Below the pieces are notes generated by a model. It ran no database searches. It had not been told where the DNA came from and worked only from the letters and a program-made list of their open reading frames with translations. Positions 1-64,000 of a DNA stretch of 64,000 bases are shown piece after piece (positions within the stretch are counted from its first letter, which is position 1; each line of letters begins with the position of its first letter). A program made the position numbers and the translations under genes. The DNA comes from SAR324 cluster bacterium (GTDB lineage: Bacteria; SAR324; NAC60-12). Where the stretch lies: NCBI GenBank assembly GCA_015231825.1, contig JADGAV010000001.1, positions 186,001 to 250,000 of the forward strand, written 5' to 3'.

Positions 1-2
1 TG

Positions 3-1667
3 ATCTTAAATCTGAACCCATTTGTACTGGACTTTTTTTCACTCGCTCGCGGATATGGACTGGGTTTGAGCTTGATGATGGGCAGTCTTTATTATCTCTT
101 TGAGGCAAATGAAAGCCCTCAAAAAGAGAAAACCTATCAAATTGCCAGCGTTGTTCTTGCGCTTCTCTCTGTGCTGTCCAATCTCATTTTCTTGAATTTT
201 TACTGTGCGCTTATTGTTTTTTTACTTTTAACCGGAACATTAGATAGCTTTTATGAAAGCAACGGCTTGCGTTCATTTTGGCTGAGATTCATTGATCGTT
301 GTCTGTATTTAATGATCAACATACTGATTGCGGCATTCATCCTTACTCCAATTCTAAAAAAACTATTGGCAAAAGGAGCTTTTTACCATGGAGGAGAGAC
401 TGGTTTTTGGCATGACACGGTGGGGTCTTTGATTCGGGTTTCTATCTATGGACAAGACTATCCTTTCAATGCCGTTTTTTTCCTTCAATTGTTTATTGCG
501 GCAGTCGTACTCGGCGGATTGCTGGTCTCCGCAATTTTTTTTTACCAGAAAAAGTGGCCGGAGCAAAACTGGATTCTTTTCGTGGTGCTTGCGCTGACTG
601 GTTTGTCTGTCATGAGCACGATTGCACAGCACTGCTTGTTTCAGACAAAATTTCTCGTTGATCGAACAGGCATTTTTTTTATCCCAATGTTTGCTTTGAT
701 CGCCTCCTTCACTTTCTCAGGGGTGATTTCAATCAGTCAGCGATTCAGAAATTTTTCTTATACCGTTTTAATTTTCTTCACTCTGATGACAATTCTTCAT
801 TTTTTTAATGCAAGCAATTTCACCCATGTTTTACTCTGGAAAAATGATGCAGATACGAAAGCAATGATGAGTGTTCTTGTTGATGATTACCAAAAAAGCG
901 GAGGGGAAAACGCTCCAATCAAATTTTATGCAACAGAATATTATCAGCCAGCCATTGATTTTTATCGCCAGACCCTGCAGCTGGATTGGTTAAAAAGCGG
1001 CCTGCATTTGGCAAAACTTTCGGAAAGGGAAGCCCCTGTTCATTTTGACTATGCCTATGGTGCTTCAAATACAAAAAAACGATTTATGGAAAATGATAAT
1101 TTTTTTGTAAAACAAAATTTTGCAGTGAGTCAAAATTTGTTACTAAGGAAAAAGAACACCGCACAAGTCATTGCATTGTATGAAAATGCACATTTAATGA
1201 TGCAAAAGGGAGAGTTGTCTCAGGCAGTGAACCAGTACCAGGGAATTCTCAAAAATGCACCCGAACATGCTCCAAGTCATCACGATCTTGCCCTGATTTA
1301 TGAAAAACTTGGCAATGTGCAAAAAGCAGAACTGCATTGGAAACTGGCGATAGAAAGAGATTATACCTATGCTTCCGCCTATCTGCACTTGGCTTCGCTT
1401 GCTTTGAGCCAGAAAAATCCGGAAACAGCCTTCACCCTGTTAAAAAATGTTTCTCGCTTTTCAGAATCTCCAGCTGTTTACAATGGTTTAGGAGATCTTT
1501 ATTACTATTCCGCAAACGCACTTTCATCTCCAAATGCCGCCAGAAAAGATTTTCTCGAAGCTTTGAAATTTTATCGAAAATCTGCAGAGGCGGGAAATGG
1601 GGAGGGACAGCAAAAGCTCGCAAGGATGTATGAACTGGGCTACGGGGTGGAAAACGATGATGAATAA
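3..1667 (+). CDS. Polytopic membrane protein with C-terminal TPR/Sel1-like repeats (5' truncated by window edge)
   Basis: Reading frame stays open from position 3 (ILNLNPFVLDFFSLARGYGLGLSLMMGS...) upstream of the listed TTG at 66; many hydrophobic helices, then TPR-like repeats and a Sel1-like SAEAGNGEGQQKLARMYELGYGV segment. Confidence 0.7.
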   Translation: MLNLNPFVLDFFSLARGYGLGLSLMMGSLYYLFEANESPQKEKTYQIASVVLALLSVLSNLIFLNFYCALIVFLLLTGTLDSFYESNGLRSFWLRFIDRCLYLMINILIAAFILTPILKKLLAKGAFYHGGETGFWHDTVGSLIRVSIYGQDYPFNAVFFLQLFIAAVVLGGLLVSAIFFYQKKWPEQNWILFVVLALTGLSVMSTIAQHCLFQTKFLVDRTGIFFIPMFALIASFTFSGVISISQRFRNFSYTVLIFFTLMTILHFFNASNFTHVLLWKNDADTKAMMSVLVDDYQKSGGENAPIKFYATEYYQPAIDFYRQTLQLDWLKSGLHLAKLSEREAPVHFDYAYGASNTKKRFMENDNFFVKQNFAVSQNLLLRKKNTAQVIALYENAHLMMQKGELSQAVNQYQGILKNAPEHAPSHHDLALIYEKLGNVQKAELHWKLAIERDYTYASAYLHLASLALSQKNPETAFTLLKNVSRFSESPAVYNGLGDLYYYSANALSSPNAARKDFLEALKFYRKSAEAGNGEGQQKLARMYELGYGVENDDE

Positions 1668-1775
1668 GCACAGAAACGTTATCGGAATGCGGAGCAGCAT
1701 AATAAATTTAAGGATTCCAGGCAGGAAAATAGCTGAGCAAATTTGTCAGAAAATTCCTGTCAGGAAGCTCCATTT

Positions 1776-2300
1776 TTAATGCTGAATGTCGAAATCCTGA
1801 TCCAGACGGCTTGGAGTGGCACGGTCCTGATTGTTGTATTTTCCATGATATGGACTTTCTGCCGAGGTCGTCATATTGAAATAAACAATCTGACAGATTC
1901 GAATCCCTGCCCGCAGTTCAATTGGATATCCGGATTGGTTTTCAAGTTCAAGGGTTATTTTTCCATGAAATCCGCCATCAATAAAACTGGCGTTCTGAAC
2001 TTGCAGTCCCAGTCGACCAACGCTCGAACGGCCCTCAACATAGGCGGCCATGTCATCTGGTACCCGAATAAATTCTTCTGTAGAAGCTAAAATGAACTGA
2101 TTCGCCTGGATAGTGAATGTATCAGATTCGATACTCTGGTAGGAAACCTCATTTCCCAGAATAATTTTTTCTTCTTTCGGCATCAACCAGCTAAAGGAGT
2201 TGGATAATGTGAGATCAACACTGGACGGTCCTATGTTCAATCCGGGAGGTAAATATCCTTGTTCAACCAGTTTTTTCAAATCAACATCAGAAAGAATCAT
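1776..2300 (-). CDS. dcd: dCTP deaminase
   Basis: MILSDVDLKKLV..., GPSSVDLTL, VEGRSSVGRLGL, HGKITLELEN, GIRICQI: characteristic Dcd motifs. Confidence 0.92.
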   Translation of the reverse strand: MILSDVDLKKLVEQGYLPPGLNIGPSSVDLTLSNSFSWLMPKEEKIILGNEVSYQSIESDTFTIQANQFILASTEEFIRVPDDMAAYVEGRSSVGRLGLQVQNASFIDGGFHGKITLELENQSGYPIELRAGIRICQIVYFNMTTSAESPYHGKYNNQDRATPSRLDQDFDIQH

Positions 2301-2434
2301 AATTTTTTATTCCTAAAGTAGAAAATCATTTTAAGATGGCGCATCTTGAGTTACATTAAGCCGATGCTCCTGATTCAGAAGGCGGAAAATTCATTTATTT
2401 TCAAGTACTCAATTCATTTTTAAAAAGTCAAACT

Positions 2435-3538
2435 ATGAAGCAAATATTCGATAGACGCCGTTTAAGTATCAAACCTTTGGCTTCACGGCAATCCAAATCC
2501 GACACCCGTCATATGATTGATGCCGAGACCCCGCTTCCTTTGATATCATCAGAATCTGCAGAAAGCATTGAACGTGTGGCCGAAAAGATCAAGAAGGCCA
2601 AAGAAGTTGGTGCTCCGGTGATGATGACCTATGGGGCGCATTTATTTAAAAATGGATTGTCTCCTTTAATCATCAAATTGATGGAATCGGGACATCTTGA
2701 TCATTTGTCAACCAATGGGGCGGGAACGATCCATGATTGGGAAACTGCATTTCAAGGAAAAACCGAGGAAGATGTGAAGCGCTACATCAAAGAAGGGCAA
2801 TTTGGGATTTGGGAAGAAACTGGATTTTATATCAATCTTGCCGTGATCTTAGGATCTTACTATGGTTTGGGCTATGGTGCCTCTTTAGGAAAAATGATTC
2901 AGGAAGATCGTCTGGTCCTGCCTGCCAAAGAATCATTGAGAGAAGAACTTGCAGAAGAATTACGGCAAACCATCATTTCAGACCGATTTCAGACCATCGC
3001 AAGTTTGGCTCATACCATTGAAGCCTTTCAGCTTCCAGCAGGAACGATGGTAGTCAAGCACCCGTACAAACAATTCAGCATTCAGGCGGCGGCATACCGT
3101 TTGGGAGTTCCATTCAACGTTTTCCCGGGAATTGGTTCCGACATCATTTACAGTCATCCAGTCAATAACGGCGCAGCAATTGGACAGTCGGCCCTGCATG
3201 ATTTTTTAAATTTCACGCAGGGAATTTCTCAGTTGGAGGGAGGAGTCTTTCTTTCGGTAGGAACTTCAGTGATGGGTCCGATGACCTTTGAAAAATCGAT
3301 TTCAATGTCGCGAAACATTGCATTGAAGGAAAACCGCAAACTGGAGAATTACCAAATTGTGGTCAATGATATTCAACCGGGCACCTGGGACTGGAGTCAA
3401 GGAGAACCTCCAAAGGAGCACCCTGCCTATTATCTGCGTTTTTGTAAATCTTTTTCGCGGATGGGGGGGGAGTTCCTGTATCTAGAGTTGGATAACAAGG
3501 CTTTTGTTCAGCATCTTTTTCATCTCTTGTGTCGGTAA
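2435..3538 (+). CDS. Deoxyhypusine synthase-like protein (bacterial, function uncertain)
   Basis: GAPVMMTYGAHLFKNGLSPLIIKLMESGHLDHLSTNGAGTIHDWE pattern resembles DHS-like bacterial proteins; full-length ORF. Confidence 0.5.
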   Translation: MKQIFDRRRLSIKPLASRQSKSDTRHMIDAETPLPLISSESAESIERVAEKIKKAKEVGAPVMMTYGAHLFKNGLSPLIIKLMESGHLDHLSTNGAGTIHDWETAFQGKTEEDVKRYIKEGQFGIWEETGFYINLAVILGSYYGLGYGASLGKMIQEDRLVLPAKESLREELAEELRQTIISDRFQTIASLAHTIEAFQLPAGTMVVKHPYKQFSIQAAAYRLGVPFNVFPGIGSDIIYSHPVNNGAAIGQSALHDFLNFTQGISQLEGGVFLSVGTSVMGPMTFEKSISMSRNIALKENRKLENYQIVVNDIQPGTWDWSQGEPPKEHPAYYLRFCKSFSRMGGEFLYLELDNKAFVQHLFHLLCR

Positions 3539-3560
3539 AATTTTCAATCAAAAGGGCCTC

Positions 3561-3806
3561 ATGGTGATTGCAGATTTAAAAACTCCCTGTTCTTCGTGTG
3601 CAGGAAGCGGATTTCGAGCAGGTTTCAATCAATATGGCAGTTTATTGAGCAATGATTCTGGAAAATGTACGGTCTGCCAGGGAAGGGGGTTTTCATTGAC
3701 AAAACTTGGCGAAGATGTTTGGGAACTGTATCAACCAATGATTCTGAAAATGATTCAATCCATGCCGACCGGGAAAGAAATTTCGCACAAAAATGAGGAG
3801 CAATGA
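3561..3806 (+). CDS. Small protein with two CxxCxGxGF (DnaJ-type) zinc knuckles
   Basis: CSSCAGSGF and CTVCQGRGF motifs; ATG at 3561 is more plausible than the listed 3504 start; ATGA overlap with the next gene. Confidence 0.55.
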   Translation: MVIADLKTPCSSCAGSGFRAGFNQYGSLLSNDSGKCTVCQGRGFSLTKLGEDVWELYQPMILKMIQSMPTGKEISHKNEEQ

Positions 3807-4765
3807 AGCTATTTAAAAAAATCATGCGGAGTCTTGCTATCTGGACGAGTCTGGGTGTTGGAACCTGGGTTTTTTTGACTGCGAATGTTTCGGGAATCGA
3901 ACGTCGCTATATGGAAATGCTGGCCGGCCGCCCGACTGGAATTTTACCCTGGGAGCTTCGCGAAATCAGCGGATTGGCGCATTGTCGAAGCACTCCTGAA
4001 CATCTTTGGGCGATCAATGACAGAGGAAGCAAGGCCACCATCCATGCACTTTCATTGAAAGCAGAATTAAAAGCGAGTTTTCGTTTGTACAAAGATTCCA
4101 ACAAGGATTGGGAAGATCTTGCCTGCGGACGTTGTGCGAACAGTGTGGGAGAATGCCTCTACATCGGTGATATAGGAAGCAACAGTGAATCCAGAAAAAA
4201 TATTAAGATTTATATGATTCCCTTGCCTTTGAAGTTCGAAGAACTTTCCAAAGGAAAATCGGTGTTTCGAGAAAAATTTTCATTGAAATATCCCAAAGGA
4301 AAGCACAATGCAGAGGCGTTGCTGGTTCATCCTGAAAAACCGATTATTCTGATCGTTACCAAGAAAAAATCGGATCCCAGGCATCGAGTTGATCCGAAGG
4401 TGTTCACAACCGATCTTTCTCATGCTTCCTCGGCGAAGAAAACAATAATGACTTATTCGGGGACGATTCCCCTGACAAAATATCTAACCAAACGAGACCC
4501 TCCGGCCAGTGCGTGGATTACCGGCGGCGATTTTTATCCCACAGGAAAATGGTTCCTGCTGATGACATACACTCATCTATATCGTGTTCCCTGGCCGATT
4601 CCAGATGAGGAATCTGATCGAATCATCATACCGATTTGGGGAAACGTCAACCGGACAAAAATTGAAAGTGTCGCACTTCATCCCAATGGAAAACAATTTT
4701 GGATCGGTTCTGAAATAAGTCGATCTCGGGAACCATTGTTGCTCATGGAACTTCCCTTGCACTGA
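3803..4765 (+). CDS. Membrane-anchored/exported protein, probable beta-propeller (esterase-like/phytase-like)
   Basis: N-terminal hydrophobic anchor; EISGLAHCRSTPEHLWAINDRGSKATIHAL and DWEDLACGRC...YIGDIGSN motifs. Confidence 0.5.
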   Translation: MKLFKKIMRSLAIWTSLGVGTWVFLTANVSGIERRYMEMLAGRPTGILPWELREISGLAHCRSTPEHLWAINDRGSKATIHALSLKAELKASFRLYKDSNKDWEDLACGRCANSVGECLYIGDIGSNSESRKNIKIYMIPLPLKFEELSKGKSVFREKFSLKYPKGKHNAEALLVHPEKPIILIVTKKKSDPRHRVDPKVFTTDLSHASSAKKTIMTYSGTIPLTKYLTKRDPPASAWITGGDFYPTGKWFLLMTYTHLYRVPWPIPDEESDRIIIPIWGNVNRTKIESVALHPNGKQFWIGSEISRSREPLLLMELPLH

Positions 4766-4807
4766 CCAGAGTAAAGATTTTTCTGTTTAACCTTTAGAAA
4801 AAGCACC

Positions 4808-5332
4808 ATGGACTTTTCAACCATACTCAACAACGAGGTATTGACTTTCCAGGCCCCCGATTTTTCCCCGTTCGGCTTGCTCCAAAAACTGGGTTTGGCC
4901 GCGATTTTGGGGATACTCCTTTCTTATGTAGCTCGCATGACTTTTACGGGGAAACAAAAGCTTAAAAAAGTTCCCAGAAATCTCTTGGCGATGCAGCATA
5001 CTCACATTTTGGTTTGTTTGTCCGGTGCTTTTATAATGATCATCATCGGAAACAGTCTGGCCAATGCCTTTGCTCTGACCGGGGCTCTCAGTATGGTCCG
5101 TTTTCGTACCAATTTGATTGATCCCAAAGAAGCATCGATCATCATACTTTTCATTGCAATTGGAATGGCCTGCGGGCTTGAGCTGTCGTCTACGGCGATT
5201 ATCATGAGCGTCCTGACCGCAATCATGTTAGTGGGAATGCATTGGCAGCATCGAAGATTGAAAAAGAAAGACGCTCACTATCAGGAACATTTGGAATCTT
5301 CTGATGAAGAGGATATGGAAAAGGTCGGTTAG
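4808..5332 (+). CDS. DUF4956-family membrane protein
   Basis: ALTGALSMVRFRTNLIDPKEASIIILFIAIGMACGL core with several TM helices. Confidence 0.7.
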   Translation: MDFSTILNNEVLTFQAPDFSPFGLLQKLGLAAILGILLSYVARMTFTGKQKLKKVPRNLLAMQHTHILVCLSGAFIMIIIGNSLANAFALTGALSMVRFRTNLIDPKEASIIILFIAIGMACGLELSSTAIIMSVLTAIMLVGMHWQHRRLKKKDAHYQEHLESSDEEDMEKVG

Positions 5333-5433
5333 CCTTCAATTTAGACTTTTCCGAATTCTGTCAATTTCAAAACTTGTTTGCAGTGGCTTCGCCTTTGTCG
5401 CCATCTGTAGTGTTCCAATTTGGGTAACAGCAC

Positions 5434-7695
5434 ATGGAAAACGGGACATCCGTTCGGGGAGACGATCAAGAAATTTCAAATGTACTGAAACCTTATGGCT
5501 ATAGCTGGTCTTCTTTTCTAAAAGTGCAGGAATTGTTGAAAAAAAGCAGCCATTGGCATTATACTCGTCATGAAACCGGAAAATTGCATCAGGCACTGCA
5601 GAGTTTTCGCAGCGTGGGTGGTTTGGAACTGTTCCAGCGCAGCTTGAAAAGCAAACTTCTGGGGGAGGAGATGTCCCGGGAAGAGCAGGGCTATGAAACA
5701 ATTGATGCCGCGAAAGGAGATCGGGTCTACCTCAATGAACTCCTTTTAAAATATGCTCGGCAAAGTGATGAATCCCTCTATGTTCGCCTTGTTGAACCGC
5801 AACTGAATGCGACTAAAAAAAGCAAAAAGAAACGGCCTTTTTCTTTCAGCATTCCTCTGGAAACCGACAGTATTATTTTGATCGGCAAGCCCCTTTCATG
5901 TTTTGAAATGCTGGTGGAAGTGAAAGAATATCAGCAGGGCATTCAGGATAAAACCCGCTGGCTTTATGTTGAAGATTTTATGAATCGTTGGTTTTTTAAA
6001 TTCAATCGATTCGCCCTGGCTTCTCAAAAAAACCTGGCTCCGTCTCTGTACCGGATTTTTTTCAGAGCACCGGACTCAGTCGAAGGTTTTAAAAATCTGC
6101 ATCTTTTTGTTGCTCAAATCACCGCTGAGCATTTTGGGGATCAATCGCCTCCCTTTGCCAAAGAGAGCCGAAATAATCTGCGCACGATCTATCTCATCCT
6201 CCTGAATCTTCTTCTATTGCTGTTACAAAAAAAGCAGATGCTTCCTGCAGACGTTTTGAAAATTTTTACTGAACTGAATCATTTGAAAATATTTTCCAGA
6301 AAGCATTACCTGGTGGATGGGATGAGAGCCGATTATGAAAAATTTCACCTCCTGCCGAACTTGTCCAGAAAGGTTTCTTCTTCACAGCAGCAGGCAGCGC
6401 TTCAAAATCTGAGCAAGAAACGATTTATTAACTTTTGGGAACAATTCAGAAAGCTGCCGTCATACCAGGAAAAAGTGTACTTATGCAGTAATTTTGCGGA
6501 AGCTGACCAGCTTTTTCTTTTGGAGCAACTGGTTCATTTCAAGCAGATTCTGGAGCTTGCAAAACTGCATGAGCATACCGAAAAAGTCCTCAATCACCCG
6601 GAAGAAATTCCCGGTGATCTCCGACGTCAAATCGGGGCCCAGGGGAGCAAATTTTTGCGGAACCTTTGGCAGATCGTGGAAAAGTACAATCTCGCTGAAG
6701 ATCAGAGTTTTACAAATAAAGCAGAGGTGATTCAATATGTTCGTACAAGGTTTGGTGCACAGAACACTGAAGTGCTGGCAGAAGATGAATTCTCAATTTC
6801 TGAAGATGAACGGAAAAAGGGGAGAAAAAAAGACTGGAGACAACTGACCATCCATGAGGTGCCTCCTTATACAAAGGTAAAAAAATGGTCCCAAATTGCC
6901 CGACTGCCCTATGATGTTCCCCGAACGGAGGAAATCCTGTTCTCGTTCATGCCCTATGTTCGTATCAATACCAACCGACTGGAAGATCGACTGACCATTG
7001 CGCACTGTATTGAATTTTGCCGATTGCCATTTCGATACCTGGCAGCCAGCGTAGAAACCCGTTTTAAATTTCATTTCATTACTATTGGTGATCTACTGCT
7101 GATGAAGGTGCTGGGAGCAACGGAACACAGTTCACACAGTCTTTTTCGATTCCTTCATAATTCAAAACAAATCTCAGAAGCCAAGATGGTGGATCTGCTG
7201 ATAAAGGTATATCCGGTGATAGAGATTCATTTTGGCGAGATCCTTCGCAAAGAAATTCCCTTTGTGATCAACCACCGATACGCATATAAAGGGGGAGGGT
7301 TGAATGGAATCAATGCGGGGATTGCCATAGAAAGGATCAATGAAATGGAGGACAAATCTTCAATTTTTTTGAGTGCGGGTAAAATGTTTTACCGATGTGC
7401 TGAAGAAATATTGATGCACACACTTTTTCAACTTGAACCCCAGTTTATCGAAGAAGGTCTCACGGTTGAAAAAAAGATGCTTGATGCGTATTTTGCAAAA
7501 AAACAGTTCGAAGATCTACTGGAGATCTGTCTGGAAAAAAGCAGTGTTGACTTTTCTCCCTTCCGAAAATGGTGGAAAAAGCTGTCCAGTCCAGAAAAAG
7601 TTGTAAGGTCGGAGCAAATCAAAGAAGAAATTTCCCTTCAACATCAGATGTTTTTTCACGAGTATCCCAATCCCTATGTTTTACCGACAAGCTAG
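5434..7695 (+). CDS. Hypothetical protein, 753 aa
   Basis: Long uninterrupted ORF; no family recognised; Lys-rich/helical. Confidence 0.6.
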   Translation: MENGTSVRGDDQEISNVLKPYGYSWSSFLKVQELLKKSSHWHYTRHETGKLHQALQSFRSVGGLELFQRSLKSKLLGEEMSREEQGYETIDAAKGDRVYLNELLLKYARQSDESLYVRLVEPQLNATKKSKKKRPFSFSIPLETDSIILIGKPLSCFEMLVEVKEYQQGIQDKTRWLYVEDFMNRWFFKFNRFALASQKNLAPSLYRIFFRAPDSVEGFKNLHLFVAQITAEHFGDQSPPFAKESRNNLRTIYLILLNLLLLLLQKKQMLPADVLKIFTELNHLKIFSRKHYLVDGMRADYEKFHLLPNLSRKVSSSQQQAALQNLSKKRFINFWEQFRKLPSYQEKVYLCSNFAEADQLFLLEQLVHFKQILELAKLHEHTEKVLNHPEEIPGDLRRQIGAQGSKFLRNLWQIVEKYNLAEDQSFTNKAEVIQYVRTRFGAQNTEVLAEDEFSISEDERKKGRKKDWRQLTIHEVPPYTKVKKWSQIARLPYDVPRTEEILFSFMPYVRINTNRLEDRLTIAHCIEFCRLPFRYLAASVETRFKFHFITIGDLLLMKVLGATEHSSHSLFRFLHNSKQISEAKMVDLLIKVYPVIEIHFGEILRKEIPFVINHRYAYKGGGLNGINAGIAIERINEMEDKSSIFLSAGKMFYRCAEEILMHTLFQLEPQFIEEGLTVEKKMLDAYFAKKQFEDLLEICLEKSSVDFSPFRKWWKKLSSPEKVVRSEQIKEEISLQHQMFFHEYPNPYVLPTS

Positions 7696-7776
7696 ACCGT
7701 CTGTTACCTCTTGCCTTCTTCCATTTCAACGCCTTTTGGATGATTCCGAAGGAACTTTGCTTCCTGTTTTCGATAA

Positions 7777-7908
7777 TTTGAGCTGAAACTTCTTGCGGGT
7801 TCTGAACCTGAAGAAGAGCTATCCAAAGTCGCGCGTTGTATCAGTGAGTATGATTTTGAAGAGGCGTTGGAACATTTGAAGATTGTTATAAACCAGCTTA
7901 CTCCATAA
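7777..7908 (+). pseudogene. Likely 3' remnant of a hybrid sensor kinase/HPt-type protein
   Basis: No start codon; after an in-frame TAA reads FELKLLAGSEPEEELSKVARCISEYDFEEALEHLKIVINQLTP*, resembling the C-terminal tail common in hybrid histidine kinases. Confidence 0.4.
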
Positions 7909-8230
7909 AGCATTCGATAGATAGAAGAGTTTTGTTTAGGCTTTTCAAAGGGAAGCACCGGGAATAATTGAACAAAATGATAGAACAGGTTTTTGAGTCT
8001 CTGTTTTGTCTGTTGCAAATGATTGCGCAAGGGTTTTTGTCCCTCTTTTCCTAAAACATAGCATAATGTCAAAAAACAGGTATTTGCTTGTTCATTTGTA
8101 ATATATTGATCAGGGAACCGTTTTTGAAGGAGTCCAATTTGACTTTCTGGAGCAGAATGGTAAATTGTTTTCCAGACTATTTCTGCACATACTGATCTTT
8201 AAAAAAATCTTTCAGAAGGGTTTCTGGACA

Positions 8231-8431
8231 ATGGAAACAAGGACATCACATCGAAGAAATCGCGATCGTCGCCTGTTTAAACGATATGATAATTTTTTTA
8301 CTCACCATCAGAAAACGTGGATTCTCAAAAAATTAACATGGGGACAGCCGGTTGGGGTTGGTGATACAGATAGAAGAGTTTTGGAAACAGAACGAAGAAG
8401 TCATGAACAGAACGAAGAACGTTATGAATAG
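8231..8431 (+). CDS. Small basic hypothetical protein
   Basis: ORF METRTSHRRNRDRRLFKRYDNFF...; no family recognised; may not be coding. Confidence 0.25.
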   Translation: METRTSHRRNRDRRLFKRYDNFFTHHQKTWILKKLTWGQPVGVGDTDRRVLETERRSHEQNEERYE

Positions 8432-8439
8432 CAGGAAAC

Positions 8440-8480
8440 TGCCGGTTGCCTCTAAAGAATGAAACAACCGGCACTTGTTT
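8440..8480. terminator. Rho-independent terminator-like hairpin between convergent genes
   Basis: TGCCGGTTG (8440-8448) pairs with CAACCGGCA (8465-8473), followed by cttgttttt. Confidence 0.65.
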
Positions 8481-9278
8481 TTAGCCAATCATGCTGTATC
8501 CTCCGCTTACGCTCGTCACTTGTCCGGTGATATGACCGGCCACTGCCCTGGACGACATAAACAATACCGCATTTGCAATATCTTTGGGCTTCCCCAGTTT
8601 TTTTAGTGGCAGATTTGCTGCAATTTTAGCAAATTGCTCTTCCGTGAACATATCTTCCTTGTTGGCCCACATGCTGTTGGCACTGACGGTTTCATCGTCA
8701 TCAGGAATGGTAATGCCCGGGCAAATAACATTGCAGCGAACCCCAAAACGGCCGTTTTCTCTGGCAATCGACTTCATCAATCCGTTGACACCGGCTTTTA
8801 CCGCACCGTAAACTGCTTCGCGGGCTTCTCCCTGCCGGCTGGCATCAGAACTGAGGCAGACAATGGAACCGCCGCCATTTTTGATCATCAGGTCCAGTAC
8901 GCTGTGTGTGCAGTTCAGTACACCAACAAAGTTGATTTGTATGATACGCTGCCAAAATTCGGGAGTAGTCTGCGCGAAGAACATCAATTGGTCCCAACCC
9001 ACGTTGTTGACAAGTGCATCCACTCCTCCAAATTGGCTGACAGCAGCAGCAATCATGTTTTTGACCTGCTGCAAATCCGTAACATCAGTTTCGATCACCT
9101 GCACTCCGGACGCTCCCAGTTGACGTGCTTCTTCAGCCACCTTTTCTCCAAGGGGCATGTCGATTTCCGCGATGGTGAGATTCGCTCCTTCTGCGGCAAA
9201 ACCCAGCGTGATAGCGCGTCCGATGTTCGATGCCCCACCGGTAACAATCACTGATTTTCCTTTCAATTCCAGGTCCAT
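8481..9278 (-). CDS. SDR oxidoreductase, BadH-like (2-hydroxycyclohexanecarboxyl-CoA dehydrogenase-like)
   Basis: VTGGASNIGRAI Rossmann motif, NNVGWD, SSDASRQGEAREAVYGAVKAGV (Y-x3-K), GHITGQVTSVSGGYSM; resembles BadH NNAGWD/SSDAAR pattern. Confidence 0.65.
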   Translation of the reverse strand: MDLELKGKSVIVTGGASNIGRAITLGFAAEGANLTIAEIDMPLGEKVAEEARQLGASGVQVIETDVTDLQQVKNMIAAAVSQFGGVDALVNNVGWDQLMFFAQTTPEFWQRIIQINFVGVLNCTHSVLDLMIKNGGGSIVCLSSDASRQGEAREAVYGAVKAGVNGLMKSIARENGRFGVRCNVICPGITIPDDDETVSANSMWANKEDMFTEEQFAKIAANLPLKKLGKPKDIANAVLFMSSRAVAGHITGQVTSVSGGYSMIG

Positions 9279-9368
9279 TTTTTACTCCGTCTAAAGGTTA
9301 AAAAGTTGATTTCATCTTTGCTCTGCAAATCATAGTTTCCCGGCGCACAAGAATTGAGAATTGAACCC

Positions 9369-10091
9369 TCAGGGACAAGCTTTTTTTGACTTCAGAGGAC
9401 ATTGACCTCCGATCGCAGAGGTGAGCGTTTTGGAGAGTCGGGCTTTATCTTCAATGATGATTTGATGCTGATCGTAATCCAGAATTTTTTGTTTCTTGAA
9501 AAGGCTCATGGATCGTATTGCCGTTTCAATGCTGGTTCCAACGAGATCTGCCAGTTCCTGACGGGTAATTGCGATATTCAGTCGGGCCCGGTTACCTTGA
9601 GTAGTGCCGTACTGGTCGATAAAATCAAGCAAGACCTTTGCAATTCGCTGATGCACCGTCATGGCAGCCATTTGAGTCAGCTTTTCTGCAAAATATATGA
9701 CGCGCTGGCCAAGAAATTCGAGGAGATGCAATCCTAGTTCTGGATGTCTTTTGATCATGGAAATCAGGGTATTTCGTTCCAGTTTGAACAAGGTTGACGA
9801 GGTCATGGTAACCGCTGAGGCCGGATAGAGGAAACCTCCAATCGCGGGGGCTTCTGCAACAATTTGCCCGGGATCATGAACAGCAAACAACAATTCTTTG
9901 CCATACTCTGTGCTGTGTACCATTTTGATCCGACCCTGCACGACGCCGTAAAGATAGTTCGGCATGTCCCCTTGATGGAAGACGGTATCTCGACGTTCGA
10001 ATGTCTGAAGTTCAACGTGTTCATTGAGTTCGTCAAGTATATGGTTGGGAAATTTTTTCAAACTCTTGAAATCCAACAAAACATTGACCAT
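9369..10091 (-). CDS. Crp/Fnr-family transcriptional regulator
   Basis: N-terminal cNMP-binding-like fold (FERRDTVFHQGDMPNYLYGVVQGRIKM) and HTH TRQELADLVGTSIETAIRSMSLFKKQKIL; no N-terminal Fnr-type Cys cluster. Confidence 0.85.
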   Translation of the reverse strand: MVNVLLDFKSLKKFPNHILDELNEHVELQTFERRDTVFHQGDMPNYLYGVVQGRIKMVHSTEYGKELLFAVHDPGQIVAEAPAIGGFLYPASAVTMTSSTLFKLERNTLISMIKRHPELGLHLLEFLGQRVIYFAEKLTQMAAMTVHQRIAKVLLDFIDQYGTTQGNRARLNIAITRQELADLVGTSIETAIRSMSLFKKQKILDYDQHQIIIEDKARLSKTLTSAIGGQCPLKSKKACP

Positions 10092-10190
10092 TTTTTATCT
10101 CAATTCTGAGTTCATTTTTGAGTTAGTAAAGAAAATTGCTGTTCTTCTGACCGCAAATGACCCTATTCATATCCTGAATGAAAAAATGTA

Positions 10191-10215
10191 TCTATCCGTA
10201 AATTTACGTAGATAG
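10191..10215. promoter_or_regulatory. Candidate operator upstream of the HCO operon
   Basis: TCTATCCGTAAATTTACGTAGATAG: 12-bp perfect palindrome CGTAAATTTACG (10197-10208) with outer ctatc/gatag arms; near-identical to a site at 33572. Confidence 0.5.
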
Positions 10216-10457
10216 GTTTTTTGCTTATACATATGAAAAAGTTATCCAGGGATTGGCGGGAGAATGCTCCCTTCTTCATTTCCATAGTAACTTTATTTAA
10301 AAATATGACATTCATCATATTCACCGGGAAAATAAAACCATATAAAGGATTCGCAATCTGTCAGCTCATTTAATTTGAAAGAGGAAATCTATTAACGGCA
10401 GGTCTTATCAATGCCTGGGTAAATGGAATATCATCTTGGGAACAGGGAATCAATACA

Positions 10458-11870
10458 ATGAGTGAAAAAAAAATAGTGATGAATGACCATCAGGCGACTC
10501 TCGGAAAAACGGGTTTAACGATGGCTCTTTCAACTATCATATTTGCAGATTTATATGCTCTTTTTGCGGCGGCTGCAAGAATGCCCGGGATTTACGAATG
10601 GCTGCCTTCCATGGATTTTTTTCACATTGCACTGGTTACCCATGTGAATTTGGCAATTGTAATCTGGTTCTCAGCTTTTTGTGGTTTACTTTGCCTCCTC
10701 TCACGCATTATCCCTCAAGAGCCCTCCAGGACCTGGAGAATGATCGCTTGGACAGGGACATTCTGTTCCACACTTGGGATGGTATTGATTGTAATAGCTC
10801 CATTTGTTGGAGCAGAAAACCCGGTGATGGCCAATTACATTCCTGTCCTGGACCATCCTCTCTTTTTTACCGCTTTGTTCCTGGTGTTCCTTGGCGTGAT
10901 GTTGACCATGAGTCTGCCATTTATTGCTGCCAACAAAGAAGATTCCCTTCCCCTGCACCCTGATTTTTCATTTGGAATGAAATTGACAGGAATGACCTTC
11001 CTCATTGCAATGGTCTGTTTGATATTGGCTCTGGTGCAGATCCCACCCTCACACTCCCTTCCTTATTTTGAAACGGTCTTTTGGGGAAGCGGACATATTC
11101 TTCAATTTGTGAATACCTTAGCCCTGCTTTCATGCTGGATTTTATTATATTACAAGATTTTAGGCGAAATCCCTCTGCCCTCCTGGTGTCTTCGAGGACT
11201 ATTAGCATTAATTACTCTGTTTGCCCTGCCAGCCCCTTTATTTTATTTTATTTTCGATGTACAGGGGCCTAAGTTTATTGCCGCCTTTACTTTCTTGATG
11301 CGGTGGGGGTTGGGTGTGAGCACTATATTAATTGGCGGCTCGATTGTCCTGCATTGTATCCGGCATCGTTCCCTGCTTTCCTGGAAAGATCCGTTATTAT
11401 TGTCTTTGCTGGTTTCAATCGGACTCTTTGGGTATGGGGGAGTGATTGGTGCTCTACTTAATAACAGTGATGTAAAAATTCCTGCTCATTATCACGGGGT
11501 GATTGGAGCGGTTACTCTGGCGTTCATGGGAACCAGTTATGTGATCATTCCTGTGATGGGAAAGGTGCTCCATCAAACCCGATTGATCATTTGGCAGCCG
11601 ATTCTATGTGGGGGAGGGGGCGTTTTTTTCGTGACGGGCCTGTTTTGGGCTGGAAGTCATGGTGTAGCGAGAAAAGTCGCAGGAGCAGGACAGGGACTGG
11701 ACAACATCGGTAAAATCCTAGGTATGAGTTTGATGGGAATTGGAGGACTCGTGACATTTTTCGGACTATTGGTGTTTCTCTATGTCGTTTTTAAATCACT
11801 TTATCCTAAAAGGGTTTTTTCTCCGGTCAAAACAATGGAAAAGTTGTCCAGTCCTTCTTTTTTAAACTGA
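10458..11870 (+). CDS. Heme-copper oxidase subunit I-like membrane protein lacking the helix-VII His-His pair
   Basis: LVTHVN (helix II), FWGSGHILQFVN (helix VI), IPAHYHGVIGAVTLAFMGTSYVIIP (helix X); no HH between helix VI and X. Confidence 0.65.
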   Translation: MSEKKIVMNDHQATLGKTGLTMALSTIIFADLYALFAAAARMPGIYEWLPSMDFFHIALVTHVNLAIVIWFSAFCGLLCLLSRIIPQEPSRTWRMIAWTGTFCSTLGMVLIVIAPFVGAENPVMANYIPVLDHPLFFTALFLVFLGVMLTMSLPFIAANKEDSLPLHPDFSFGMKLTGMTFLIAMVCLILALVQIPPSHSLPYFETVFWGSGHILQFVNTLALLSCWILLYYKILGEIPLPSWCLRGLLALITLFALPAPLFYFIFDVQGPKFIAAFTFLMRWGLGVSTILIGGSIVLHCIRHRSLLSWKDPLLLSLLVSIGLFGYGGVIGALLNNSDVKIPAHYHGVIGAVTLAFMGTSYVIIPVMGKVLHQTRLIIWQPILCGGGGVFFVTGLFWAGSHGVARKVAGAGQGLDNIGKILGMSLMGIGGLVTFFGLLVFLYVVFKSLYPKRVFSPVKTMEKLSSPSFLN

Positions 11871-11872
11871 AT

Positions 11873-12376
11873 GTGCCACCTTTGAAAAATGCTTCGTATG
11901 GTTCTTTGATGAGTTTTTTTTTAAAAGCAATTTTAGGAATCATGTTCTCTATAATTATTGTGCTGATGGTTCGCTCGGGGGAAGAAAAAGAGCAAGTGAG
12001 GACAAAAATACTAGAGAACATTGATAAAGCGCCTGTCGATTCATTCAATTTTGAAGATTTAAGTCATTCTTTCAACCCAAAGAACACCGTTTCAAATGCT
12101 GGAGGAAAGCCAACAGCCACTTTGGCAAGAGGGAAAATCATTCAATGGGTACTGGATGTTTATGAGATGAAGGGAAATCCGGATTATTACCAGATTGATA
12201 TTGCACCCAAAGAAGAAATTGCTGGAATCAACCTGTTTGTCTACCCACGAACCGGACAAGAAGAACAATATGTGCAAATGTTGAAAGAGGGATCATCAAT
12301 CAACATTAAAGGCATGGTTCAAAAAGTTACAAAAGAAAAAATTACAATTAATCCGGCAATAATCTTAATGCCATGA
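11873..12376 (+). CDS. Membrane-anchored hypothetical protein (possible OB-fold-like periplasmic domain)
   Basis: One N-terminal TM; starts 3 nt after the previous stop; C-terminal GSSINIKGMVQKVTKEKITINPA. Confidence 0.5.
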   Translation: MPPLKNASYGSLMSFFLKAILGIMFSIIIVLMVRSGEEKEQVRTKILENIDKAPVDSFNFEDLSHSFNPKNTVSNAGGKPTATLARGKIIQWVLDVYEMKGNPDYYQIDIAPKEEIAGINLFVYPRTGQEEQYVQMLKEGSSINIKGMVQKVTKEKITINPAIILMP

Positions 12377-12523
12377 ATTAATCTCTGATGGGAATCGATT
12401 TTGATGTTTATAATTTTGAAGTAATTTGGCGCTCATTTATCTGAGCTCATTGTGCTGTTGGCAGAACTGCCATTGAAGATGGATGAAAATTCATCAATTC
12501 CAATCTGAAAAAGGAGTAAGACC

Positions 12524-12676
12524 ATGACTGAAGAGAATGACCGGGAGGTGCATCCAATGCAAAAACTCCTGGATAATGATTTTCTGCTATTAGCAATTCA
12601 TGTGGGCATTTCGATGCTTTCATATACTGTGTGGGGGCTGATCGATTTAATGAGCCTTCCTATCTTTGGTTCATAA
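12524..12676 (+). CDS. Small single-TM protein (50 aa), putative HCO accessory subunit
   Basis: ATG after AAGGAG; MTEENDREVHPMQKLLDNDFLLLAIHVGISMLSYTVWGLIDLMSLPIFGS*; absent from the ORF track. Confidence 0.55.
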   Translation: MTEENDREVHPMQKLLDNDFLLLAIHVGISMLSYTVWGLIDLMSLPIFGS

Positions 12677-12690
12677 GGAAGGAGGATGAA

Positions 12691-13266
12691 ATGAGTGTTT
12701 TTGTACCGGAAAAGTATTGGTGGAAACCATTGGGGCCGGATGAAAGGCTTTGGCTGTGGGTATGTGTCGCAACCGCGGTTGTCTTATCATTAATGATGCC
12801 GCTTTACAATTTGCTGGGGCACCAAAACCCAAGTCATGAATCTTATCAGATCACACCAGAGAAATTCAATGAACTGACAGAAAAATTTGTCTCGGAAAAC
12901 ACGGTTCGTGAGGAAATAGTCAAACAAAAATTTGGAGCGACCGAAATAGAGAAAAAAATTCCGGTGGTTCGTCCAGCGCTTGGAGTCAAAGATGTTTATC
13001 TACGAGCGAGAGCTTGGGAATTTTATCCTATTCTTGAATTGGAAGAAGGACGCGAGTATCGGGTTCATATGTCGTCGATGGACTATCAGCATGGTTTTTC
13101 CCTGCAACCACAAAACATCAACTTCCAAATCCTTGCGGGGTATGATTTGGTAGTGACTTTGGTTCCACGCGAATCCGGTGAATTCTATGTCATTTGCAAT
13201 GAGTATTGCGCCATTGGACACCACACGATGATTGGAAAAATCATTGTCAAAAATAAAGAGGAGTAA
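12691..13266 (+). CDS. Cytochrome c oxidase subunit II-like protein with CuA site
   Basis: RBS AAGGAGG before ATG 12691; one TM; YQHGFS and CNEYCAIGHHTM match the CuA pattern H...CxxxCxxxHxxM. Confidence 0.85.
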   Translation: MSVFVPEKYWWKPLGPDERLWLWVCVATAVVLSLMMPLYNLLGHQNPSHESYQITPEKFNELTEKFVSENTVREEIVKQKFGATEIEKKIPVVRPALGVKDVYLRARAWEFYPILELEEGREYRVHMSSMDYQHGFSLQPQNINFQILAGYDLVVTLVPRESGEFYVICNEYCAIGHHTMIGKIIVKNKEE

Positions 13267-13271
13267 CCATT

Positions 13272-14861
13272 ATGGCATCAAATTATGCTTCTGAATTCAG
13301 AACCTGTGGCACAACAGGACTGAAGGTACACTTACCAGCAGAACGGTTATTTTACGTCAATGCCGTCACTGCTGTTGTTGCATTACTTGTCGGTGGGATT
13401 ATGGCCATTCTCATCGCGCTTACCCGTTGGCCGGCAGTGCATCTTTTGCCTGCTGATTTGTTTTATCGTTTTCTGACTGCTCATGGCTTGAATATGCTTG
13501 TCTTCTGGATTGTATTCTTTGAAATGGCGGGATTATTGTTTGCGTCTACAGCAGTTTTGGGAAGTCGTTTACCTGCCCCCTGGTTCGGGTGGTTGAATTT
13601 CTGTCTGATGCTGGTAGGCGCTCTCATCACGAATTATATGGTTTTTATGGGACAGGCGGATGTTTTGTTTACCTCTTATCCTCCTCTCAAAGCACATCCT
13701 CACTATTATTTAGGAATCATTTTATTTGCGGTGGGAACTCTACTGGCGTGTTTTCATTTCATGGCAACTCTAGTCATTGCCAAGAAAGAAGGCTATCACA
13801 AAGGAAGTTATCCGTTGTTCACCTTCGGGATCCTGATCGCGGTGATATTGGCGATCTTTACTCTGTTGATGGGGGCAGCAACCTATCTTCCTACCTGGCT
13901 TTGGGCAATGGGTCTGATTGACGGAATCAATCCCGCCATGTACCGGCTCGGGTTTTGGGGATTTGGTCATTCTGCCCAGCAAATTAACTTAGCCGCAATG
14001 GTTTCGATCTGGTATCTGATTGGAACTTTAAGCGTGGGTGCAGTCCCCATCAATGAAAAATTTAGCCGGGGAGCCTTTCTCTTGTATTTGTTAGGGATCA
14101 ATGTGGCTTCGGTTCATCACCTTCTCGTCGATCCAGGATTAAGTGCAACTTACCGCATTTTCAACACAAGCTACATTCTTTATGCCGCGACAATTGGCAG
14201 TATGATTCACGCTTTCTCTATTCCGGCTGCGATTGAAGTAGCACAACGTGCCAAGGGGTTTACAAATGGTATGTTCGAGTGGTTGACAAAGGCACCTTGG
14301 GGCAATCCTGCTTTTGCGGGAATGGCCTTATCCATCGTTATTTTTGGTTTTGGTGGTGGTGTGACTGGAGTTACGCAGGGGGTTGAACAAATCAACATTA
14401 TGTCGCACAACACTTTGCGAATTCCTGGACATTTTCATGTGACTGTCGTGGGAGGGACAACACTGGCGTTTATGGCCCTGACTTTCTATGTTTTACCTTT
14501 GGTCATGCGTCGTGAATTGATTGGAAAATCCTTTGCAAAATACCAACCCTGGATTTTTGCCATTGGGATCTGCATTATGTCTACTGGAATGTCTTTTGCC
14601 GGAATTCTTGGAGTTCCTCGACGACACTATGATGTCACTTTTTCTTCTGCCATTTTTCAAGTCCCCTTTAGCGCGACAGCAACAACGATGCTTGGTCTTT
14701 TAGGATTGGGGGCCATCATCGCGTTTACCGGTTTGCTGATTTTTTGTTTGATTGCCGCATTGACGGCGTTTTTTGGGAAACGCATTCCCCCCAACATGGA
14801 ATTGCATCACCCTCCACATATTGGAGAAGACTCCGCATCGGTGGCACCCGCTCAAGCCTGA
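13272..14861 (+). CDS. Heme-copper oxidoreductase subunit I (B-type/NOR-like candidate)
   Basis: FLTAHGLNM, FWGFGHSAQQIN, VASVHHLLVDPG, RIPGHFHVTVVGGTTLAFM: six core His ligands present. Confidence 0.85.
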   Translation: MASNYASEFRTCGTTGLKVHLPAERLFYVNAVTAVVALLVGGIMAILIALTRWPAVHLLPADLFYRFLTAHGLNMLVFWIVFFEMAGLLFASTAVLGSRLPAPWFGWLNFCLMLVGALITNYMVFMGQADVLFTSYPPLKAHPHYYLGIILFAVGTLLACFHFMATLVIAKKEGYHKGSYPLFTFGILIAVILAIFTLLMGAATYLPTWLWAMGLIDGINPAMYRLGFWGFGHSAQQINLAAMVSIWYLIGTLSVGAVPINEKFSRGAFLLYLLGINVASVHHLLVDPGLSATYRIFNTSYILYAATIGSMIHAFSIPAAIEVAQRAKGFTNGMFEWLTKAPWGNPAFAGMALSIVIFGFGGGVTGVTQGVEQINIMSHNTLRIPGHFHVTVVGGTTLAFMALTFYVLPLVMRRELIGKSFAKYQPWIFAIGICIMSTGMSFAGILGVPRRHYDVTFSSAIFQVPFSATATTMLGLLGLGAIIAFTGLLIFCLIAALTAFFGKRIPPNMELHHPPHIGEDSASVAPAQA

Positions 14862-14928
14862 TGATGTCATTCATTGTCCCTTCAGGTTGCCATCATCCTG
14901 CAGGGAACATTTCAATTGAGGAAATTCT

Positions 14929-15057
14929 ATGAAAAAAGAAAAAGAAAAATTTCATGCACCAGGGACAGTCGTGCTCGTTTTTATTTGGTTTATCTGGTTT
15001 ATCATCCTCTATACCACAAACTGGTTGGCACTAAGTGAAAACTGGTTCTTGAGATAA
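14929..15057 (+). CDS. Small single-TM protein (42 aa), CoxIIa-like
   Basis: MKKEKEKFHAPGTVVLVFIWFIWFIILYTTNWLALSENWFLR*; follows subunit I; resembles oxidase subunit IIa (APGT..VL...W). Confidence 0.55.
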   Translation: MKKEKEKFHAPGTVVLVFIWFIWFIILYTTNWLALSENWFLR

Positions 15058-15090
15058 GGTGACGGTCTAAGCCTAAATTTTGGAGGGAAT

Positions 15091-16038
15091 ATGTCAAAAT
15101 ATTTGATAACTGCCAACGTTAAAGTGGTTGGGGAGACGGAAGAAGGTTCCTTGTGGAATGTAGTCAAACTATGTTGCAGCATGACCAAGCCCAGAATTGT
15201 CATCTCCATCTCTTTGTCAGCGTTAATTGGATTCGTCTTACACCCAAATTTTTTGTCATTTCCTTTCTGGATGTCTTCGGTTTTGGTTCTCTCAGTTGCA
15301 CTAACAACTGCAGGGGGAGCTGTCCTGAACCATTATTTGGAGCGCGAATCGGATAAGTTTATGGAACGTACTAAAAATCGTCCATTGCCTTCCGGTAAGC
15401 TTCGGGATCCACAACAATCATTTTGGTTTGGAATTTCTCTTGCTGGAATCGGGATTTTTTTGTCTTACCAGTTTTTAGGAACCGCATCCGCGGTATATTT
15501 GTTTCTGGGAGCTTTTTCTTATGTTGTGATTTACACCGCCTGGTTGAAACATCGCAGCATTTGGAATGTTCCTGTTGGCGGAATATGCGGTACATTTGCA
15601 GTTTTTGTTGGCAGCAGTGTGGGAGGTGGAGCATTGACCCTTGAAAGTTGTCTTTTTGGGATGATGCTCCATTTTTGGAGCCCGGCTCATTTTTGGAACT
15701 TCGCAGTTTATCAACGAAATGATTACCGCAAAGCCGGAATACCCCAGCTTCCGGAAGTTGTTGGGATTGTGCCGACAAATTGCTGGATTGCTGCCCATAC
15801 CATTGCAGTTATTTTCTGTTCCGCTGGATTGGCATTCTGGGGAAGTCCCGGTTGGCTCTTTGGGGGAATTGCTTTGATAAGCGGCTTCCTGTTTCTATTT
15901 TTTAATCTTTTGAATATCGTTGATCCTTCCGATGCGCTTTCACGAAAAAATTTCATCTTTTCTCTGATCTATTTAACTGCTTTGTTCCTGGGGATTGTCG
16001 TCGATTTTTATTTCCAATTCTTTTTGGGATTAAACTAA
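15091..16038 (+). CDS. ctaB: Protoheme IX farnesyltransferase (heme O synthase)
   Basis: MTKPRIV, NHYLERESDKFMERTKNRPLPSGKL, DYRKAGIPQLPEVVG UbiA-type motifs. Confidence 0.92.
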   Translation: MSKYLITANVKVVGETEEGSLWNVVKLCCSMTKPRIVISISLSALIGFVLHPNFLSFPFWMSSVLVLSVALTTAGGAVLNHYLERESDKFMERTKNRPLPSGKLRDPQQSFWFGISLAGIGIFLSYQFLGTASAVYLFLGAFSYVVIYTAWLKHRSIWNVPVGGICGTFAVFVGSSVGGGALTLESCLFGMMLHFWSPAHFWNFAVYQRNDYRKAGIPQLPEVVGIVPTNCWIAAHTIAVIFCSAGLAFWGSPGWLFGGIALISGFLFLFFNLLNIVDPSDALSRKNFIFSLIYLTALFLGIVVDFYFQFFLGLN

Positions 16039-16129
16039 AAAAGAAATGGAATGCCGCTCACGGATCACCTGCCAGTAGGCAGGAACCGCTAAAAAATTGG
16101 ACCAGAATCGATCATACCAGAAGAAAATA

Positions 16130-16453
16130 ATGAAACGCCCAAACCGACTAACCGCTATCGCTCTTTTTGTCTTTGGCATCATGGTTTTGCTGGGTGGAAG
16201 AAGTTATGGCCTCCTCTATGATGAAATCGTAACGCGTCTGACTGGTGAAGGAGTGATTGACTGGGAACGACTAGCCGCTTTATGTGGAGGGGCCAGTGTA
16301 CCCTATCCAGGAGAAAGCGTCTGGGATTATCGTTTGCGAAGTACCTGGGAAATGATATCCGCCAGGATGGCTATGACGGCGGTTTCGATTGCTTTCTTTT
16401 TTTCCTTTTACAAACTAGCCTGCTTCATTTTTTGGTTCACCGAAAAAAAATAA
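16130..16453 (+). CDS. Hypothetical membrane protein
   Basis: ORF with N- and C-terminal TM helices between ctaB and the cytochrome b fusion; ATG 16130 preferred over TTG 16097. Confidence 0.5.
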   Translation: MKRPNRLTAIALFVFGIMVLLGGRSYGLLYDEIVTRLTGEGVIDWERLAALCGGASVPYPGESVWDYRLRSTWEMISARMAMTAVSIAFFFSFYKLACFIFWFTEKK

Positions 16454-16485
16454 TCGTCTTCCCGATTGATCACTAAATTTTGAAT

Positions 16486-18669
16486 ATGATTCGTCAACAA
16501 TTACTTGTTCCAAGTCTTTACCAACGATGGCATCTTCTTTGGCACCGGGTTTTTTTGGCGATTGAATCCCATTTCAACCGTTTGTTTCCTGAAAAACACA
16601 ATCCATTCTATTTTCTTGGCACTCTCAGCATATTCAATTTACTGATTCTGGTGGTGACAGGGATTTACATGTTTATATACTATTCCCCCTCTGTAGAAAC
16701 GGTTTACGAATCAGTTAAATATGTCAATGATGAAGCATTTTTAGGAGGTTTGGTCAGGAGTGTTCATCAATATTCTTCTGACTTGATGATCCTGCTTGTT
16801 GTTTTGCATATGATTCGAGTGTTTGCGCAGGAAAAATACCGGAAATATCGTTGGATTGCCTGGGTTTCCGGAGTCGTGATGCTGTTTTTTACCATTCTGG
16901 AAGGAGTGATCGGACATATCATGGCATGGAATGAACGTTCCCAGTTCATTGTCGTGGAAACTTCCAAATTGATTGCCGCATTAAAAGTATTCGGTCAGGA
17001 TTTACCACGGGCCTTTTCTGCGGAGTCCTTGCTCAGCACCTGGATAATGTGGATCCTGTTGGCACTCCATATTTTGATTCCCATTGCCTTTATTTTTTTG
17101 ATTTATATTCATCTCTCCAGGATTTCTCGTTCCCGTCTTCTTCCGACGCGATTGCTGATGCTCTCCACAGTTGGGTTTTTGATTGTTTTCAGCCTCTTGT
17201 TTCCTGTCCGCATCCTGGAAAAAGCGGATCTGATGAAGATTCCTCAAATCGAAGAATTGGACTGGTTTTATTTATTCATGACACCTTACATGGAAAACTC
17301 CAATCCTTATTTAGTTTGGCTGGGAACATTAGCCCTTTTCCTCTTTTTTACCGGAGCACCATGGTATCGAAAACCTTTGGAAGTAGATTCTGCAGTCCGT
17401 GATTTACCTAACTGCACTGGTTGTGCAGCTTGTGCAAAAGATTGTCCTTATGAAGCGATTTACATGCGATCTCGAAGCGATGAAAAAAAATTCAAAATGG
17501 AATCGGTGGTGATTGAAAGCCGATGTGCGGGGTGTGGCATTTGTGTTGGTGCCTGTGCTTTTGGAGCAATGGATCTGACGAAATTGCGGACAGACACTTA
17601 TGAAAAGGAATTGGAGTTGCTTTTTGTCTCCTCAGAGGCCAAACAAAAAGCCCCCTACCTGGGGATATTCTGCCAAAAAAGTCTCACGGATCCGAAAATT
17701 TTTGATTTTGAAAACTCATCCCTGCTTGAGGAACCTCGCCTCAAAATCCTTTCTGTCCCCTGTGCAGGGATGGTGGGACCCAGCTTTATCAAGTCTGCCT
17801 TGATAAAAGGAGTCGAAGGAATACTGATAGCGGCGTGTCGCACCCATGATTGTCATTATCGTGAAGGCAATTTATGGCTGCAGCAGCGTTTGAACGGAAA
17901 ACGGGTCCCCAAACTTCATTTAAAAGAGGACGTGAAACCGGTTGTCGCTTTGTCGTTCAGCAGGGTCGAAAGTCAAGGCTTCATTACCCGTGCGAAAACG
18001 TTGCTGGATTCCTGGCAAGGAGATTCTTTTTTGCCCAATAAACGAGGGCAATATGAAACGATCCGTTTCAGCAATCCGTTGAAATCTGCTCTTGTGTTGA
18101 CCTGTGTTTTCGGATTATTCCTTTGTTTTTATATTTGGGGCACACTGGATCCCTGGAAACAGGTGCCTGAAGCTTTGAGGGATACAGGGATGCTCAAGAT
18201 AAATTTTTTCCACCTGAGTGATATGGTTTCCTGCGACATGACAAATCTCAGGGAAAGTACGGATGAAGTCCGTTCGCGGGTGAATCAAATGACGCGCAAA
18301 GACAATGTTTCCGCAAAAGGCCAGGAACAAGAACTTTCTTCCAATTTAGTTTCGGCGATTCTCTGTCCGCGGGAACGTGTCCCGATCCGGTTGCAAATCA
18401 TGGTGGATGGAAAAATGGCTCTCCAAAAATCATTTGCTCCAGCGGGTCTCAGTAATGATGGTTTGACCTATGTTGCGCATGAAATGAAAATATCAAGCGG
18501 AACCCACAAGATTCAGGTCCAAATGCTGGATTCCAACGATCCCACTCGAAAACAGGGAATCGACTTTATAACAGATATTGACGTACAGGATAATCAAATT
18601 GTGTTCATCGATTTCAATGAGGAACAGGACAAATTTTATATTCGACAACGTTCAAGGGAGGACTTATGA
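16486..18669 (+). CDS. Cytochrome b - 2x[4Fe-4S] ferredoxin - MvhD-like fusion protein with extra C-terminal TM and soluble domain
   Basis: Two H-x13-H pairs (HQYSSDLMILLVVLH; HILIPIAFIFLIYIH); CTGCAACAKDCP and CAGCGICVGACAFG; VPCAGMVGPSFIKSALIKGVEGILIAACRTHDCHYREGN. Confidence 0.85.
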   Translation: MIRQQLLVPSLYQRWHLLWHRVFLAIESHFNRLFPEKHNPFYFLGTLSIFNLLILVVTGIYMFIYYSPSVETVYESVKYVNDEAFLGGLVRSVHQYSSDLMILLVVLHMIRVFAQEKYRKYRWIAWVSGVVMLFFTILEGVIGHIMAWNERSQFIVVETSKLIAALKVFGQDLPRAFSAESLLSTWIMWILLALHILIPIAFIFLIYIHLSRISRSRLLPTRLLMLSTVGFLIVFSLLFPVRILEKADLMKIPQIEELDWFYLFMTPYMENSNPYLVWLGTLALFLFFTGAPWYRKPLEVDSAVRDLPNCTGCAACAKDCPYEAIYMRSRSDEKKFKMESVVIESRCAGCGICVGACAFGAMDLTKLRTDTYEKELELLFVSSEAKQKAPYLGIFCQKSLTDPKIFDFENSSLLEEPRLKILSVPCAGMVGPSFIKSALIKGVEGILIAACRTHDCHYREGNLWLQQRLNGKRVPKLHLKEDVKPVVALSFSRVESQGFITRAKTLLDSWQGDSFLPNKRGQYETIRFSNPLKSALVLTCVFGLFLCFYIWGTLDPWKQVPEALRDTGMLKINFFHLSDMVSCDMTNLRESTDEVRSRVNQMTRKDNVSAKGQEQELSSNLVSAILCPRERVPIRLQIMVDGKMALQKSFAPAGLSNDGLTYVAHEMKISSGTHKIQVQMLDSNDPTRKQGIDFITDIDVQDNQIVFIDFNEEQDKFYIRQRSREDL

Positions 18670-19349
18670 AAGTTCTTTTCAGTTATTTGAAATGGGGCTT
18701 GTTCTTTAGTTCCGCAGTTCTTTTTGTTTTGGCAGTACAATGGGTGCGGCAGCAACCACCGATGCCCACGCAGGAGGGATGGCCCTACCAAGTGGTAGAA
18801 AGTTTGGATCAAGCCGGTGATTTGTTTCATGCTTTGAAAGCCTTACCGCGCGCCCTCAATGATCCGCAGAGCCGACAAGCCGCCCTCAAATTTCAAAATG
18901 CGATTGTTCAACGCAAAGCAAAAGCACCATCGGCCCTCCATCAGTTGGATCAGGAAATTATGGGAACCGAACGTCGCTATAAAGTCCCGAGACTGATTTT
19001 CTCAAAGGGAGTGATTGCCGATTTGGAGCAAAACGATCAAGAGGCATTGCACTGGTACCAAAAAGCGATTGAAATGAAACCGGGCATGTCAATCGGATAT
19101 GTCCATCAAGCTCTTGTGTATGAACGTTTGGGAGCATTGGCAAAGGCTGCTGAATCTTTTCAGAAAGCGTTGGTTTTGGATAAAAACGCCCCGCTTTCTC
19201 ATTTCCATCACGGTCTTTTCTGGGCTCGTTCTACTGATCAACAGGAAAAGGCTCTGGCAGAGGCTGATTTTTTGGAAGAAATTCGTCCTGTCTATGCCAA
19301 AATTATTAGAGACACTTTGGAGCAAAAAGAACTTTTTGCTAATTTTTAA
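18666..19349 (+). CDS. TPR-repeat protein, membrane-anchored
   Basis: N-terminal TM, TPR-like repeats (EALHWYQKAIEMKPGMSIGYVHQALVYERLG); 4-nt overlap with upstream gene. Confidence 0.65.
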   Translation: MKVLFSYLKWGLFFSSAVLFVLAVQWVRQQPPMPTQEGWPYQVVESLDQAGDLFHALKALPRALNDPQSRQAALKFQNAIVQRKAKAPSALHQLDQEIMGTERRYKVPRLIFSKGVIADLEQNDQEALHWYQKAIEMKPGMSIGYVHQALVYERLGALAKAAESFQKALVLDKNAPLSHFHHGLFWARSTDQQEKALAEADFLEEIRPVYAKIIRDTLEQKELFANF

Positions 19350-19362
19350 TCAAGGTCTTCGT

Positions 19363-19560
19363 ATGAATTTTTCTTCCAAATATATGATTTTTTGGATTGC
19401 TATTGTGACAATCGCCTTTGTCGTTGATTATATTGGGCTGCTGCAACGTGCAGAGCTGGATGGGAAATCTTTTTTCATTGGCCTCATTGTTGGATTTTTG
19501 GTGATGAAATTTGCTCCAAATGTTCAGAACTCTGAAACTGAAGGGAAGGAGAAGGAATGA
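19363..19560 (+). CDS. Small membrane protein (two predicted TM)
   Basis: MNFSSKYMIFWIAIVTIAFVVDYIGLLQRAELDGKSFFIGLIVGFLVMKFAPN...; ATGA overlap with the Sco gene. Confidence 0.5.
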   Translation: MNFSSKYMIFWIAIVTIAFVVDYIGLLQRAELDGKSFFIGLIVGFLVMKFAPNVQNSETEGKEKE

Positions 19561-20204
19561 TGCGAGCTGCTTTTATTCGAATCATTGCTATTGGAATAGT
19601 GGTTGCCGCCCCTTTTATTTTGTGGTGGCAATGGAAAAATCAACAATCATCCGGTTCCTTCGATATCCGGGCCGCGTTTGAGGGAACTCCAGTTGTGGCT
19701 CCTCGGCTAAAACCAGTCAATATTTACGAATTTGATCAAACCTGGATCACACAGAATAATCAACGCGTACAACTGCAATCTTTTCGTGGAAAACCGGCTT
19801 TGGTTGGGTTTATTTATACCCAATGCCCCACTGCTTGTTCTGTGATGACTTTGAAAATGAAAGAAGTGGAAAACTGGTTGCCGGCGACGGTTAGAGAGCG
19901 GATGCACTTTTTAAGTTTCAGCATAGACCCGGAGCGGGATACTCCTGAACACTTAAAAGAATACGCATTCCGCTTCCAAAGCACCGGATCTCAATGGCAA
20001 TTTATGGCCAGTGAGATTCGCCAGGTCAAAGAATTGGCGAAAGCATTTTCCTTCTACTTTAAAAAAGAAGGGGAGTTTTTTGTGCACTCGGATATGATGG
20101 CTGTGGTTGATCAAAATGGGACGATTCGTCAACAGTTTTGGGGCAGTCCGGCACCTGATGAAATTGCAGCGGCATTCAAAAAACTGGATGAGGCTGAAAG
20201 ATGA
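19557..20204 (+). CDS. SCO1/SenC/PrrC-family copper chaperone
   Basis: GFIYTQCPTACSVMTLKM (CxxxC), SFSIDPERDTPEHLKEYA. Confidence 0.88.
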   Translation: MMRAAFIRIIAIGIVVAAPFILWWQWKNQQSSGSFDIRAAFEGTPVVAPRLKPVNIYEFDQTWITQNNQRVQLQSFRGKPALVGFIYTQCPTACSVMTLKMKEVENWLPATVRERMHFLSFSIDPERDTPEHLKEYAFRFQSTGSQWQFMASEIRQVKELAKAFSFYFKKEGEFFVHSDMMAVVDQNGTIRQQFWGSPAPDEIAAAFKKLDEAER

Positions 20205-20983
20205 TGAGCTTGTTAAAAACAATCAAAGGGAAGTTTATCCTCCTCTTGTGGATCCTGGTCTTGAGCATGGCCCTGGCAATCAAATTTTACTTTATTCCGC
20301 AAACCGATCGATTTTTAGAAAAATCTGTAGAACATGATATGAAACGGAACATGGAGGCATTCACCAAAATCATTGTCACCGTGGTCAAGGCTGCCGATGG
20401 GAATCATCAGGTTGTGCGGCGAGCACTGGGCAATATCAACGCTGACCCTGATATTCCTGTAACGCTTCTGAGAAGTCAGGCCATTGCTAATCAATTTGGA
20501 GAAGTTTCAAAAAAAAACACGCAAACTCTTCGGGATGAACGTGTCTTCCGAGAAGGTCTGCCGATTTTTCAAAAAAAGCAAACAAAATTTGAATACGCCT
20601 TTCCTTTAAAAGCCGAAAAAGTATGTCAAACCTGTCATCTGAGCGAAGACAAAACTAAAGTTGTTCCAATTGGTTATGTCCTTGGGGTAGCAGTGGCCTC
20701 AGTTCCCTTTGATGCACTGAGAGAAAATAACCTGTTTTTCTTTGTTAAAGATTTGTTTGTCGTCAATATGATTCTGTTCACCCTGGCGTTGCTTGCAATT
20801 TACCTGGTGTTTTATTTCCTGGTCAATCGTCCCCTGGAAAACCTTCAAACTTCTCTTTCAGATCTTACTGCTGATGAGGACGAATATCATCAATTTGAAA
20901 TGGAAGATAATGTTCATGATGAAATTGCAATTCTTGAACTCCATATTAAAGAGCTTGTGAAACGTCTTCCATCAAAAGAATAA
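20201..20983 (+). CDS. Membrane protein with DUF3365-like periplasmic domain and one CxxCH heme-c motif
   Basis: N-terminal TM, AEKVCQTCHLSEDK, GYVLGVAVASVPFDALR, second TM then HAMP-like tail. Confidence 0.7.
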   Translation: MMSLLKTIKGKFILLLWILVLSMALAIKFYFIPQTDRFLEKSVEHDMKRNMEAFTKIIVTVVKAADGNHQVVRRALGNINADPDIPVTLLRSQAIANQFGEVSKKNTQTLRDERVFREGLPIFQKKQTKFEYAFPLKAEKVCQTCHLSEDKTKVVPIGYVLGVAVASVPFDALRENNLFFFVKDLFVVNMILFTLALLAIYLVFYFLVNRPLENLQTSLSDLTADEDEYHQFEMEDNVHDEIAILELHIKELVKRLPSKE

Positions 20984-21003
20984 AATTATTACCAAAAAAT
21001 TGA

Positions 21004-22200
21004 TCAACCATAAGTTCCGTCTATTCTTGGATGGATGAGAATGGGAAAGAAAATGAACAAAAAAGCGCCAAATGCAGAGAGCCAAAATAGTTGAGAGAGG
21101 ATGATCCATAGCCGATAGAGGGTCGGGTCCAGCATCGGAAAAATAATTCGAATCAAGGCAGCAAAGAGGAGCAGGGCAAAAATCGGGAACAGCGAACGAG
21201 GAGGATCAAAGACATTACGACCGGTGTGACCCAGTGATACCCGTGCCATCATCCCGAAGCTTATCATCCCGATTCCTCCGAAGCCGAAGGCGTGGACTGC
21301 CAGAAATGGGGAAAATCCGTAGAGAACAGAGAGGGTTTTCAGGGCAAATCCGAGTGTTATCATTGCGTAGCCAAGGAAAAGTATCCAGAGCAGTGGTTTT
21401 TTCCAGATTCCTAAAGTGTGCCAACCGGCAAGCCGGATTCCATGAAGTAAAAACAGTGATCCTGCCAGGCCAGCACTGAAATTCGAAAAAGGAGCTGTCA
21501 GCTCGGTCAGCCAGTATATTAGAAAAAGGGGGAGAATTGAAATATCAAGCCATTTCCAATTAAGCAATTCGACCGGACTGTCTACTCCTCGGGCGATAAA
21601 AAGGGGGATCACTCTTCTTCCCATGATGAACACCAGGGCCAGAATCAAATAAAAACCGGAATACAATCCATCGTGCGTTCCGGTTTGAAGAATCCCGAGG
21701 ATCCCCAGATAAAATACGATGTTGCTGCCGAGCAGTAAAAGCAATATTCCCACAATCCCGAGATTTCTCCAATTTCCGGATTTGCAGATGGGAAAAGCAA
21801 GAGAAAGAATTAGTAGAAAAAGAAACATGATATCAAAGAATGCCACGCTCTCGAGTGGAACCAATGATCCGAAAAACGGAAGCACACGAGCCGCGAGCCA
21901 GCATAAAAAAAGCCCCAGCAGGGGGTAGCCATGGAGGGTTTGTACTTCGGTCCAGTTTTTCACTGCCGTTAAAAGAAACCCTGCAATAACAGCAATACAA
22001 TATCCAAAAATCATCTCGTGTGCATGCCATGTGACGGGGGCAAAATGTGAAAATTGCAGATCACAGAATCCAATGTAGATACCCATCCATAAAAGGATTG
22101 ATAAAAATGCGAAACTTGCAGCCCCAAGAAAAAAAGGGCGAAATCCTAAATTTAAAAAAGCATATTTACGAGGGCTTGTTTTTTGATCAGTTCCGGTCAT
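21004..22200 (-). CDS. nnrS: NnrS family protein
   Basis: LGFRPFFLGAASFA, TWHAHEMIFGY, AVIAGFLLTAVKNWT; polytopic. Confidence 0.88.
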   Translation of the reverse strand: MTGTDQKTSPRKYAFLNLGFRPFFLGAASFAFLSILLWMGIYIGFCDLQFSHFAPVTWHAHEMIFGYCIAVIAGFLLTAVKNWTEVQTLHGYPLLGLFLCWLAARVLPFFGSLVPLESVAFFDIMFLFLLILSLAFPICKSGNWRNLGIVGILLLLLGSNIVFYLGILGILQTGTHDGLYSGFYLILALVFIMGRRVIPLFIARGVDSPVELLNWKWLDISILPLFLIYWLTELTAPFSNFSAGLAGSLFLLHGIRLAGWHTLGIWKKPLLWILFLGYAMITLGFALKTLSVLYGFSPFLAVHAFGFGGIGMISFGMMARVSLGHTGRNVFDPPRSLFPIFALLLFAALIRIIFPMLDPTLYRLWIILSQLFWLSAFGAFLFIFFPILIHPRIDGTYG

Positions 22201-22727
22201 ATTGTTCCTGACAAAAGTGAGTGTTCTCTTGGAAGACTTTGCTTTTTATGTCGGGAGTGTTTGATTTTGCTTATCCCCGCGCAGGGTAAAGATCCAAGTC
22301 TTCCAGAGCAGCAAATATTTTTTTTGTTTCTTCATTGCAGATAATTTCAGTTGGAATAATCGGAACTTTTGGACACAAAGAAGATCCTTCATGAAAGCGT
22401 CTGCGAGACGAAAAGAATTACAATATTAGGATTTTATTTTATTAACAATGTTAATTGAAAAATCTCCAAAATCTGGATTGAAAACGAATCAATGAGAATC
22501 AAAATGAAAATGATTCATTATCCCAACATTAGAAATTCTATCCGCTACAAGTAATTCTTCAAAAAAATTTTGTTAGGATAACGAAATGCCTGGAACTGGT
22601 TTTAAAAAAAGTACAACCCTGCATAAAAAACTTAGCAGCAGGAAAAATCTAAAAATATTGTTTACACGTTGTTGAGGCACCCTTTAAAAGGTGAATGAGC
22701 ACATAATCTTTATCACAAGGAGTACAA

Positions 22728-23195
22728 ATGACCTTAAATAGCCAAAGCATCACGGAAGTCATGAGTCATGAACATTCAGTTTGTGATCAGCTTTTTGAAG
22801 ATGCTGAAATAGCGCTGGCAGATGGGCGAAACGAGGCAGGAGCAAAGCTCGTTCGTTCTTTTGCTGCACACTTGAATCACCATTTTGAAATGGAGGAAAT
22901 TATCTTGTTTCCTGCTTTTGAAGCAGTGACTGGAATGGCGGGAGGACCAACAGCGGTGATGAGAGCGGAGCATCAGCAAATCAGGGGACTGCTGGATCAA
23001 TTGTCTCAAGAATTGGATGCAGAAAATTTTGAAGAGGTCATTGCAATTGGAGAGACCTTGAACATTTTAATTCAGCAGCACAATATGAAAGAAGAAAACA
23101 TGCTCTACCCGATGAGCGATACCCAACTTGCTGAAAATAGGAATGATATCCTTGGAAAATTGAAATCCTTTGAGGGCAGGCAGCATGGAGCATGA
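22728..23195 (+). CDS. Hemerythrin-domain protein
   Basis: MSHEHSVCDQLFEDAE, HLNHHFEMEEIILFPAFE, EHQQIRGLLDQL, HNMKEENMLYPMSD. Confidence 0.85.
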   Translation: MTLNSQSITEVMSHEHSVCDQLFEDAEIALADGRNEAGAKLVRSFAAHLNHHFEMEEIILFPAFEAVTGMAGGPTAVMRAEHQQIRGLLDQLSQELDAENFEEVIAIGETLNILIQQHNMKEENMLYPMSDTQLAENRNDILGKLKSFEGRQHGA

Positions 23196-23433
23196 AATTT
23201 TAAAAACCCGACAGATTGCATTGATTGACTGTCGTGAAATGCTGGCACCAGAGCCTATGATTGCGGTATTGGCGGCAGTTGAAAAAATGAATATTAATGA
23301 GGCCTTGTTGATGCAGCATCGTCAGAAACCGGTCAATCTCTTTCCAAAACTGGAAGACAGAGGACTCCAATATTACCTTGAAGAAGAAAGTGATGGTTCG
23401 ATTCAATTGCTGATCTGGCAGGAAGCGGCATGA
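23185..23433 (+). CDS. DUF2249 domain protein
   Basis: IDCREMLAPEPMIAVLAAVEKMNINEALLMQHRQKPVNLFPKLEDRGL. Confidence 0.75.
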   Translation: MEHEILKTRQIALIDCREMLAPEPMIAVLAAVEKMNINEALLMQHRQKPVNLFPKLEDRGLQYYLEEESDGSIQLLIWQEAA

Positions 23434-24698
23434 AAACGGTCGGTCTCAGTCTTGATCAAGCACCTCCTGAAGACATTCCGATAAGGTTCTTTCTAACTGC
23501 CCCTCTATTTGGTTCTCTCGCGGGTTGTTTGATGCTTTATCAGGGACAGCAGCTATTTCTCTCCGAATGGCTTTTAGAAACAGTTGCTTTCACTCATTTG
23601 CTCACCCTGGGATGGCTTGCCATGATTATGATCGGGGCCAGCTATCAGATGATTTTGGTGCTGGTGGGAGGAAAAGTTCCATTTCTCAGCCTTTCCCGTT
23701 TTGTGCATTTGGGGCTCGCTGGAGGAATCCTGGGATTTGCAGGAGGGTTGATCAATAATCATTCTACCAGTTTCTTTGCCAGCGCTATTGTCCTGTTGGG
23801 GGCTTTAAGCATTTTCGTGATTCAGATCAGCTGGTCGCTCTTTCGGGTGGAAGCCAACCGTCCCACCGTACTGGCCATGCGTATTTCTATTCTTTCATTG
23901 GCACTGACGATAATCCTGGGAGGAATGCTTATCGGGCAAATTGCAGGCTGGTGGAGGGTTCCTTTTGATCGGAGTCTTTTGAAAGGAATCCATCTGACTT
24001 TGGGGTTGCTCGGATGGGTCACTTGTTTGGTGGTTGGTGTCGGATTTCATGTCATTCCGATGTTTTATCTAGCCCGCCCGTTTCCGGTGCGAACTGCCTG
24101 GTGGATTATTTATTTCTTATTGTTGAGCCTGCTGCTCTACCCGGTTGTCAGCTTTTTAGCACTCGATACGAAATGGAAGATGCTGGCTTTTTTGCCCGCA
24201 GGGGTCGGACTTGGGATGTTTCTGATAACCCTGATCGATTTGTTTCGAAAAAGAAGGAGGAAATCAGTCGACACAACGTTGCGGTTCTGGCAGTTTGGAT
24301 TGCTCAATCTGTTTTTCTCTCTTCCGATTTGCCTGGTATTTATTTGGAATTCCAAGCCTGCACTCGGCTTTCTGGGTGTTCTTCTAGTGATCGGATTTGC
24401 GTTGTCTGTCACGAATGGAATGCTTTACAAAATCGTTCCTTTTTTGATTTGGCTTCATCGTTTCAGCCCGCTGCTGGGAAAAGTAAGAGTCCCCTTGATG
24501 AAAGATATTGTCGCAGACGCTTCCGCTCGTCGTCAGTGGCGGGTTTTTGTTCCTGCGATCCTTCTTTTGGCAGCGGGCATTGTCGGGCAGCTGGACTTCC
24601 TTGTTCGCTTTGCAGGGGGGATGTGGACTGCTGCTTCATGGATGCTGTTCATTATTCTTTATAAGGCCAGCCGAATGCGCCCTCCAGAAATTCGCTGA
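23430..24698 (+). CDS. Polytopic membrane protein, NnrS/HCO-superfamily-like
   Basis: FTHLLTLGWLAMIMIGASYQMILVLVGG, IHLTLGLLGWVTCLVVGVGFHVIPMF; overlaps the DUF2249 gene by 4 nt. Confidence 0.6.
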   Translation: MKTVGLSLDQAPPEDIPIRFFLTAPLFGSLAGCLMLYQGQQLFLSEWLLETVAFTHLLTLGWLAMIMIGASYQMILVLVGGKVPFLSLSRFVHLGLAGGILGFAGGLINNHSTSFFASAIVLLGALSIFVIQISWSLFRVEANRPTVLAMRISILSLALTIILGGMLIGQIAGWWRVPFDRSLLKGIHLTLGLLGWVTCLVVGVGFHVIPMFYLARPFPVRTAWWIIYFLLLSLLLYPVVSFLALDTKWKMLAFLPAGVGLGMFLITLIDLFRKRRRKSVDTTLRFWQFGLLNLFFSLPICLVFIWNSKPALGFLGVLLVIGFALSVTNGMLYKIVPFLIWLHRFSPLLGKVRVPLMKDIVADASARRQWRVFVPAILLLAAGIVGQLDFLVRFAGGMWTAASWMLFIILYKASRMRPPEIR

Positions 24699-24800
24699 TA
24701 ATAAATGCTTGAGTTTTCGAATCAAATTTTCCTAAAATATCCTTAACAATTCTTTTTGACCAAAAGCCGTTCCATATCCGATGGAATTCCGAAATATACA

Positions 24801-25676
24801 ATGCTTGGGAGCAACATGAACCAGGAGTTATTCAAATGCGACCTCTCGCTGGAAACTTTTTTTACTCCGGGGCCTGGCGCCAATATTGTTACCCGACCGG
24901 TTATCCCACGAGGGGATGGACAGCCGGTTTATATGAGGGGCGAAATGGGAATGAAGGAGGATGGGAAGCCTCGTGCGATGGTGGCACACAACACGACCCA
25001 TATCGATGTCCCGCTGCATTTTATTGAAGGAGGAGCCGATCTCGACGATGTGCTCAACAATCCTGAATATGGAATCAATCGGCCGATGTTGACCCGTGTG
25101 CTGGATTTGTCAAAATGGCCCGATGCACGGCAATGCCGGGAATGGAACGGAATTCGCTACTGCGAAAAAGTGCTTGAAGAAATGCTTCCCCCGGCGGAAC
25201 TGCTTCGGCAGTACGATGCCCTGCTTGTGCTCACCGGCTTTGGGGCGATCATGCGTCAGGATTCGGAAAGTTTTCTTCCTGACAGTGAGGGTTTTTTTCA
25301 TATGCCATCGCTCACAGTAGAAGTCGCCCAAAGGGTCGCAGAGGCAGAACTGTCGCTACTTGCCATTGATGGGCCGACTTTGGAATACCAAACCCAGGGA
25401 ATTCCCTATCGCATGAGCAGCAGCGTCCATCCCATTCTTCTTGGGAATGATCCGCCGGTGCTGATTTTGGAAGGGGTCGCAGGGGACCGCGTTGAACCCC
25501 AGATTGGCTATATTCCCGAAGAAGGGATGCTGGAAGTGATTCCCAGACGAGCTAATGCCAAAGGGGCGGATGCAGCGCAGGCGAGGGTCTTTCTGAGTTT
25601 TTATAAAGGGGCCGACCAGCGTCAGCAGCTTGAAGAGCTGATCCGGATTGTTTCACCGCAGCAGCTCTTCGGCTAG
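24801..25676 (+). CDS. Cyclase/kynurenine-formamidase-like family protein
   Basis: HNTTHIDVPLHFIEGG metal-binding motif; start codon uncertain (24756/24801/24816). Confidence 0.75.
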   Translation: MLGSNMNQELFKCDLSLETFFTPGPGANIVTRPVIPRGDGQPVYMRGEMGMKEDGKPRAMVAHNTTHIDVPLHFIEGGADLDDVLNNPEYGINRPMLTRVLDLSKWPDARQCREWNGIRYCEKVLEEMLPPAELLRQYDALLVLTGFGAIMRQDSESFLPDSEGFFHMPSLTVEVAQRVAEAELSLLAIDGPTLEYQTQGIPYRMSSSVHPILLGNDPPVLILEGVAGDRVEPQIGYIPEEGMLEVIPRRANAKGADAAQARVFLSFYKGADQRQQLEELIRIVSPQQLFG

Positions 25677-25708
25677 CTTAAAAACGGCTTTCTGTACGGT
25701 ATTCAAAT

Positions 25709-26101
25709 TCAATGAGGGATCACCGCTGTTGCCTCTATCTCAACTTTCGCTCCGTCTTCAATCAGTCCGGCAACGACAATCACGGACATAGCTGGAAAAT
25801 GCCGTCCGATGATTTCCTTGTAATACGTTCCGATCGTTTTGAGGGAAGAACCGTACTCTTCCTTGCTGGTGATGAACCAGGTCATCCTGGTGATGTGCTC
25901 CGGTTTGGCTCCCGCTTCAGCCAGTACTGCAGCAATATTGCGCAGGGACTGTCCCACCTGCTCTGCAAAATTTTCAGAGCAAATCGTTTCGGTTTCATCC
26001 CAGCCTACCTGCCCGGCCACAAAAACTAGTTTTCCTTGCGCAAGCATCCCATTGGAATATCCTTTGGGACGCGGCCACCCTTTGGGGTTTAAAATTTCCA
26101 T
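25709..26101 (-). CDS. RidA/YjgF-family protein
   Basis: MEILNPKGWPRPKGYSNGMLAQGKLVFVAGQVGWD, QVGQSLRNIAAVLAEAGAKPEHITRMTWFIT. Confidence 0.9.
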   Translation of the reverse strand: MEILNPKGWPRPKGYSNGMLAQGKLVFVAGQVGWDETETICSENFAEQVGQSLRNIAAVLAEAGAKPEHITRMTWFITSKEEYGSSLKTIGTYYKEIIGRHFPAMSVIVVAGLIEDGAKVEIEATAVIPH

Positions 26102-26111
26102 AGCGTTCAAA

Positions 26112-26399
26112 TTATCGTTTTTTTCTTGTGTAAACCATGCGGAAGTTTGTAAAAAAATCGACGCAACCACTGCAATCTGCAGTCATTTTTTTTGTATTGA
26201 CAGGTTCCAAACGGACTTCGAAATTGAGATCGCGGTAAGTATCCATCGATTCCTGGGCCATTCTCAGGTCGCCATAAAATCTCAAGTTCCAGCCTTCTGC
26301 AGTTAAAGCAGGGTCAGCGGAAACAGGGCAGTCAGAGGTGGGGACAAAGGTCCCCTGAAATGGATTGCTCTTTGCCGGATTATTCTTGTTTTCAGTCAT
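26112..26399 (-). CDS. Small hypothetical Cys-containing protein downstream of the BCR-like genes
   Basis: MTENKNNPAKSNPFQGTFVPTSDCPVS...TADCSGCVDFFTNFRMVYTRKKR; between the activase and RidA genes. Confidence 0.55.
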   Translation of the reverse strand: MTENKNNPAKSNPFQGTFVPTSDCPVSADPALTAEGWNLRFYGDLRMAQESMDTYRDLNFEVRLEPVNTKKMTADCSGCVDFFTNFRMVYTRKKR

Positions 26400-26415
26400 A
26401 AAGCGTTTTCTCACC

Positions 26416-27228
26416 TCATGCCGCTTCGTTTTGCGCAAGTTTTGCCAGACGATCTTTACCTAAAATCGCGCAGCCCAATGCTCCCACAAATTGCGCCAGA
26501 TCACCTTGCGGGACATTGACTTCGGCGTCTAAACTTTCTTTGACGACATTTGCCATTTTTTCCCAGCGCAAGATTCCGCCAATCAGGGTATATTCCGGTT
26601 CCGCACGGGTTCGTCTCATCAATTGCACGGAACGTTGTGTGAGCGATAAAATCGAACCGTACATAATATCTTCAGGCGGCACTCCTTCTGAAAGGTGACT
26701 GATCACTTCTGATTCCGCAAAAACAGCGCATACTCCCGAGATGGGCACTTCATTCTTGGAAAGGGATAGCAGAGAATCGATATCTTCTGTGGTATAGCCC
26801 ATATAGCGGACAGTTTTTTCTAAAAAAGCTCCTGTGCCGGCAGCACACTTGTCATTCAGCCGAAAAGTCACGACCTTGGCTTTTTCATCCAGTTTACTGA
26901 CCTTCATCGTTTGACCCCCGATGTCGAGCACCGTGCGGGTATTGGGAAAGAGGAACTTTGACCCGCGCGCTGATGCAGTGAGGTCGGTCACCTGAAGATC
27001 ACGAAAAGAAACCTGGTGACGCCCGTATCCTGTGGTGATCGTGTAGGCCATATCGCTCATTTTAAGTCCGGCCGCTGAAGTCGTTTTTTCGGCAACTTTT
27101 TGTGCCGATTCCTGCAGTTTGGACCCGGTTTGTCCCATCTGATGATTGACAATATTTAATTCCTCATCCAGAATAACGGCCTTGGTGTAAGTTGAACCCA
27201 CATCGAGTCCAAGGGTGTACTGTTTCAT
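26416..27228 (-). CDS. BadF/BadG/BcrA/BcrD ATPase-family CoA-enzyme activase subunit
   Basis: [66 protein letters not shown]. Confidence 0.88.
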
Positions 27229-28037
27229 GCGACCTCCTTCTTGGCAGGTTTACGGCTTGCGAAAATGTGATCCAACGCAAATAAAGCTGCTCCGAGAGCA
27301 CCCATAAAATGAGATTCTTCACTCACGTTCACTTTTTTCCCCATTCCTTCTTCCAGTGATTTGATCATCCCGGTATTTCTGGCGACGCCTCCGGTGAATG
27401 TGATTTGGTCCTCAATCCCGACTCTCCGCAATAAACCGATGGACCGGGAAGCAATGGAAAGATGCACGCCCCACAAAATATCTTCGACTTTTTTGCCTTT
27501 TCCCAACCATGCGAGGATTTCTGATTCGGCAAAAACGGTACAGGTGGTGCTGATCCTTACCGGTTTGTCGGAATCAAGGGCGGTGGGGCCGAGCTCATCC
27601 AGGGGGATATCCAGTGCACTGGATGCAGCACCGAGAAAGCGTCCGGTCCCCGCAGCACATTTATCGTTCATGCAGAAATCAACAATTTCTCCATCCGGAC
27701 TGACGCGGATCGCTTTGCTGTCCTGTCCTCCCATATCGATGACGGTTCGCGTATCCGGAAACATATGAACGGCTCCGCGTCCATGGCAGCTGATCTCTGT
27801 GATTTGAGTATTCCCAAAAGTCACTTTGTAGCGGCCGTAGCCTGTTCCGACAACATATTCCACATCTTCATCAGGAATTTTGCCCATATCCAGGGCCTTG
27901 TTGAATGAATTTTGGGCAGCAGCCATCACATTGGCACCCGTATCAATTAATGATCGCCCAACAATTTCTCCTTTTTCGTTGATGACAACGGCTTTCGTCT
28001 GGGTAGAACCCACATCTACTCCTGCTGCATATGCCAT
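27225..28037 (-). CDS. BadF/BadG/BcrA/BcrD ATPase-family CoA-enzyme activase subunit (second)
   Basis: [68 protein letters not shown]. Confidence 0.9.
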
Positions 28038-28078
28038 AGTTTCTCCTATTTTAGTCTATAATTGAAGGAAATGATTGC

Positions 28079-29383
28079 TTATGATGCTTTAGCTGTCTGT
28101 CTTCTGGAAATTAACCCTTCAAAGAAGGCATCGACTCTATTTTTCATTTGCGCTTCGGTGACCACACGCTGATCCATCATATCCGACTCCAGAAACAGGG
28201 TGGCCAGGTTCTTGTTGTGTTTCATCAGATGTCTCCTTCCGTCGGCCAATCCGGTAGAAACTGTACGGCAGCTTTTGATCGGATGATATACGACACCGTC
28301 AATATGAAAGGAATCTGCCAATTCGACGGTTGCCGTTTGATGATGAAACATACTGTCCATCGCGTCACGGACGCTGATCAGCAAGCCTTCTGCCAGGCTG
28401 TCGATAGGATCTTCCAAATTGTATTCAAAACCAAGATTACTGCCTCCGGAAGCAAACCAAAGGTAGGTTGAGTGGACGAAGACGCCTCCCCAATCGGTGA
28501 AAAATTCATTAAAACGTCGAAAAATCGGATAACAGGGAACCCCGACAAAGAACAAGCGGAACTGTTCTTCAGTGAGCGTGCCGATTCCATTGGCGGATTT
28601 GAATTCCATCTCTTCGGCCAGTCGCGTGAAATAGTCACTTCCAACTTTGGTTCCACGGAATCCGTTGGCCATACCGAGAAAGATGGTCCCGTCGGTCAAT
28701 GCATTGAAGAGCGCGGGGCGGCTTTTGTTGAGTTCCAAAACGGTTTTCCAGCCTCGGGCCATTCCGTTCGAAAATTCAAGGACTTCGCGGAGTTTATCAA
28801 TATCAAACTTCTGCCCGGAGACTTTTTCACAGAGGGTGATCAATTCCTTGAGCTGTTCGACCACATATTTTTTGTCCAGTTCAAACCCTGGATCTCCCTG
28901 CCATGTTTGAGTTCCTTCTGCGCGGGTCCCTGGAATATCAACAGTAAAAATAGGAATATCGTACATCCTTTCCCAGATTTCAGCCCATTTGATATAGGTG
29001 TTGCAGGCATTGGTTAAAACTGCGATTTTCGGTTTGGGAATCGTTCCCATCGGGTGTTTCCCTCCCTGCAGCTGCATGGCGACATCAGCTTTGACGTAGC
29101 CGCAAATATCAGGAGAATAGCCATAATCTTCTGCGATATTCAAAAATCCCGGGGCCACCCTTCGAACTGCAGTTTGAAGAGAATTTATCTCGGGAAATAC
29201 AACCGGAAAGTCAAAGGACTTCAGTATTTCATTGAGGCTTCCCATGACAAAGACATAGGCCCCTCCGCTTTCCTGGACTGCAGGACTGGATAAGTCTTGA
29301 AACCACTGCCTGAATAAATTGGCGCCTTCTTTATTGCCACGACCCACAAGCTCTTCTGGCGTGGTCTGAATCGTTTCACTCAT
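28079..29383 (-). CDS. Benzoyl-CoA reductase/2-hydroxyacyl-CoA dehydratase family subunit (BcrB/BzdO-like)
   Basis: PEINSLQTAVRR, VLTNACNTYIKWAEIWERMYDIPIFTVDIPGTR, HPIKSCRTVSTG. Confidence 0.85.
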   Translation of the reverse strand: MSETIQTTPEELVGRGNKEGANLFRQWFQDLSSPAVQESGGAYVFVMGSLNEILKSFDFPVVFPEINSLQTAVRRVAPGFLNIAEDYGYSPDICGYVKADVAMQLQGGKHPMGTIPKPKIAVLTNACNTYIKWAEIWERMYDIPIFTVDIPGTRAEGTQTWQGDPGFELDKKYVVEQLKELITLCEKVSGQKFDIDKLREVLEFSNGMARGWKTVLELNKSRPALFNALTDGTIFLGMANGFRGTKVGSDYFTRLAEEMEFKSANGIGTLTEEQFRLFFVGVPCYPIFRRFNEFFTDWGGVFVHSTYLWFASGGSNLGFEYNLEDPIDSLAEGLLISVRDAMDSMFHHQTATVELADSFHIDGVVYHPIKSCRTVSTGLADGRRHLMKHNKNLATLFLESDMMDQRVVTEAQMKNRVDAFFEGLISRRQTAKAS

Positions 29384-29391
29384 AGTTCCTC

Positions 29392-30561
29392 CTAACCAAA
29401 AAGAATGTTTTCTACAAATGTTTCAAGCTGGGTTTCCAGATTGTCGAAGCTTGTCTGGTTCTCCTCAAATTCGTTGATAAAATAGGGAATATCTTCCTTC
29501 TCCAGCATTTTGCTGTAGGTAACTTGTTCCTCCAATCCCGGTTCGCACATTTTTGCCGCGGTGATGATGACTGCTGCCGCTCTTGAATCCTTAATGCGCT
29601 CGAGCAGCATCTTTTCTTTGGGTTTTCTCAAATCATGCTGGACCGGACTGTAGGTTGACTTTTCAATATAGGCATCAGCAAGCTTGCTCAGGGGATTTCC
29701 TTCAGTGGACACATCTTCAAGAAACCAGCGCAGTCCAATCATGAGGTCATCGTCCACCAGGTAACAGGAACGTTCAATGGTCTGGATCAGATCGGCCGGA
29801 GGAAGTTCACAGAAACCTCCTTCAAAAACCACGCGCATTTTATCGAGTTCCTTGCCCGTACCATTTTTGATTCTGGGTAACATCGCTTTCATGAACTCGT
29901 TGTATTCTTCTCTGGGGATAAATCCTGCTAAAAGCGTCAAACAGTAAGCTTGATCTGCAGAAATCAGCCAGGGGGTGTCCCGTTTGATTGCGTAAAGTTC
30001 ACGCATCAGCGCCCGCCCTTCATTGTATACTGAAATTGAATTGCGCAGTGCTTCATCAGTGATCGGAGTTCCTGTAATGGATTCCAGGTCGAGCTTCAAT
30101 CGTTCGTATTCATTCTGCAGATAAGTCGCGGAATACTTGGAATTTGGATTTTGCGGCAAGTAAAGAATCTGGCATTTATAAGGAAAATTACGACCCCATA
30201 TCGCGCCGAGATTTCTTGCTGAATCGCAAATTGGATGAGTAACAAACATTTCCATCTCCACCTTCTTGGTGAGAGCGAGTTCCAAAGAGGTTTTGATAAT
30301 TGAACAGAGGTATGAACCAAAGTGGGATTCTGCTTCCATTCCCGGCACTTGCGCCCCACAGATTTTAACCGGGAGCATTCCGGCAGCATGAACAATTTCT
30401 TCTGGAAAGTAGACTTGAAAATGTCCTACGACTTTTCCTCCGGCTTTTCGCCACTGATTCACTGTAGGGTAATCCGGATCTTCGATCAATTCACGGCAGA
30501 GACTGAAAATTTCGTCCATCGGTTTGTCTCGCCAAGATTCCAGTAAATTTGATGATTCCAT
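29392..30561 (-). CDS. Benzoyl-CoA reductase/2-hydroxyacyl-CoA dehydratase family subunit (BcrC/BzdN-like)
   Basis: [75 protein letters not shown]. Confidence 0.88.
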
Positions 30562-30606
30562 TACCTTCTCTCCTTCAGGTGGGTTTGCAAGTATCAATGA
30601 AAAACG

Positions 30607-31062
30607 TTAAAGCTCCAACTCCAGTTCAATAAAAGGGCCTGCACGGAATCCGGATGCACGGAAAAAACTTAAAATGTCAACATTATCCCGGCGTACCATT
30701 GTGCGGACATGCCGAATTCCCGAGGCTTTAAATTCCCTGCAAACTTCTCGACATAAGGTCAGGGCAACACCGTATCTCCGGTATTGAGGATCGACGCCCA
30801 CTGCAAAAATCCATCCGCAGGGAGGAGACCCAAATTCCCAGGCACGGCTTTCCGCGATAATGTAGCCAACTACTTTCCGGTCTGCAACAACGGCAAAACC
30901 CCGGGTAGGGCTCTTGGGGTCAGAGGCATCTTTAAAAATATTGAGCCGCTCTTCCCAGTATTCCGGTTTTGCCTCGTCTGAATAAAAGGCATCAATTTCT
31001 ACAATCCTTTGGCTGTCGTCTGCCGTGATTCCCCGGATTGTAAATTGCAACTTCACCTCCAC
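30607..31062 (-). CDS. GNAT-family N-acetyltransferase
   Basis: IRGITADDSQRIVEID, GWIFAVGVDPQYRRYGVALTLCREV, SFFRASGFRAGPFIELELEL. Confidence 0.82.
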   Translation of the reverse strand: MEVKLQFTIRGITADDSQRIVEIDAFYSDEAKPEYWEERLNIFKDASDPKSPTRGFAVVADRKVVGYIIAESRAWEFGSPPCGWIFAVGVDPQYRRYGVALTLCREVCREFKASGIRHVRTMVRRDNVDILSFFRASGFRAGPFIELELEL

Positions 31063-31095
31063 TGCCTTTTCAAAAATTAAACATCTAAATTAAAA

Positions 31096-31121
31096 CAGGT
31101 AAATAAGTACTTGTTTACCTG
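31096..31121. promoter_or_regulatory. 26-bp near-perfect palindrome, candidate operator
   Basis: CAGGTAAATAAGTACTTGTTTACCTG, one mismatched pair; between the Rrf2 gene and the GNAT/bzd-like operon. Confidence 0.6.
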
Positions 31122-31170
31122 ATTTAAGAATTAAGCTTAAAATATTGCAAAGTCAAGCAATATTTACGGC

Positions 31171-31587
31171 TTATGAAATTTTTTTAGGAGAGACCAGCGT
31201 TGCAAATGATACAGATTTGAGAGTAAAATATACTAATTCATTGATTTCACTAAATAAATTTTCAATTTCACAGGATTCTGTATCGAAGCAATTTTCTCCT
31301 GTTTCGAGCAAGTTGGGTGCATTGGAAGAAGAAGATTCGAACATTTCTACAACGTCCAGAACCGTGATTTCTTTAGGTGCCTTCGCAATTTGAAACCCGC
31401 CATTAATTCCTCGAATACTTCGAATCAATCCGATTCGTTTAAGCTGCTGCAGTACTTTTGCAACATGGTGTTCGGAGATTTTGTATTTTCCGGCAATTTG
31501 TCCGGCGGAGATAACTTTTTGCGGATCCCGACTGAGTTCCATGATTGCGTATAGAGCAAAGACGGTACTTTTATTAAATTTCAGCAA
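31171..31587 (-). CDS. Rrf2-family transcriptional regulator
   Basis: TVFALYAIMELSRDP, AGKYKISEHHVAKVLQQLKRIGLIRSIRGINGGFQIAKAPKEITVLDVVEMFE, ENCFDTESC. Confidence 0.88.
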   Translation of the reverse strand: MLKFNKSTVFALYAIMELSRDPQKVISAGQIAGKYKISEHHVAKVLQQLKRIGLIRSIRGINGGFQIAKAPKEITVLDVVEMFESSSSNAPNLLETGENCFDTESCEIENLFSEINELVYFTLKSVSFATLVSPKKIS

Positions 31588-31685
31588 TTTTTTATAGAGA
31601 CTCGAGGTTGAAAAGGGATGTCGGAGTATAGGAAGAGCAGATTAAATCTCAAGCAAAATAAAAAAACACCTGTTTTATGTTCAGT

Positions 31686-32921
31686 CTAAGACAGCATCTG
31701 GAATGCAAAAATGGTGACGTCATCGTCCGGCTCTTTTCCTTCTGAAAATTTGCGGAGTTCACTCAAAAGGTCCGCTAAGATTGTCTCCAGTTCAGATTCT
31801 TTGTTTTGTTCCAAAAACCGAGCCAGTCTTTTTTCGCCGAAGAGCTCACCACTCCGACTAATGAATTCAGTAACACCGTCTGTGTAGGCAAAAATTTTGT
31901 CCCCCGCTTTCAAAGTGCAGGACCTTTTGTCATAGGGAGCTGGTACTTCAGCAAACATCCCGAGAGGAATGCCTGCTTCTTCAATGACGATCGCTTCCCT
32001 GCCATCTTCAGGAATGACGATTACGGGAGGATGCCCGGCGCTCGTCAGGGTCATTGAACCACTCTCAGTAATTCTCAAAAAAATTCCCGTCATGAACTTG
32101 TCTGGTGGACTGCAGGACGCTAAAAGACCATTCAGTTTTTTCATGACTTCATCCGTGGGAGTTTCCGAGTCGATGGCGATCAATCCCATTGTGCACATCA
32201 TGGTGATAAAGGCGGCAGAAATGCCGTGCCCGGTTGCATCACCCAGAAAAAAAGTAAACACTCCTTCTTTGTCCAAAGCATGGTAGTACATATCGCCCGA
32301 AACTTTTCCCCATGGGATATAGCATTTGGCTGATGCGAGAAAAGGAACCGTTACTGCCCCTGCGGAGAGGATCGTTTGTTGAGTTTCGGCGGCCACCTTC
32401 AAATCGTCCTCCAAGATCTGATTGGTTGAGGCTAGCTCATTATTAACCTGTGCCAGTTCCTGGTTCATTTTTTCGTATTTTTTTGCTTTTTGAGAAGTGA
32501 GAAAAAGTTTATTGGCCAGGATTTGAGCAAACCATTTGTAGAATATATGATGGAGTTCATGAGAGCTGTTGTCCTGAATATCCTTGATAGAATCGGGAGA
32601 GAGAACCAGGGTTTCCAGATTTTCGACAACACGGATTGTAGCACTGCTTTTCTCTCCCGAGATGAAACTCATTTCTCCGAATATATCCCCTTTTCGACCG
32701 AGGGTATAAATGAATTGATCGTCTACTTCTACGGAAACGGAGCCGTTGATGATGCAAAACACTTCCTGGTTTTTCAGGCCTTGCTGAAGAACAATGTCCC
32801 CTGCTTTAAAGCGTTTTAGGACAGTCAAACTCAAAAATTTTTTCCAGTTTTCGTTGGAAAGCGTCTTAAAGTATCGAGAGTCTTTTATCAGTTCATAGAT
32901 TTTACGCTGCCGGGCATGCAT
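31686..32921 (-). CDS. Cyclic-nucleotide-binding-like domain fused to a SpoIIE/PP2C-type phosphatase
   Basis: FKAGDIVLQQGLKNQEVFCIINGSVSV, GDIFGEMSFISGEKSSATIRV; WGKVSGDMYYH, LGDATGHGISAAFITMM, AGHPPVIVI, DDDVTIFAFQ. Confidence 0.88.
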   Translation of the reverse strand: MHARQRKIYELIKDSRYFKTLSNENWKKFLSLTVLKRFKAGDIVLQQGLKNQEVFCIINGSVSVEVDDQFIYTLGRKGDIFGEMSFISGEKSSATIRVVENLETLVLSPDSIKDIQDNSSHELHHIFYKWFAQILANKLFLTSQKAKKYEKMNQELAQVNNELASTNQILEDDLKVAAETQQTILSAGAVTVPFLASAKCYIPWGKVSGDMYYHALDKEGVFTFFLGDATGHGISAAFITMMCTMGLIAIDSETPTDEVMKKLNGLLASCSPPDKFMTGIFLRITESGSMTLTSAGHPPVIVIPEDGREAIVIEEAGIPLGMFAEVPAPYDKRSCTLKAGDKIFAYTDGVTEFISRSGELFGEKRLARFLEQNKESELETILADLLSELRKFSEGKEPDDDVTIFAFQMLS

Positions 32922-33330
32922 CTGGTTCTCGTTTTAAAAACCAATTGTACAGGAACAATTCATTTTCCAATTCCGGGAAAAACCCAGGATTATATAAAAT
33001 CACAATACGGTCGGTTCGCTGTTGCGTTGACTCAAATATGGAAAAATTAATATCGTGAGATGAAGTGCATGGAGGAGTGTCGAAGTATATAAGTCATATA
33101 AAAAGAGATTGCAATTCATATACCGTTGATTTTTGGTGGGGAAGAAACGATTTACAATCAGATCTGAAAGGAGTTCAGGGCTGGAAGCGCGGGCATTTTC
33201 CGGTATTTTGCCGGCTTTGGGGAATGGATTTAAAAAAAAATTGGTCTTTCTCAAGTTTCGACTGAGGATCCGCCTTCTGAAATGACAGGCAACTTCGACC
33301 CCTGGAGAGGGGCGGTCATCGGCTTATTCA

Positions 33331-33477
33331 TTATCCTATCAAAGTGAAGTATGCCAATGCTGCCAGTACAATAATCCAGATCGCGATCACGAAATAGACG
33401 ACAATCTCAATTTTTTTGTTGGTCCCCAAATGGTCTTGATCCTGTGAGTTTTGCTCATCTTGATTTTGAGTGGCCAT
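33331..33477 (-). CDS. Small single-TM protein (48 aa)
   Basis: MATQNQDEQNSQDQDHLGTNKKIEIVVYFVIAIWIIVLAALAYFTLIG*; not in ORF track; divergent to badI. Confidence 0.45.
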   Translation of the reverse strand: MATQNQDEQNSQDQDHLGTNKKIEIVVYFVIAIWIIVLAALAYFTLIG

Positions 33478-33571
33478 ATTGTCTCTTAACGTCGCTATTT
33501 GGAAACCAGGGAATTTTTCTGCAGAAGCAGATTGATAAGTTTTTCAAGTGTATCTTCTTTAGAAATCGATT

Positions 33572-33602
33572 TCTATCCGTAATTATACGTACAATTACGG
33601 AT
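33572..33602. promoter_or_regulatory. Candidate operator upstream of badI
   Basis: ATCCGTAATTATACGTACAATTACGGAT (33575-33602): 28-bp palindrome with one mismatched pair; 22-nt match to 10191-10212. Confidence 0.55.
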
Positions 33603-33722
33603 GGACAAATTGAATTTGATGTTGCAAGATGACTTCAAATTCATTTTATTTGAGTTGCTGAGAACTGCTTTCGTGCTGTTACAACAGTATTTGATTCCAA
33701 TTTACAGGGGAGGTATTGACTG

Positions 33723-34517
33723 ATGAGTTATCAAGACATTATTTTTGAAAAACAGGAAGGAATTGCCAGGATCACTATAAATCGTCCCAAGGTCTACAAT
33801 GCCTTTCGCCCTAAAACCTGTGTTGAATTAATTCAGGCCTTTCTTGATGCCGGGTGGGATCCGGAAATCGGAGTGATCGTCTTGTCGGGCAGTGGAGAAA
33901 AAGCATTCTGTACCGGAGGTGATCAATCGGATAAAGATGGGAAATATGGTGACAGTGAAACCCGGGGAACCGTCGGAATGCCCGTTGAAGAACTGCACTC
34001 TGTCATACGGGATGTCCCCAAACCAGTGATTGCCAAAGTCCGTGGTTATGCCATCGGGGGAGGGAATGTCCTCGCGACACTCTGCGATTTGACCCTCGCT
34101 GCGGAGAGTGCGATTTTTGGCCAGGTTGGGCCAAAGATGGGCTCTGTTGATCCAGGTTTCGGAACCGCATACCTTTCCCGGCTGGTTGGTGAGAAAAAAG
34201 CGCGCGAAATTTGGTTTTTATGCCGTCGCTACAGCGCTCAGGAAGCTCTGGAAATGGGGTTGATCAATGCTGTTTTTCCCGATGAGCAGCTGGATGCGGA
34301 AGTGGATGCCTGGTGTTCAGAGCTCGTACAGCGAAGTCCTACTGCGATAGCAATTGCCAAACGGTCTTTCAATGCAGACAGCGAAAACATTCGCGGGATT
34401 GGAGGCTTGGGGATGCAGGCGCTTTCCCTTTACTATCAAACTGAAGAATCGAAAGAAGGCGTCAATGCATTCAACGAAAAACGAAGCCCTGAATTTCGTA
34501 AATTTATAAAGCCCTGA
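33723..34517 (+). CDS. badI: 2-ketocyclohexanecarboxyl-CoA hydrolase-like (BadI-like, crotonase family)
   Basis: NRPKVYNAFRPKTC, KAFCTGGDQSDKDGKY, VEELHSVIRDVPKPVIAKVRGYAIGGGNVLATLCDLT, FGQVGPKMGSVDPGFGTAYLSRLVGEKKAREIWFLCRRYS: very close to the BadI pattern. Confidence 0.8.
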   Translation: MSYQDIIFEKQEGIARITINRPKVYNAFRPKTCVELIQAFLDAGWDPEIGVIVLSGSGEKAFCTGGDQSDKDGKYGDSETRGTVGMPVEELHSVIRDVPKPVIAKVRGYAIGGGNVLATLCDLTLAAESAIFGQVGPKMGSVDPGFGTAYLSRLVGEKKAREIWFLCRRYSAQEALEMGLINAVFPDEQLDAEVDAWCSELVQRSPTAIAIAKRSFNADSENIRGIGGLGMQALSLYYQTEESKEGVNAFNEKRSPEFRKFIKP

Positions 34518-34577
34518 TTCTGTCTTTTCAAGGCAGTGAAAAATCGCTCTTGAGACTTTAAATTTTGGAAACTGACA

Positions 34578-36161
34578 ATGAAGCAAAACACATTTACAGA
34601 CCCTCAAAATCAATCTGCAGAGGTTTCTCGCAAAGTTCAACAATTTGTCGAGGAACTTGCCCAGGGAAATCTGACGGCTCAGCTCAACATTAAGGGAGAC
34701 ACAGACCTTCCCCTTCCTCATGTTTTGGAGCAGCTGCAAATGTTTCTGAGCGAAAAAATCCAGGAACTTTCAGAAAATAATGAGGATCTTAAATCCTCTT
34801 CTGATGATTTGAGCAGCAATTCAGGCGAAATGCTGAAACATGCCATCCGAACGAATCAAGATGCCATCCGTGTTGCTGAAGCCTCCGGCCAAATGGCTTC
34901 GAATATAGAGGAAATAGCCGGCAGCATCAAAACTTTAGACAAGACGATGAGTTCTGTCTCGGACACCTCGCAGTCCTCTTCAGAAAATGTTCAATCGCTT
35001 GCTGTTGCAACTGAAGAAATGGCGGTAACGATAAACGATATTGCTCAAAATGCAGAAAAAGCAAGGGATGTGGCGAATGAAGCAGTCTCCAGTGTTTCCA
35101 ACGCCTCTCAGCAAGTGGAGCAGCTCAATCAATCTGCCGGGGAAATCACTCAGGTTGTTGAGGTCATTAAGGAAATTTCTGAACAAACTAAACTGCTAGC
35201 CTTGAATGCCACAATTGAAGCTGCCCATGCCGGCGATGCTGGAAAAGGATTTGCCGTGGTGGCCAATGAAGTGAAGGAGCTCGCCAACCAGGCACATTCT
35301 TCGGTCAATGATATCCGGGAAAAGATTGAAGCGATTCAATCTGCTTCAAAGAATATGGTGGCAGAAATTGGAACAATAGGGACCGTGATCAATCGAGTCA
35401 ATTCAATAATTGGCACCATTGCAACCTCGGTTGAGGAACAGTCGGTCACTGCACAGGACATGGCACAAAACATCCAGCAGGCGGCTGGAGGGATCAAGGA
35501 AATGAGTTTGATGGTCAGCAGTACCTCCGGCGAAGTGAGTGAGGTCAATGTCAATGTTGCTCAAGTCACTCAATTGGCAACAGATATTTCAATGTATACG
35601 GCAGAAATGGAAAATCAAAGTGATCAAATTAAGAAAACGTCTGTGCTGGTCAATGCCATTGCTTTTGAACTTTCCTCCATGCGAACCGATTTGGGAAGGA
35701 TTGTGCAAACATTTCAGCTGCCTGCACAACGAAGAGATGTTTCAAAGGGACCGCGGTTGTTAATCCGCTATTCCGATGTTTATGACGTCCGCGTGAAAAG
35801 GTTCAATGAAGATCACAAAGTTATTTTTGCCTATATCAATGAAATTCATACCGCTATTAAAGCGCAAAAAAGTCAACAGGAATTGATCCCGGTCTTCACA
35901 AAATTGGCCGAGTTTACAACACAGCATTTCTCTCGGGAAGAGGAGTCTTTTGTTCAAACCTCTTATCCTGATTATAATTCCCACAAAAAGATTCATGAAA
36001 AATTGTTAAAGGAAGTTGGAGCGATTTTAACCCAGTTGAAGGGAGGAGAAGAAGTGAATCTGGTGGAAGTGATGGTGTTTTTGAAGGACTGGCTGCAGGT
36101 CCATATCATGAAAGTGGACAAACAATATGCACCCCACCTGAACCAAAGCGGAATTTCTTAA
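34578..36161 (+). CDS. Cytoplasmic methyl-accepting chemotaxis-type protein with C-terminal bacteriohemerythrin domain
   Basis: MCP core [39 protein letters not shown]-terminus [19 protein letters not shown]...[14 protein letters not shown]...HKKIHEKLL...[14 protein letters not shown]; no TM apparent. Confidence 0.88.
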
Positions 36162-36168
36162 AAAACAA

Positions 36169-36621
36169 ATGGAAAACCTGCCGGGAACTTATTTGCTGAT
36201 CCTGAAATCAGTCCGAAACAATGTTCTGCAAATAGGTAAACTCGGCCAGTTGGATCTTGTGCCGGGATACTACCTTTATGTCGGAAGTGCTTTTGGGCCG
36301 GGGGGTGTCGAGTCAAGAGTGTCACACCACCGAAAAGCTTCTGCAAATCTTCACTGGCATATCGATTATCTTCGCAGCGAATTGCCTTTAAAAGAAATCT
36401 GGTATTCCTGTGACCCGGTTCGGCGTGAACATCAATGGGCCGGGGAGATTAAAAAAATGGAGGGAGCAGTTCTGCCTCTTAAAAAGTTCGGAGCCTCGGA
36501 TTGTCATTGCGAAACTCACCTTTTCTTTTTCCGGAAACGCCCTTCGAAATTTATATTTTCCTCAACTATTCATTCACAATACAGAGAACATCGATCAATT
36601 CATAGGGAAAGAGTAAAATAA
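36169..36621 (+). CDS. DUF123/GIY-YIG-like nuclease family protein
   Basis: GTYLLILKS, PGYYLYVGSAFGPGGVESRVSHHRK, HWHIDYLRS, HQWAGEIKKMEGAVLPLKKFGASDCHCETHLFFF. Confidence 0.8.
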   Translation: MENLPGTYLLILKSVRNNVLQIGKLGQLDLVPGYYLYVGSAFGPGGVESRVSHHRKASANLHWHIDYLRSELPLKEIWYSCDPVRREHQWAGEIKKMEGAVLPLKKFGASDCHCETHLFFFRKRPSKFIFSSTIHSQYREHRSIHRERVK

Positions 36622-36974
36622 ACGATTCTCTTATTGATCACGTTCCTCAAAATAGACCTCCCGATACCCAAAGCAGTTGCCCCGGGACAGTCTTCCTTCA
36701 TTCAGTTGATCCTGAGAAGCAGAAAAACAAAATTAATAAGGCTTGCGAAACTGAGATGCAACGGGTTGCTTACCTGTTCGGTCAACGAGCAATGATCAGT
36801 TTCTTCCTACCGTGTCTCCCACTTTGATTTTCTGGGAAAAATCGATCTGATTCAATATGTCGGGGTGAATCTCCTCCTGGGCGATTTTCAATTATTTCAA
36901 GAATTTTTGAACATTACGTAGAATTGCGGATTGACGAAATGAATGAGTCCATGTAACGTAAAATCAAATGAAAC

Positions 36975-37035
36975 TTTTGGTAACTTTTTAAATATTTTTT
37001 TGGTAACTTTTATAAAAACTTTTGCTTAACTTTTA
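36975..37035 (+). repeat. Three iteron-like direct repeats of TTTTGGTAACTTTTA with 22-23 bp period
   Basis: TTTTGGTAACTTTTTA (36975), TTTTGGTAACTTTTAT (36998), TTTTGCTTAACTTTTA (37020). Confidence 0.55.
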
Positions 37036-37071
37036 AAAGTAATTCCTTCACTCTACCCGAATGAGGACAGC

Positions 37072-38652
37072 ATGTCAGCAAATCGTAAGGAAGAAATTTG
37101 TGCGGTGCAGGAATGTGGGCAGAATTGCAGCGATGAATTCAAACAGATTTTTGAGAAGCCAATCGATCTGGAAAGCTTGGATGCGGTTCCGACAAGCAGC
37201 CTGGGAAACCAGGAAAATCCAATCTATCAGGAAATCAATAGAGTTTATGAATGCATCTATCGGCACAAGATTTCTCTGCTCGAAAGAGCAGAAGAAATGG
37301 CAAACGGTCAGATCTTTGACCACACGAAGAGGTATGCGATTTCAATGCTACGCTGCGAAGATATTATTTCTGAAAAAGACAAATTCACAAGCGGTCTGAA
37401 CAAACAGTACGTCAGTTTAAAGCAGGCGGTGGATGACAGCGTCAAACGTGCAGAACTCGTTAAAAAACTGCAGTTGGATGGAGATGAACTCGTTACGGTC
37501 AATGAAAACACCTGGAAAAATATGTCGAATGCACAGAAACTGGATTTGAACGGACAGTTGAATGGACAATTTATTTATGCAAGGAAGGTTTTTCGACAGG
37601 CTTCTGTCGTAATTTTTCAAGAATTTTTTGGAAGTCTGGCCATCATGAATGTCTTTGTTGCCTATCTGAATTTTCAGAAGACTTTGCTTGAATGCTTTAA
37701 GGAAATAATTTTACAGCGGCAGGAAGAAGATTCTTCAAACTCAAATGATACCGCTTCGAAAAATGTTGGGTCAGATCTGAAAAAAATAAATATTGTCAGA
37801 GCCAACAAGATTGTACTGGAATCTGCAATTGAGGAAACCGAGCGAAAATTGAATGAGTTTAAACTCGAATTTTCAGAAACCCATTCTCCCATTTTCAATG
37901 TTACAGGAGACTATATCAGGAATGCAATTCACAATATGAAAGTAAACCGGGACAACAAAGAAAAAGCAAAAGTCGCTTCAGAACAGCTGAAAATAAATAT
38001 TGGCAGGCTGGGCTGGTGTATTCATACGCTTTCCTGCATCACAATTCTTCATCAACCTCTGCTCAATCTGATCGAAAATATTCGTAAAACTGTCGGAGGA
38101 CTGGACATGGAATTGTATCAATTGGACCTGGCACGAGGAAAAATTTACTTTTATGCCGCTAAAGAATGTCAAACCAGACAGAAATCCCTGCATTCCACCA
38201 AACCTCTCAATGAAACGTCGGATCAGGCAAGGCTTGGCCAGGGAATCTCTGAGGAGATCATTCAAAAAAGCAAAATTTCTGCAAAATCCTGGTTGCAAAA
38301 AGCAGAAAAGGCGTTTTTGTCCGGCATGAAAAAGGTCAAAGTAATGTCTCAGGAACATATCAGTCTGTTTTGTGATTATACCGAAACCGCTCAGCAGATG
38401 TGCCTCTTGAGTGAAGAGTTGGGAATTGACAAAATGCACTCAAAAAATGCGCTCTCGAGGGGGGTGTCCAATTTGAGGAAACTGATAACGAGCCCTCAAA
38501 TTCACCCCTCTTTTGCCAAACGGAAAGGGGATCGGAAATCATTGGCCAGTTATCACGTGCTTCACAATATCAGGCTGGAGTGCGTCATTCTCTCGCACCC
38601 GCTTGAAGGCGAAGAAAAGGATATTCTGGCCGAGTATGAAAAGGTTTTTTAG
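37072..38652 (+). CDS. Hypothetical helical protein, 526 aa
   Basis: Long ORF; no recognised family. Confidence 0.55.
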   Translation: MSANRKEEICAVQECGQNCSDEFKQIFEKPIDLESLDAVPTSSLGNQENPIYQEINRVYECIYRHKISLLERAEEMANGQIFDHTKRYAISMLRCEDIISEKDKFTSGLNKQYVSLKQAVDDSVKRAELVKKLQLDGDELVTVNENTWKNMSNAQKLDLNGQLNGQFIYARKVFRQASVVIFQEFFGSLAIMNVFVAYLNFQKTLLECFKEIILQRQEEDSSNSNDTASKNVGSDLKKINIVRANKIVLESAIEETERKLNEFKLEFSETHSPIFNVTGDYIRNAIHNMKVNRDNKEKAKVASEQLKINIGRLGWCIHTLSCITILHQPLLNLIENIRKTVGGLDMELYQLDLARGKIYFYAAKECQTRQKSLHSTKPLNETSDQARLGQGISEEIIQKSKISAKSWLQKAEKAFLSGMKKVKVMSQEHISLFCDYTETAQQMCLLSEELGIDKMHSKNALSRGVSNLRKLITSPQIHPSFAKRKGDRKSLASYHVLHNIRLECVILSHPLEGEEKDILAEYEKVF

Positions 38653-38841
38653 CGTCTTTCCTGTTTGCCGGACAGTATTTGAAGCGAATGAACGCTTATT
38701 CCAAAAATGTAGCCGGGAACGGGCAAACGCTTGGAGCAAATGGGTTCGCCTGCTCCAAGTGTGCATGAGTTAGAAAACGTATGTCTCCTTGTTTCTGGCC
38801 GTCATACGAAAATAATTTATCCACTAATCATAAATAGAAAA

Positions 38842-39795
38842 ATGAACAAGATTCGAAAAAAGCGAGAAAATTTAGGGTGGACGATCCGGGAACTGGCGCA
38901 AAAAATGAGAGTCACTCACACGACCATCAATTTTTGGGAAAACGGAGTGAAGCAGCCTCGTCCTGCAAATCGAATCAAATTAGCGAAGGTTCTTCGCACT
39001 TCCCAGGGAAATTTGTTCCCTGAAAAGAAAGACAATAGATCTGGAATTTTGGAGATACTGCTGATTGAAGACAATCCGGGAGATGCCCGCCTGATTAAAG
39101 AACTGCTGTTGGAATTCAAAAGGCTGGAAAAGGTTAATTTTCATTGGGTGGAAAGTTTAGCGGAAGGGATCTCGTTTCTCAAAAAAGATCCGATCGATAT
39201 TATCTTACTCGATCTCTCTCTTCCAGACAGTCAGGGATTGATCACTTTTCAGAAAATTTACAGCTATGAACCGGAAATTCCCATCATTGTTCTCACCGGC
39301 CTGGACGATGACGAAGTGGCTCTGGATGCTTTGCGCCGGGGCAGTCAGGACTATTTAGTCAAAGGGCGATTTGACAGTTACCTGCTGGGGCATTCGATTC
39401 GATACGCGTTGGAAAGACAACAGTTTATTGTTGACCACAATAAGGCAGAAAAGGCGCTGAAAGAAAAAAACGATAATTTCCAAATCGTTTTCAACCTCAT
39501 GTCAGACGGGGTCGGCATCATCCAGGATGAGATTCTGGTCAGCGTGAATCCGTCATTTCTTGCCATTTGGGGCTATAGAGATGAATCCGAACTGATCGGA
39601 AAACCGGTGGCAGACTTATTTGTCAATGAAAAAGAAGCACGCCTGTTTCGGCATATTGGTGATGAAAACTCAGAATTTCGTGAATTTTATGGAGTGGGCA
39701 AAATTGGTAAAAAGGTACTCGCCAATATTTGTTCCAAAGGAATCGTATATAACGGAAACCCGGCAAAAATGTTGATAATGAAACAATTGTTCTAG
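38842..39795 (+). CDS. XRE-type HTH fused to CheY-like receiver and PAS domain
   Basis: IRKKRENLGWTIRELAQKMRVTHTTINFWENGVKQPRPANRIKLAKVL; ILLIEDNPGDARLIKELL...DIILLDLSLPDSQG...VLTGLDDDEVALDALRRGSQDYLVKG; PAS-like C-terminus. ATG 38842 preferred. Confidence 0.75.
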   Translation: MNKIRKKRENLGWTIRELAQKMRVTHTTINFWENGVKQPRPANRIKLAKVLRTSQGNLFPEKKDNRSGILEILLIEDNPGDARLIKELLLEFKRLEKVNFHWVESLAEGISFLKKDPIDIILLDLSLPDSQGLITFQKIYSYEPEIPIIVLTGLDDDEVALDALRRGSQDYLVKGRFDSYLLGHSIRYALERQQFIVDHNKAEKALKEKNDNFQIVFNLMSDGVGIIQDEILVSVNPSFLAIWGYRDESELIGKPVADLFVNEKEARLFRHIGDENSEFREFYGVGKIGKKVLANICSKGIVYNGNPAKMLIMKQLF

Positions 39796-39815
39796 CTCCT
39801 GACCAAGAGTGCACC

Positions 39816-40826
39816 ATGGAAAAAATTTCAGTTTTCAGAAGCATTTTAATTTTAATCGTTGTTGCCGTTGGAATCGGATTCTGGGTGGTTTTTGAAAAAT
39901 CTCTGAATTCTGCGGAAACACTGGAAAAGGTCACGATTGCAGAGGCAAATCAAATGATTGGCAGTCTCGTCTATGTTGCCTCTGTCAAGGGATATTTCGA
40001 AAAAGAAGGATTGGAAGTAATTCTTCAGAAGTATACAACGGGGAAAGCCAGTCTCAATGCTGTTCTGCAAGGAAGAGCCGATCTGGCGACGACGGCGGAA
40101 ACTCCAATCATGCATGCGGTGATGAGCAAACAGAAAATTTATACCCTGGCAACCATTGGTACGACAACGAAAAATCTGGCTCTTATCGGAAGAAAAGATC
40201 ATGGCATCAAGGGTATCCATGACCTCAGAGGGAAAAAAATCGGCATAACATTGGGTACCAATGGGGAGTTTTTTCTCGATACTTTTCTGTTGAATCATCT
40301 CATTGCCAAAAATGAAATTGTGGCTGTTTCTCTGAAACCTGAAGAGATGTTTGATGCTGTCATGAAGGGAGAAGTGGATGCGGTTACTACCTGGAACCCT
40401 CACCTGAGAAAAATTAAATATGAACTGGGGGAAAAAGGAATCCTCTTTGGGGATGAGAGTATTTACAATTGGACCTGGAACATTGTTGGAATGCAGGAAT
40501 TTGTTAAAAATAACCCTGAGACCATCAAAAAAGTAATTCGGGCATTGGCTGCTGCTGAAGAATTGATTAGAAAAGACCCGAAGGAGGCGATGCGTGCCAC
40601 CGCGAAATATTTCAAAAATAATTCTCCTGATTTAGCCGAAGAATGGGAGTTACTCGACCTCAGTCTTTCCCTGGGTCAATATTTTCTCACGGGAATAGAA
40701 GCGCAGGCACGATGGGCCATTAAAAACAAATTGACGGATCAAAGTTCTGTTCCCAGCTTTCTTGACTACATCTATGCCGATGCTTTAAAGGATGTTAAAC
40801 CTCAGGCGGTCACACTGATCCAGTAG
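39816..40826 (+). CDS. NMT1/SsuA-type ABC substrate-binding protein (no adjacent permease)
   Basis: N-terminal TM/signal; IGSLVYVASVKGYFEKEGLEVILQKYTTGKASLNAVLQGRADLATTAETPIMHAV; GIHDLRGKKIGITLGTNGEFFLDTFLL. Confidence 0.82.
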   Translation: MEKISVFRSILILIVVAVGIGFWVVFEKSLNSAETLEKVTIAEANQMIGSLVYVASVKGYFEKEGLEVILQKYTTGKASLNAVLQGRADLATTAETPIMHAVMSKQKIYTLATIGTTTKNLALIGRKDHGIKGIHDLRGKKIGITLGTNGEFFLDTFLLNHLIAKNEIVAVSLKPEEMFDAVMKGEVDAVTTWNPHLRKIKYELGEKGILFGDESIYNWTWNIVGMQEFVKNNPETIKKVIRALAAAEELIRKDPKEAMRATAKYFKNNSPDLAEEWELLDLSLSLGQYFLTGIEAQARWAIKNKLTDQSSVPSFLDYIYADALKDVKPQAVTLIQ

Positions 40827-40835
40827 AAGTATCCA

Positions 40836-42374
40836 ATGAAAATTAAAACAACCCTGCATCTCAACATTCTGATCGTTATTGTTTTGCTGTGTTTGATGAT
40901 TTTGGTTCTTTTTTGGGGAATTCGTCAAATTGAAACAGCAAATCAGAAAGAAAATATTATGGATCAGATTGTGAGCGATGTTTTTCACCTCAATCTTCTC
41001 ACCAATGAATTTTTGCTGTATCGAGAAAAACGTGCCAAAGAGCAATGGCAACTTGTATTGGAGTCGCTTTCGAAACGGGTACAGACAAATATGTTCCGAA
41101 AAAACGAGGATCTGAATGCGCTGAAAAAGATGAAAGAAAATATTGAGAGTCTGCAAAAAAGCTTTTCCGTATTGGTTTATAACTATGGGGATCGGAACAA
41201 CCCTTACAAATCACCAATGTCTGCCCTGCTGGAAGAGCAGCTGATCAGCCAGTTACTGATCAAATCGCAATCTCTCGTAAACTTTGCGGAGCAGTTGAGA
41301 GGGAGAAAAAAGTTGGAAATCTCTGCTGTTCTTGAAAACCTCACTCTGGGAATAATCATCCTGATGCTTGCGATCACACTTGCCATTCTTGCCAGTTTGA
41401 TCATGACGTCAAGGAAGATTCTCCATCCCCTCGATGCTTTCCAATCAGGTATCCTGAAGATCGGCAGTGGGGATCTTGCCCATAAAATGGGGATCATTTC
41501 AAAAAACGAGATTGGCGAGCTTTCCGCGGCCTTCGATCAAATGACGGAAAAACTGAAAGCGTCTTATGATCTGCTGAAGCGGGAAATCAATCTGCGCAAA
41601 CAGGGGCAGGAATTGGTTTACGAGCTCAATCGGGAACTGGAAAAACGAGCGGAGGCGTTGGAACGGTCCAATCGGGAATTGCAGCAATTCGCCTATGTGG
41701 CTTCCCATGACCTTCAGGAACCATTGCGGATGGTTGTGAGCTATATGGGCCTTTTGGAACGGCGCTATCAGGACAAGCTGGATCAGGATGCCAGCGAATT
41801 TATCGGCTTTGCGGTGGATGGTGCAAAACGGATGCAGCAATTGATAGAAGACCTTTTAGAATATGCCAGGGTAGAATCAAGAGGAAAACCTTTTGTTCCA
41901 TGCGATTGTACCGAAATTTTTAATCAGGTGATGATTGATTTACAGAACAGAATCGAAGAGAGCAATGCAAAGGTTATCCAGCACGGTCTTCCTGTTGTGA
42001 AGGCAGATGGCTCTCAGTTGGAACGTTTGTTTCAGAATTTGATCGGAAATGCCGTCAAGTATAACAGCAATCCGGTTCCTGAAGTGAAAGTGGCAGCAGA
42101 AAAGCGAAACAATGAATGGCTGTTTTCCGTGCAGGACAACGGCATCGGAATCGCTGAGGAACATTTCGATCGAATTTTTATCATTTTTCAGCGTCTGCAT
42201 ACAAGAAATGAATATTCCGGGACCGGCATTGGTCTGACCATCTGCCAAAGGATCGTAGAACGGCATGGAGGGCGGATATGGGTGGAATCGGAATTAGGAA
42301 AAGGATCAACTTTTTTATTTACCATCCCGATACAAGGAGAGGGAGATGAGCAAATCGAACAGGAAGCCGATTGA
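40836..42374 (+). CDS. Membrane sensor histidine kinase (HAMP, HisKA, HATPase)
   Basis: Two [73 protein letters not shown]. Confidence 0.9.
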
Positions 42375-42789
42375 TATTTTACTGGTTGAGGACAACCCCG
42401 GAGATATCCGTCTCACTGAAGAAGCACTGAAGGAAAGCAAGATCGTGAACACCCTGCATGTTGTCATGGATGGAGTGCAGGCATTGAACTATCTTTTCAG
42501 GAAGGGAATTTATGCCGATGCAAGGCTTCCGAATCTGATTCTTCTGGATTTAAATCTGCCAAAAAAAAACGGTCGTGAAGTTCTCAAGGAAATAAAGAAG
42601 GATTCTCTGCTGAGGCTGATTCCAGTTGTGATACTGACGACCTCTAAAGCCGATGAGGATGTACTCAAATCCTATAGCCTTCACGCGAACTGCTATATTA
42701 CCAAGCCGGTAGATCTGGAACGGTTTATTGAGATTGTCCGTTCCATTGAAAATTTTTGGTTCAGGGTTGTGGAATTGCCATCGCATTGA
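42346..42789 (+). CDS. Rcp1-like single-domain response regulator
   Basis: [66 protein letters not shown]. Confidence 0.88.
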
Positions 42790-42830
42790 TTCTGCAGGAG
42801 AATCTCAGATAGGACAGGGGACGAAGAAAA

Positions 42831-44081
42831 ATGATCTCAAACTTTGAATTTCAGCAAATCAATTTTGAAAACATAAAAATTCTTCTGGTGGAAGACAATC
42901 CGGGAGATGCCCGCCTGATTGAGGAATTCCTCTCCGAAATTGGCAAGGTTCCTTCTCAATTGGCCCATGTGGAGTGCCTGGATGACGCCATTTCCCTATT
43001 AGACAATGAGGAATTTCAATTGATTTTACTGGACCTTAATTTACCGGACAGCCGGGGAATAGAGACGTTCACCACGATAAAAAACCAGGGTGTTGAGATT
43101 CCCATTGTTGCATTGAGCGGACTGGATGATGAAACCATCGCCCTCGAAGCAGTTCATCAGGGGGCTCAAGACTATCTTGTCAAAGGGGAAATCAATCCGC
43201 ACCTGCTGTGGCGATCTATTCAATATGCCATAGAACGGCAGAAGATCCTGAAGGATCATAAACAGATTCTGGAGGTTCTTCATGAGAGTGAAAAAGAATT
43301 AAAGAAGCACCGTGATCATCTCGAAGAGCTTGTTCTTCTCCGCACGAAAGAGTTGAAAAATACTCAGGCACAATTGGTTCAATCCGCGAAATTGGCATCT
43401 GCCGGTGAGATGGCGACAGGAATCGCCCATGAATTGAACCAACCTTTGAATATTATTCAGGTCTTTGCGGACAACCTGATGGATTCCTGGAGTAAAGGGA
43501 ACAAAAAAGATCCACGCCCCTGTCTCGAAACGATTTTGGGACAAGTGGAAAGAGCAGCAAAAATTACTAACCATTTAAGGACTTTTGGTAGAGAAACTCA
43601 AAGCAACAGCTTCAAATTAGCCGATATAAATCTGATTGTTGAAGATTCGCTGCTCCTCGTCAGCGAACTATTCCGGCTCAATGAAATCAAGCTTATCAAA
43701 GAATTTTCGGGTGTTTTACCCCGGGTAAACTGTCAACCTGTTCAAATCGAACAAATCTTGGCAAACCTGCTGAGCAATGCAAAAGATGCGATGGAAAACT
43801 CTCTTAAAAAAGAACTGACACTCCGGACCTATAAACGAGAGAAATCAGTGGTAATTGAGATTGAAGATACGGGTGCAGGGATTGCTGAAAATATTCAAAG
43901 TAAAATCTTTGACCCGTTCTTTACAACGAAGGAAGTCGGCAAAGGTTCCGGTCTGGGTCTTTCCGTATCTCATGGCATCATTGAGGAGCACGGCGGAAAA
44001 ATTGAAGTGGAAAGCGGGAATGATCCGCAAAAAGGAACTTCAAGGACAATCTTTCGAATATTGCTTCCAGGTTCATCATGA
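42831..44081 (+). CDS. Receiver-histidine kinase hybrid
   Basis: [18 protein letters not shown]...DYLVKG; GIAHELNQPLNIIQVFADNL; LLSNAKDAM; GAGIAENIQSKIFDPFFTTKEVGKGSGLGLSVSHGI. Confidence 0.9.
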   Translation: MISNFEFQQINFENIKILLVEDNPGDARLIEEFLSEIGKVPSQLAHVECLDDAISLLDNEEFQLILLDLNLPDSRGIETFTTIKNQGVEIPIVALSGLDDETIALEAVHQGAQDYLVKGEINPHLLWRSIQYAIERQKILKDHKQILEVLHESEKELKKHRDHLEELVLLRTKELKNTQAQLVQSAKLASAGEMATGIAHELNQPLNIIQVFADNLMDSWSKGNKKDPRPCLETILGQVERAAKITNHLRTFGRETQSNSFKLADINLIVEDSLLLVSELFRLNEIKLIKEFSGVLPRVNCQPVQIEQILANLLSNAKDAMENSLKKELTLRTYKREKSVVIEIEDTGAGIAENIQSKIFDPFFTTKEVGKGSGLGLSVSHGIIEEHGGKIEVESGNDPQKGTSRTIFRILLPGSS

Positions 44082-45793
44082 GAGAGGGGACTCCAATGAG
44101 AAATGTAAACAAATTGGAAAGGCTGCAAATACTGATTGTTGATGATGATCCTGCGGTTTTGAGTTTTATTTCAAAAATGCTTGCAAGCCATTACCACGTA
44201 ACCACTGCCGGGTCGGCAGAAGAAGCACTTTCCATGCTCAGATCAGGAGAGTACCAATTTCAGATCATTGTCTCAGATGATAAAATGCCGGAAATTCAGG
44301 GGCATCAGCTCGCACAAATTGCACACAAAGAAAAATTGAATATTAAATTCATATTGATCACCGGGTACAATGACATTTCGATCGTAGAAAAAGCGGTCAA
44401 TCAGGGGCACATTTTCGGTTATCTCTTGAAACCCCTAAACGCTCAGGCACTGACCAATTTGATCGCATCAGCTGTGCGATCCATTCAACTGGCCAAAAAA
44501 AACACCGAAAACGAAATCACAGAGCGGGAGCGAGTAGAAAAAGCATTGTCCGAAGCCTATAATATTATCAACCGCAGTACTTCGGTCGCTTTTCTCTGGA
44601 AAAATGAAGCCGATTGGCCCGTGGAGTTTGTCTCTGAAAATGTCAGAAAGCTGTTTGCCTATTCGGCGCAGGAATTTTCTGAGAGAAAAATTCTCTACAG
44701 TGAAGTTGTGCACAAGGACGATCTGGAAAGGGTGACAGAAGAAGTCAACGACGCCAGCAGGAGTGAAAGTTTGGAGCGGTTTGCTCATAAACCCTACCGG
44801 ATTGTCACAAAAGATGGAGAAATCAAATGGGTTGATGATAAAACATACATCCGCCGGAACTCCGAGGGAATTATTACCCACTATGAAGGCATTGTATATG
44901 ACATTACCCAGCGTATGGAAATTGAAAAAAAATTGAAAGAGACCAATGTTGAACTCTTTAAAAAAAACCTTGAGCTTCATGAAAGCCTGACGGTGCAGAA
45001 ATCGTTGAATGACAGTCTGCTCAAAACTTCAAAAAAGCTGAAAGAAACCCAGGCTCAACTGATCCAGTCGGCCAAACTCGCATCCCTGGGAGAGTTGGCC
45101 ACGGGCATTGCTCATGAACTGAATCAGCCCTTGAATATCATCAACGTCTACGCAGAAAACCTGAGCAATTCCTGGAAGAGCGGTAATTGCAAGGACCCAA
45201 GCTCTTCGTTGGAAGTGGTAACCGGTCAGGTTGAACGGGCAACTGGCATCATCAATCATCTGAGAATGTTTGGCCGGGAAACAAGGGATGAAGAATACAA
45301 AGCGGAAGATATCAATAAAATTGTTGAAGACTCCTTTGTTTTGATCAATGAACAGCTTCGTTTGAGAGACATAGAAGTGATCAGAAATCTTGGAGAAAAC
45401 TTGCCGAAAATAAATTGCAGTGCGATTCAGATTGAGCAAGTGCTGACCAACATTATCAGCAATGCAAGAGATGCTATGAAAAAAACCAAAATAAAACAGT
45501 TGTCTGTTCGTACCTTCTGTGAAGAAGAGCAGGTCAAAATAGAAATTGAAGACACTGGTACCGGCATCCCCCGGCAGGTACGAGAGAGAATATTTGATCC
45601 TTTTTTTACCACGAAGGAGGTGGGAAAAGGAACAGGCCTGGGATTATCGATTTCCCATGGAATCATTGAAAATCATCAGGGAACCCTTGAATGCGAAAGT
45701 GAGGAAGAAAGAGAGGGAATTCCAGGAAAAACACTTTTTCGCATAAGTTTTCCAATTATAGGAGACAGTCATGAGAATAATGCTGGTGGATGA
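44078..45793 (+). CDS. Receiver-PAS-histidine kinase hybrid
   Basis: ILIVDDDPAVLSFISKML; PAS/PAC (ITHYEGIVYDITQRMEIEKKL); GIAHELNQPLNIINVYAENL; FDPFFTTKEVGKGTGLGLSISHGI. Real start may be 44096. Confidence 0.9.
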   Translation: MREGTPMRNVNKLERLQILIVDDDPAVLSFISKMLASHYHVTTAGSAEEALSMLRSGEYQFQIIVSDDKMPEIQGHQLAQIAHKEKLNIKFILITGYNDISIVEKAVNQGHIFGYLLKPLNAQALTNLIASAVRSIQLAKKNTENEITERERVEKALSEAYNIINRSTSVAFLWKNEADWPVEFVSENVRKLFAYSAQEFSERKILYSEVVHKDDLERVTEEVNDASRSESLERFAHKPYRIVTKDGEIKWVDDKTYIRRNSEGIITHYEGIVYDITQRMEIEKKLKETNVELFKKNLELHESLTVQKSLNDSLLKTSKKLKETQAQLIQSAKLASLGELATGIAHELNQPLNIINVYAENLSNSWKSGNCKDPSSSLEVVTGQVERATGIINHLRMFGRETRDEEYKAEDINKIVEDSFVLINEQLRLRDIEVIRNLGENLPKINCSAIQIEQVLTNIISNARDAMKKTKIKQLSVRTFCEEEQVKIEIEDTGTGIPRQVRERIFDPFFTTKEVGKGTGLGLSISHGIIENHQGTLECESEEEREGIPGKTLFRISFPIIGDSHENNAGG

Positions 45794-46682
45794 TGAATTT
45801 CTTCTGGTGCAGGGGATTTCGGAAGGCTTGACTGACAATGGCCATCAGGTAACCCAGGCGGAAAACGGTAAGCAGGCCTATCAAATCTTTGCGGAAGCGC
45901 CTGAATCGTTTGATCTGATCATTACGGATATCAAAATGCCGGTAATGGATGGGTTGGAGCTTCTTAAAAAAGTCCACCGTCTGGACGTCGATATGCCGGT
46001 GATTATCATTACCGGTCATGGAGACCTGGAAATCTCGATTGAAGCATTGAGACTGGGGGCGCTGGATTTCATGCTCAAACCTGTAAAAATGAAACATTTG
46101 TATTTGGCAATTGCAAAACTGGAAAGGATTCGCAGGTTTCAGGAGAATTTTCTTAATGTGCTGCCTTTTGTGGATCCTGTTCGAATTTCCATTCCCAGTC
46201 AGATGATCCTCGTCGATGGAGTGACTTCCTGGATTCGAAATTATCTGCACCCCTTGTATCGGAAACATGGCATCAGTGTCAACGAAATCAGCATTGTGGT
46301 CACAGAAGCGCTCACGAATGCGATTGTTCATGGAAATTTAGAGATCCCGTCCTCTCTCAAAGAAGAATCATTGTCGGATTTTCAAGATTTAGTGTCACGG
46401 CGAGAAACGGAATTTCCTTATACCGAAAAAAAGGTGTCGCTTAGTTTCCAGATCAGTCCTGAAAAACTTGAAATGAAATTTGAAGATGAAGGGAAGGGAT
46501 TTGATTATTCAAAACTACCCAATTATGATGACTCAGCGGCCATGATGCTCAGTGGGAGAGGCCTTTTGCTGATCCATTCTTTTGTGGATCAAATGATTTG
46601 GAATGAAAAAGGAAATAGCCTGAAAATTGTAAAAAATCTGCCGAAAAAAGAACTGCATCACGCAACGAATGAGGAGATCTGA
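45771..46682 (+). CDS. Receiver fused to RsbW-like HATPase (anti-sigma/switch kinase)
   Basis: IMLVDDEFLLVQGI...LIITDIKMPVMDGLELLKKV...LKPVK; VVTEALTNAIVHGNLE, FEDEGKGFDY, SGRGLLLIHSFVDQMIWN. Confidence 0.88.
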   Translation: MRIMLVDDEFLLVQGISEGLTDNGHQVTQAENGKQAYQIFAEAPESFDLIITDIKMPVMDGLELLKKVHRLDVDMPVIIITGHGDLEISIEALRLGALDFMLKPVKMKHLYLAIAKLERIRRFQENFLNVLPFVDPVRISIPSQMILVDGVTSWIRNYLHPLYRKHGISVNEISIVVTEALTNAIVHGNLEIPSSLKEESLSDFQDLVSRRETEFPYTEKKVSLSFQISPEKLEMKFEDEGKGFDYSKLPNYDDSAAMMLSGRGLLLIHSFVDQMIWNEKGNSLKIVKNLPKKELHHATNEEI

Positions 46683-46684
46683 CA

Positions 46685-47017
46685 ATGAGCGTAGAAATGC
46701 TTGATGAAAACCAGGTCGCTGTGATTTATCCCCCCGCCCTGGAAGATATTCATCAATGGGAGAAAGAGTTGAACAGGATTGAAAAACTGGGCTGCCGATT
46801 TTATCTGATCGATTTGTCCCTCATCGACTGGCTTCCTTCCTCCGAGTTTGGAGTGATCATGTGGACATTCAAACACCTGGAGGAAAGTGGCAGAAAACTG
46901 TACCTGCTTGTCGATTCCCCTGTTTTATTCAAAACTTTTGAGACCACCAGCCTCGATCAGATGATTCCGATTTTTTCCTCCCGTGAGGAAGTGCTTGCTA
47001 TCATTCGTCAGCAGTAA
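46685..47017 (+). CDS. STAS-domain anti-sigma-factor antagonist-like protein
   Basis: FYLIDLSLIDWLPSSEFGVIMWTFKHLEESGRKLYLLVDSPVLFKTFETTSLDQMIPIFSSREEVL. Confidence 0.78.
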   Translation: MSVEMLDENQVAVIYPPALEDIHQWEKELNRIEKLGCRFYLIDLSLIDWLPSSEFGVIMWTFKHLEESGRKLYLLVDSPVLFKTFETTSLDQMIPIFSSREEVLAIIRQQ

Positions 47018-47060
47018 CAAGTCGGCAATACTTTACAGAACCTTCCATGGGAAAACATCA

Positions 47061-48296
47061 ATGGACGAGCTGTTGCAGACAGTTGAGAAGTCAGAGTTGT
47101 TTTGGGACTTTGATCTGATTTCCCCTGATGTCAAAGAAAAAGTTTTTCATGTTTTTGAAGAGAAAATGAAAGTGTTGACCGGCAATAACACGGATTGGCC
47201 TGCAGTTGAAGAAACCGCTCTCGTTTCATTTTTAAAAGAAAGAAAAATCGAACTCTATTATGAAGTCAAGGTGTCCATTCAGTTGATTCAGCATTTGTCT
47301 TCCCTTTTACCGGAAGATCAGAATTCACTTTTGAGTGAACTCCTGCAGCTCAAGAGTTCTGCCCTGAATAAAGAGGCTTTTGACAAGTTCAAGAATTTCG
47401 TGATTGAGTGCGCCAGGCAGGATGAAATCCTTCAGGAAAAACTTTTCATCGAATTTGACCGTAATCTATTGAGAGTCATCCATATTTTGGGACAAAAGAA
47501 TTTGATCAGTTCCGGTATTGAAAAACTGGAGTTACTCGATGAACTTTTTAAATCGGAAACTGAGGAAATTTACCAAATTTATAGTAAATACCGGGGAAAA
47601 TTTATTGGTTTGTTCTGTCTGACTTTTTCGTGCCCCCTGATCACCAGACCGACGCTGATCGACTATTTTATGAAAATTGTCCGAAAACCGGAACTGATTG
47701 AGTCTCATTTTGAAAAGAAGAATGACCGCCAGCTCAGAAAAACAGTCAATCGCAGTCTGAGCAGGACCGTTTTGGCAAAAAATGGGAAAAGACAAGAGAG
47801 TGCCAGTCAGGAAACAGCTCAGTCTCATCAGGCAAAAATCAAACTGCCTGATTCTCTGGAAAAAAAGAACAGGGAAGCTTCTGAAAGGCTGCAGTTTCAA
47901 ATTGATACAGAAGGATTTACAAATCGATATCTCCTGTCAAACTCCTGGATTTCCGGTATTTTGAAAGATGCAGTGCACGGGTACAAAGAGCTCTATCCCA
48001 TCACGGCAGAGATTTATGGAATATTTCTCCGCTTCGAAAAGAACAATGAGATCTTTCAGAACTTCAACGAAAAACAGCAGGATACCCTCAGGGAACTCCA
48101 CAATCGTAAAGGAGAAAAGTTCAAAAGTCTTCTGGAATTTTTTCAATTCATTGCAGAAAAAGAACCGGAACTGTTTCTCCCAGAAAATAAAGCAGAAGGG
48201 CATCAAATCAGAAACGGTCTGACGATTTTAGGACTGCAGAAGAAACCAGTGCGCGACAAAGAAGGCATTCATGTGAAGTTGGCGCGATTGACTTGA
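47061..48296 (+). CDS. Hypothetical protein
   Basis: Long ORF in the signalling operon; ATG 47061 preferred; no family recognised. Confidence 0.55.
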   Translation: MDELLQTVEKSELFWDFDLISPDVKEKVFHVFEEKMKVLTGNNTDWPAVEETALVSFLKERKIELYYEVKVSIQLIQHLSSLLPEDQNSLLSELLQLKSSALNKEAFDKFKNFVIECARQDEILQEKLFIEFDRNLLRVIHILGQKNLISSGIEKLELLDELFKSETEEIYQIYSKYRGKFIGLFCLTFSCPLITRPTLIDYFMKIVRKPELIESHFEKKNDRQLRKTVNRSLSRTVLAKNGKRQESASQETAQSHQAKIKLPDSLEKKNREASERLQFQIDTEGFTNRYLLSNSWISGILKDAVHGYKELYPITAEIYGIFLRFEKNNEIFQNFNEKQQDTLRELHNRKGEKFKSLLEFFQFIAEKEPELFLPENKAEGHQIRNGLTILGLQKKPVRDKEGIHVKLARLT

Positions 48297-48318
48297 TCAA
48301 CAAGATGAGAGAGAAACA

Positions 48319-50904
48319 ATGCAACCGGAACTGCCTTTAACACCCAAATTGGAAAAAGCGATTGAGGAAAGGTTTGAGTCTTCCTGGAATAGAGGAGAGG
48401 AGCATCTGGACTTCTATTTGACCTATCTGTCAGTGGAAGTCGAGGTCTTTGAACATGAAGAATCCTATTTCGGTAATCTTCTCAATGAAGGAGAGATTGC
48501 CGATCGGATTGAAAAAATCGCCGGTTCAAATTCAAAACAAATACAAAACGTTTTAAGAATGTCTGCCTATTTCTGGGCAGAAATGAATATTCAGCCTCGT
48601 CTGCTGAATGCCAGGGAAATCTCCTCCGTCAACCTGATTTTTGGTGACCTCATCTTTGTACATTTAAAGTTACCGGAGACGGTGGCCTCCTCCCAACGTT
48701 ACAAGGCGGTGCGCTCACTTTGCGGTATTTTAAGAAACTACCGCAAAAACAATCCCGATGCGATCATTGTTTCTGTCAGCGATCAGTCTGGATTTGTTTT
48801 AGCGAAGGATGATTTATCCTTGAGATGGCCTTACAATCTTAAAAAATTACCCCCTGGAAGTTTTGCCGAACTCGTCAGAAAGCAATTGGAATCTCCCAAG
48901 GTTTTTGAGAATTACTTCTTCAACCGCCATACCGGAGATAAACTGGACCGCCTGGTTTATGTCCAGGATATGCAGGACCGGGCAAACCGACTCCAGTCTC
49001 TTCAGACCGATATCAAATTGCTGATCCTGATCCATCCTGAATTGTATGATGAATACGCAGAAAAGATCCGTTACCAATTGATGCGCTATCATTTCAAGAC
49101 GGTATTGGTCAAACGGACCAACGAATTTTCCAGATTCATGCTCAAAAAATTTGATTACTTCATCTTGTTTCAATGTGATTTCCCCCTGGAAGTGACTGAT
49201 GAGGAATTCGAAGCAGTTTCAGGAAAGATTTTCAAACTGGAAAGCGATTTGAATTCACTGGAAATAGAACCCACCGATCGTTCCTATCACATCAAGAATA
49301 AACTGGAAGAACGATTTCTTAAACTTCAGGAAAACATTGCAATCACCAACGAGGATTCTCAATTAATTTTTTTACAAAATAAATACCAGGAGTATTTTCG
49401 TTTAATACAGGCGAGAAAAGAAGCCGAAGATCAGATTAAACGTTTGAACCAAAAACTCATTTCTTTTGAGAAGGGCTATTTTGCGCTGATAGAAGCATTG
49501 TTGATGGATGTGACCAAGCAGACTGCAGGGGTGAAAAATTTCGAACAGATAATGAAAAATTTCATGTATTACCTGATTGTTGATGACTTCAGTCCTTCCG
49601 TCATCGATTATTTAGTGAGCCAAAAGTTTCCCCGCTACCGGCTGAATTACTTGAACAATTTTGAACTGTTTGATCTTTTTCAATCTTTTCGGCAGGGCAT
49701 TCCAGAAACCGGCGCAAGCGCCTATCGCCGGTTTTTTCTGGAATATGAAGGGTTTACCAGATTTGATGTCATTTTGATCAATTCATGGAATCTGGATAGA
49801 GAAGGAAATTTACTGATCAAGTTCCGTTTAAGAATGCCGCGAAAAAACGATATAAAAGCAATATCAAAATTTCGTGACCGATTGCTCTACAGCAATCAGT
49901 CAAAAGGTAGTGACTCCGGTCGGTCTATTACAATTTCCGCGAAAAATATCAATGAATTCCTGGATATGGGAAACTCCGATTTGATTTCTGCCCAAGTCCT
50001 TGAAATGGCCGGGCAGGGGGCAAAAATGAAAAGGGAGGTCGAAGAAAATCTGCGCCTCAAAGATCTGTACCGCGTCATGATCAGTTCTGAAGATCTCAGA
50101 GCAATCAGCAAAATTGTCGGTCTCAAAAAAAGGCGGCTTTCTCATGCCAAACAGCTTGAGCTTCAAATTGAGACAATTCGTGCAGAAATCAAGGAGCAGG
50201 CTCCTTTAATGCGAGGAGAAGAGTATCATGAAAGCGACAAATCTGGGAAAGCAACTGAAAAGGATTTATTTGCTCCTCTCGAAGCGTACAACTTAAAAAA
50301 ACTGGAACTGCTGGCACTCGGTTGTGGAATCACTCAGTTGAAAAGCATGGAACATCTGCAATCGGGAAATTTCATTGTTGAGGAGGCAAAGCGCAGCGGA
50401 CAGTCAGCCCTGCAGATATTGAACAAAATTAAGGTTCGCATAGCCACAAAAAACAAGGAACTTCCCGAAACAGGAATCCGCAATGCATTTCCTCAGGCCA
50501 ATATTGAAAGATTGCATTACCGCGAACCTCTGCCGGAAAAAGAAGAATTTGAGTCAGGGGAATTTTTGATCTTGCTGATTGATTACGAGATATACGGCTT
50601 TGACGCCGTGGTACGTTGCCTTCAACAAAGGGTCAGTTCTTCAATGGGTCATATTCCCGTTATTCTTTTGATTTCTCCGTCCGTCAAACTGGACCGATAT
50701 CAGGAAAGCATTATCGAGACTTTGATCGGATTCAATGTAGAGGAAAGCGGAACCGTGGACATCTTTCCGATGCCTTATCGACTGGAGTCTCTGGAAAATC
50801 CGCAAAAAGTCAAATATTTCATTCATGAAGTTCTCGGAGTGAATCAGCTGCTGAAAGAAAAAAAGCCGGAGGATGGGGATAATGAAGGGGGAGAGCATGA
50901 CTGA
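48319..50904 (+). CDS. Hypothetical protein, 861 aa, with possible degenerate receiver-like C-terminus
   Basis: Long ORF; C-terminal FLILLIDYEIYGFDAVVRCLQQR...IPVILLISPS...FPMPYRLESLENPQKVKYFIHEVL. Confidence 0.55.
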   Translation: MQPELPLTPKLEKAIEERFESSWNRGEEHLDFYLTYLSVEVEVFEHEESYFGNLLNEGEIADRIEKIAGSNSKQIQNVLRMSAYFWAEMNIQPRLLNAREISSVNLIFGDLIFVHLKLPETVASSQRYKAVRSLCGILRNYRKNNPDAIIVSVSDQSGFVLAKDDLSLRWPYNLKKLPPGSFAELVRKQLESPKVFENYFFNRHTGDKLDRLVYVQDMQDRANRLQSLQTDIKLLILIHPELYDEYAEKIRYQLMRYHFKTVLVKRTNEFSRFMLKKFDYFILFQCDFPLEVTDEEFEAVSGKIFKLESDLNSLEIEPTDRSYHIKNKLEERFLKLQENIAITNEDSQLIFLQNKYQEYFRLIQARKEAEDQIKRLNQKLISFEKGYFALIEALLMDVTKQTAGVKNFEQIMKNFMYYLIVDDFSPSVIDYLVSQKFPRYRLNYLNNFELFDLFQSFRQGIPETGASAYRRFFLEYEGFTRFDVILINSWNLDREGNLLIKFRLRMPRKNDIKAISKFRDRLLYSNQSKGSDSGRSITISAKNINEFLDMGNSDLISAQVLEMAGQGAKMKREVEENLRLKDLYRVMISSEDLRAISKIVGLKKRRLSHAKQLELQIETIRAEIKEQAPLMRGEEYHESDKSGKATEKDLFAPLEAYNLKKLELLALGCGITQLKSMEHLQSGNFIVEEAKRSGQSALQILNKIKVRIATKNKELPETGIRNAFPQANIERLHYREPLPEKEEFESGEFLILLIDYEIYGFDAVVRCLQQRVSSSMGHIPVILLISPSVKLDRYQESIIETLIGFNVEESGTVDIFPMPYRLESLENPQKVKYFIHEVLGVNQLLKEKKPEDGDNEGGEHD

Positions 50905-52339
50905 GAAAAAACAGGTAAAGGATTTTTTGGCGTCTCTCGAAAATGTCATAGAATCTGAAGTCCCTCAAGAAGAAGAGCCGCAGAACAGGCAAAAGATTAA
51001 GAAAGGTTTCTATCATGAAAATATTTTCGGTCAGGGAGATACCGGTTTTCTCAGCCAGCGGAAAATACTGCCTGAAGACATCGGCAATATTCCGGGCTTG
51101 ATCCGATTGTGGACATCGGATCTTGAAAGACGACAGCAGGGAATTCAGGATTGGAAAGAAAGAGGTTTGGTGGAAAGGATGTCTTCTCTGGTTGCTTCGC
51201 GTTCCAGCGATCATCACATAATGGAAGTCACCGGGGAAGAACTGATGATTCACCATCCGTCCAAACCCGTCTATGCATTGGTCAGGATTCTCAAGAAAAA
51301 CCCGAGAGATTCCGCCTCTCGTTTGAGACTGGTATATGAAGTCAAAAAAAGCAATCGCGAACTGTCACTCAACGTTTATCGCAGTTTTGTGATGCAGGCA
51401 GCAACAGCACTCTCATTTTGCGAATTCACACCTGCCGGACTGCAAATCACCATCTGGGCTTATGGTGCCTATCTCAGCAAATTATTGCGTGTGATCCATG
51501 AAAAGCAAATGGAGCTTGAGAAAAAAATGTCTCCTTTCATATCCGGGACCAGTGCTCACAAGGAATCGCTGCAGACTTTGAGTCAGGCATTGAATGTCAA
51601 TAAGAAAATTGTACAGAACTATAAAGAATATCTGGAGCAAAATGCAGATCCCAAACAGATTATCCGAACGACATTTGTTTTGGATGACACCGCTGATTTA
51701 GGCCCCAATGCCAGAAAAAACACAGAAAATCTGTTGCTCTTTAAGGCACTGAAAGTGGTCAACATACTGAGAGCAATCCCTATTCTGCACCCAACCGCCC
51801 ACAAGGTGGCTCAGAAAATGATTCAGCACTATAAATACAATTCTCTCGCTTACCTGATGGAAGCCCGGATCTTTTCTTCGGAAATGCGGTTTGCTGTAAA
51901 ACGCTATGAATCGGGAGATTACAGCAAGGCAAATCGGGAACAGATCAAAGAGGCGTTCAAACAGGCGCATCATTTTTATGGATGGGGAACCAAGAAGCTT
52001 GGCACATTGCCGCAGAAAAAGGACATTCCAATTTTATTTGAGTACGCCAACAACATCTACCAGTTCTACCTGATCTGTCGAGACATCATCTTCTTTTTCG
52101 CAGGCAATGAGTGGTTTGCAGCATTATTGGGGAAGGCCTATCGGACGGTTTCTCTGCTGCTCACCATCGATGAACTCAGCAAGAATGAGCGGAAGGATGC
52201 TGAACAGCTTCAAAGAAAACTTTTGAACCATTTAGAATCTTTGGGTGAAGGGGAAGAAGACAAATCAACGCTTTCTTTGCAGGATAAATCGTGGGAGGGT
52301 TTGGATCAAGCACTCCAGAATAAAATCAAACCCCAATAG
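50897..52339 (+). CDS. Hypothetical helical protein
   Basis: ATG 50897 overlaps the upstream ORF end; no family recognised. Confidence 0.55.
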   Translation: MTEKKQVKDFLASLENVIESEVPQEEEPQNRQKIKKGFYHENIFGQGDTGFLSQRKILPEDIGNIPGLIRLWTSDLERRQQGIQDWKERGLVERMSSLVASRSSDHHIMEVTGEELMIHHPSKPVYALVRILKKNPRDSASRLRLVYEVKKSNRELSLNVYRSFVMQAATALSFCEFTPAGLQITIWAYGAYLSKLLRVIHEKQMELEKKMSPFISGTSAHKESLQTLSQALNVNKKIVQNYKEYLEQNADPKQIIRTTFVLDDTADLGPNARKNTENLLLFKALKVVNILRAIPILHPTAHKVAQKMIQHYKYNSLAYLMEARIFSSEMRFAVKRYESGDYSKANREQIKEAFKQAHHFYGWGTKKLGTLPQKKDIPILFEYANNIYQFYLICRDIIFFFAGNEWFAALLGKAYRTVSLLLTIDELSKNERKDAEQLQRKLLNHLESLGEGEEDKSTLSLQDKSWEGLDQALQNKIKPQ

Positions 52340-52341
52340 TA

Positions 52342-52695
52342 ATGAAAGGAATTGCTGTGGATGCTGAATTAATGGAAGTGGAAAAAATTTCGGATCATGC
52401 CATCCTGATCCTGCCAAAAACGTTAGAAGATGTTAGACCCTGGATGGAGGAAATTATACAGTTAAAATCCGAAGGATATCGTAATTTTATCCTCAATTTG
52501 AGTGATAAAGACTGGTTGGCCAGCAAAGAGATTGCCACGATCATGTGGACTTTTAAAGATCTGTCTGCCTCAGGACAGAGGCTTTCCCTGATTGTTGATT
52601 CTCCAACTCTTTTAAAAACTTTTCAAACCACGATGCTGGACAAGATGGTCTCGATTGTTGAGTCTAAAGATGAAGCCCTGGCAGAGTTGGAATAA
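52342..52695 (+). CDS. STAS-domain protein (paralogue of 46685-47017)
   Basis: FILNLSDKDWLASKEIATIMWTFKDLSASGQRLSLIVDSPTLLKTFQTTMLDKMVSIVESKDEALAEL. Confidence 0.75.
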   Translation: MKGIAVDAELMEVEKISDHAILILPKTLEDVRPWMEEIIQLKSEGYRNFILNLSDKDWLASKEIATIMWTFKDLSASGQRLSLIVDSPTLLKTFQTTMLDKMVSIVESKDEALAELE

Positions 52696-52923
52696 GCATC
52701 GTCTGAAAACTCGATGACCTGGTTTTAAAACCGGAGAACAGCTTGATCGCCATTGTATTTGATTGGTCTGACTTATATATTGATATTTACTTTCATTTTG
52801 CTGCACAATTCCTTTCACTGTAATATCGGATAGACGCAAAGTCTTCTTGATAAAGAAAACAGGAAATGAGGCCCTGCTGACTGGACAAGAGATCGACTAA
52901 CGCCTGGAGAGAAAAAAGTTCCT

Positions 52924-54759
52924 ATGAACCTTAAAACCAGATTTTCAGGAAATTTCTATTTTTTGATTGGAGTGGCCATCATTTCTCTGGGTTTGGCCCT
53001 TGTTCCTTTAGCTTATACACTTTTTTTTTCCTACCCTGCATTTACTCAAATTCTTATTGAAAATACTGAAAAAGAAGCGGTTCGGACCGGAAGTCATCTG
53101 AAATTTTTCTTAAATATCGAAGAAAATGAGATGAAGACCATCACAGTTCCTGAAGAACTTGATCGAAAAATTCGAGAAGAAATCAATAAATTTCAGTTGG
53201 TAAAAGTGAAAGTATTTCTGAATTCGGGGAAAACAATCTATTCCACTGATTCGGATGATGTTGGAAAAATCAATGAAGAAAATTATTTTCACGAGATCGT
53301 TGCAAAAGGAAACGTTTATACCAAGGTTGTTGAAAAAGATACGCTGTCACTTGAAGGGGAAAAAGTCACCGTTGATGTTGTTGAAACCTATGTGCCGATT
53401 TTAGATCAAGGCCGCTTCAAAGGAGCTTTTGAAATTTACTATGAAATCACGGAGGCCAAGGAGAAGCTCGAGGATCTCGTTTTCAATTCCACGGTTGTAT
53501 TGTTCACGATCGCCTTTAGTTTTTTATTTGTTATTACTGTGGTGGTGGTGCTCTTGACAAAAAATATTGCGAAACGGGCAGAGATGGCGCGCCTGCTTCA
53601 TGAATCAGAAATGAAGTTTCGGTCTGTTGCACAGTCCGCGGTCGATGCGGTGATTTCTGCCAATAGTCATGGTTTGATCACTCATTGGAACAAAAGTGCC
53701 CGTGTAATTTTTAATTATTCAGAAAATGAAGTGCTCGGTAAACCCATTACAATTCTGATGCCTGAGCAGCAAAGGGAAATCTACCACAACGGGATAAAAC
53801 GCTATCTGGAAACAGGAGATTCTCATGTGATCGGAAGAACCGTGGAGCTGCAGGGACTAAAAAAGGGAAATATTATATTTCCCATCGAAATTTCCATTTC
53901 TTCCTGGAAAATTGCAGACGAGGTGTTTTTTAGCGCCATCGTCCGGGATATTAGTGAGCGAAAGGAAGTGGAGGAGAAATTGGAAAAGTCTTATCTGATG
54001 ATCAAAGATCAGCAAAGACAACTGGATTTGGAACTGGAACACGCAAGGGAAACCCAAAGGTTTCTTTTTCCTAAAACCATCCCGTCACGTCCAAAGATTA
54101 CTATCGCTCACAAGTATATTCCCATGGAAAAAGTGGGAGGAGATTTCTATGATGTCTTCAATTTGAAAAAAGAAAAATTGGGCCTGATGATCGGTGATGT
54201 GACCGGACATGGAATTTCGGCGGCCCTCATTTCATTTATGGTTGCCAACAGCTTCAAACAATACGCCTATGCCCTTGATTCCACCGAAATGGTAATCAAC
54301 TTTACCAATGGAAATTTGGAAAACAAATTGCCCCTGGGGACATTTGCAACGATGTTTTACGCAATCTTTGATCCTGCCACGCAAAGTTTGCTTTATACCA
54401 ACGCCGGCCAACCCCCTGGATTGGTCATTCGACCGCAAACTCAAGAAATTTTGAATTTTAATTCCGATGGCCCACCCATTGGAGTTTTTTCCAATCAAGT
54501 GACCAATTACAAAGAAACTCTATTTCAGCTGATGCCCGGGGATAAATTTTTACTTTATACGGATGCGTTATTTGAAGTGGTAAATTCGAAGAAGGAACGA
54601 TTGGGAATCGGTAATTTTGAGAGCTTTTTGCAGAAGCACTATTCAACTCCTATTGATGAATTGCTCGAAAATATCTATGATTTCGGGATGGAATTTTCAG
54701 AACAAGAGGGATTTGATGACGATGTCACGATGCTTGGATTTGAAATATTGCGCAAATAA
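52924..54759 (+). CDS. Membrane PAS-SpoIIE/PP2C (RsbU-type) phosphatase
   Basis: Two TM, PAS (VDAVISANSHGLITHWNKSARVIFNYSENEVLGKP), EKVGGDFYDVF, IGDVTGHGISAALISFM, TNAGQPPGLVI, DDDVTMLGFE. Confidence 0.9.
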   Translation: MNLKTRFSGNFYFLIGVAIISLGLALVPLAYTLFFSYPAFTQILIENTEKEAVRTGSHLKFFLNIEENEMKTITVPEELDRKIREEINKFQLVKVKVFLNSGKTIYSTDSDDVGKINEENYFHEIVAKGNVYTKVVEKDTLSLEGEKVTVDVVETYVPILDQGRFKGAFEIYYEITEAKEKLEDLVFNSTVVLFTIAFSFLFVITVVVVLLTKNIAKRAEMARLLHESEMKFRSVAQSAVDAVISANSHGLITHWNKSARVIFNYSENEVLGKPITILMPEQQREIYHNGIKRYLETGDSHVIGRTVELQGLKKGNIIFPIEISISSWKIADEVFFSAIVRDISERKEVEEKLEKSYLMIKDQQRQLDLELEHARETQRFLFPKTIPSRPKITIAHKYIPMEKVGGDFYDVFNLKKEKLGLMIGDVTGHGISAALISFMVANSFKQYAYALDSTEMVINFTNGNLENKLPLGTFATMFYAIFDPATQSLLYTNAGQPPGLVIRPQTQEILNFNSDGPPIGVFSNQVTNYKETLFQLMPGDKFLLYTDALFEVVNSKKERLGIGNFESFLQKHYSTPIDELLENIYDFGMEFSEQEGFDDDVTMLGFEILRK

Positions 54760-54975
54760 AAATTTTTCGAGTCTATTTCAACAACTTTTCACAATCCTTG
54801 CTGCCATTCTTAAAGATGGAATGGACCGGGTTCCAGAAGCCTCCATTGAGCAGATGGAACTCAGTGACGTGGGCATACTTTATTAATTGAGAGATCGGCT
54901 CTTAAAAGTTCAACGATACTGGGGACTAAAAGTCTTTTTTAGAAGTGAATAAAAAAAGTAAAATTGTTGTTGACA

Positions 54976-54995
54976 ATATTTGAATATTCAAATAT
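54976..54995. promoter_or_regulatory. Perfect 20-bp palindrome, candidate ArsR operator 1
   Basis: ATATTTGAATATTCAAATAT directly upstream of the ArsR gene. Confidence 0.75.
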
Positions 54996-55039
54996 ATTAG
55001 ATCCAACGTTGATTGTTCACTACAAATGACAGGGGAAAA

Positions 55040-55381
55040 ATGGTAGCAGAAGGGATTGATCTCTCGATCAAAGATGAGTTGGATGATTTGTTCACCAACC
55101 AGGGCAAAAATATCGAAAAAGCGGTCCGCACATTAAAACTGTTTGCCCATCGCGACCGACTAAAAATTTTATGCCTGCTCAGTCCAGGCAGAGAGTTTAC
55201 TGTGCAGAGTCTGGAAAAATACACAGGGATCCGTCAAACCACCTTGTCTCAACATTTGTCGCTTTTGAAAGATCGTGGTCTGGTGACCTCGCGCAGGGAA
55301 GGAAATTTTTCGATCTATAAAGTTGCCAGCGACGATATAGTTGAATTTTTTGAATTGATCAAACGCGTTTATTGCCGTTAA
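55040..55381 (+). CDS. ArsR-family regulator, BigR/SqrR-like
   Basis: LKLFAHRDRLKILCLLSPGREFTVQSLEKYTGIRQTTLSQHLSLLKDRGLVTSRREGNFSIYKV...RVYCR; Cys pair in ILCLL and VYC. ATG 55040 after AGGGG. Confidence 0.82.
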   Translation: MVAEGIDLSIKDELDDLFTNQGKNIEKAVRTLKLFAHRDRLKILCLLSPGREFTVQSLEKYTGIRQTTLSQHLSLLKDRGLVTSRREGNFSIYKVASDDIVEFFELIKRVYCR

Positions 55382-55405
55382 ATTTTTTTGACTAATAATA
55401 TTTGA

Positions 55406-55425
55406 AAATTTGAATATTCTGATAT
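55406..55425. promoter_or_regulatory. Candidate ArsR operator 2
   Basis: AAATTTGAATATTCTGATAT, 17/20 identical to the 54976-54995 palindrome; upstream of the DUF2892 gene. Confidence 0.6.
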
Positions 55426-55453
55426 TATATAATTTAACCATTGAGGAGATAAG

Positions 55454-55645
55454 ATGAAAGTTTTAGATATTGTCCATGCATTTGCAGGATCCCTGGTTGT
55501 GATTGGTGTGCTGCTGACTGTCTTCGTCAACACAATGTGGATGGTTTTACCGATTTTTGTTGGATTGAATTTGTTTCAATTTGGTTTTTCCGGGTTTTGC
55601 CCGCTGTCATTAATTTTGAAACGGTTGGGATTTAGAGAAAAATAA
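55454..55645 (+). CDS. DUF2892/YgaP-like small membrane protein
   Basis: FAGSLVVIGVLLTVFVNTMWMVLPIFVGLNLFQFGFSGFCPLSLILKRLGFR. Confidence 0.82.
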   Translation: MKVLDIVHAFAGSLVVIGVLLTVFVNTMWMVLPIFVGLNLFQFGFSGFCPLSLILKRLGFREK

Positions 55646-55704
55646 GAAAAATATTTGCTCCCGAACGTTTTAAAAAAACATATTTAAAGAAAAAGGAAGA
55701 CAAC

Positions 55705-58329
55705 ATGATTCAGAAGATATTGATCGACTTTGCCATCAAGCACTCGAAAAAAGTTATGCTACTTTCCGGATTGATCACCCTGTTTTTTCTCGCTGCATTT
55801 CCAAATCTGACGACCGACACGGATCCGATTAAAATGCTTCCTCAGGACAACCCTGCCATTGTTCTTTATAAGCAGATGAAGCAGGAGTTTGATGTCAATG
55901 ACATGGTCGTACTGGGCATCAATAATCCGGATGGCCGTTCATTGTTTACGAAAGACGGTTTGAGTAAAATTCATCAGATCACCAGGGAGGTGGTGGAAAT
56001 TAAAGTTCAGCCGTCTGAGTCTTCATGGGGGAAGGAACTGCTCCAAATTCTGCAGTTTTTAAAAGAAAAGGATCCCCGTGCAGACCAGGTGCAGGATATC
56101 ATGGTCACCGAAGATGTCATGTCAATCAGTACAGTGGATGACATTGTCCGCAATGAAGCAGGAGAATTGAAGGTGGCTCCTTTAATGAGCAAACCTCCCG
56201 AAACAGATGAAGAAGCTGCAAAGATTCTTTCCGCGATCAATGACAATCCGATTTTGAAAGGAAAACTGGCTTCTGAAGATGGGTCTCTGGTCGGAATTTT
56301 TATTCCGCTTAAAGAAGGAATGAAGGACCGCAGCTATTTTCTGGGTGAAGAGATGAAGCGAATTGCTTCCCGTTATCTGAACGATGGAGAAGAGTTCTAC
56401 CTGGCCGGATTACCGATTGCAGAAAACACATTTGGCAATGAAATGTTTGTTCAGATGGGGGTCTATGCACCAGCTGCCGGATTGGTCATTTTTGGACTGC
56501 TCTATTTCTTTTTTCGCAGTCTTCAATTGATAGTTGCCCCCATGCTGCTGGCCATGATGGCAGTCATCTGGGCGATGGGAGCGCTGATTTATTCAGGCAA
56601 CAGCATCCATATCATGAGTTCCATGATTCCGATTTTTTTAATGCCGATAGCCGTGCTGAACAGCATCCACATCATGAGCAAACTCCATCACAATTATAAC
56701 AAATATGGAAATAGAGAACAGGCTGTGCGTGCGGTCATGAAGGAGCTTTTCAATCCGATGCTTTATACTTCGATCACCACCATCGTCGGCTTTGTATCGT
56801 TGGCCTCGACAGGTATTCCTCCGGTGATTGTCTTTGGTATTACAGTGGGATTCGGGGTTTTCCTTTCCTGGGCGCTTTCGATGCTGTTCATCCCGGCCTA
56901 TACGATGCTTTTGTCAGAAGAGACCATGAAGAAGTTCGGTCAGTTGTCGACCGATCAAAAATCGATCGTGATGGAAATTACGGTTGGATTTAAAAAAGTT
57001 GCAGCAAAGGCGCCGATGCCTATTATCGGAACTGCGCTTGTTTTGATGATCGTTTCAGTACTTGGCATACAGAAAATCATTGTCAACGACAATCCGGTTC
57101 GCTGGTTCAAGGAAGGCCATGTTCTGCGCCAGGCAGATCAAGTCATGAATGAGAAATTGGCGGGGACTTATATGAGCAATCTTGTTTTTGAACTCCCGCT
57201 TCCTGCTTCTTTAAATGGTGCTCAAACAGAAGCGTCTGCGGAGCAAATTGAAGAAAATGTGTTTTCAGATGAAGAAAATGCATTTGCCAGTGACGCTGCT
57301 GATGAGGAAGCAGCATTGGCGGATATGAAAAATGCGGAAATGGTTCGTTATATGGAAAAAGTCCAGAACTATCTGCTCAGCGTGCGAAATTCGGATGGAG
57401 AAGCGATTGTAGGCGGAGTGACCTCCATCGTGGATATTCTTAAAAAGGTTGGGAAAACCGCTCTCAATGACCCGGCATTGCCTGATTCACGAGATAAAGT
57501 TGCCCAATATATGTTTCTCTTTGAAAGCGGAGATTTAAAAAAGGGCAAAGATATGTGGAAGTTCATCACCCGAGATGGACGGAAGACACAGATGTGGATT
57601 CAATTGAAAAATGGTGACAATAATCAGATTGCCTTCCTCAAGGCAAAACTCAGCGAATTTATGGCTCGACCGGGAAATGAAGCACCTGCTGCCCTGTATC
57701 CGGAAAACGAGAAAGTGGATCTAAAAATTGAATGGTCAGGGCTGACCTATATCAACAGTGTCTGGCAGGATGAAATGGTCAATGGGATGCGTTCGGCATT
57801 GATCGGTTCTTTCGGGATCGTTTTTCTGATGATGGTTTTCCTGTTCCGATCATTGGTATGGGGAGTCATTTCGATGCTGCCTTTGTCGCTGACAATTTTG
57901 GCAATTTATGGATTCATTGGATATGTCGGCAAATACTACGATATGCCGATCGCGGTTTTGTCCAGCCTGACTCTGGGACTTTCCGTTGATTTTGCCATCC
58001 ATTATATTGAAAGCTTGCGGGAGTCCTTCAAAAAATTTCAAAGTTTTGCCAAGGCATACGAAGAAATTTCAGATGGAACCGCAAGAGCGATCTGGCGAAA
58101 TGTGCTCGTGATTTCCATCGGGTTCATGCCGCTCTTTTTTGCCGGCCTGGTACCTTATATCACGGTGGGATCTTTTTTCTTTGCAATCATGCTGGTAAGC
58201 GGTGTGAGCACATTGATTCTGCTGCCTGCCATTGTAAATGCAGGCGAACAGTGGTTGCTGAAAAAAAATGGCCGAAACACTTCAGAACAGACGAACAGTA
58301 AAATGGCTCAGGGTCTGGCTGGAAACTGA
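55705..58329 (+). CDS. RND/MMPL-family exporter
   Basis: N-terminal TM, TDTDPIKMLPQDNPAI, duplicated TM bundles (PIFLMPIAVLNSIHIMSKLHH; SLTLGLSVDFAIHYIESLRESF). Confidence 0.9.
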   Translation: MIQKILIDFAIKHSKKVMLLSGLITLFFLAAFPNLTTDTDPIKMLPQDNPAIVLYKQMKQEFDVNDMVVLGINNPDGRSLFTKDGLSKIHQITREVVEIKVQPSESSWGKELLQILQFLKEKDPRADQVQDIMVTEDVMSISTVDDIVRNEAGELKVAPLMSKPPETDEEAAKILSAINDNPILKGKLASEDGSLVGIFIPLKEGMKDRSYFLGEEMKRIASRYLNDGEEFYLAGLPIAENTFGNEMFVQMGVYAPAAGLVIFGLLYFFFRSLQLIVAPMLLAMMAVIWAMGALIYSGNSIHIMSSMIPIFLMPIAVLNSIHIMSKLHHNYNKYGNREQAVRAVMKELFNPMLYTSITTIVGFVSLASTGIPPVIVFGITVGFGVFLSWALSMLFIPAYTMLLSEETMKKFGQLSTDQKSIVMEITVGFKKVAAKAPMPIIGTALVLMIVSVLGIQKIIVNDNPVRWFKEGHVLRQADQVMNEKLAGTYMSNLVFELPLPASLNGAQTEASAEQIEENVFSDEENAFASDAADEEAALADMKNAEMVRYMEKVQNYLLSVRNSDGEAIVGGVTSIVDILKKVGKTALNDPALPDSRDKVAQYMFLFESGDLKKGKDMWKFITRDGRKTQMWIQLKNGDNNQIAFLKAKLSEFMARPGNEAPAALYPENEKVDLKIEWSGLTYINSVWQDEMVNGMRSALIGSFGIVFLMMVFLFRSLVWGVISMLPLSLTILAIYGFIGYVGKYYDMPIAVLSSLTLGLSVDFAIHYIESLRESFKKFQSFAKAYEEISDGTARAIWRNVLVISIGFMPLFFAGLVPYITVGSFFFAIMLVSGVSTLILLPAIVNAGEQWLLKKNGRNTSEQTNSKMAQGLAGN

Positions 58330-58465
58330 ACGACTGGCATCCTGCGGGTGCCGGTAAATTCTTATGCTTCATTGCTTTTCTGGTTCAGGAATTTCTCTTC
58401 AGAGCGGATGAACAGGAAGTCCTGAGCCCTACTAAAAAAAGATTTAAATTTTGAAGGAGATGATT

Positions 58466-59293
58466 ATGAAAACCACATTTTCTATTTTGATTGCATTCTT
58501 GTTATTGATACCCTCTTTCGCCGCTGCGGAAGAATCTGCCGATGAGATCATGAAAAAAGCTCATTTGAGTTCCTACTATTCAGGGGATGACGGACGCTCC
58601 AATATGGCGATGCTGGTCTATGCCAAAGGAGCGAAAAAGCCTCTCAAGAAGATTTTTTCGATGCTGAAAATAGATCTGGAAGAAGGGGGACAGCAAAAGT
58701 TTTTTATTTATTTTCAAAGTCCTGCAGATATTAAAAAAACCACTTTTTTAGTGCACAAAAAAGTTGATGAAGATGATTATCGCCGGCTCTATCTACCAGC
58801 CAGCGATAAAGTGATTCCTATTGCCGGTTCCCGGAAGCAGGATCCTTTTATGGGGTCCGATTATTCCTACGAAGATATATCCGGACGGCATTTCAACAAA
58901 GATCATCATAAAAAAATAGGGGAAGAAGCCCTAACCGTCAAAGAAAAAAATAAAAGCATCACATATCAAACCTTTGCGATGGAGAGTGTCCCAAAAATAA
59001 AAGAAGAGAAAATCGCTAAAATCAGGTCCTGGATCGACAAGAAAACCTACACACCGATTCGCGTTGAATTTATCAACCATGACGGCAAGGTTTATAAACG
59101 ATATCAATCTTATCAAATTCAAAAAATTGACGGATTTCCAACAATCATGAGGCGTGTAATGGAATCTCCACTGGATGATACCCGGACCATCATTCTCCTC
59201 AATCCGAAAAAAACAGGTTACAATTTAGGGGTTCCTGAAGATTTGTTTTCTGACCGCTCCCTGAAAAACCCACCGATGAAATATTTGAACTAA
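58466..59293 (+). CDS. Outer-membrane lipoprotein-sorting (LolA-like) protein
   Basis: Signal peptide, DDGRSNMAMLVYAKGAKKPLKK, RRLYLPASDKVIPIAGSRKQDPFMGSDYSYEDISGR. Confidence 0.8.
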   Translation: MKTTFSILIAFLLLIPSFAAAEESADEIMKKAHLSSYYSGDDGRSNMAMLVYAKGAKKPLKKIFSMLKIDLEEGGQQKFFIYFQSPADIKKTTFLVHKKVDEDDYRRLYLPASDKVIPIAGSRKQDPFMGSDYSYEDISGRHFNKDHHKKIGEEALTVKEKNKSITYQTFAMESVPKIKEEKIAKIRSWIDKKTYTPIRVEFINHDGKVYKRYQSYQIQKIDGFPTIMRRVMESPLDDTRTIILLNPKKTGYNLGVPEDLFSDRSLKNPPMKYLN

Positions 59294-59302
59294 AGGAAAA
59301 TC

Positions 59303-60766
59303 ATGCAATTTGAAAGAAACAGAAGGATTTTTTTTCTACCGAGCCACATCTTGATGATCCTTTTTTTAATCGTCTTCCTCCTGGCAGGGCAAGGGCAGGG
59401 AAGGACCGTGTTGGCCGCTTCTGAAATGGCAGACAGCAGTTCGCCAGAAACCTCTGCTGCGGATGCCGAAGAAAATTCGGAGGAGAATGTTTTTGACGAC
59501 GAAAATGTTTTTGATGCAGAAGATGAGGAAATTTCAGTTTCAGGAAATGACAGCAATGCGATCGTATTCAACGGCTTTCTCGAAACGGAACGGGGAGCAA
59601 GAGTAGGAGAATCTGAAAATCATAAAGAGACATGGCTTCTGGCCAATCAGCGCGTGCGATTAAAAACCTCCGGCAATACAGAAAAAGGCGGATTTGATTT
59701 GAAACTGGACTTCGTCAAAGATGATATTACCCGTCAAATGGAAGTTGACATTCGTGAGGCACGTTTGAGATACTCACCGGCAGATTGGATGGATCTGAGT
59801 ATCGGCAGGCAAGTTTCGACCTGGGGAGTTGGGGATTTGATTTTTATCAATGACTTGTTTCCTAAAAATTGGATCAATTTGCTGACGGGGCGAGATATAG
59901 AATCTTTGAAAGATGCCTCCGACGTGCTGCGAATGACGTCCTACTTCGGCTCCTGGAGCTGGGATCTAGTCTGGACTCCGGAATTTGATCCGGACACGAC
60001 GCCAACTGGTTGCCGCTTTTCGGTTTTTGATCCCAACCTGGGACGAACACGGTCCAACTCAGATTCATGTGGAAAAAATTCCCCCGCAGAAGAGCAGAAC
60101 AATAAAGACGAGAATGGTGAAATCGCCATGCGTCTGAAAACTCGTTGGGGTTCTCAAGAACTTGCAATTTACGGATACAACGGATTTTGGAAAAACCCGA
60201 AGGGCTTAAGATTTTTACCGGAACAAGGACTTTTTAAACCGTTCTATCCCCGACTGGGAGTTTATGGTTTTTCCAGCGAAGGGCAACTGGGGGATGGAAT
60301 TGTATTCTTCGAAACAGGGCTTTATCGGTCTTTTGAAGATGAGGACGGCAAGGATCCCCTGATCGAAAACTCAAGCCTCCGGATGATGTTTGGTTATCGG
60401 TATATGCTCAATGCGAATTTGACGCTCAGCGGACAGGGGATGTCAGAAAAAATGATGAACTATACAAATTATAAAGACAATCTTCACCCAGATCAATCAG
60501 CGAAAGATGAAGTTCGCAATACAGTGACTTTGCGTCTTGTGAAGACTGCGCAGCAGGATACCCTCCGTATCTCATTTTTTGTATATCACCGTCCCCAGCA
60601 TCGGGATGATTATCTGCGGTACTGGGTGAACAAAAGACTGGATGATCATTTCGACATCACTGCCGGAGGAAATCTGTTCAGCGGGCATTCAGACTATGCA
60701 GACAGCGAATTCGGAATGTTGCGGGAAGACGACAACGTATTTATTCGCATGAAATATATTTTCTAA
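59303..60766 (+). CDS. Outer-membrane beta-barrel (porin-like/DUF1302-like) protein
   Basis: Signal peptide, acidic N-terminal linker, beta-strand-rich body ending in ...DDNVFIRMKYIF (C-terminal aromatic). Confidence 0.75.
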   Translation: MQFERNRRIFFLPSHILMILFLIVFLLAGQGQGRTVLAASEMADSSSPETSAADAEENSEENVFDDENVFDAEDEEISVSGNDSNAIVFNGFLETERGARVGESENHKETWLLANQRVRLKTSGNTEKGGFDLKLDFVKDDITRQMEVDIREARLRYSPADWMDLSIGRQVSTWGVGDLIFINDLFPKNWINLLTGRDIESLKDASDVLRMTSYFGSWSWDLVWTPEFDPDTTPTGCRFSVFDPNLGRTRSNSDSCGKNSPAEEQNNKDENGEIAMRLKTRWGSQELAIYGYNGFWKNPKGLRFLPEQGLFKPFYPRLGVYGFSSEGQLGDGIVFFETGLYRSFEDEDGKDPLIENSSLRMMFGYRYMLNANLTLSGQGMSEKMMNYTNYKDNLHPDQSAKDEVRNTVTLRLVKTAQQDTLRISFFVYHRPQHRDDYLRYWVNKRLDDHFDITAGGNLFSGHSDYADSEFGMLREDDNVFIRMKYIF

Positions 60767-60853
60767 TTCCACAGGTCCGATCGTCTCAATCCGGAAACGG
60801 ACCAATATGATCATGCAAGAAGCTGGTCAACTAATCTTCAAGAAAGGAAAAGA

Positions 60854-61258
60854 ATGACTATCAAAAACACGAAGTATGGAATGGAGAGAACGGTGACGCT
60901 TTCTTACCAGGAGGCCATTGAAAAAGTGACAGAAACTCTGAAAGCGGAAGGCTTTGGAATTTTGACTGAAATTGATGTGAAAGCGACTTTCAAGAAAAAA
61001 ATGGACAAGGATTTTATTCCTTACATTATCTTGGGAGCCTGCAATCCCCCTCTGGCCTTCAAGGCCTTGAGCGAGGAAACTGATATCGGTCTGCTGCTTC
61101 CCTGCAATGTGGTGGTCCGCCAGGGATCTCACGAGGGAGAAACAGTGATCAGTGCCATCGATCCCATGACTTTGGTCGCGGTAACAGAACGGGATGATCT
61201 TAAAGGTTTTGCGGAAGAAGTTCAGGGAAAATTGAACAGGGCGCTGGAGGCCATTTGA
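60854..61258 (+). CDS. DUF302-family protein
   Basis: YQEAIEKVTETLKAEGFGILTEIDVKATFKKKMDKDFIPYIILGACNPPLAFKALSEETDIGLLLPCNVVV. Confidence 0.88.
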   Translation: MTIKNTKYGMERTVTLSYQEAIEKVTETLKAEGFGILTEIDVKATFKKKMDKDFIPYIILGACNPPLAFKALSEETDIGLLLPCNVVVRQGSHEGETVISAIDPMTLVAVTERDDLKGFAEEVQGKLNRALEAI

Positions 61259-61284
61259 GCTCATTCAGACAATAAACTTCCCCA

Positions 61285-61318
61285 GTCCCAGCTGATTTTT
61301 GTTTTTCCGTGCTGGGAC
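61285..61318 (+). terminator. Terminator-like hairpin
   Basis: GTCCCAGC (61285-61292) pairs with GCTGGGAC (61311-61318), 27 nt after the DUF302 stop. Confidence 0.5.
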
Positions 61319-61666
61319 ACACTCTTCCTTGTTTTCCTGATATTCTTCTCCATATTTTTCCGTTTTTTATTGCTGCAATGGTTTGATTACGATGCTTTTT
61401 TTGCGATGCAATGAATTGAACCTGTTCGGCAAAATGCTGTTTTTTCTGTTGAATTTAGACCTGTCTGCGCGGCGAAATGTCAAAGAGCTGCAAAAAAGAG
61501 GACCTGACATCCTAAATATGTGTTGATTACTTCTTTAGAGGTAAATAGAATAAGTTCTTGAGTGACGAAATATAAAACCTGTTATCCTTGTGACATGCAG
61601 GGACGGCAAGCACAATTGATCTCCAGGATCAGGTCTGTCAAACAAGAAAATTAATAGAAGGACAAC

Positions 61667-62560
61667 ATGCGAACATTAATTGTCGATGATGAAGCGAAGC
61701 TTCGCAAGATGCTTGATAATTTTCTCACCAAGCAAGGACACCAGGTCGAGATGGCGGAAAACGGCCAGCAAGGATGGGAAATATTCTCGGAAGCTCCCGA
61801 GACTTTTGATATGGTATTGAGCGATATCAAAATGCCGGTGATGGACGGATTGGAACTGCTGGAAAAAATTCGGCGGAAGGATTACGACGTTCCTGTTGTG
61901 ATGATGACTGGTTATGCTGAATTGGGGGTGACGGTTAAAGCGTTAAAATTTGGGGCGTTCGACTTTTTGCTCAAGCCTTTTGATCTGAATAATCTGCTGA
62001 GAATCTATGAAAAACTTGAATCCACGTCTGCCACCAAACAGGAAAAAATTGAAGTTTTGCCGTTTCTTCAGACGCAGACCACTCTATTGATGCCCAGTGA
62101 AATAAAACATCTCCGAGGTGTGGTTTCCCAGCTGCTCCAGGCCTGCCGACCGTTTTGTGATCTGCAAAAACAATATTTCCAGAATATTCGTCTTTGTTTA
62201 GTGGAAGCCATCACGAACGCAATCATTCACGGAAACCTGGAAGTGGATTCAAGCCTGAAAGAGGACTCCTGGGAAGAGTTCAACAGAACGGTCACTGAGC
62301 GGGAAAGTACAGCCCCTTTTTCAGAGCGAAAAGTAAAGATTGTCTCTCACTTCAACTCAGAACGGATTCTGTTTGAAATTGAAGATGAAGGGAAGGGATT
62401 TGACCATCACCATCTTCCGGGATTGGATGATATTGGCGTATTGGCTCTCAGCGGGAGAGGTCTCATTCTGATCCGTTCTTTCATGGATGAAGTGATCTGG
62501 AATGATCCGGGCAACTGCATTACTTTGATAAAACACCTCAGTCCGGCTAATCCCTTGTAG
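61667..62560 (+). CDS. Receiver fused to RsbW-like HATPase (paralogue of 45771-46682)
   Basis: LIVDDEAKLRKMLDNFL...LSDIKMPVMDGLELLEKI...LKPFD; LVEAITNAIIHGNLE, IEDEGKGFDHH, SGRGLILIRSFMDEVIWN. Confidence 0.88.
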   Translation: MRTLIVDDEAKLRKMLDNFLTKQGHQVEMAENGQQGWEIFSEAPETFDMVLSDIKMPVMDGLELLEKIRRKDYDVPVVMMTGYAELGVTVKALKFGAFDFLLKPFDLNNLLRIYEKLESTSATKQEKIEVLPFLQTQTTLLMPSEIKHLRGVVSQLLQACRPFCDLQKQYFQNIRLCLVEAITNAIIHGNLEVDSSLKEDSWEEFNRTVTERESTAPFSERKVKIVSHFNSERILFEIEDEGKGFDHHHLPGLDDIGVLALSGRGLILIRSFMDEVIWNDPGNCITLIKHLSPANPL

Positions 62561-62577
62561 GTCATTGACAGGTCACT

Positions 62578-64000
62578 ATGGAAAAAATTCTGGTCATTGA
62601 TGATGATGATTCGATTCGAAAAATGCTTTTGCGGGCACTTTCGAAAGAAGGCTACAATGTTTTTTTAGCGGAAAATGGAAAAGAGGGTCTGGAGCGCTTT
62701 GAAGAGATTCAGCCGCAGGTGGTCCTTTTGGATTTGAGAATGCCGGTGATGGGCGGACTTGAATGTTTACGAGGCATGAATATCGGTATTGAAAGCCCTT
62801 CTGCCGTCATTGTTCTCACGGGAGACGGCACCGATGAGGATGCCGAACAATGCTACCAGCTCGGAGTGAAATCATTTTTGCGAAAGCCTGTCAATCTTTT
62901 CGAACTGAAAGGACTGGTGAAAAATAACTTCGAACTGATCAGCTATTCCTCCGAACTCAGAGGATTGAACAGCACCCTGGAACAAAAAGTAGAGAAACGG
63001 ACTCAAGAACTCCAGGAAAGCAACCTTCAATTACAGATTTCCTACTCGGAACTGGAACGAGTCTCTCAAACCTTTCAGCTCTTTGTGCCAAAGCAATTCA
63101 TCAATCGTATTGAGGGAATAAAAGCAGGACTCGTTGAAGAAGAAGAACTGAGTATTTTATTTACCGATATTCGTTCTTTCACCCAGATGTCAGAACAAAT
63201 GTCATCTTCGGAAACTTTTAATTTCTTGAGCAACTACCTTCAACAAATGGAACCCTGCATCACACAAAACGGAGGGTTTATAGATAAGTTTATCGGTGAC
63301 GGCATCATGGCTTTGTTTGATCGGGAAAACTCGGCAGACAAGGCGCTTCAGAGTGCAATCGATATGCAGCACTCAGTTGATCAGTTCAATCAGGAAAGAG
63401 TAAAAAATGGTCTCCCTCCTATTCGAGTTGGAATGGGAATCAACACAGGTCCAGTCCGCATTGGAGCCCTGGGGTCAGAACGCCGCCTGGACTCGACGGT
63501 GGTCGGCGACCATGTCAACCTCACTGCACGATTGGAAGGTTTGACCAAGAAGTATCGATCGCGCATTTTAATTTCTGAATATACCTATCAGGGCATTTCG
63601 AAGGAAAAGCATTTTATCCGTGAAATTGATACTGTCAAAGTACGGGGAAAATCAGAACCCATCACGGTTTATGAAGTATTTGATGCCTCATCTCCCGAAA
63701 TCAAGGAAAAAAAGCTGAAAACCCGCGATTTGCTTGCTCAGGGCATTCAACTCTACAAAAATCGTAATTTTATTGAAGCATGGGAAACATTCCGTCAATG
63801 TTTGATTTTGTTTCCAGAAGATGTGATTGCTTTGGAGTATGTCAAACGCTGCCGCTATTTTCAGAAATATCCTCCCATTGAAACTACCTGGAGCGGGGTG
63901 ATATTGGAAACAGACAATCTTGTCGATCACAAAATTCGCAGAAATTATGAACGATATCAACTATCCGCTGCAGCAACGGTTTTTCACCATGCCGAAGACC
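62578..64000 (+). CDS. Receiver fused to class III adenylate/guanylate cyclase (3' truncated by window edge)
   Basis: MEKILVIDDDDSIRKMLLRAL...LLDLRMPVMGG; LSILFTDIRSFTQMSEQM, FIDKFIGDGIMALF, STVVGDHVNLTARLEGL; no stop before window end. Confidence 0.9.
   Translation, partial: MEKILVIDDDDSIRKMLLRALSKEGYNVFLAENGKEGLERFEEIQPQVVLLDLRMPVMGGLECLRGMNIGIESPSAVIVLTGDGTDEDAEQCYQLGVKSFLRKPVNLFELKGLVKNNFELISYSSELRGLNSTLEQKVEKRTQELQESNLQLQISYSELERVSQTFQLFVPKQFINRIEGIKAGLVEEEELSILFTDIRSFTQMSEQMSSSETFNFLSNYLQQMEPCITQNGGFIDKFIGDGIMALFDRENSADKALQSAIDMQHSVDQFNQERVKNGLPPIRVGMGINTGPVRIGALGSERRLDSTVVGDHVNLTARLEGLTKKYRSRILISEYTYQGISKEKHFIREIDTVKVRGKSEPITVYEVFDASSPEIKEKKLKTRDLLAQGIQLYKNRNFIEAWETFRQCLILFPEDVIALEYVKRCRYFQKYPPIETTWSGVILETDNLVDHKIRRNYERYQLSAAATVFHHAED

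Follow-up and report, generated by a model that had tools for sequence, protein, structure and literature searches.

Positions 12,524 to 15,057 of the window, the 64,000-nucleotide stretch of SAR324 cluster bacterium DNA analyzed here, very probably encode an eNOR, i.e., a heme-copper nitric oxide reductase that contains CuA and is related to the B family. First, subunit I belongs to a Gln-bearing clade that stands apart from the O2-reducing ba3 oxidases. Second, a published rule defines eNOR by this Gln. Third, the genome carries nosZ and no other candidate NO reductase (NOR). All three support the original prediction of a heme-copper oxidoreductase (HCO) of the NO-reductase type; that prediction left the family unplaced, but the Gln rule and the clade allow it to be named as eNOR. 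The enzyme kind itself is known, being attributed in PMC8756737 and PMC11388526 to Hemp and Gennis 2008 and Murali et al. 2024, and the SAR324 gene is a further member of it. The features of the region are listed in Table 1.

Table 1. Features in and around the putative eNOR genes of the window. Locus counts refer to a survey of 84 eNOR loci, many of them incomplete, and are lower bounds.
Feature	Position	Strand	Evidence
Crp/FNR-family regulator, divergent	9369..10091	-	
CuB-less heme-copper subunit-I paralogue, 470 aa	10458..11870	+	H62, H213, H344 and H346 kept; helix-VII His-His absent
Small anchored OB-fold-like protein after the CuB-less paralogue	11873..12376	+	Weak tRNA_anti-like match, 20 bits, under the cut-off
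One-helix ORF, 50 aa, upstream of subunit II	12524..12676	+	Found in 62/84 eNOR loci
Putative eNOR subunit II, membrane-anchored cupredoxin, CuA motif CNEYCAIGHHTM	12691..13266	+	Homologue in 83/84 eNOR loci
Putative eNOR subunit I, Gln237 replacing the cross-linked Tyr	13272..14861	+	PF00115, 217 bits; best PDB matches are ba3 oxidases
One-helix ORF, 42 aa, after subunit I	14929..15057	+	Found in 51/84 eNOR loci
CtaB/CyoE-like heme prenyltransferase (UbiA family)	15091..16038	+	PF01040; at least 26/84 eNOR loci
Fused cytochrome b / 4Fe-4S / FlpD-like protein	16480..18669	+	Homologue in at least 62/84 eNOR loci
SCO1/SenC copper chaperone	19557..20204	+	PF02630; homologue in at least 59/84 eNOR loci
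NnrS	21004..22200	-	PF05940, 335 bits
Hemerythrin HHE protein	22728..23195	+	PF01814

Subunit I, a real open frame of 529 amino acids, was aligned with the ba3 oxidase of T. thermophilus (the stretch given by the PDB search match) and with 82 relatives from about 15 phyla and from Thermus, Thermomicrobium and Defluviimonas plasmids. All heme and CuB histidines named in the original prediction are present, namely H71 (ba3 H72), H233, H282, H283, H387 (H384) and H389 (H386). The equivalents of ba3 H72, H233, H282, H283 and H384 occur in 82/82 relatives, and that of H386 is kept in 78 rows of the alignment, the window protein among them. At the position of ba3 Tyr237, which forms the His-Tyr cross-link in B-family O2 reductases, the window protein carries Q237, and Gln is found there in every one of the 82 relatives. 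The preceding residue, Q236, is likewise Gln in 82/82, while the B family has Val. Since both residues are invariant, neither chance nor sequencing error accounts for them. The Tyr of C-family O2 reductases, six residues before the helix-VII His-His, is replaced by Ile276 (Ile or Leu in 82/82), and no other eNOR-specific Tyr was seen at known cross-link positions in the 82 relatives. Thus, the predicted Gln at the cross-linked-Tyr position and the predicted lack of a cbb3-type Tyr were both borne out. Along the K-path, Tyr248 is kept in all 82 relatives, Thr312 is His in all 82, Tyr244 is replaced by Val or Ile, Ser261 is Asn or Ser and mostly kept, and Thr315 is mostly kept (Ser/Thr). The structure model of subunit I had a mean pLDDT of 80.7, with residues 363-387 under 50 and a weak helix VI, and its fold matched B-family oxidases with a TM of about 0.8.

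Relatives of subunit I with 52-86% identity were found in a species genome scan in Spirochaetota, Nitrospirota, Chloroflexota, Gemmatimonadota, Bdellovibrionota, Myxococcota, Pseudomonadota, Aquificota and others, and a tblastn search of plasmids added those of Thermus thermophilus, Thermomicrobium roseum and Defluviimonas. All of them carry the motif GHxxQQ. In a careful tree, the Gln proteins formed one side of a branch with support of 100/98, and the Tyr-bearing B-family oxidases were supported with 99/98; the T. thermophilus, T. roseum and Defluviimonas homologues served in this tree as proxies, sNOR, gNOR, nNOR, bNOR and literature-named eNOR references not being part of it. Thus, the protein falls outside the characterized O2-reducing oxidase clades. 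The cNOR NorB of a relative (L027) lay far from it.

The conserved Gln at the Tyr site is the mark by which eNOR is told from oxygen reductases and the remaining NORs (PMC8756737 Table A4). The window protein shares with eNOR this Gln, a CuA-bearing subunit II encoded directly upstream, a B-family-like subunit I and a wide phylum range; its K-type residues, kept in part, may be a further common trait. It differs from described eNOR in its SAR324-like host, a lineage that was not found as a named eNOR host in the literature searched, in the nosZ-bearing genome without nir, and in the adjoining CuB-less paralogue. With the B-family ba3 oxidase of T. thermophilus it has in common the fold, all heme and CuB ligands, a CuA subunit II and a small extra single-helix ORF, but it belongs to a separate clade and has Gln for Tyr237, Val for Tyr244 and His for Thr312. 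Like sNOR, bNOR (CuANOR) and gNOR, which by their descriptions also have a cupredoxin subunit II, it is a Tyr-less, B-family-related HCO, but these enzymes have Asn or Asp where it has Gln. The same reaction is proposed as for cNOR and qNOR, which contain FeB, lack CuA and carry Glu at the site.

That the protein is instead an O2-reducing B-family oxidase that lost its Tyr, serving as a high-affinity terminal oxidase, appears improbable. Its fold and most of its ligands are those of a ba3 oxidase, an oxidase role was argued for the related sNOR of Nitrosomonas (PMC6967387), and Tyr-lacking HCOs might retain some O2 reactivity. However, the Gln does not vary across a large and ancient clade distinct from ba3, the genome already encodes aa3 and cbb3 oxidases, and eNOR, itself B-family related, is counted as a biochemically characterized NO reductase (PMC11388526). 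Assignment to a different Tyr-less NOR family, whether a named one (sNOR, gNOR, nNOR, bNOR) or not, or to a separate Gln family is more improbable still: although clade membership was judged through proxies rather than literature-named eNOR proteins, the published residues are Asn for sNOR and CuANOR, Asp for gNOR, Glu for cNOR/qNOR and Gln for eNOR alone (PMC8756737 Table A4), and the eNOR carriers named there (Thermus, Chloroflexota, Alpha-, Beta- and Gammaproteobacteria) fall in the same clade.

The eNOR reading agrees with the makeup of the locus. The C-terminal end of subunit II, CNEYCAIGHHTM, holds a complete CxExCxxxHxxM motif, so that the CuA site was correctly predicted to be intact, and this motif was found in at least 78 of the 84 surveyed loci. 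Subunit II starts with the ATG at 12691, which follows AAGGAGG, rather than with the GTG at 12631. Two small ORFs absent from the original prediction flank the subunit genes. In Thermus, Thermomicrobium and Defluviimonas, too, the gene for subunit II is preceded by one annotated as 'hypothetical'. The downstream ORF, without a Pfam assignment, would compare in size and location to subunit IIa of B-family oxidases, which likewise has a single helix.

Further downstream, the heme prenyltransferase gene occupies the same place in the Defluviimonas and T. roseum loci. In Defluviimonas, the small ORF is followed by the genes for subunits II and I, heme o synthase, SCO, cytochrome b, a hypothetical protein and hemerythrin, an order much like that of the window. 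The fused cytochrome b protein is a probable electron-entry partner of eNOR; its C-terminal part past about residue 500 has no assigned domain. For the small protein encoded after the paralogue, no homologue was found in the 84 loci. A search for FNR boxes gave 16 matches against 16.8 expected, none of them upstream of 10458. The hemerythrin gene is adjoined by one for a 422-aa multi-helix membrane protein without Pfam match (23430-24698), and the 87-aa ORF preceding the latter (23170-23433) is probably the DUF2249 protein mentioned in the original prediction. Positions 26416-30597 encode two subunits like those of HGD-D type dehydratases or benzoyl-CoA reductases and two BadF/BadG-type ATPases, 27225-28037 looking like the second of these; the set recalls ATP-dependent aromatic-ring reduction or 2-hydroxyacyl-CoA dehydration.

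The gene upstream of the eNOR genes encodes a second heme-copper subunit-I protein, which matched COX1 weakly (53.5 bits). A PDB search with its sequence gave no match, and HCOs were found by fold comparison only: the model (pLDDT 89, pTM 0.90) matched ba3-type and other HCO subunits I best, with TM up to 0.76. In 26 homologues from SAR324, Nitrospirota, Pseudomonadota, Myxococcota, Balneolota, Chloroflexota, Rokubacteria, Aquificota and others, H62, H213, H344 and H346 as well as W209, G212 and Q216 (WGxGHxxQ) are invariant or nearly so. The helix-VII His-His ligands of CuB are absent from 26/26, which leaves the helix-VI His alone of the three CuB histidines. Tyr237, Tyr248 and the H376/N377 pair of ba3 are missing as well. 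Since both sets of heme ligands are kept and the helix-VII His-His is gone, the paralogue can probably bind two hemes and no CuB. It has a Gln three residues past the helix-VI His in common with eNOR only. In the tree, it adjoined eNOR on longer, faster evolving branches, with a split from the A and B families supported by 99/97. Topology tests rejected a forced grouping of eNOR with the B family (p = 0.010) and did not reject one of the paralogue with the B family (p = 0.135). Thus, the paralogue is likely, from these sequence comparisons, a sister family of eNOR, the latter test leaving the relationship short of settled.

The occurrence of the paralogue followed that of eNOR. Among SAR324 relatives, it was present in 7/10 eNOR genomes and in 0/30 others (Fisher p = 6e-6, ignoring shared ancestry). 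In a second sample, i.e., 398 genomes from the order of a betaproteobacterial eNOR carrier, 31 had both genes, 3 the paralogue only, 2 eNOR only and 362 neither (p = 2e-40, again ignoring shared ancestry); equivalently, 31/33 eNOR genomes carried it in comparison with 3/365 others. In 29 of the 31 pairs, the two genes shared a contig and were 1.8-9.0 kb apart. Across phyla, the paralogue is not universal: it was found within the fetched stretch at 22/84 eNOR loci, and 14 of 43 further eNOR genomes carry it elsewhere (cut-off E of about 1e-66). A plasmid search with a betaproteobacterial CuB-less protein gave no match. No description of the paralogue was found in the literature searched, to which the main eNOR paper (Murali 2024) did not belong, so it may already be known.

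Its distribution suggests an accessory role together with eNOR. We consider it an even call that the paralogue founds a CuB-less family, probably sister to eNOR, and acts as a dedicated non-catalytic diheme partner of eNOR, be it as second membrane subunit, electron relay, NO-binding subunit or assembly factor. That it is an ordinary decaying duplicate unconnected to eNOR would fit the lost catalytic ligands and the faster evolution, but it is unlikely given the heme ligands and WGxGHxxQ conserved across homologues from many phyla and the strong co-occurrence with eNOR. One copy elsewhere (L130/L149, on C5 of G032/G061, apparently one genome) has an in-frame TAG in the matched stretch and is possibly decaying.

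The window genome, which belongs to a marine bacterium of the SAR324 type and is 93.5% complete, contains a full clade-II NosZ (845.6 bits; cut-off of 625). No NirS was found in it, and no NirK or NarG scored over the cut-off. Only four proteins of the COX1 family are encoded: an aa3 and a cbb3 oxidase, eNOR and the CuB-less paralogue. A qNOR or cNOR was considered and rejected, the only match of the 700-aa class being a fused cbb3 CcoNO, and the genome holds no NOR candidate besides eNOR. Because nosZ is present and nirK, nirS, narG and another NOR were not found, eNOR is most likely the sole NO reductase of this genome and would pass N2O to NosZ. Since no NO-forming nitrite reductase was detected at this completeness, NO would have to be supplied externally or by a source that escaped detection. 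In a survey of SAR324 genomes, nosZ was found in one and nirK in some (PMC8364033).

From the sequence, ligands, clade and gene context, we infer the following electron path, substrate and proton route. Electrons would enter at CuA of subunit II and pass to the low-spin heme (His71/His389) and then to the site formed by the high-spin heme (His387) and CuB (His233, His282, His283), where two NO would be reduced to N2O. Gln237 takes the place of the His-Tyr cofactor, which is required in four-electron O2 cleavage and dispensable in two-electron NO reduction. Protons may enter from the cytoplasm via a K-type channel changed in part, with Tyr248 retained, Val in place of Tyr244 and His in place of Thr312, and the N2O formed would be consumed by the clade-II NosZ of the same genome. 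A proton channel was also proposed for eNOR in the literature (PMC10734462).

The closest relatives of subunit I outside SAR324 are from Spirochaetota, at best 66-69% identical. A second family of the SAR324 order (e.g., G026/L072) has an eNOR only 57-58% identical to that of the window, which branches with Kiritimatiellota, Bdellovibrionota and Gemmatimonadota. This distance and placement may be explained by movement of the eNOR gene between lineages, which is probable. A genome of the same family as the window genome, without eNOR (G022, locus L019), carries a heme-copper protein in which the Tyr position is taken by Asn (GHTLVN), possibly another NOR-type enzyme.

Genes for eNOR are routinely annotated as cytochrome c oxidases, and the capacity for N2O production is therefore undercounted. 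With eNOR and NosZ but no nitrite reductase, a cell of this SAR324-like lineage would act as a sink for NO and N2O that others produce. That the paralogue tracks eNOR across phyla raises the question of whether eNOR activity or assembly depends on a heme-bearing pseudo-oxidase. If it does act as a partner, part of the eNOR clade would use a pair of catalytic enzyme and pseudo-enzyme that is missing from denitrification models.
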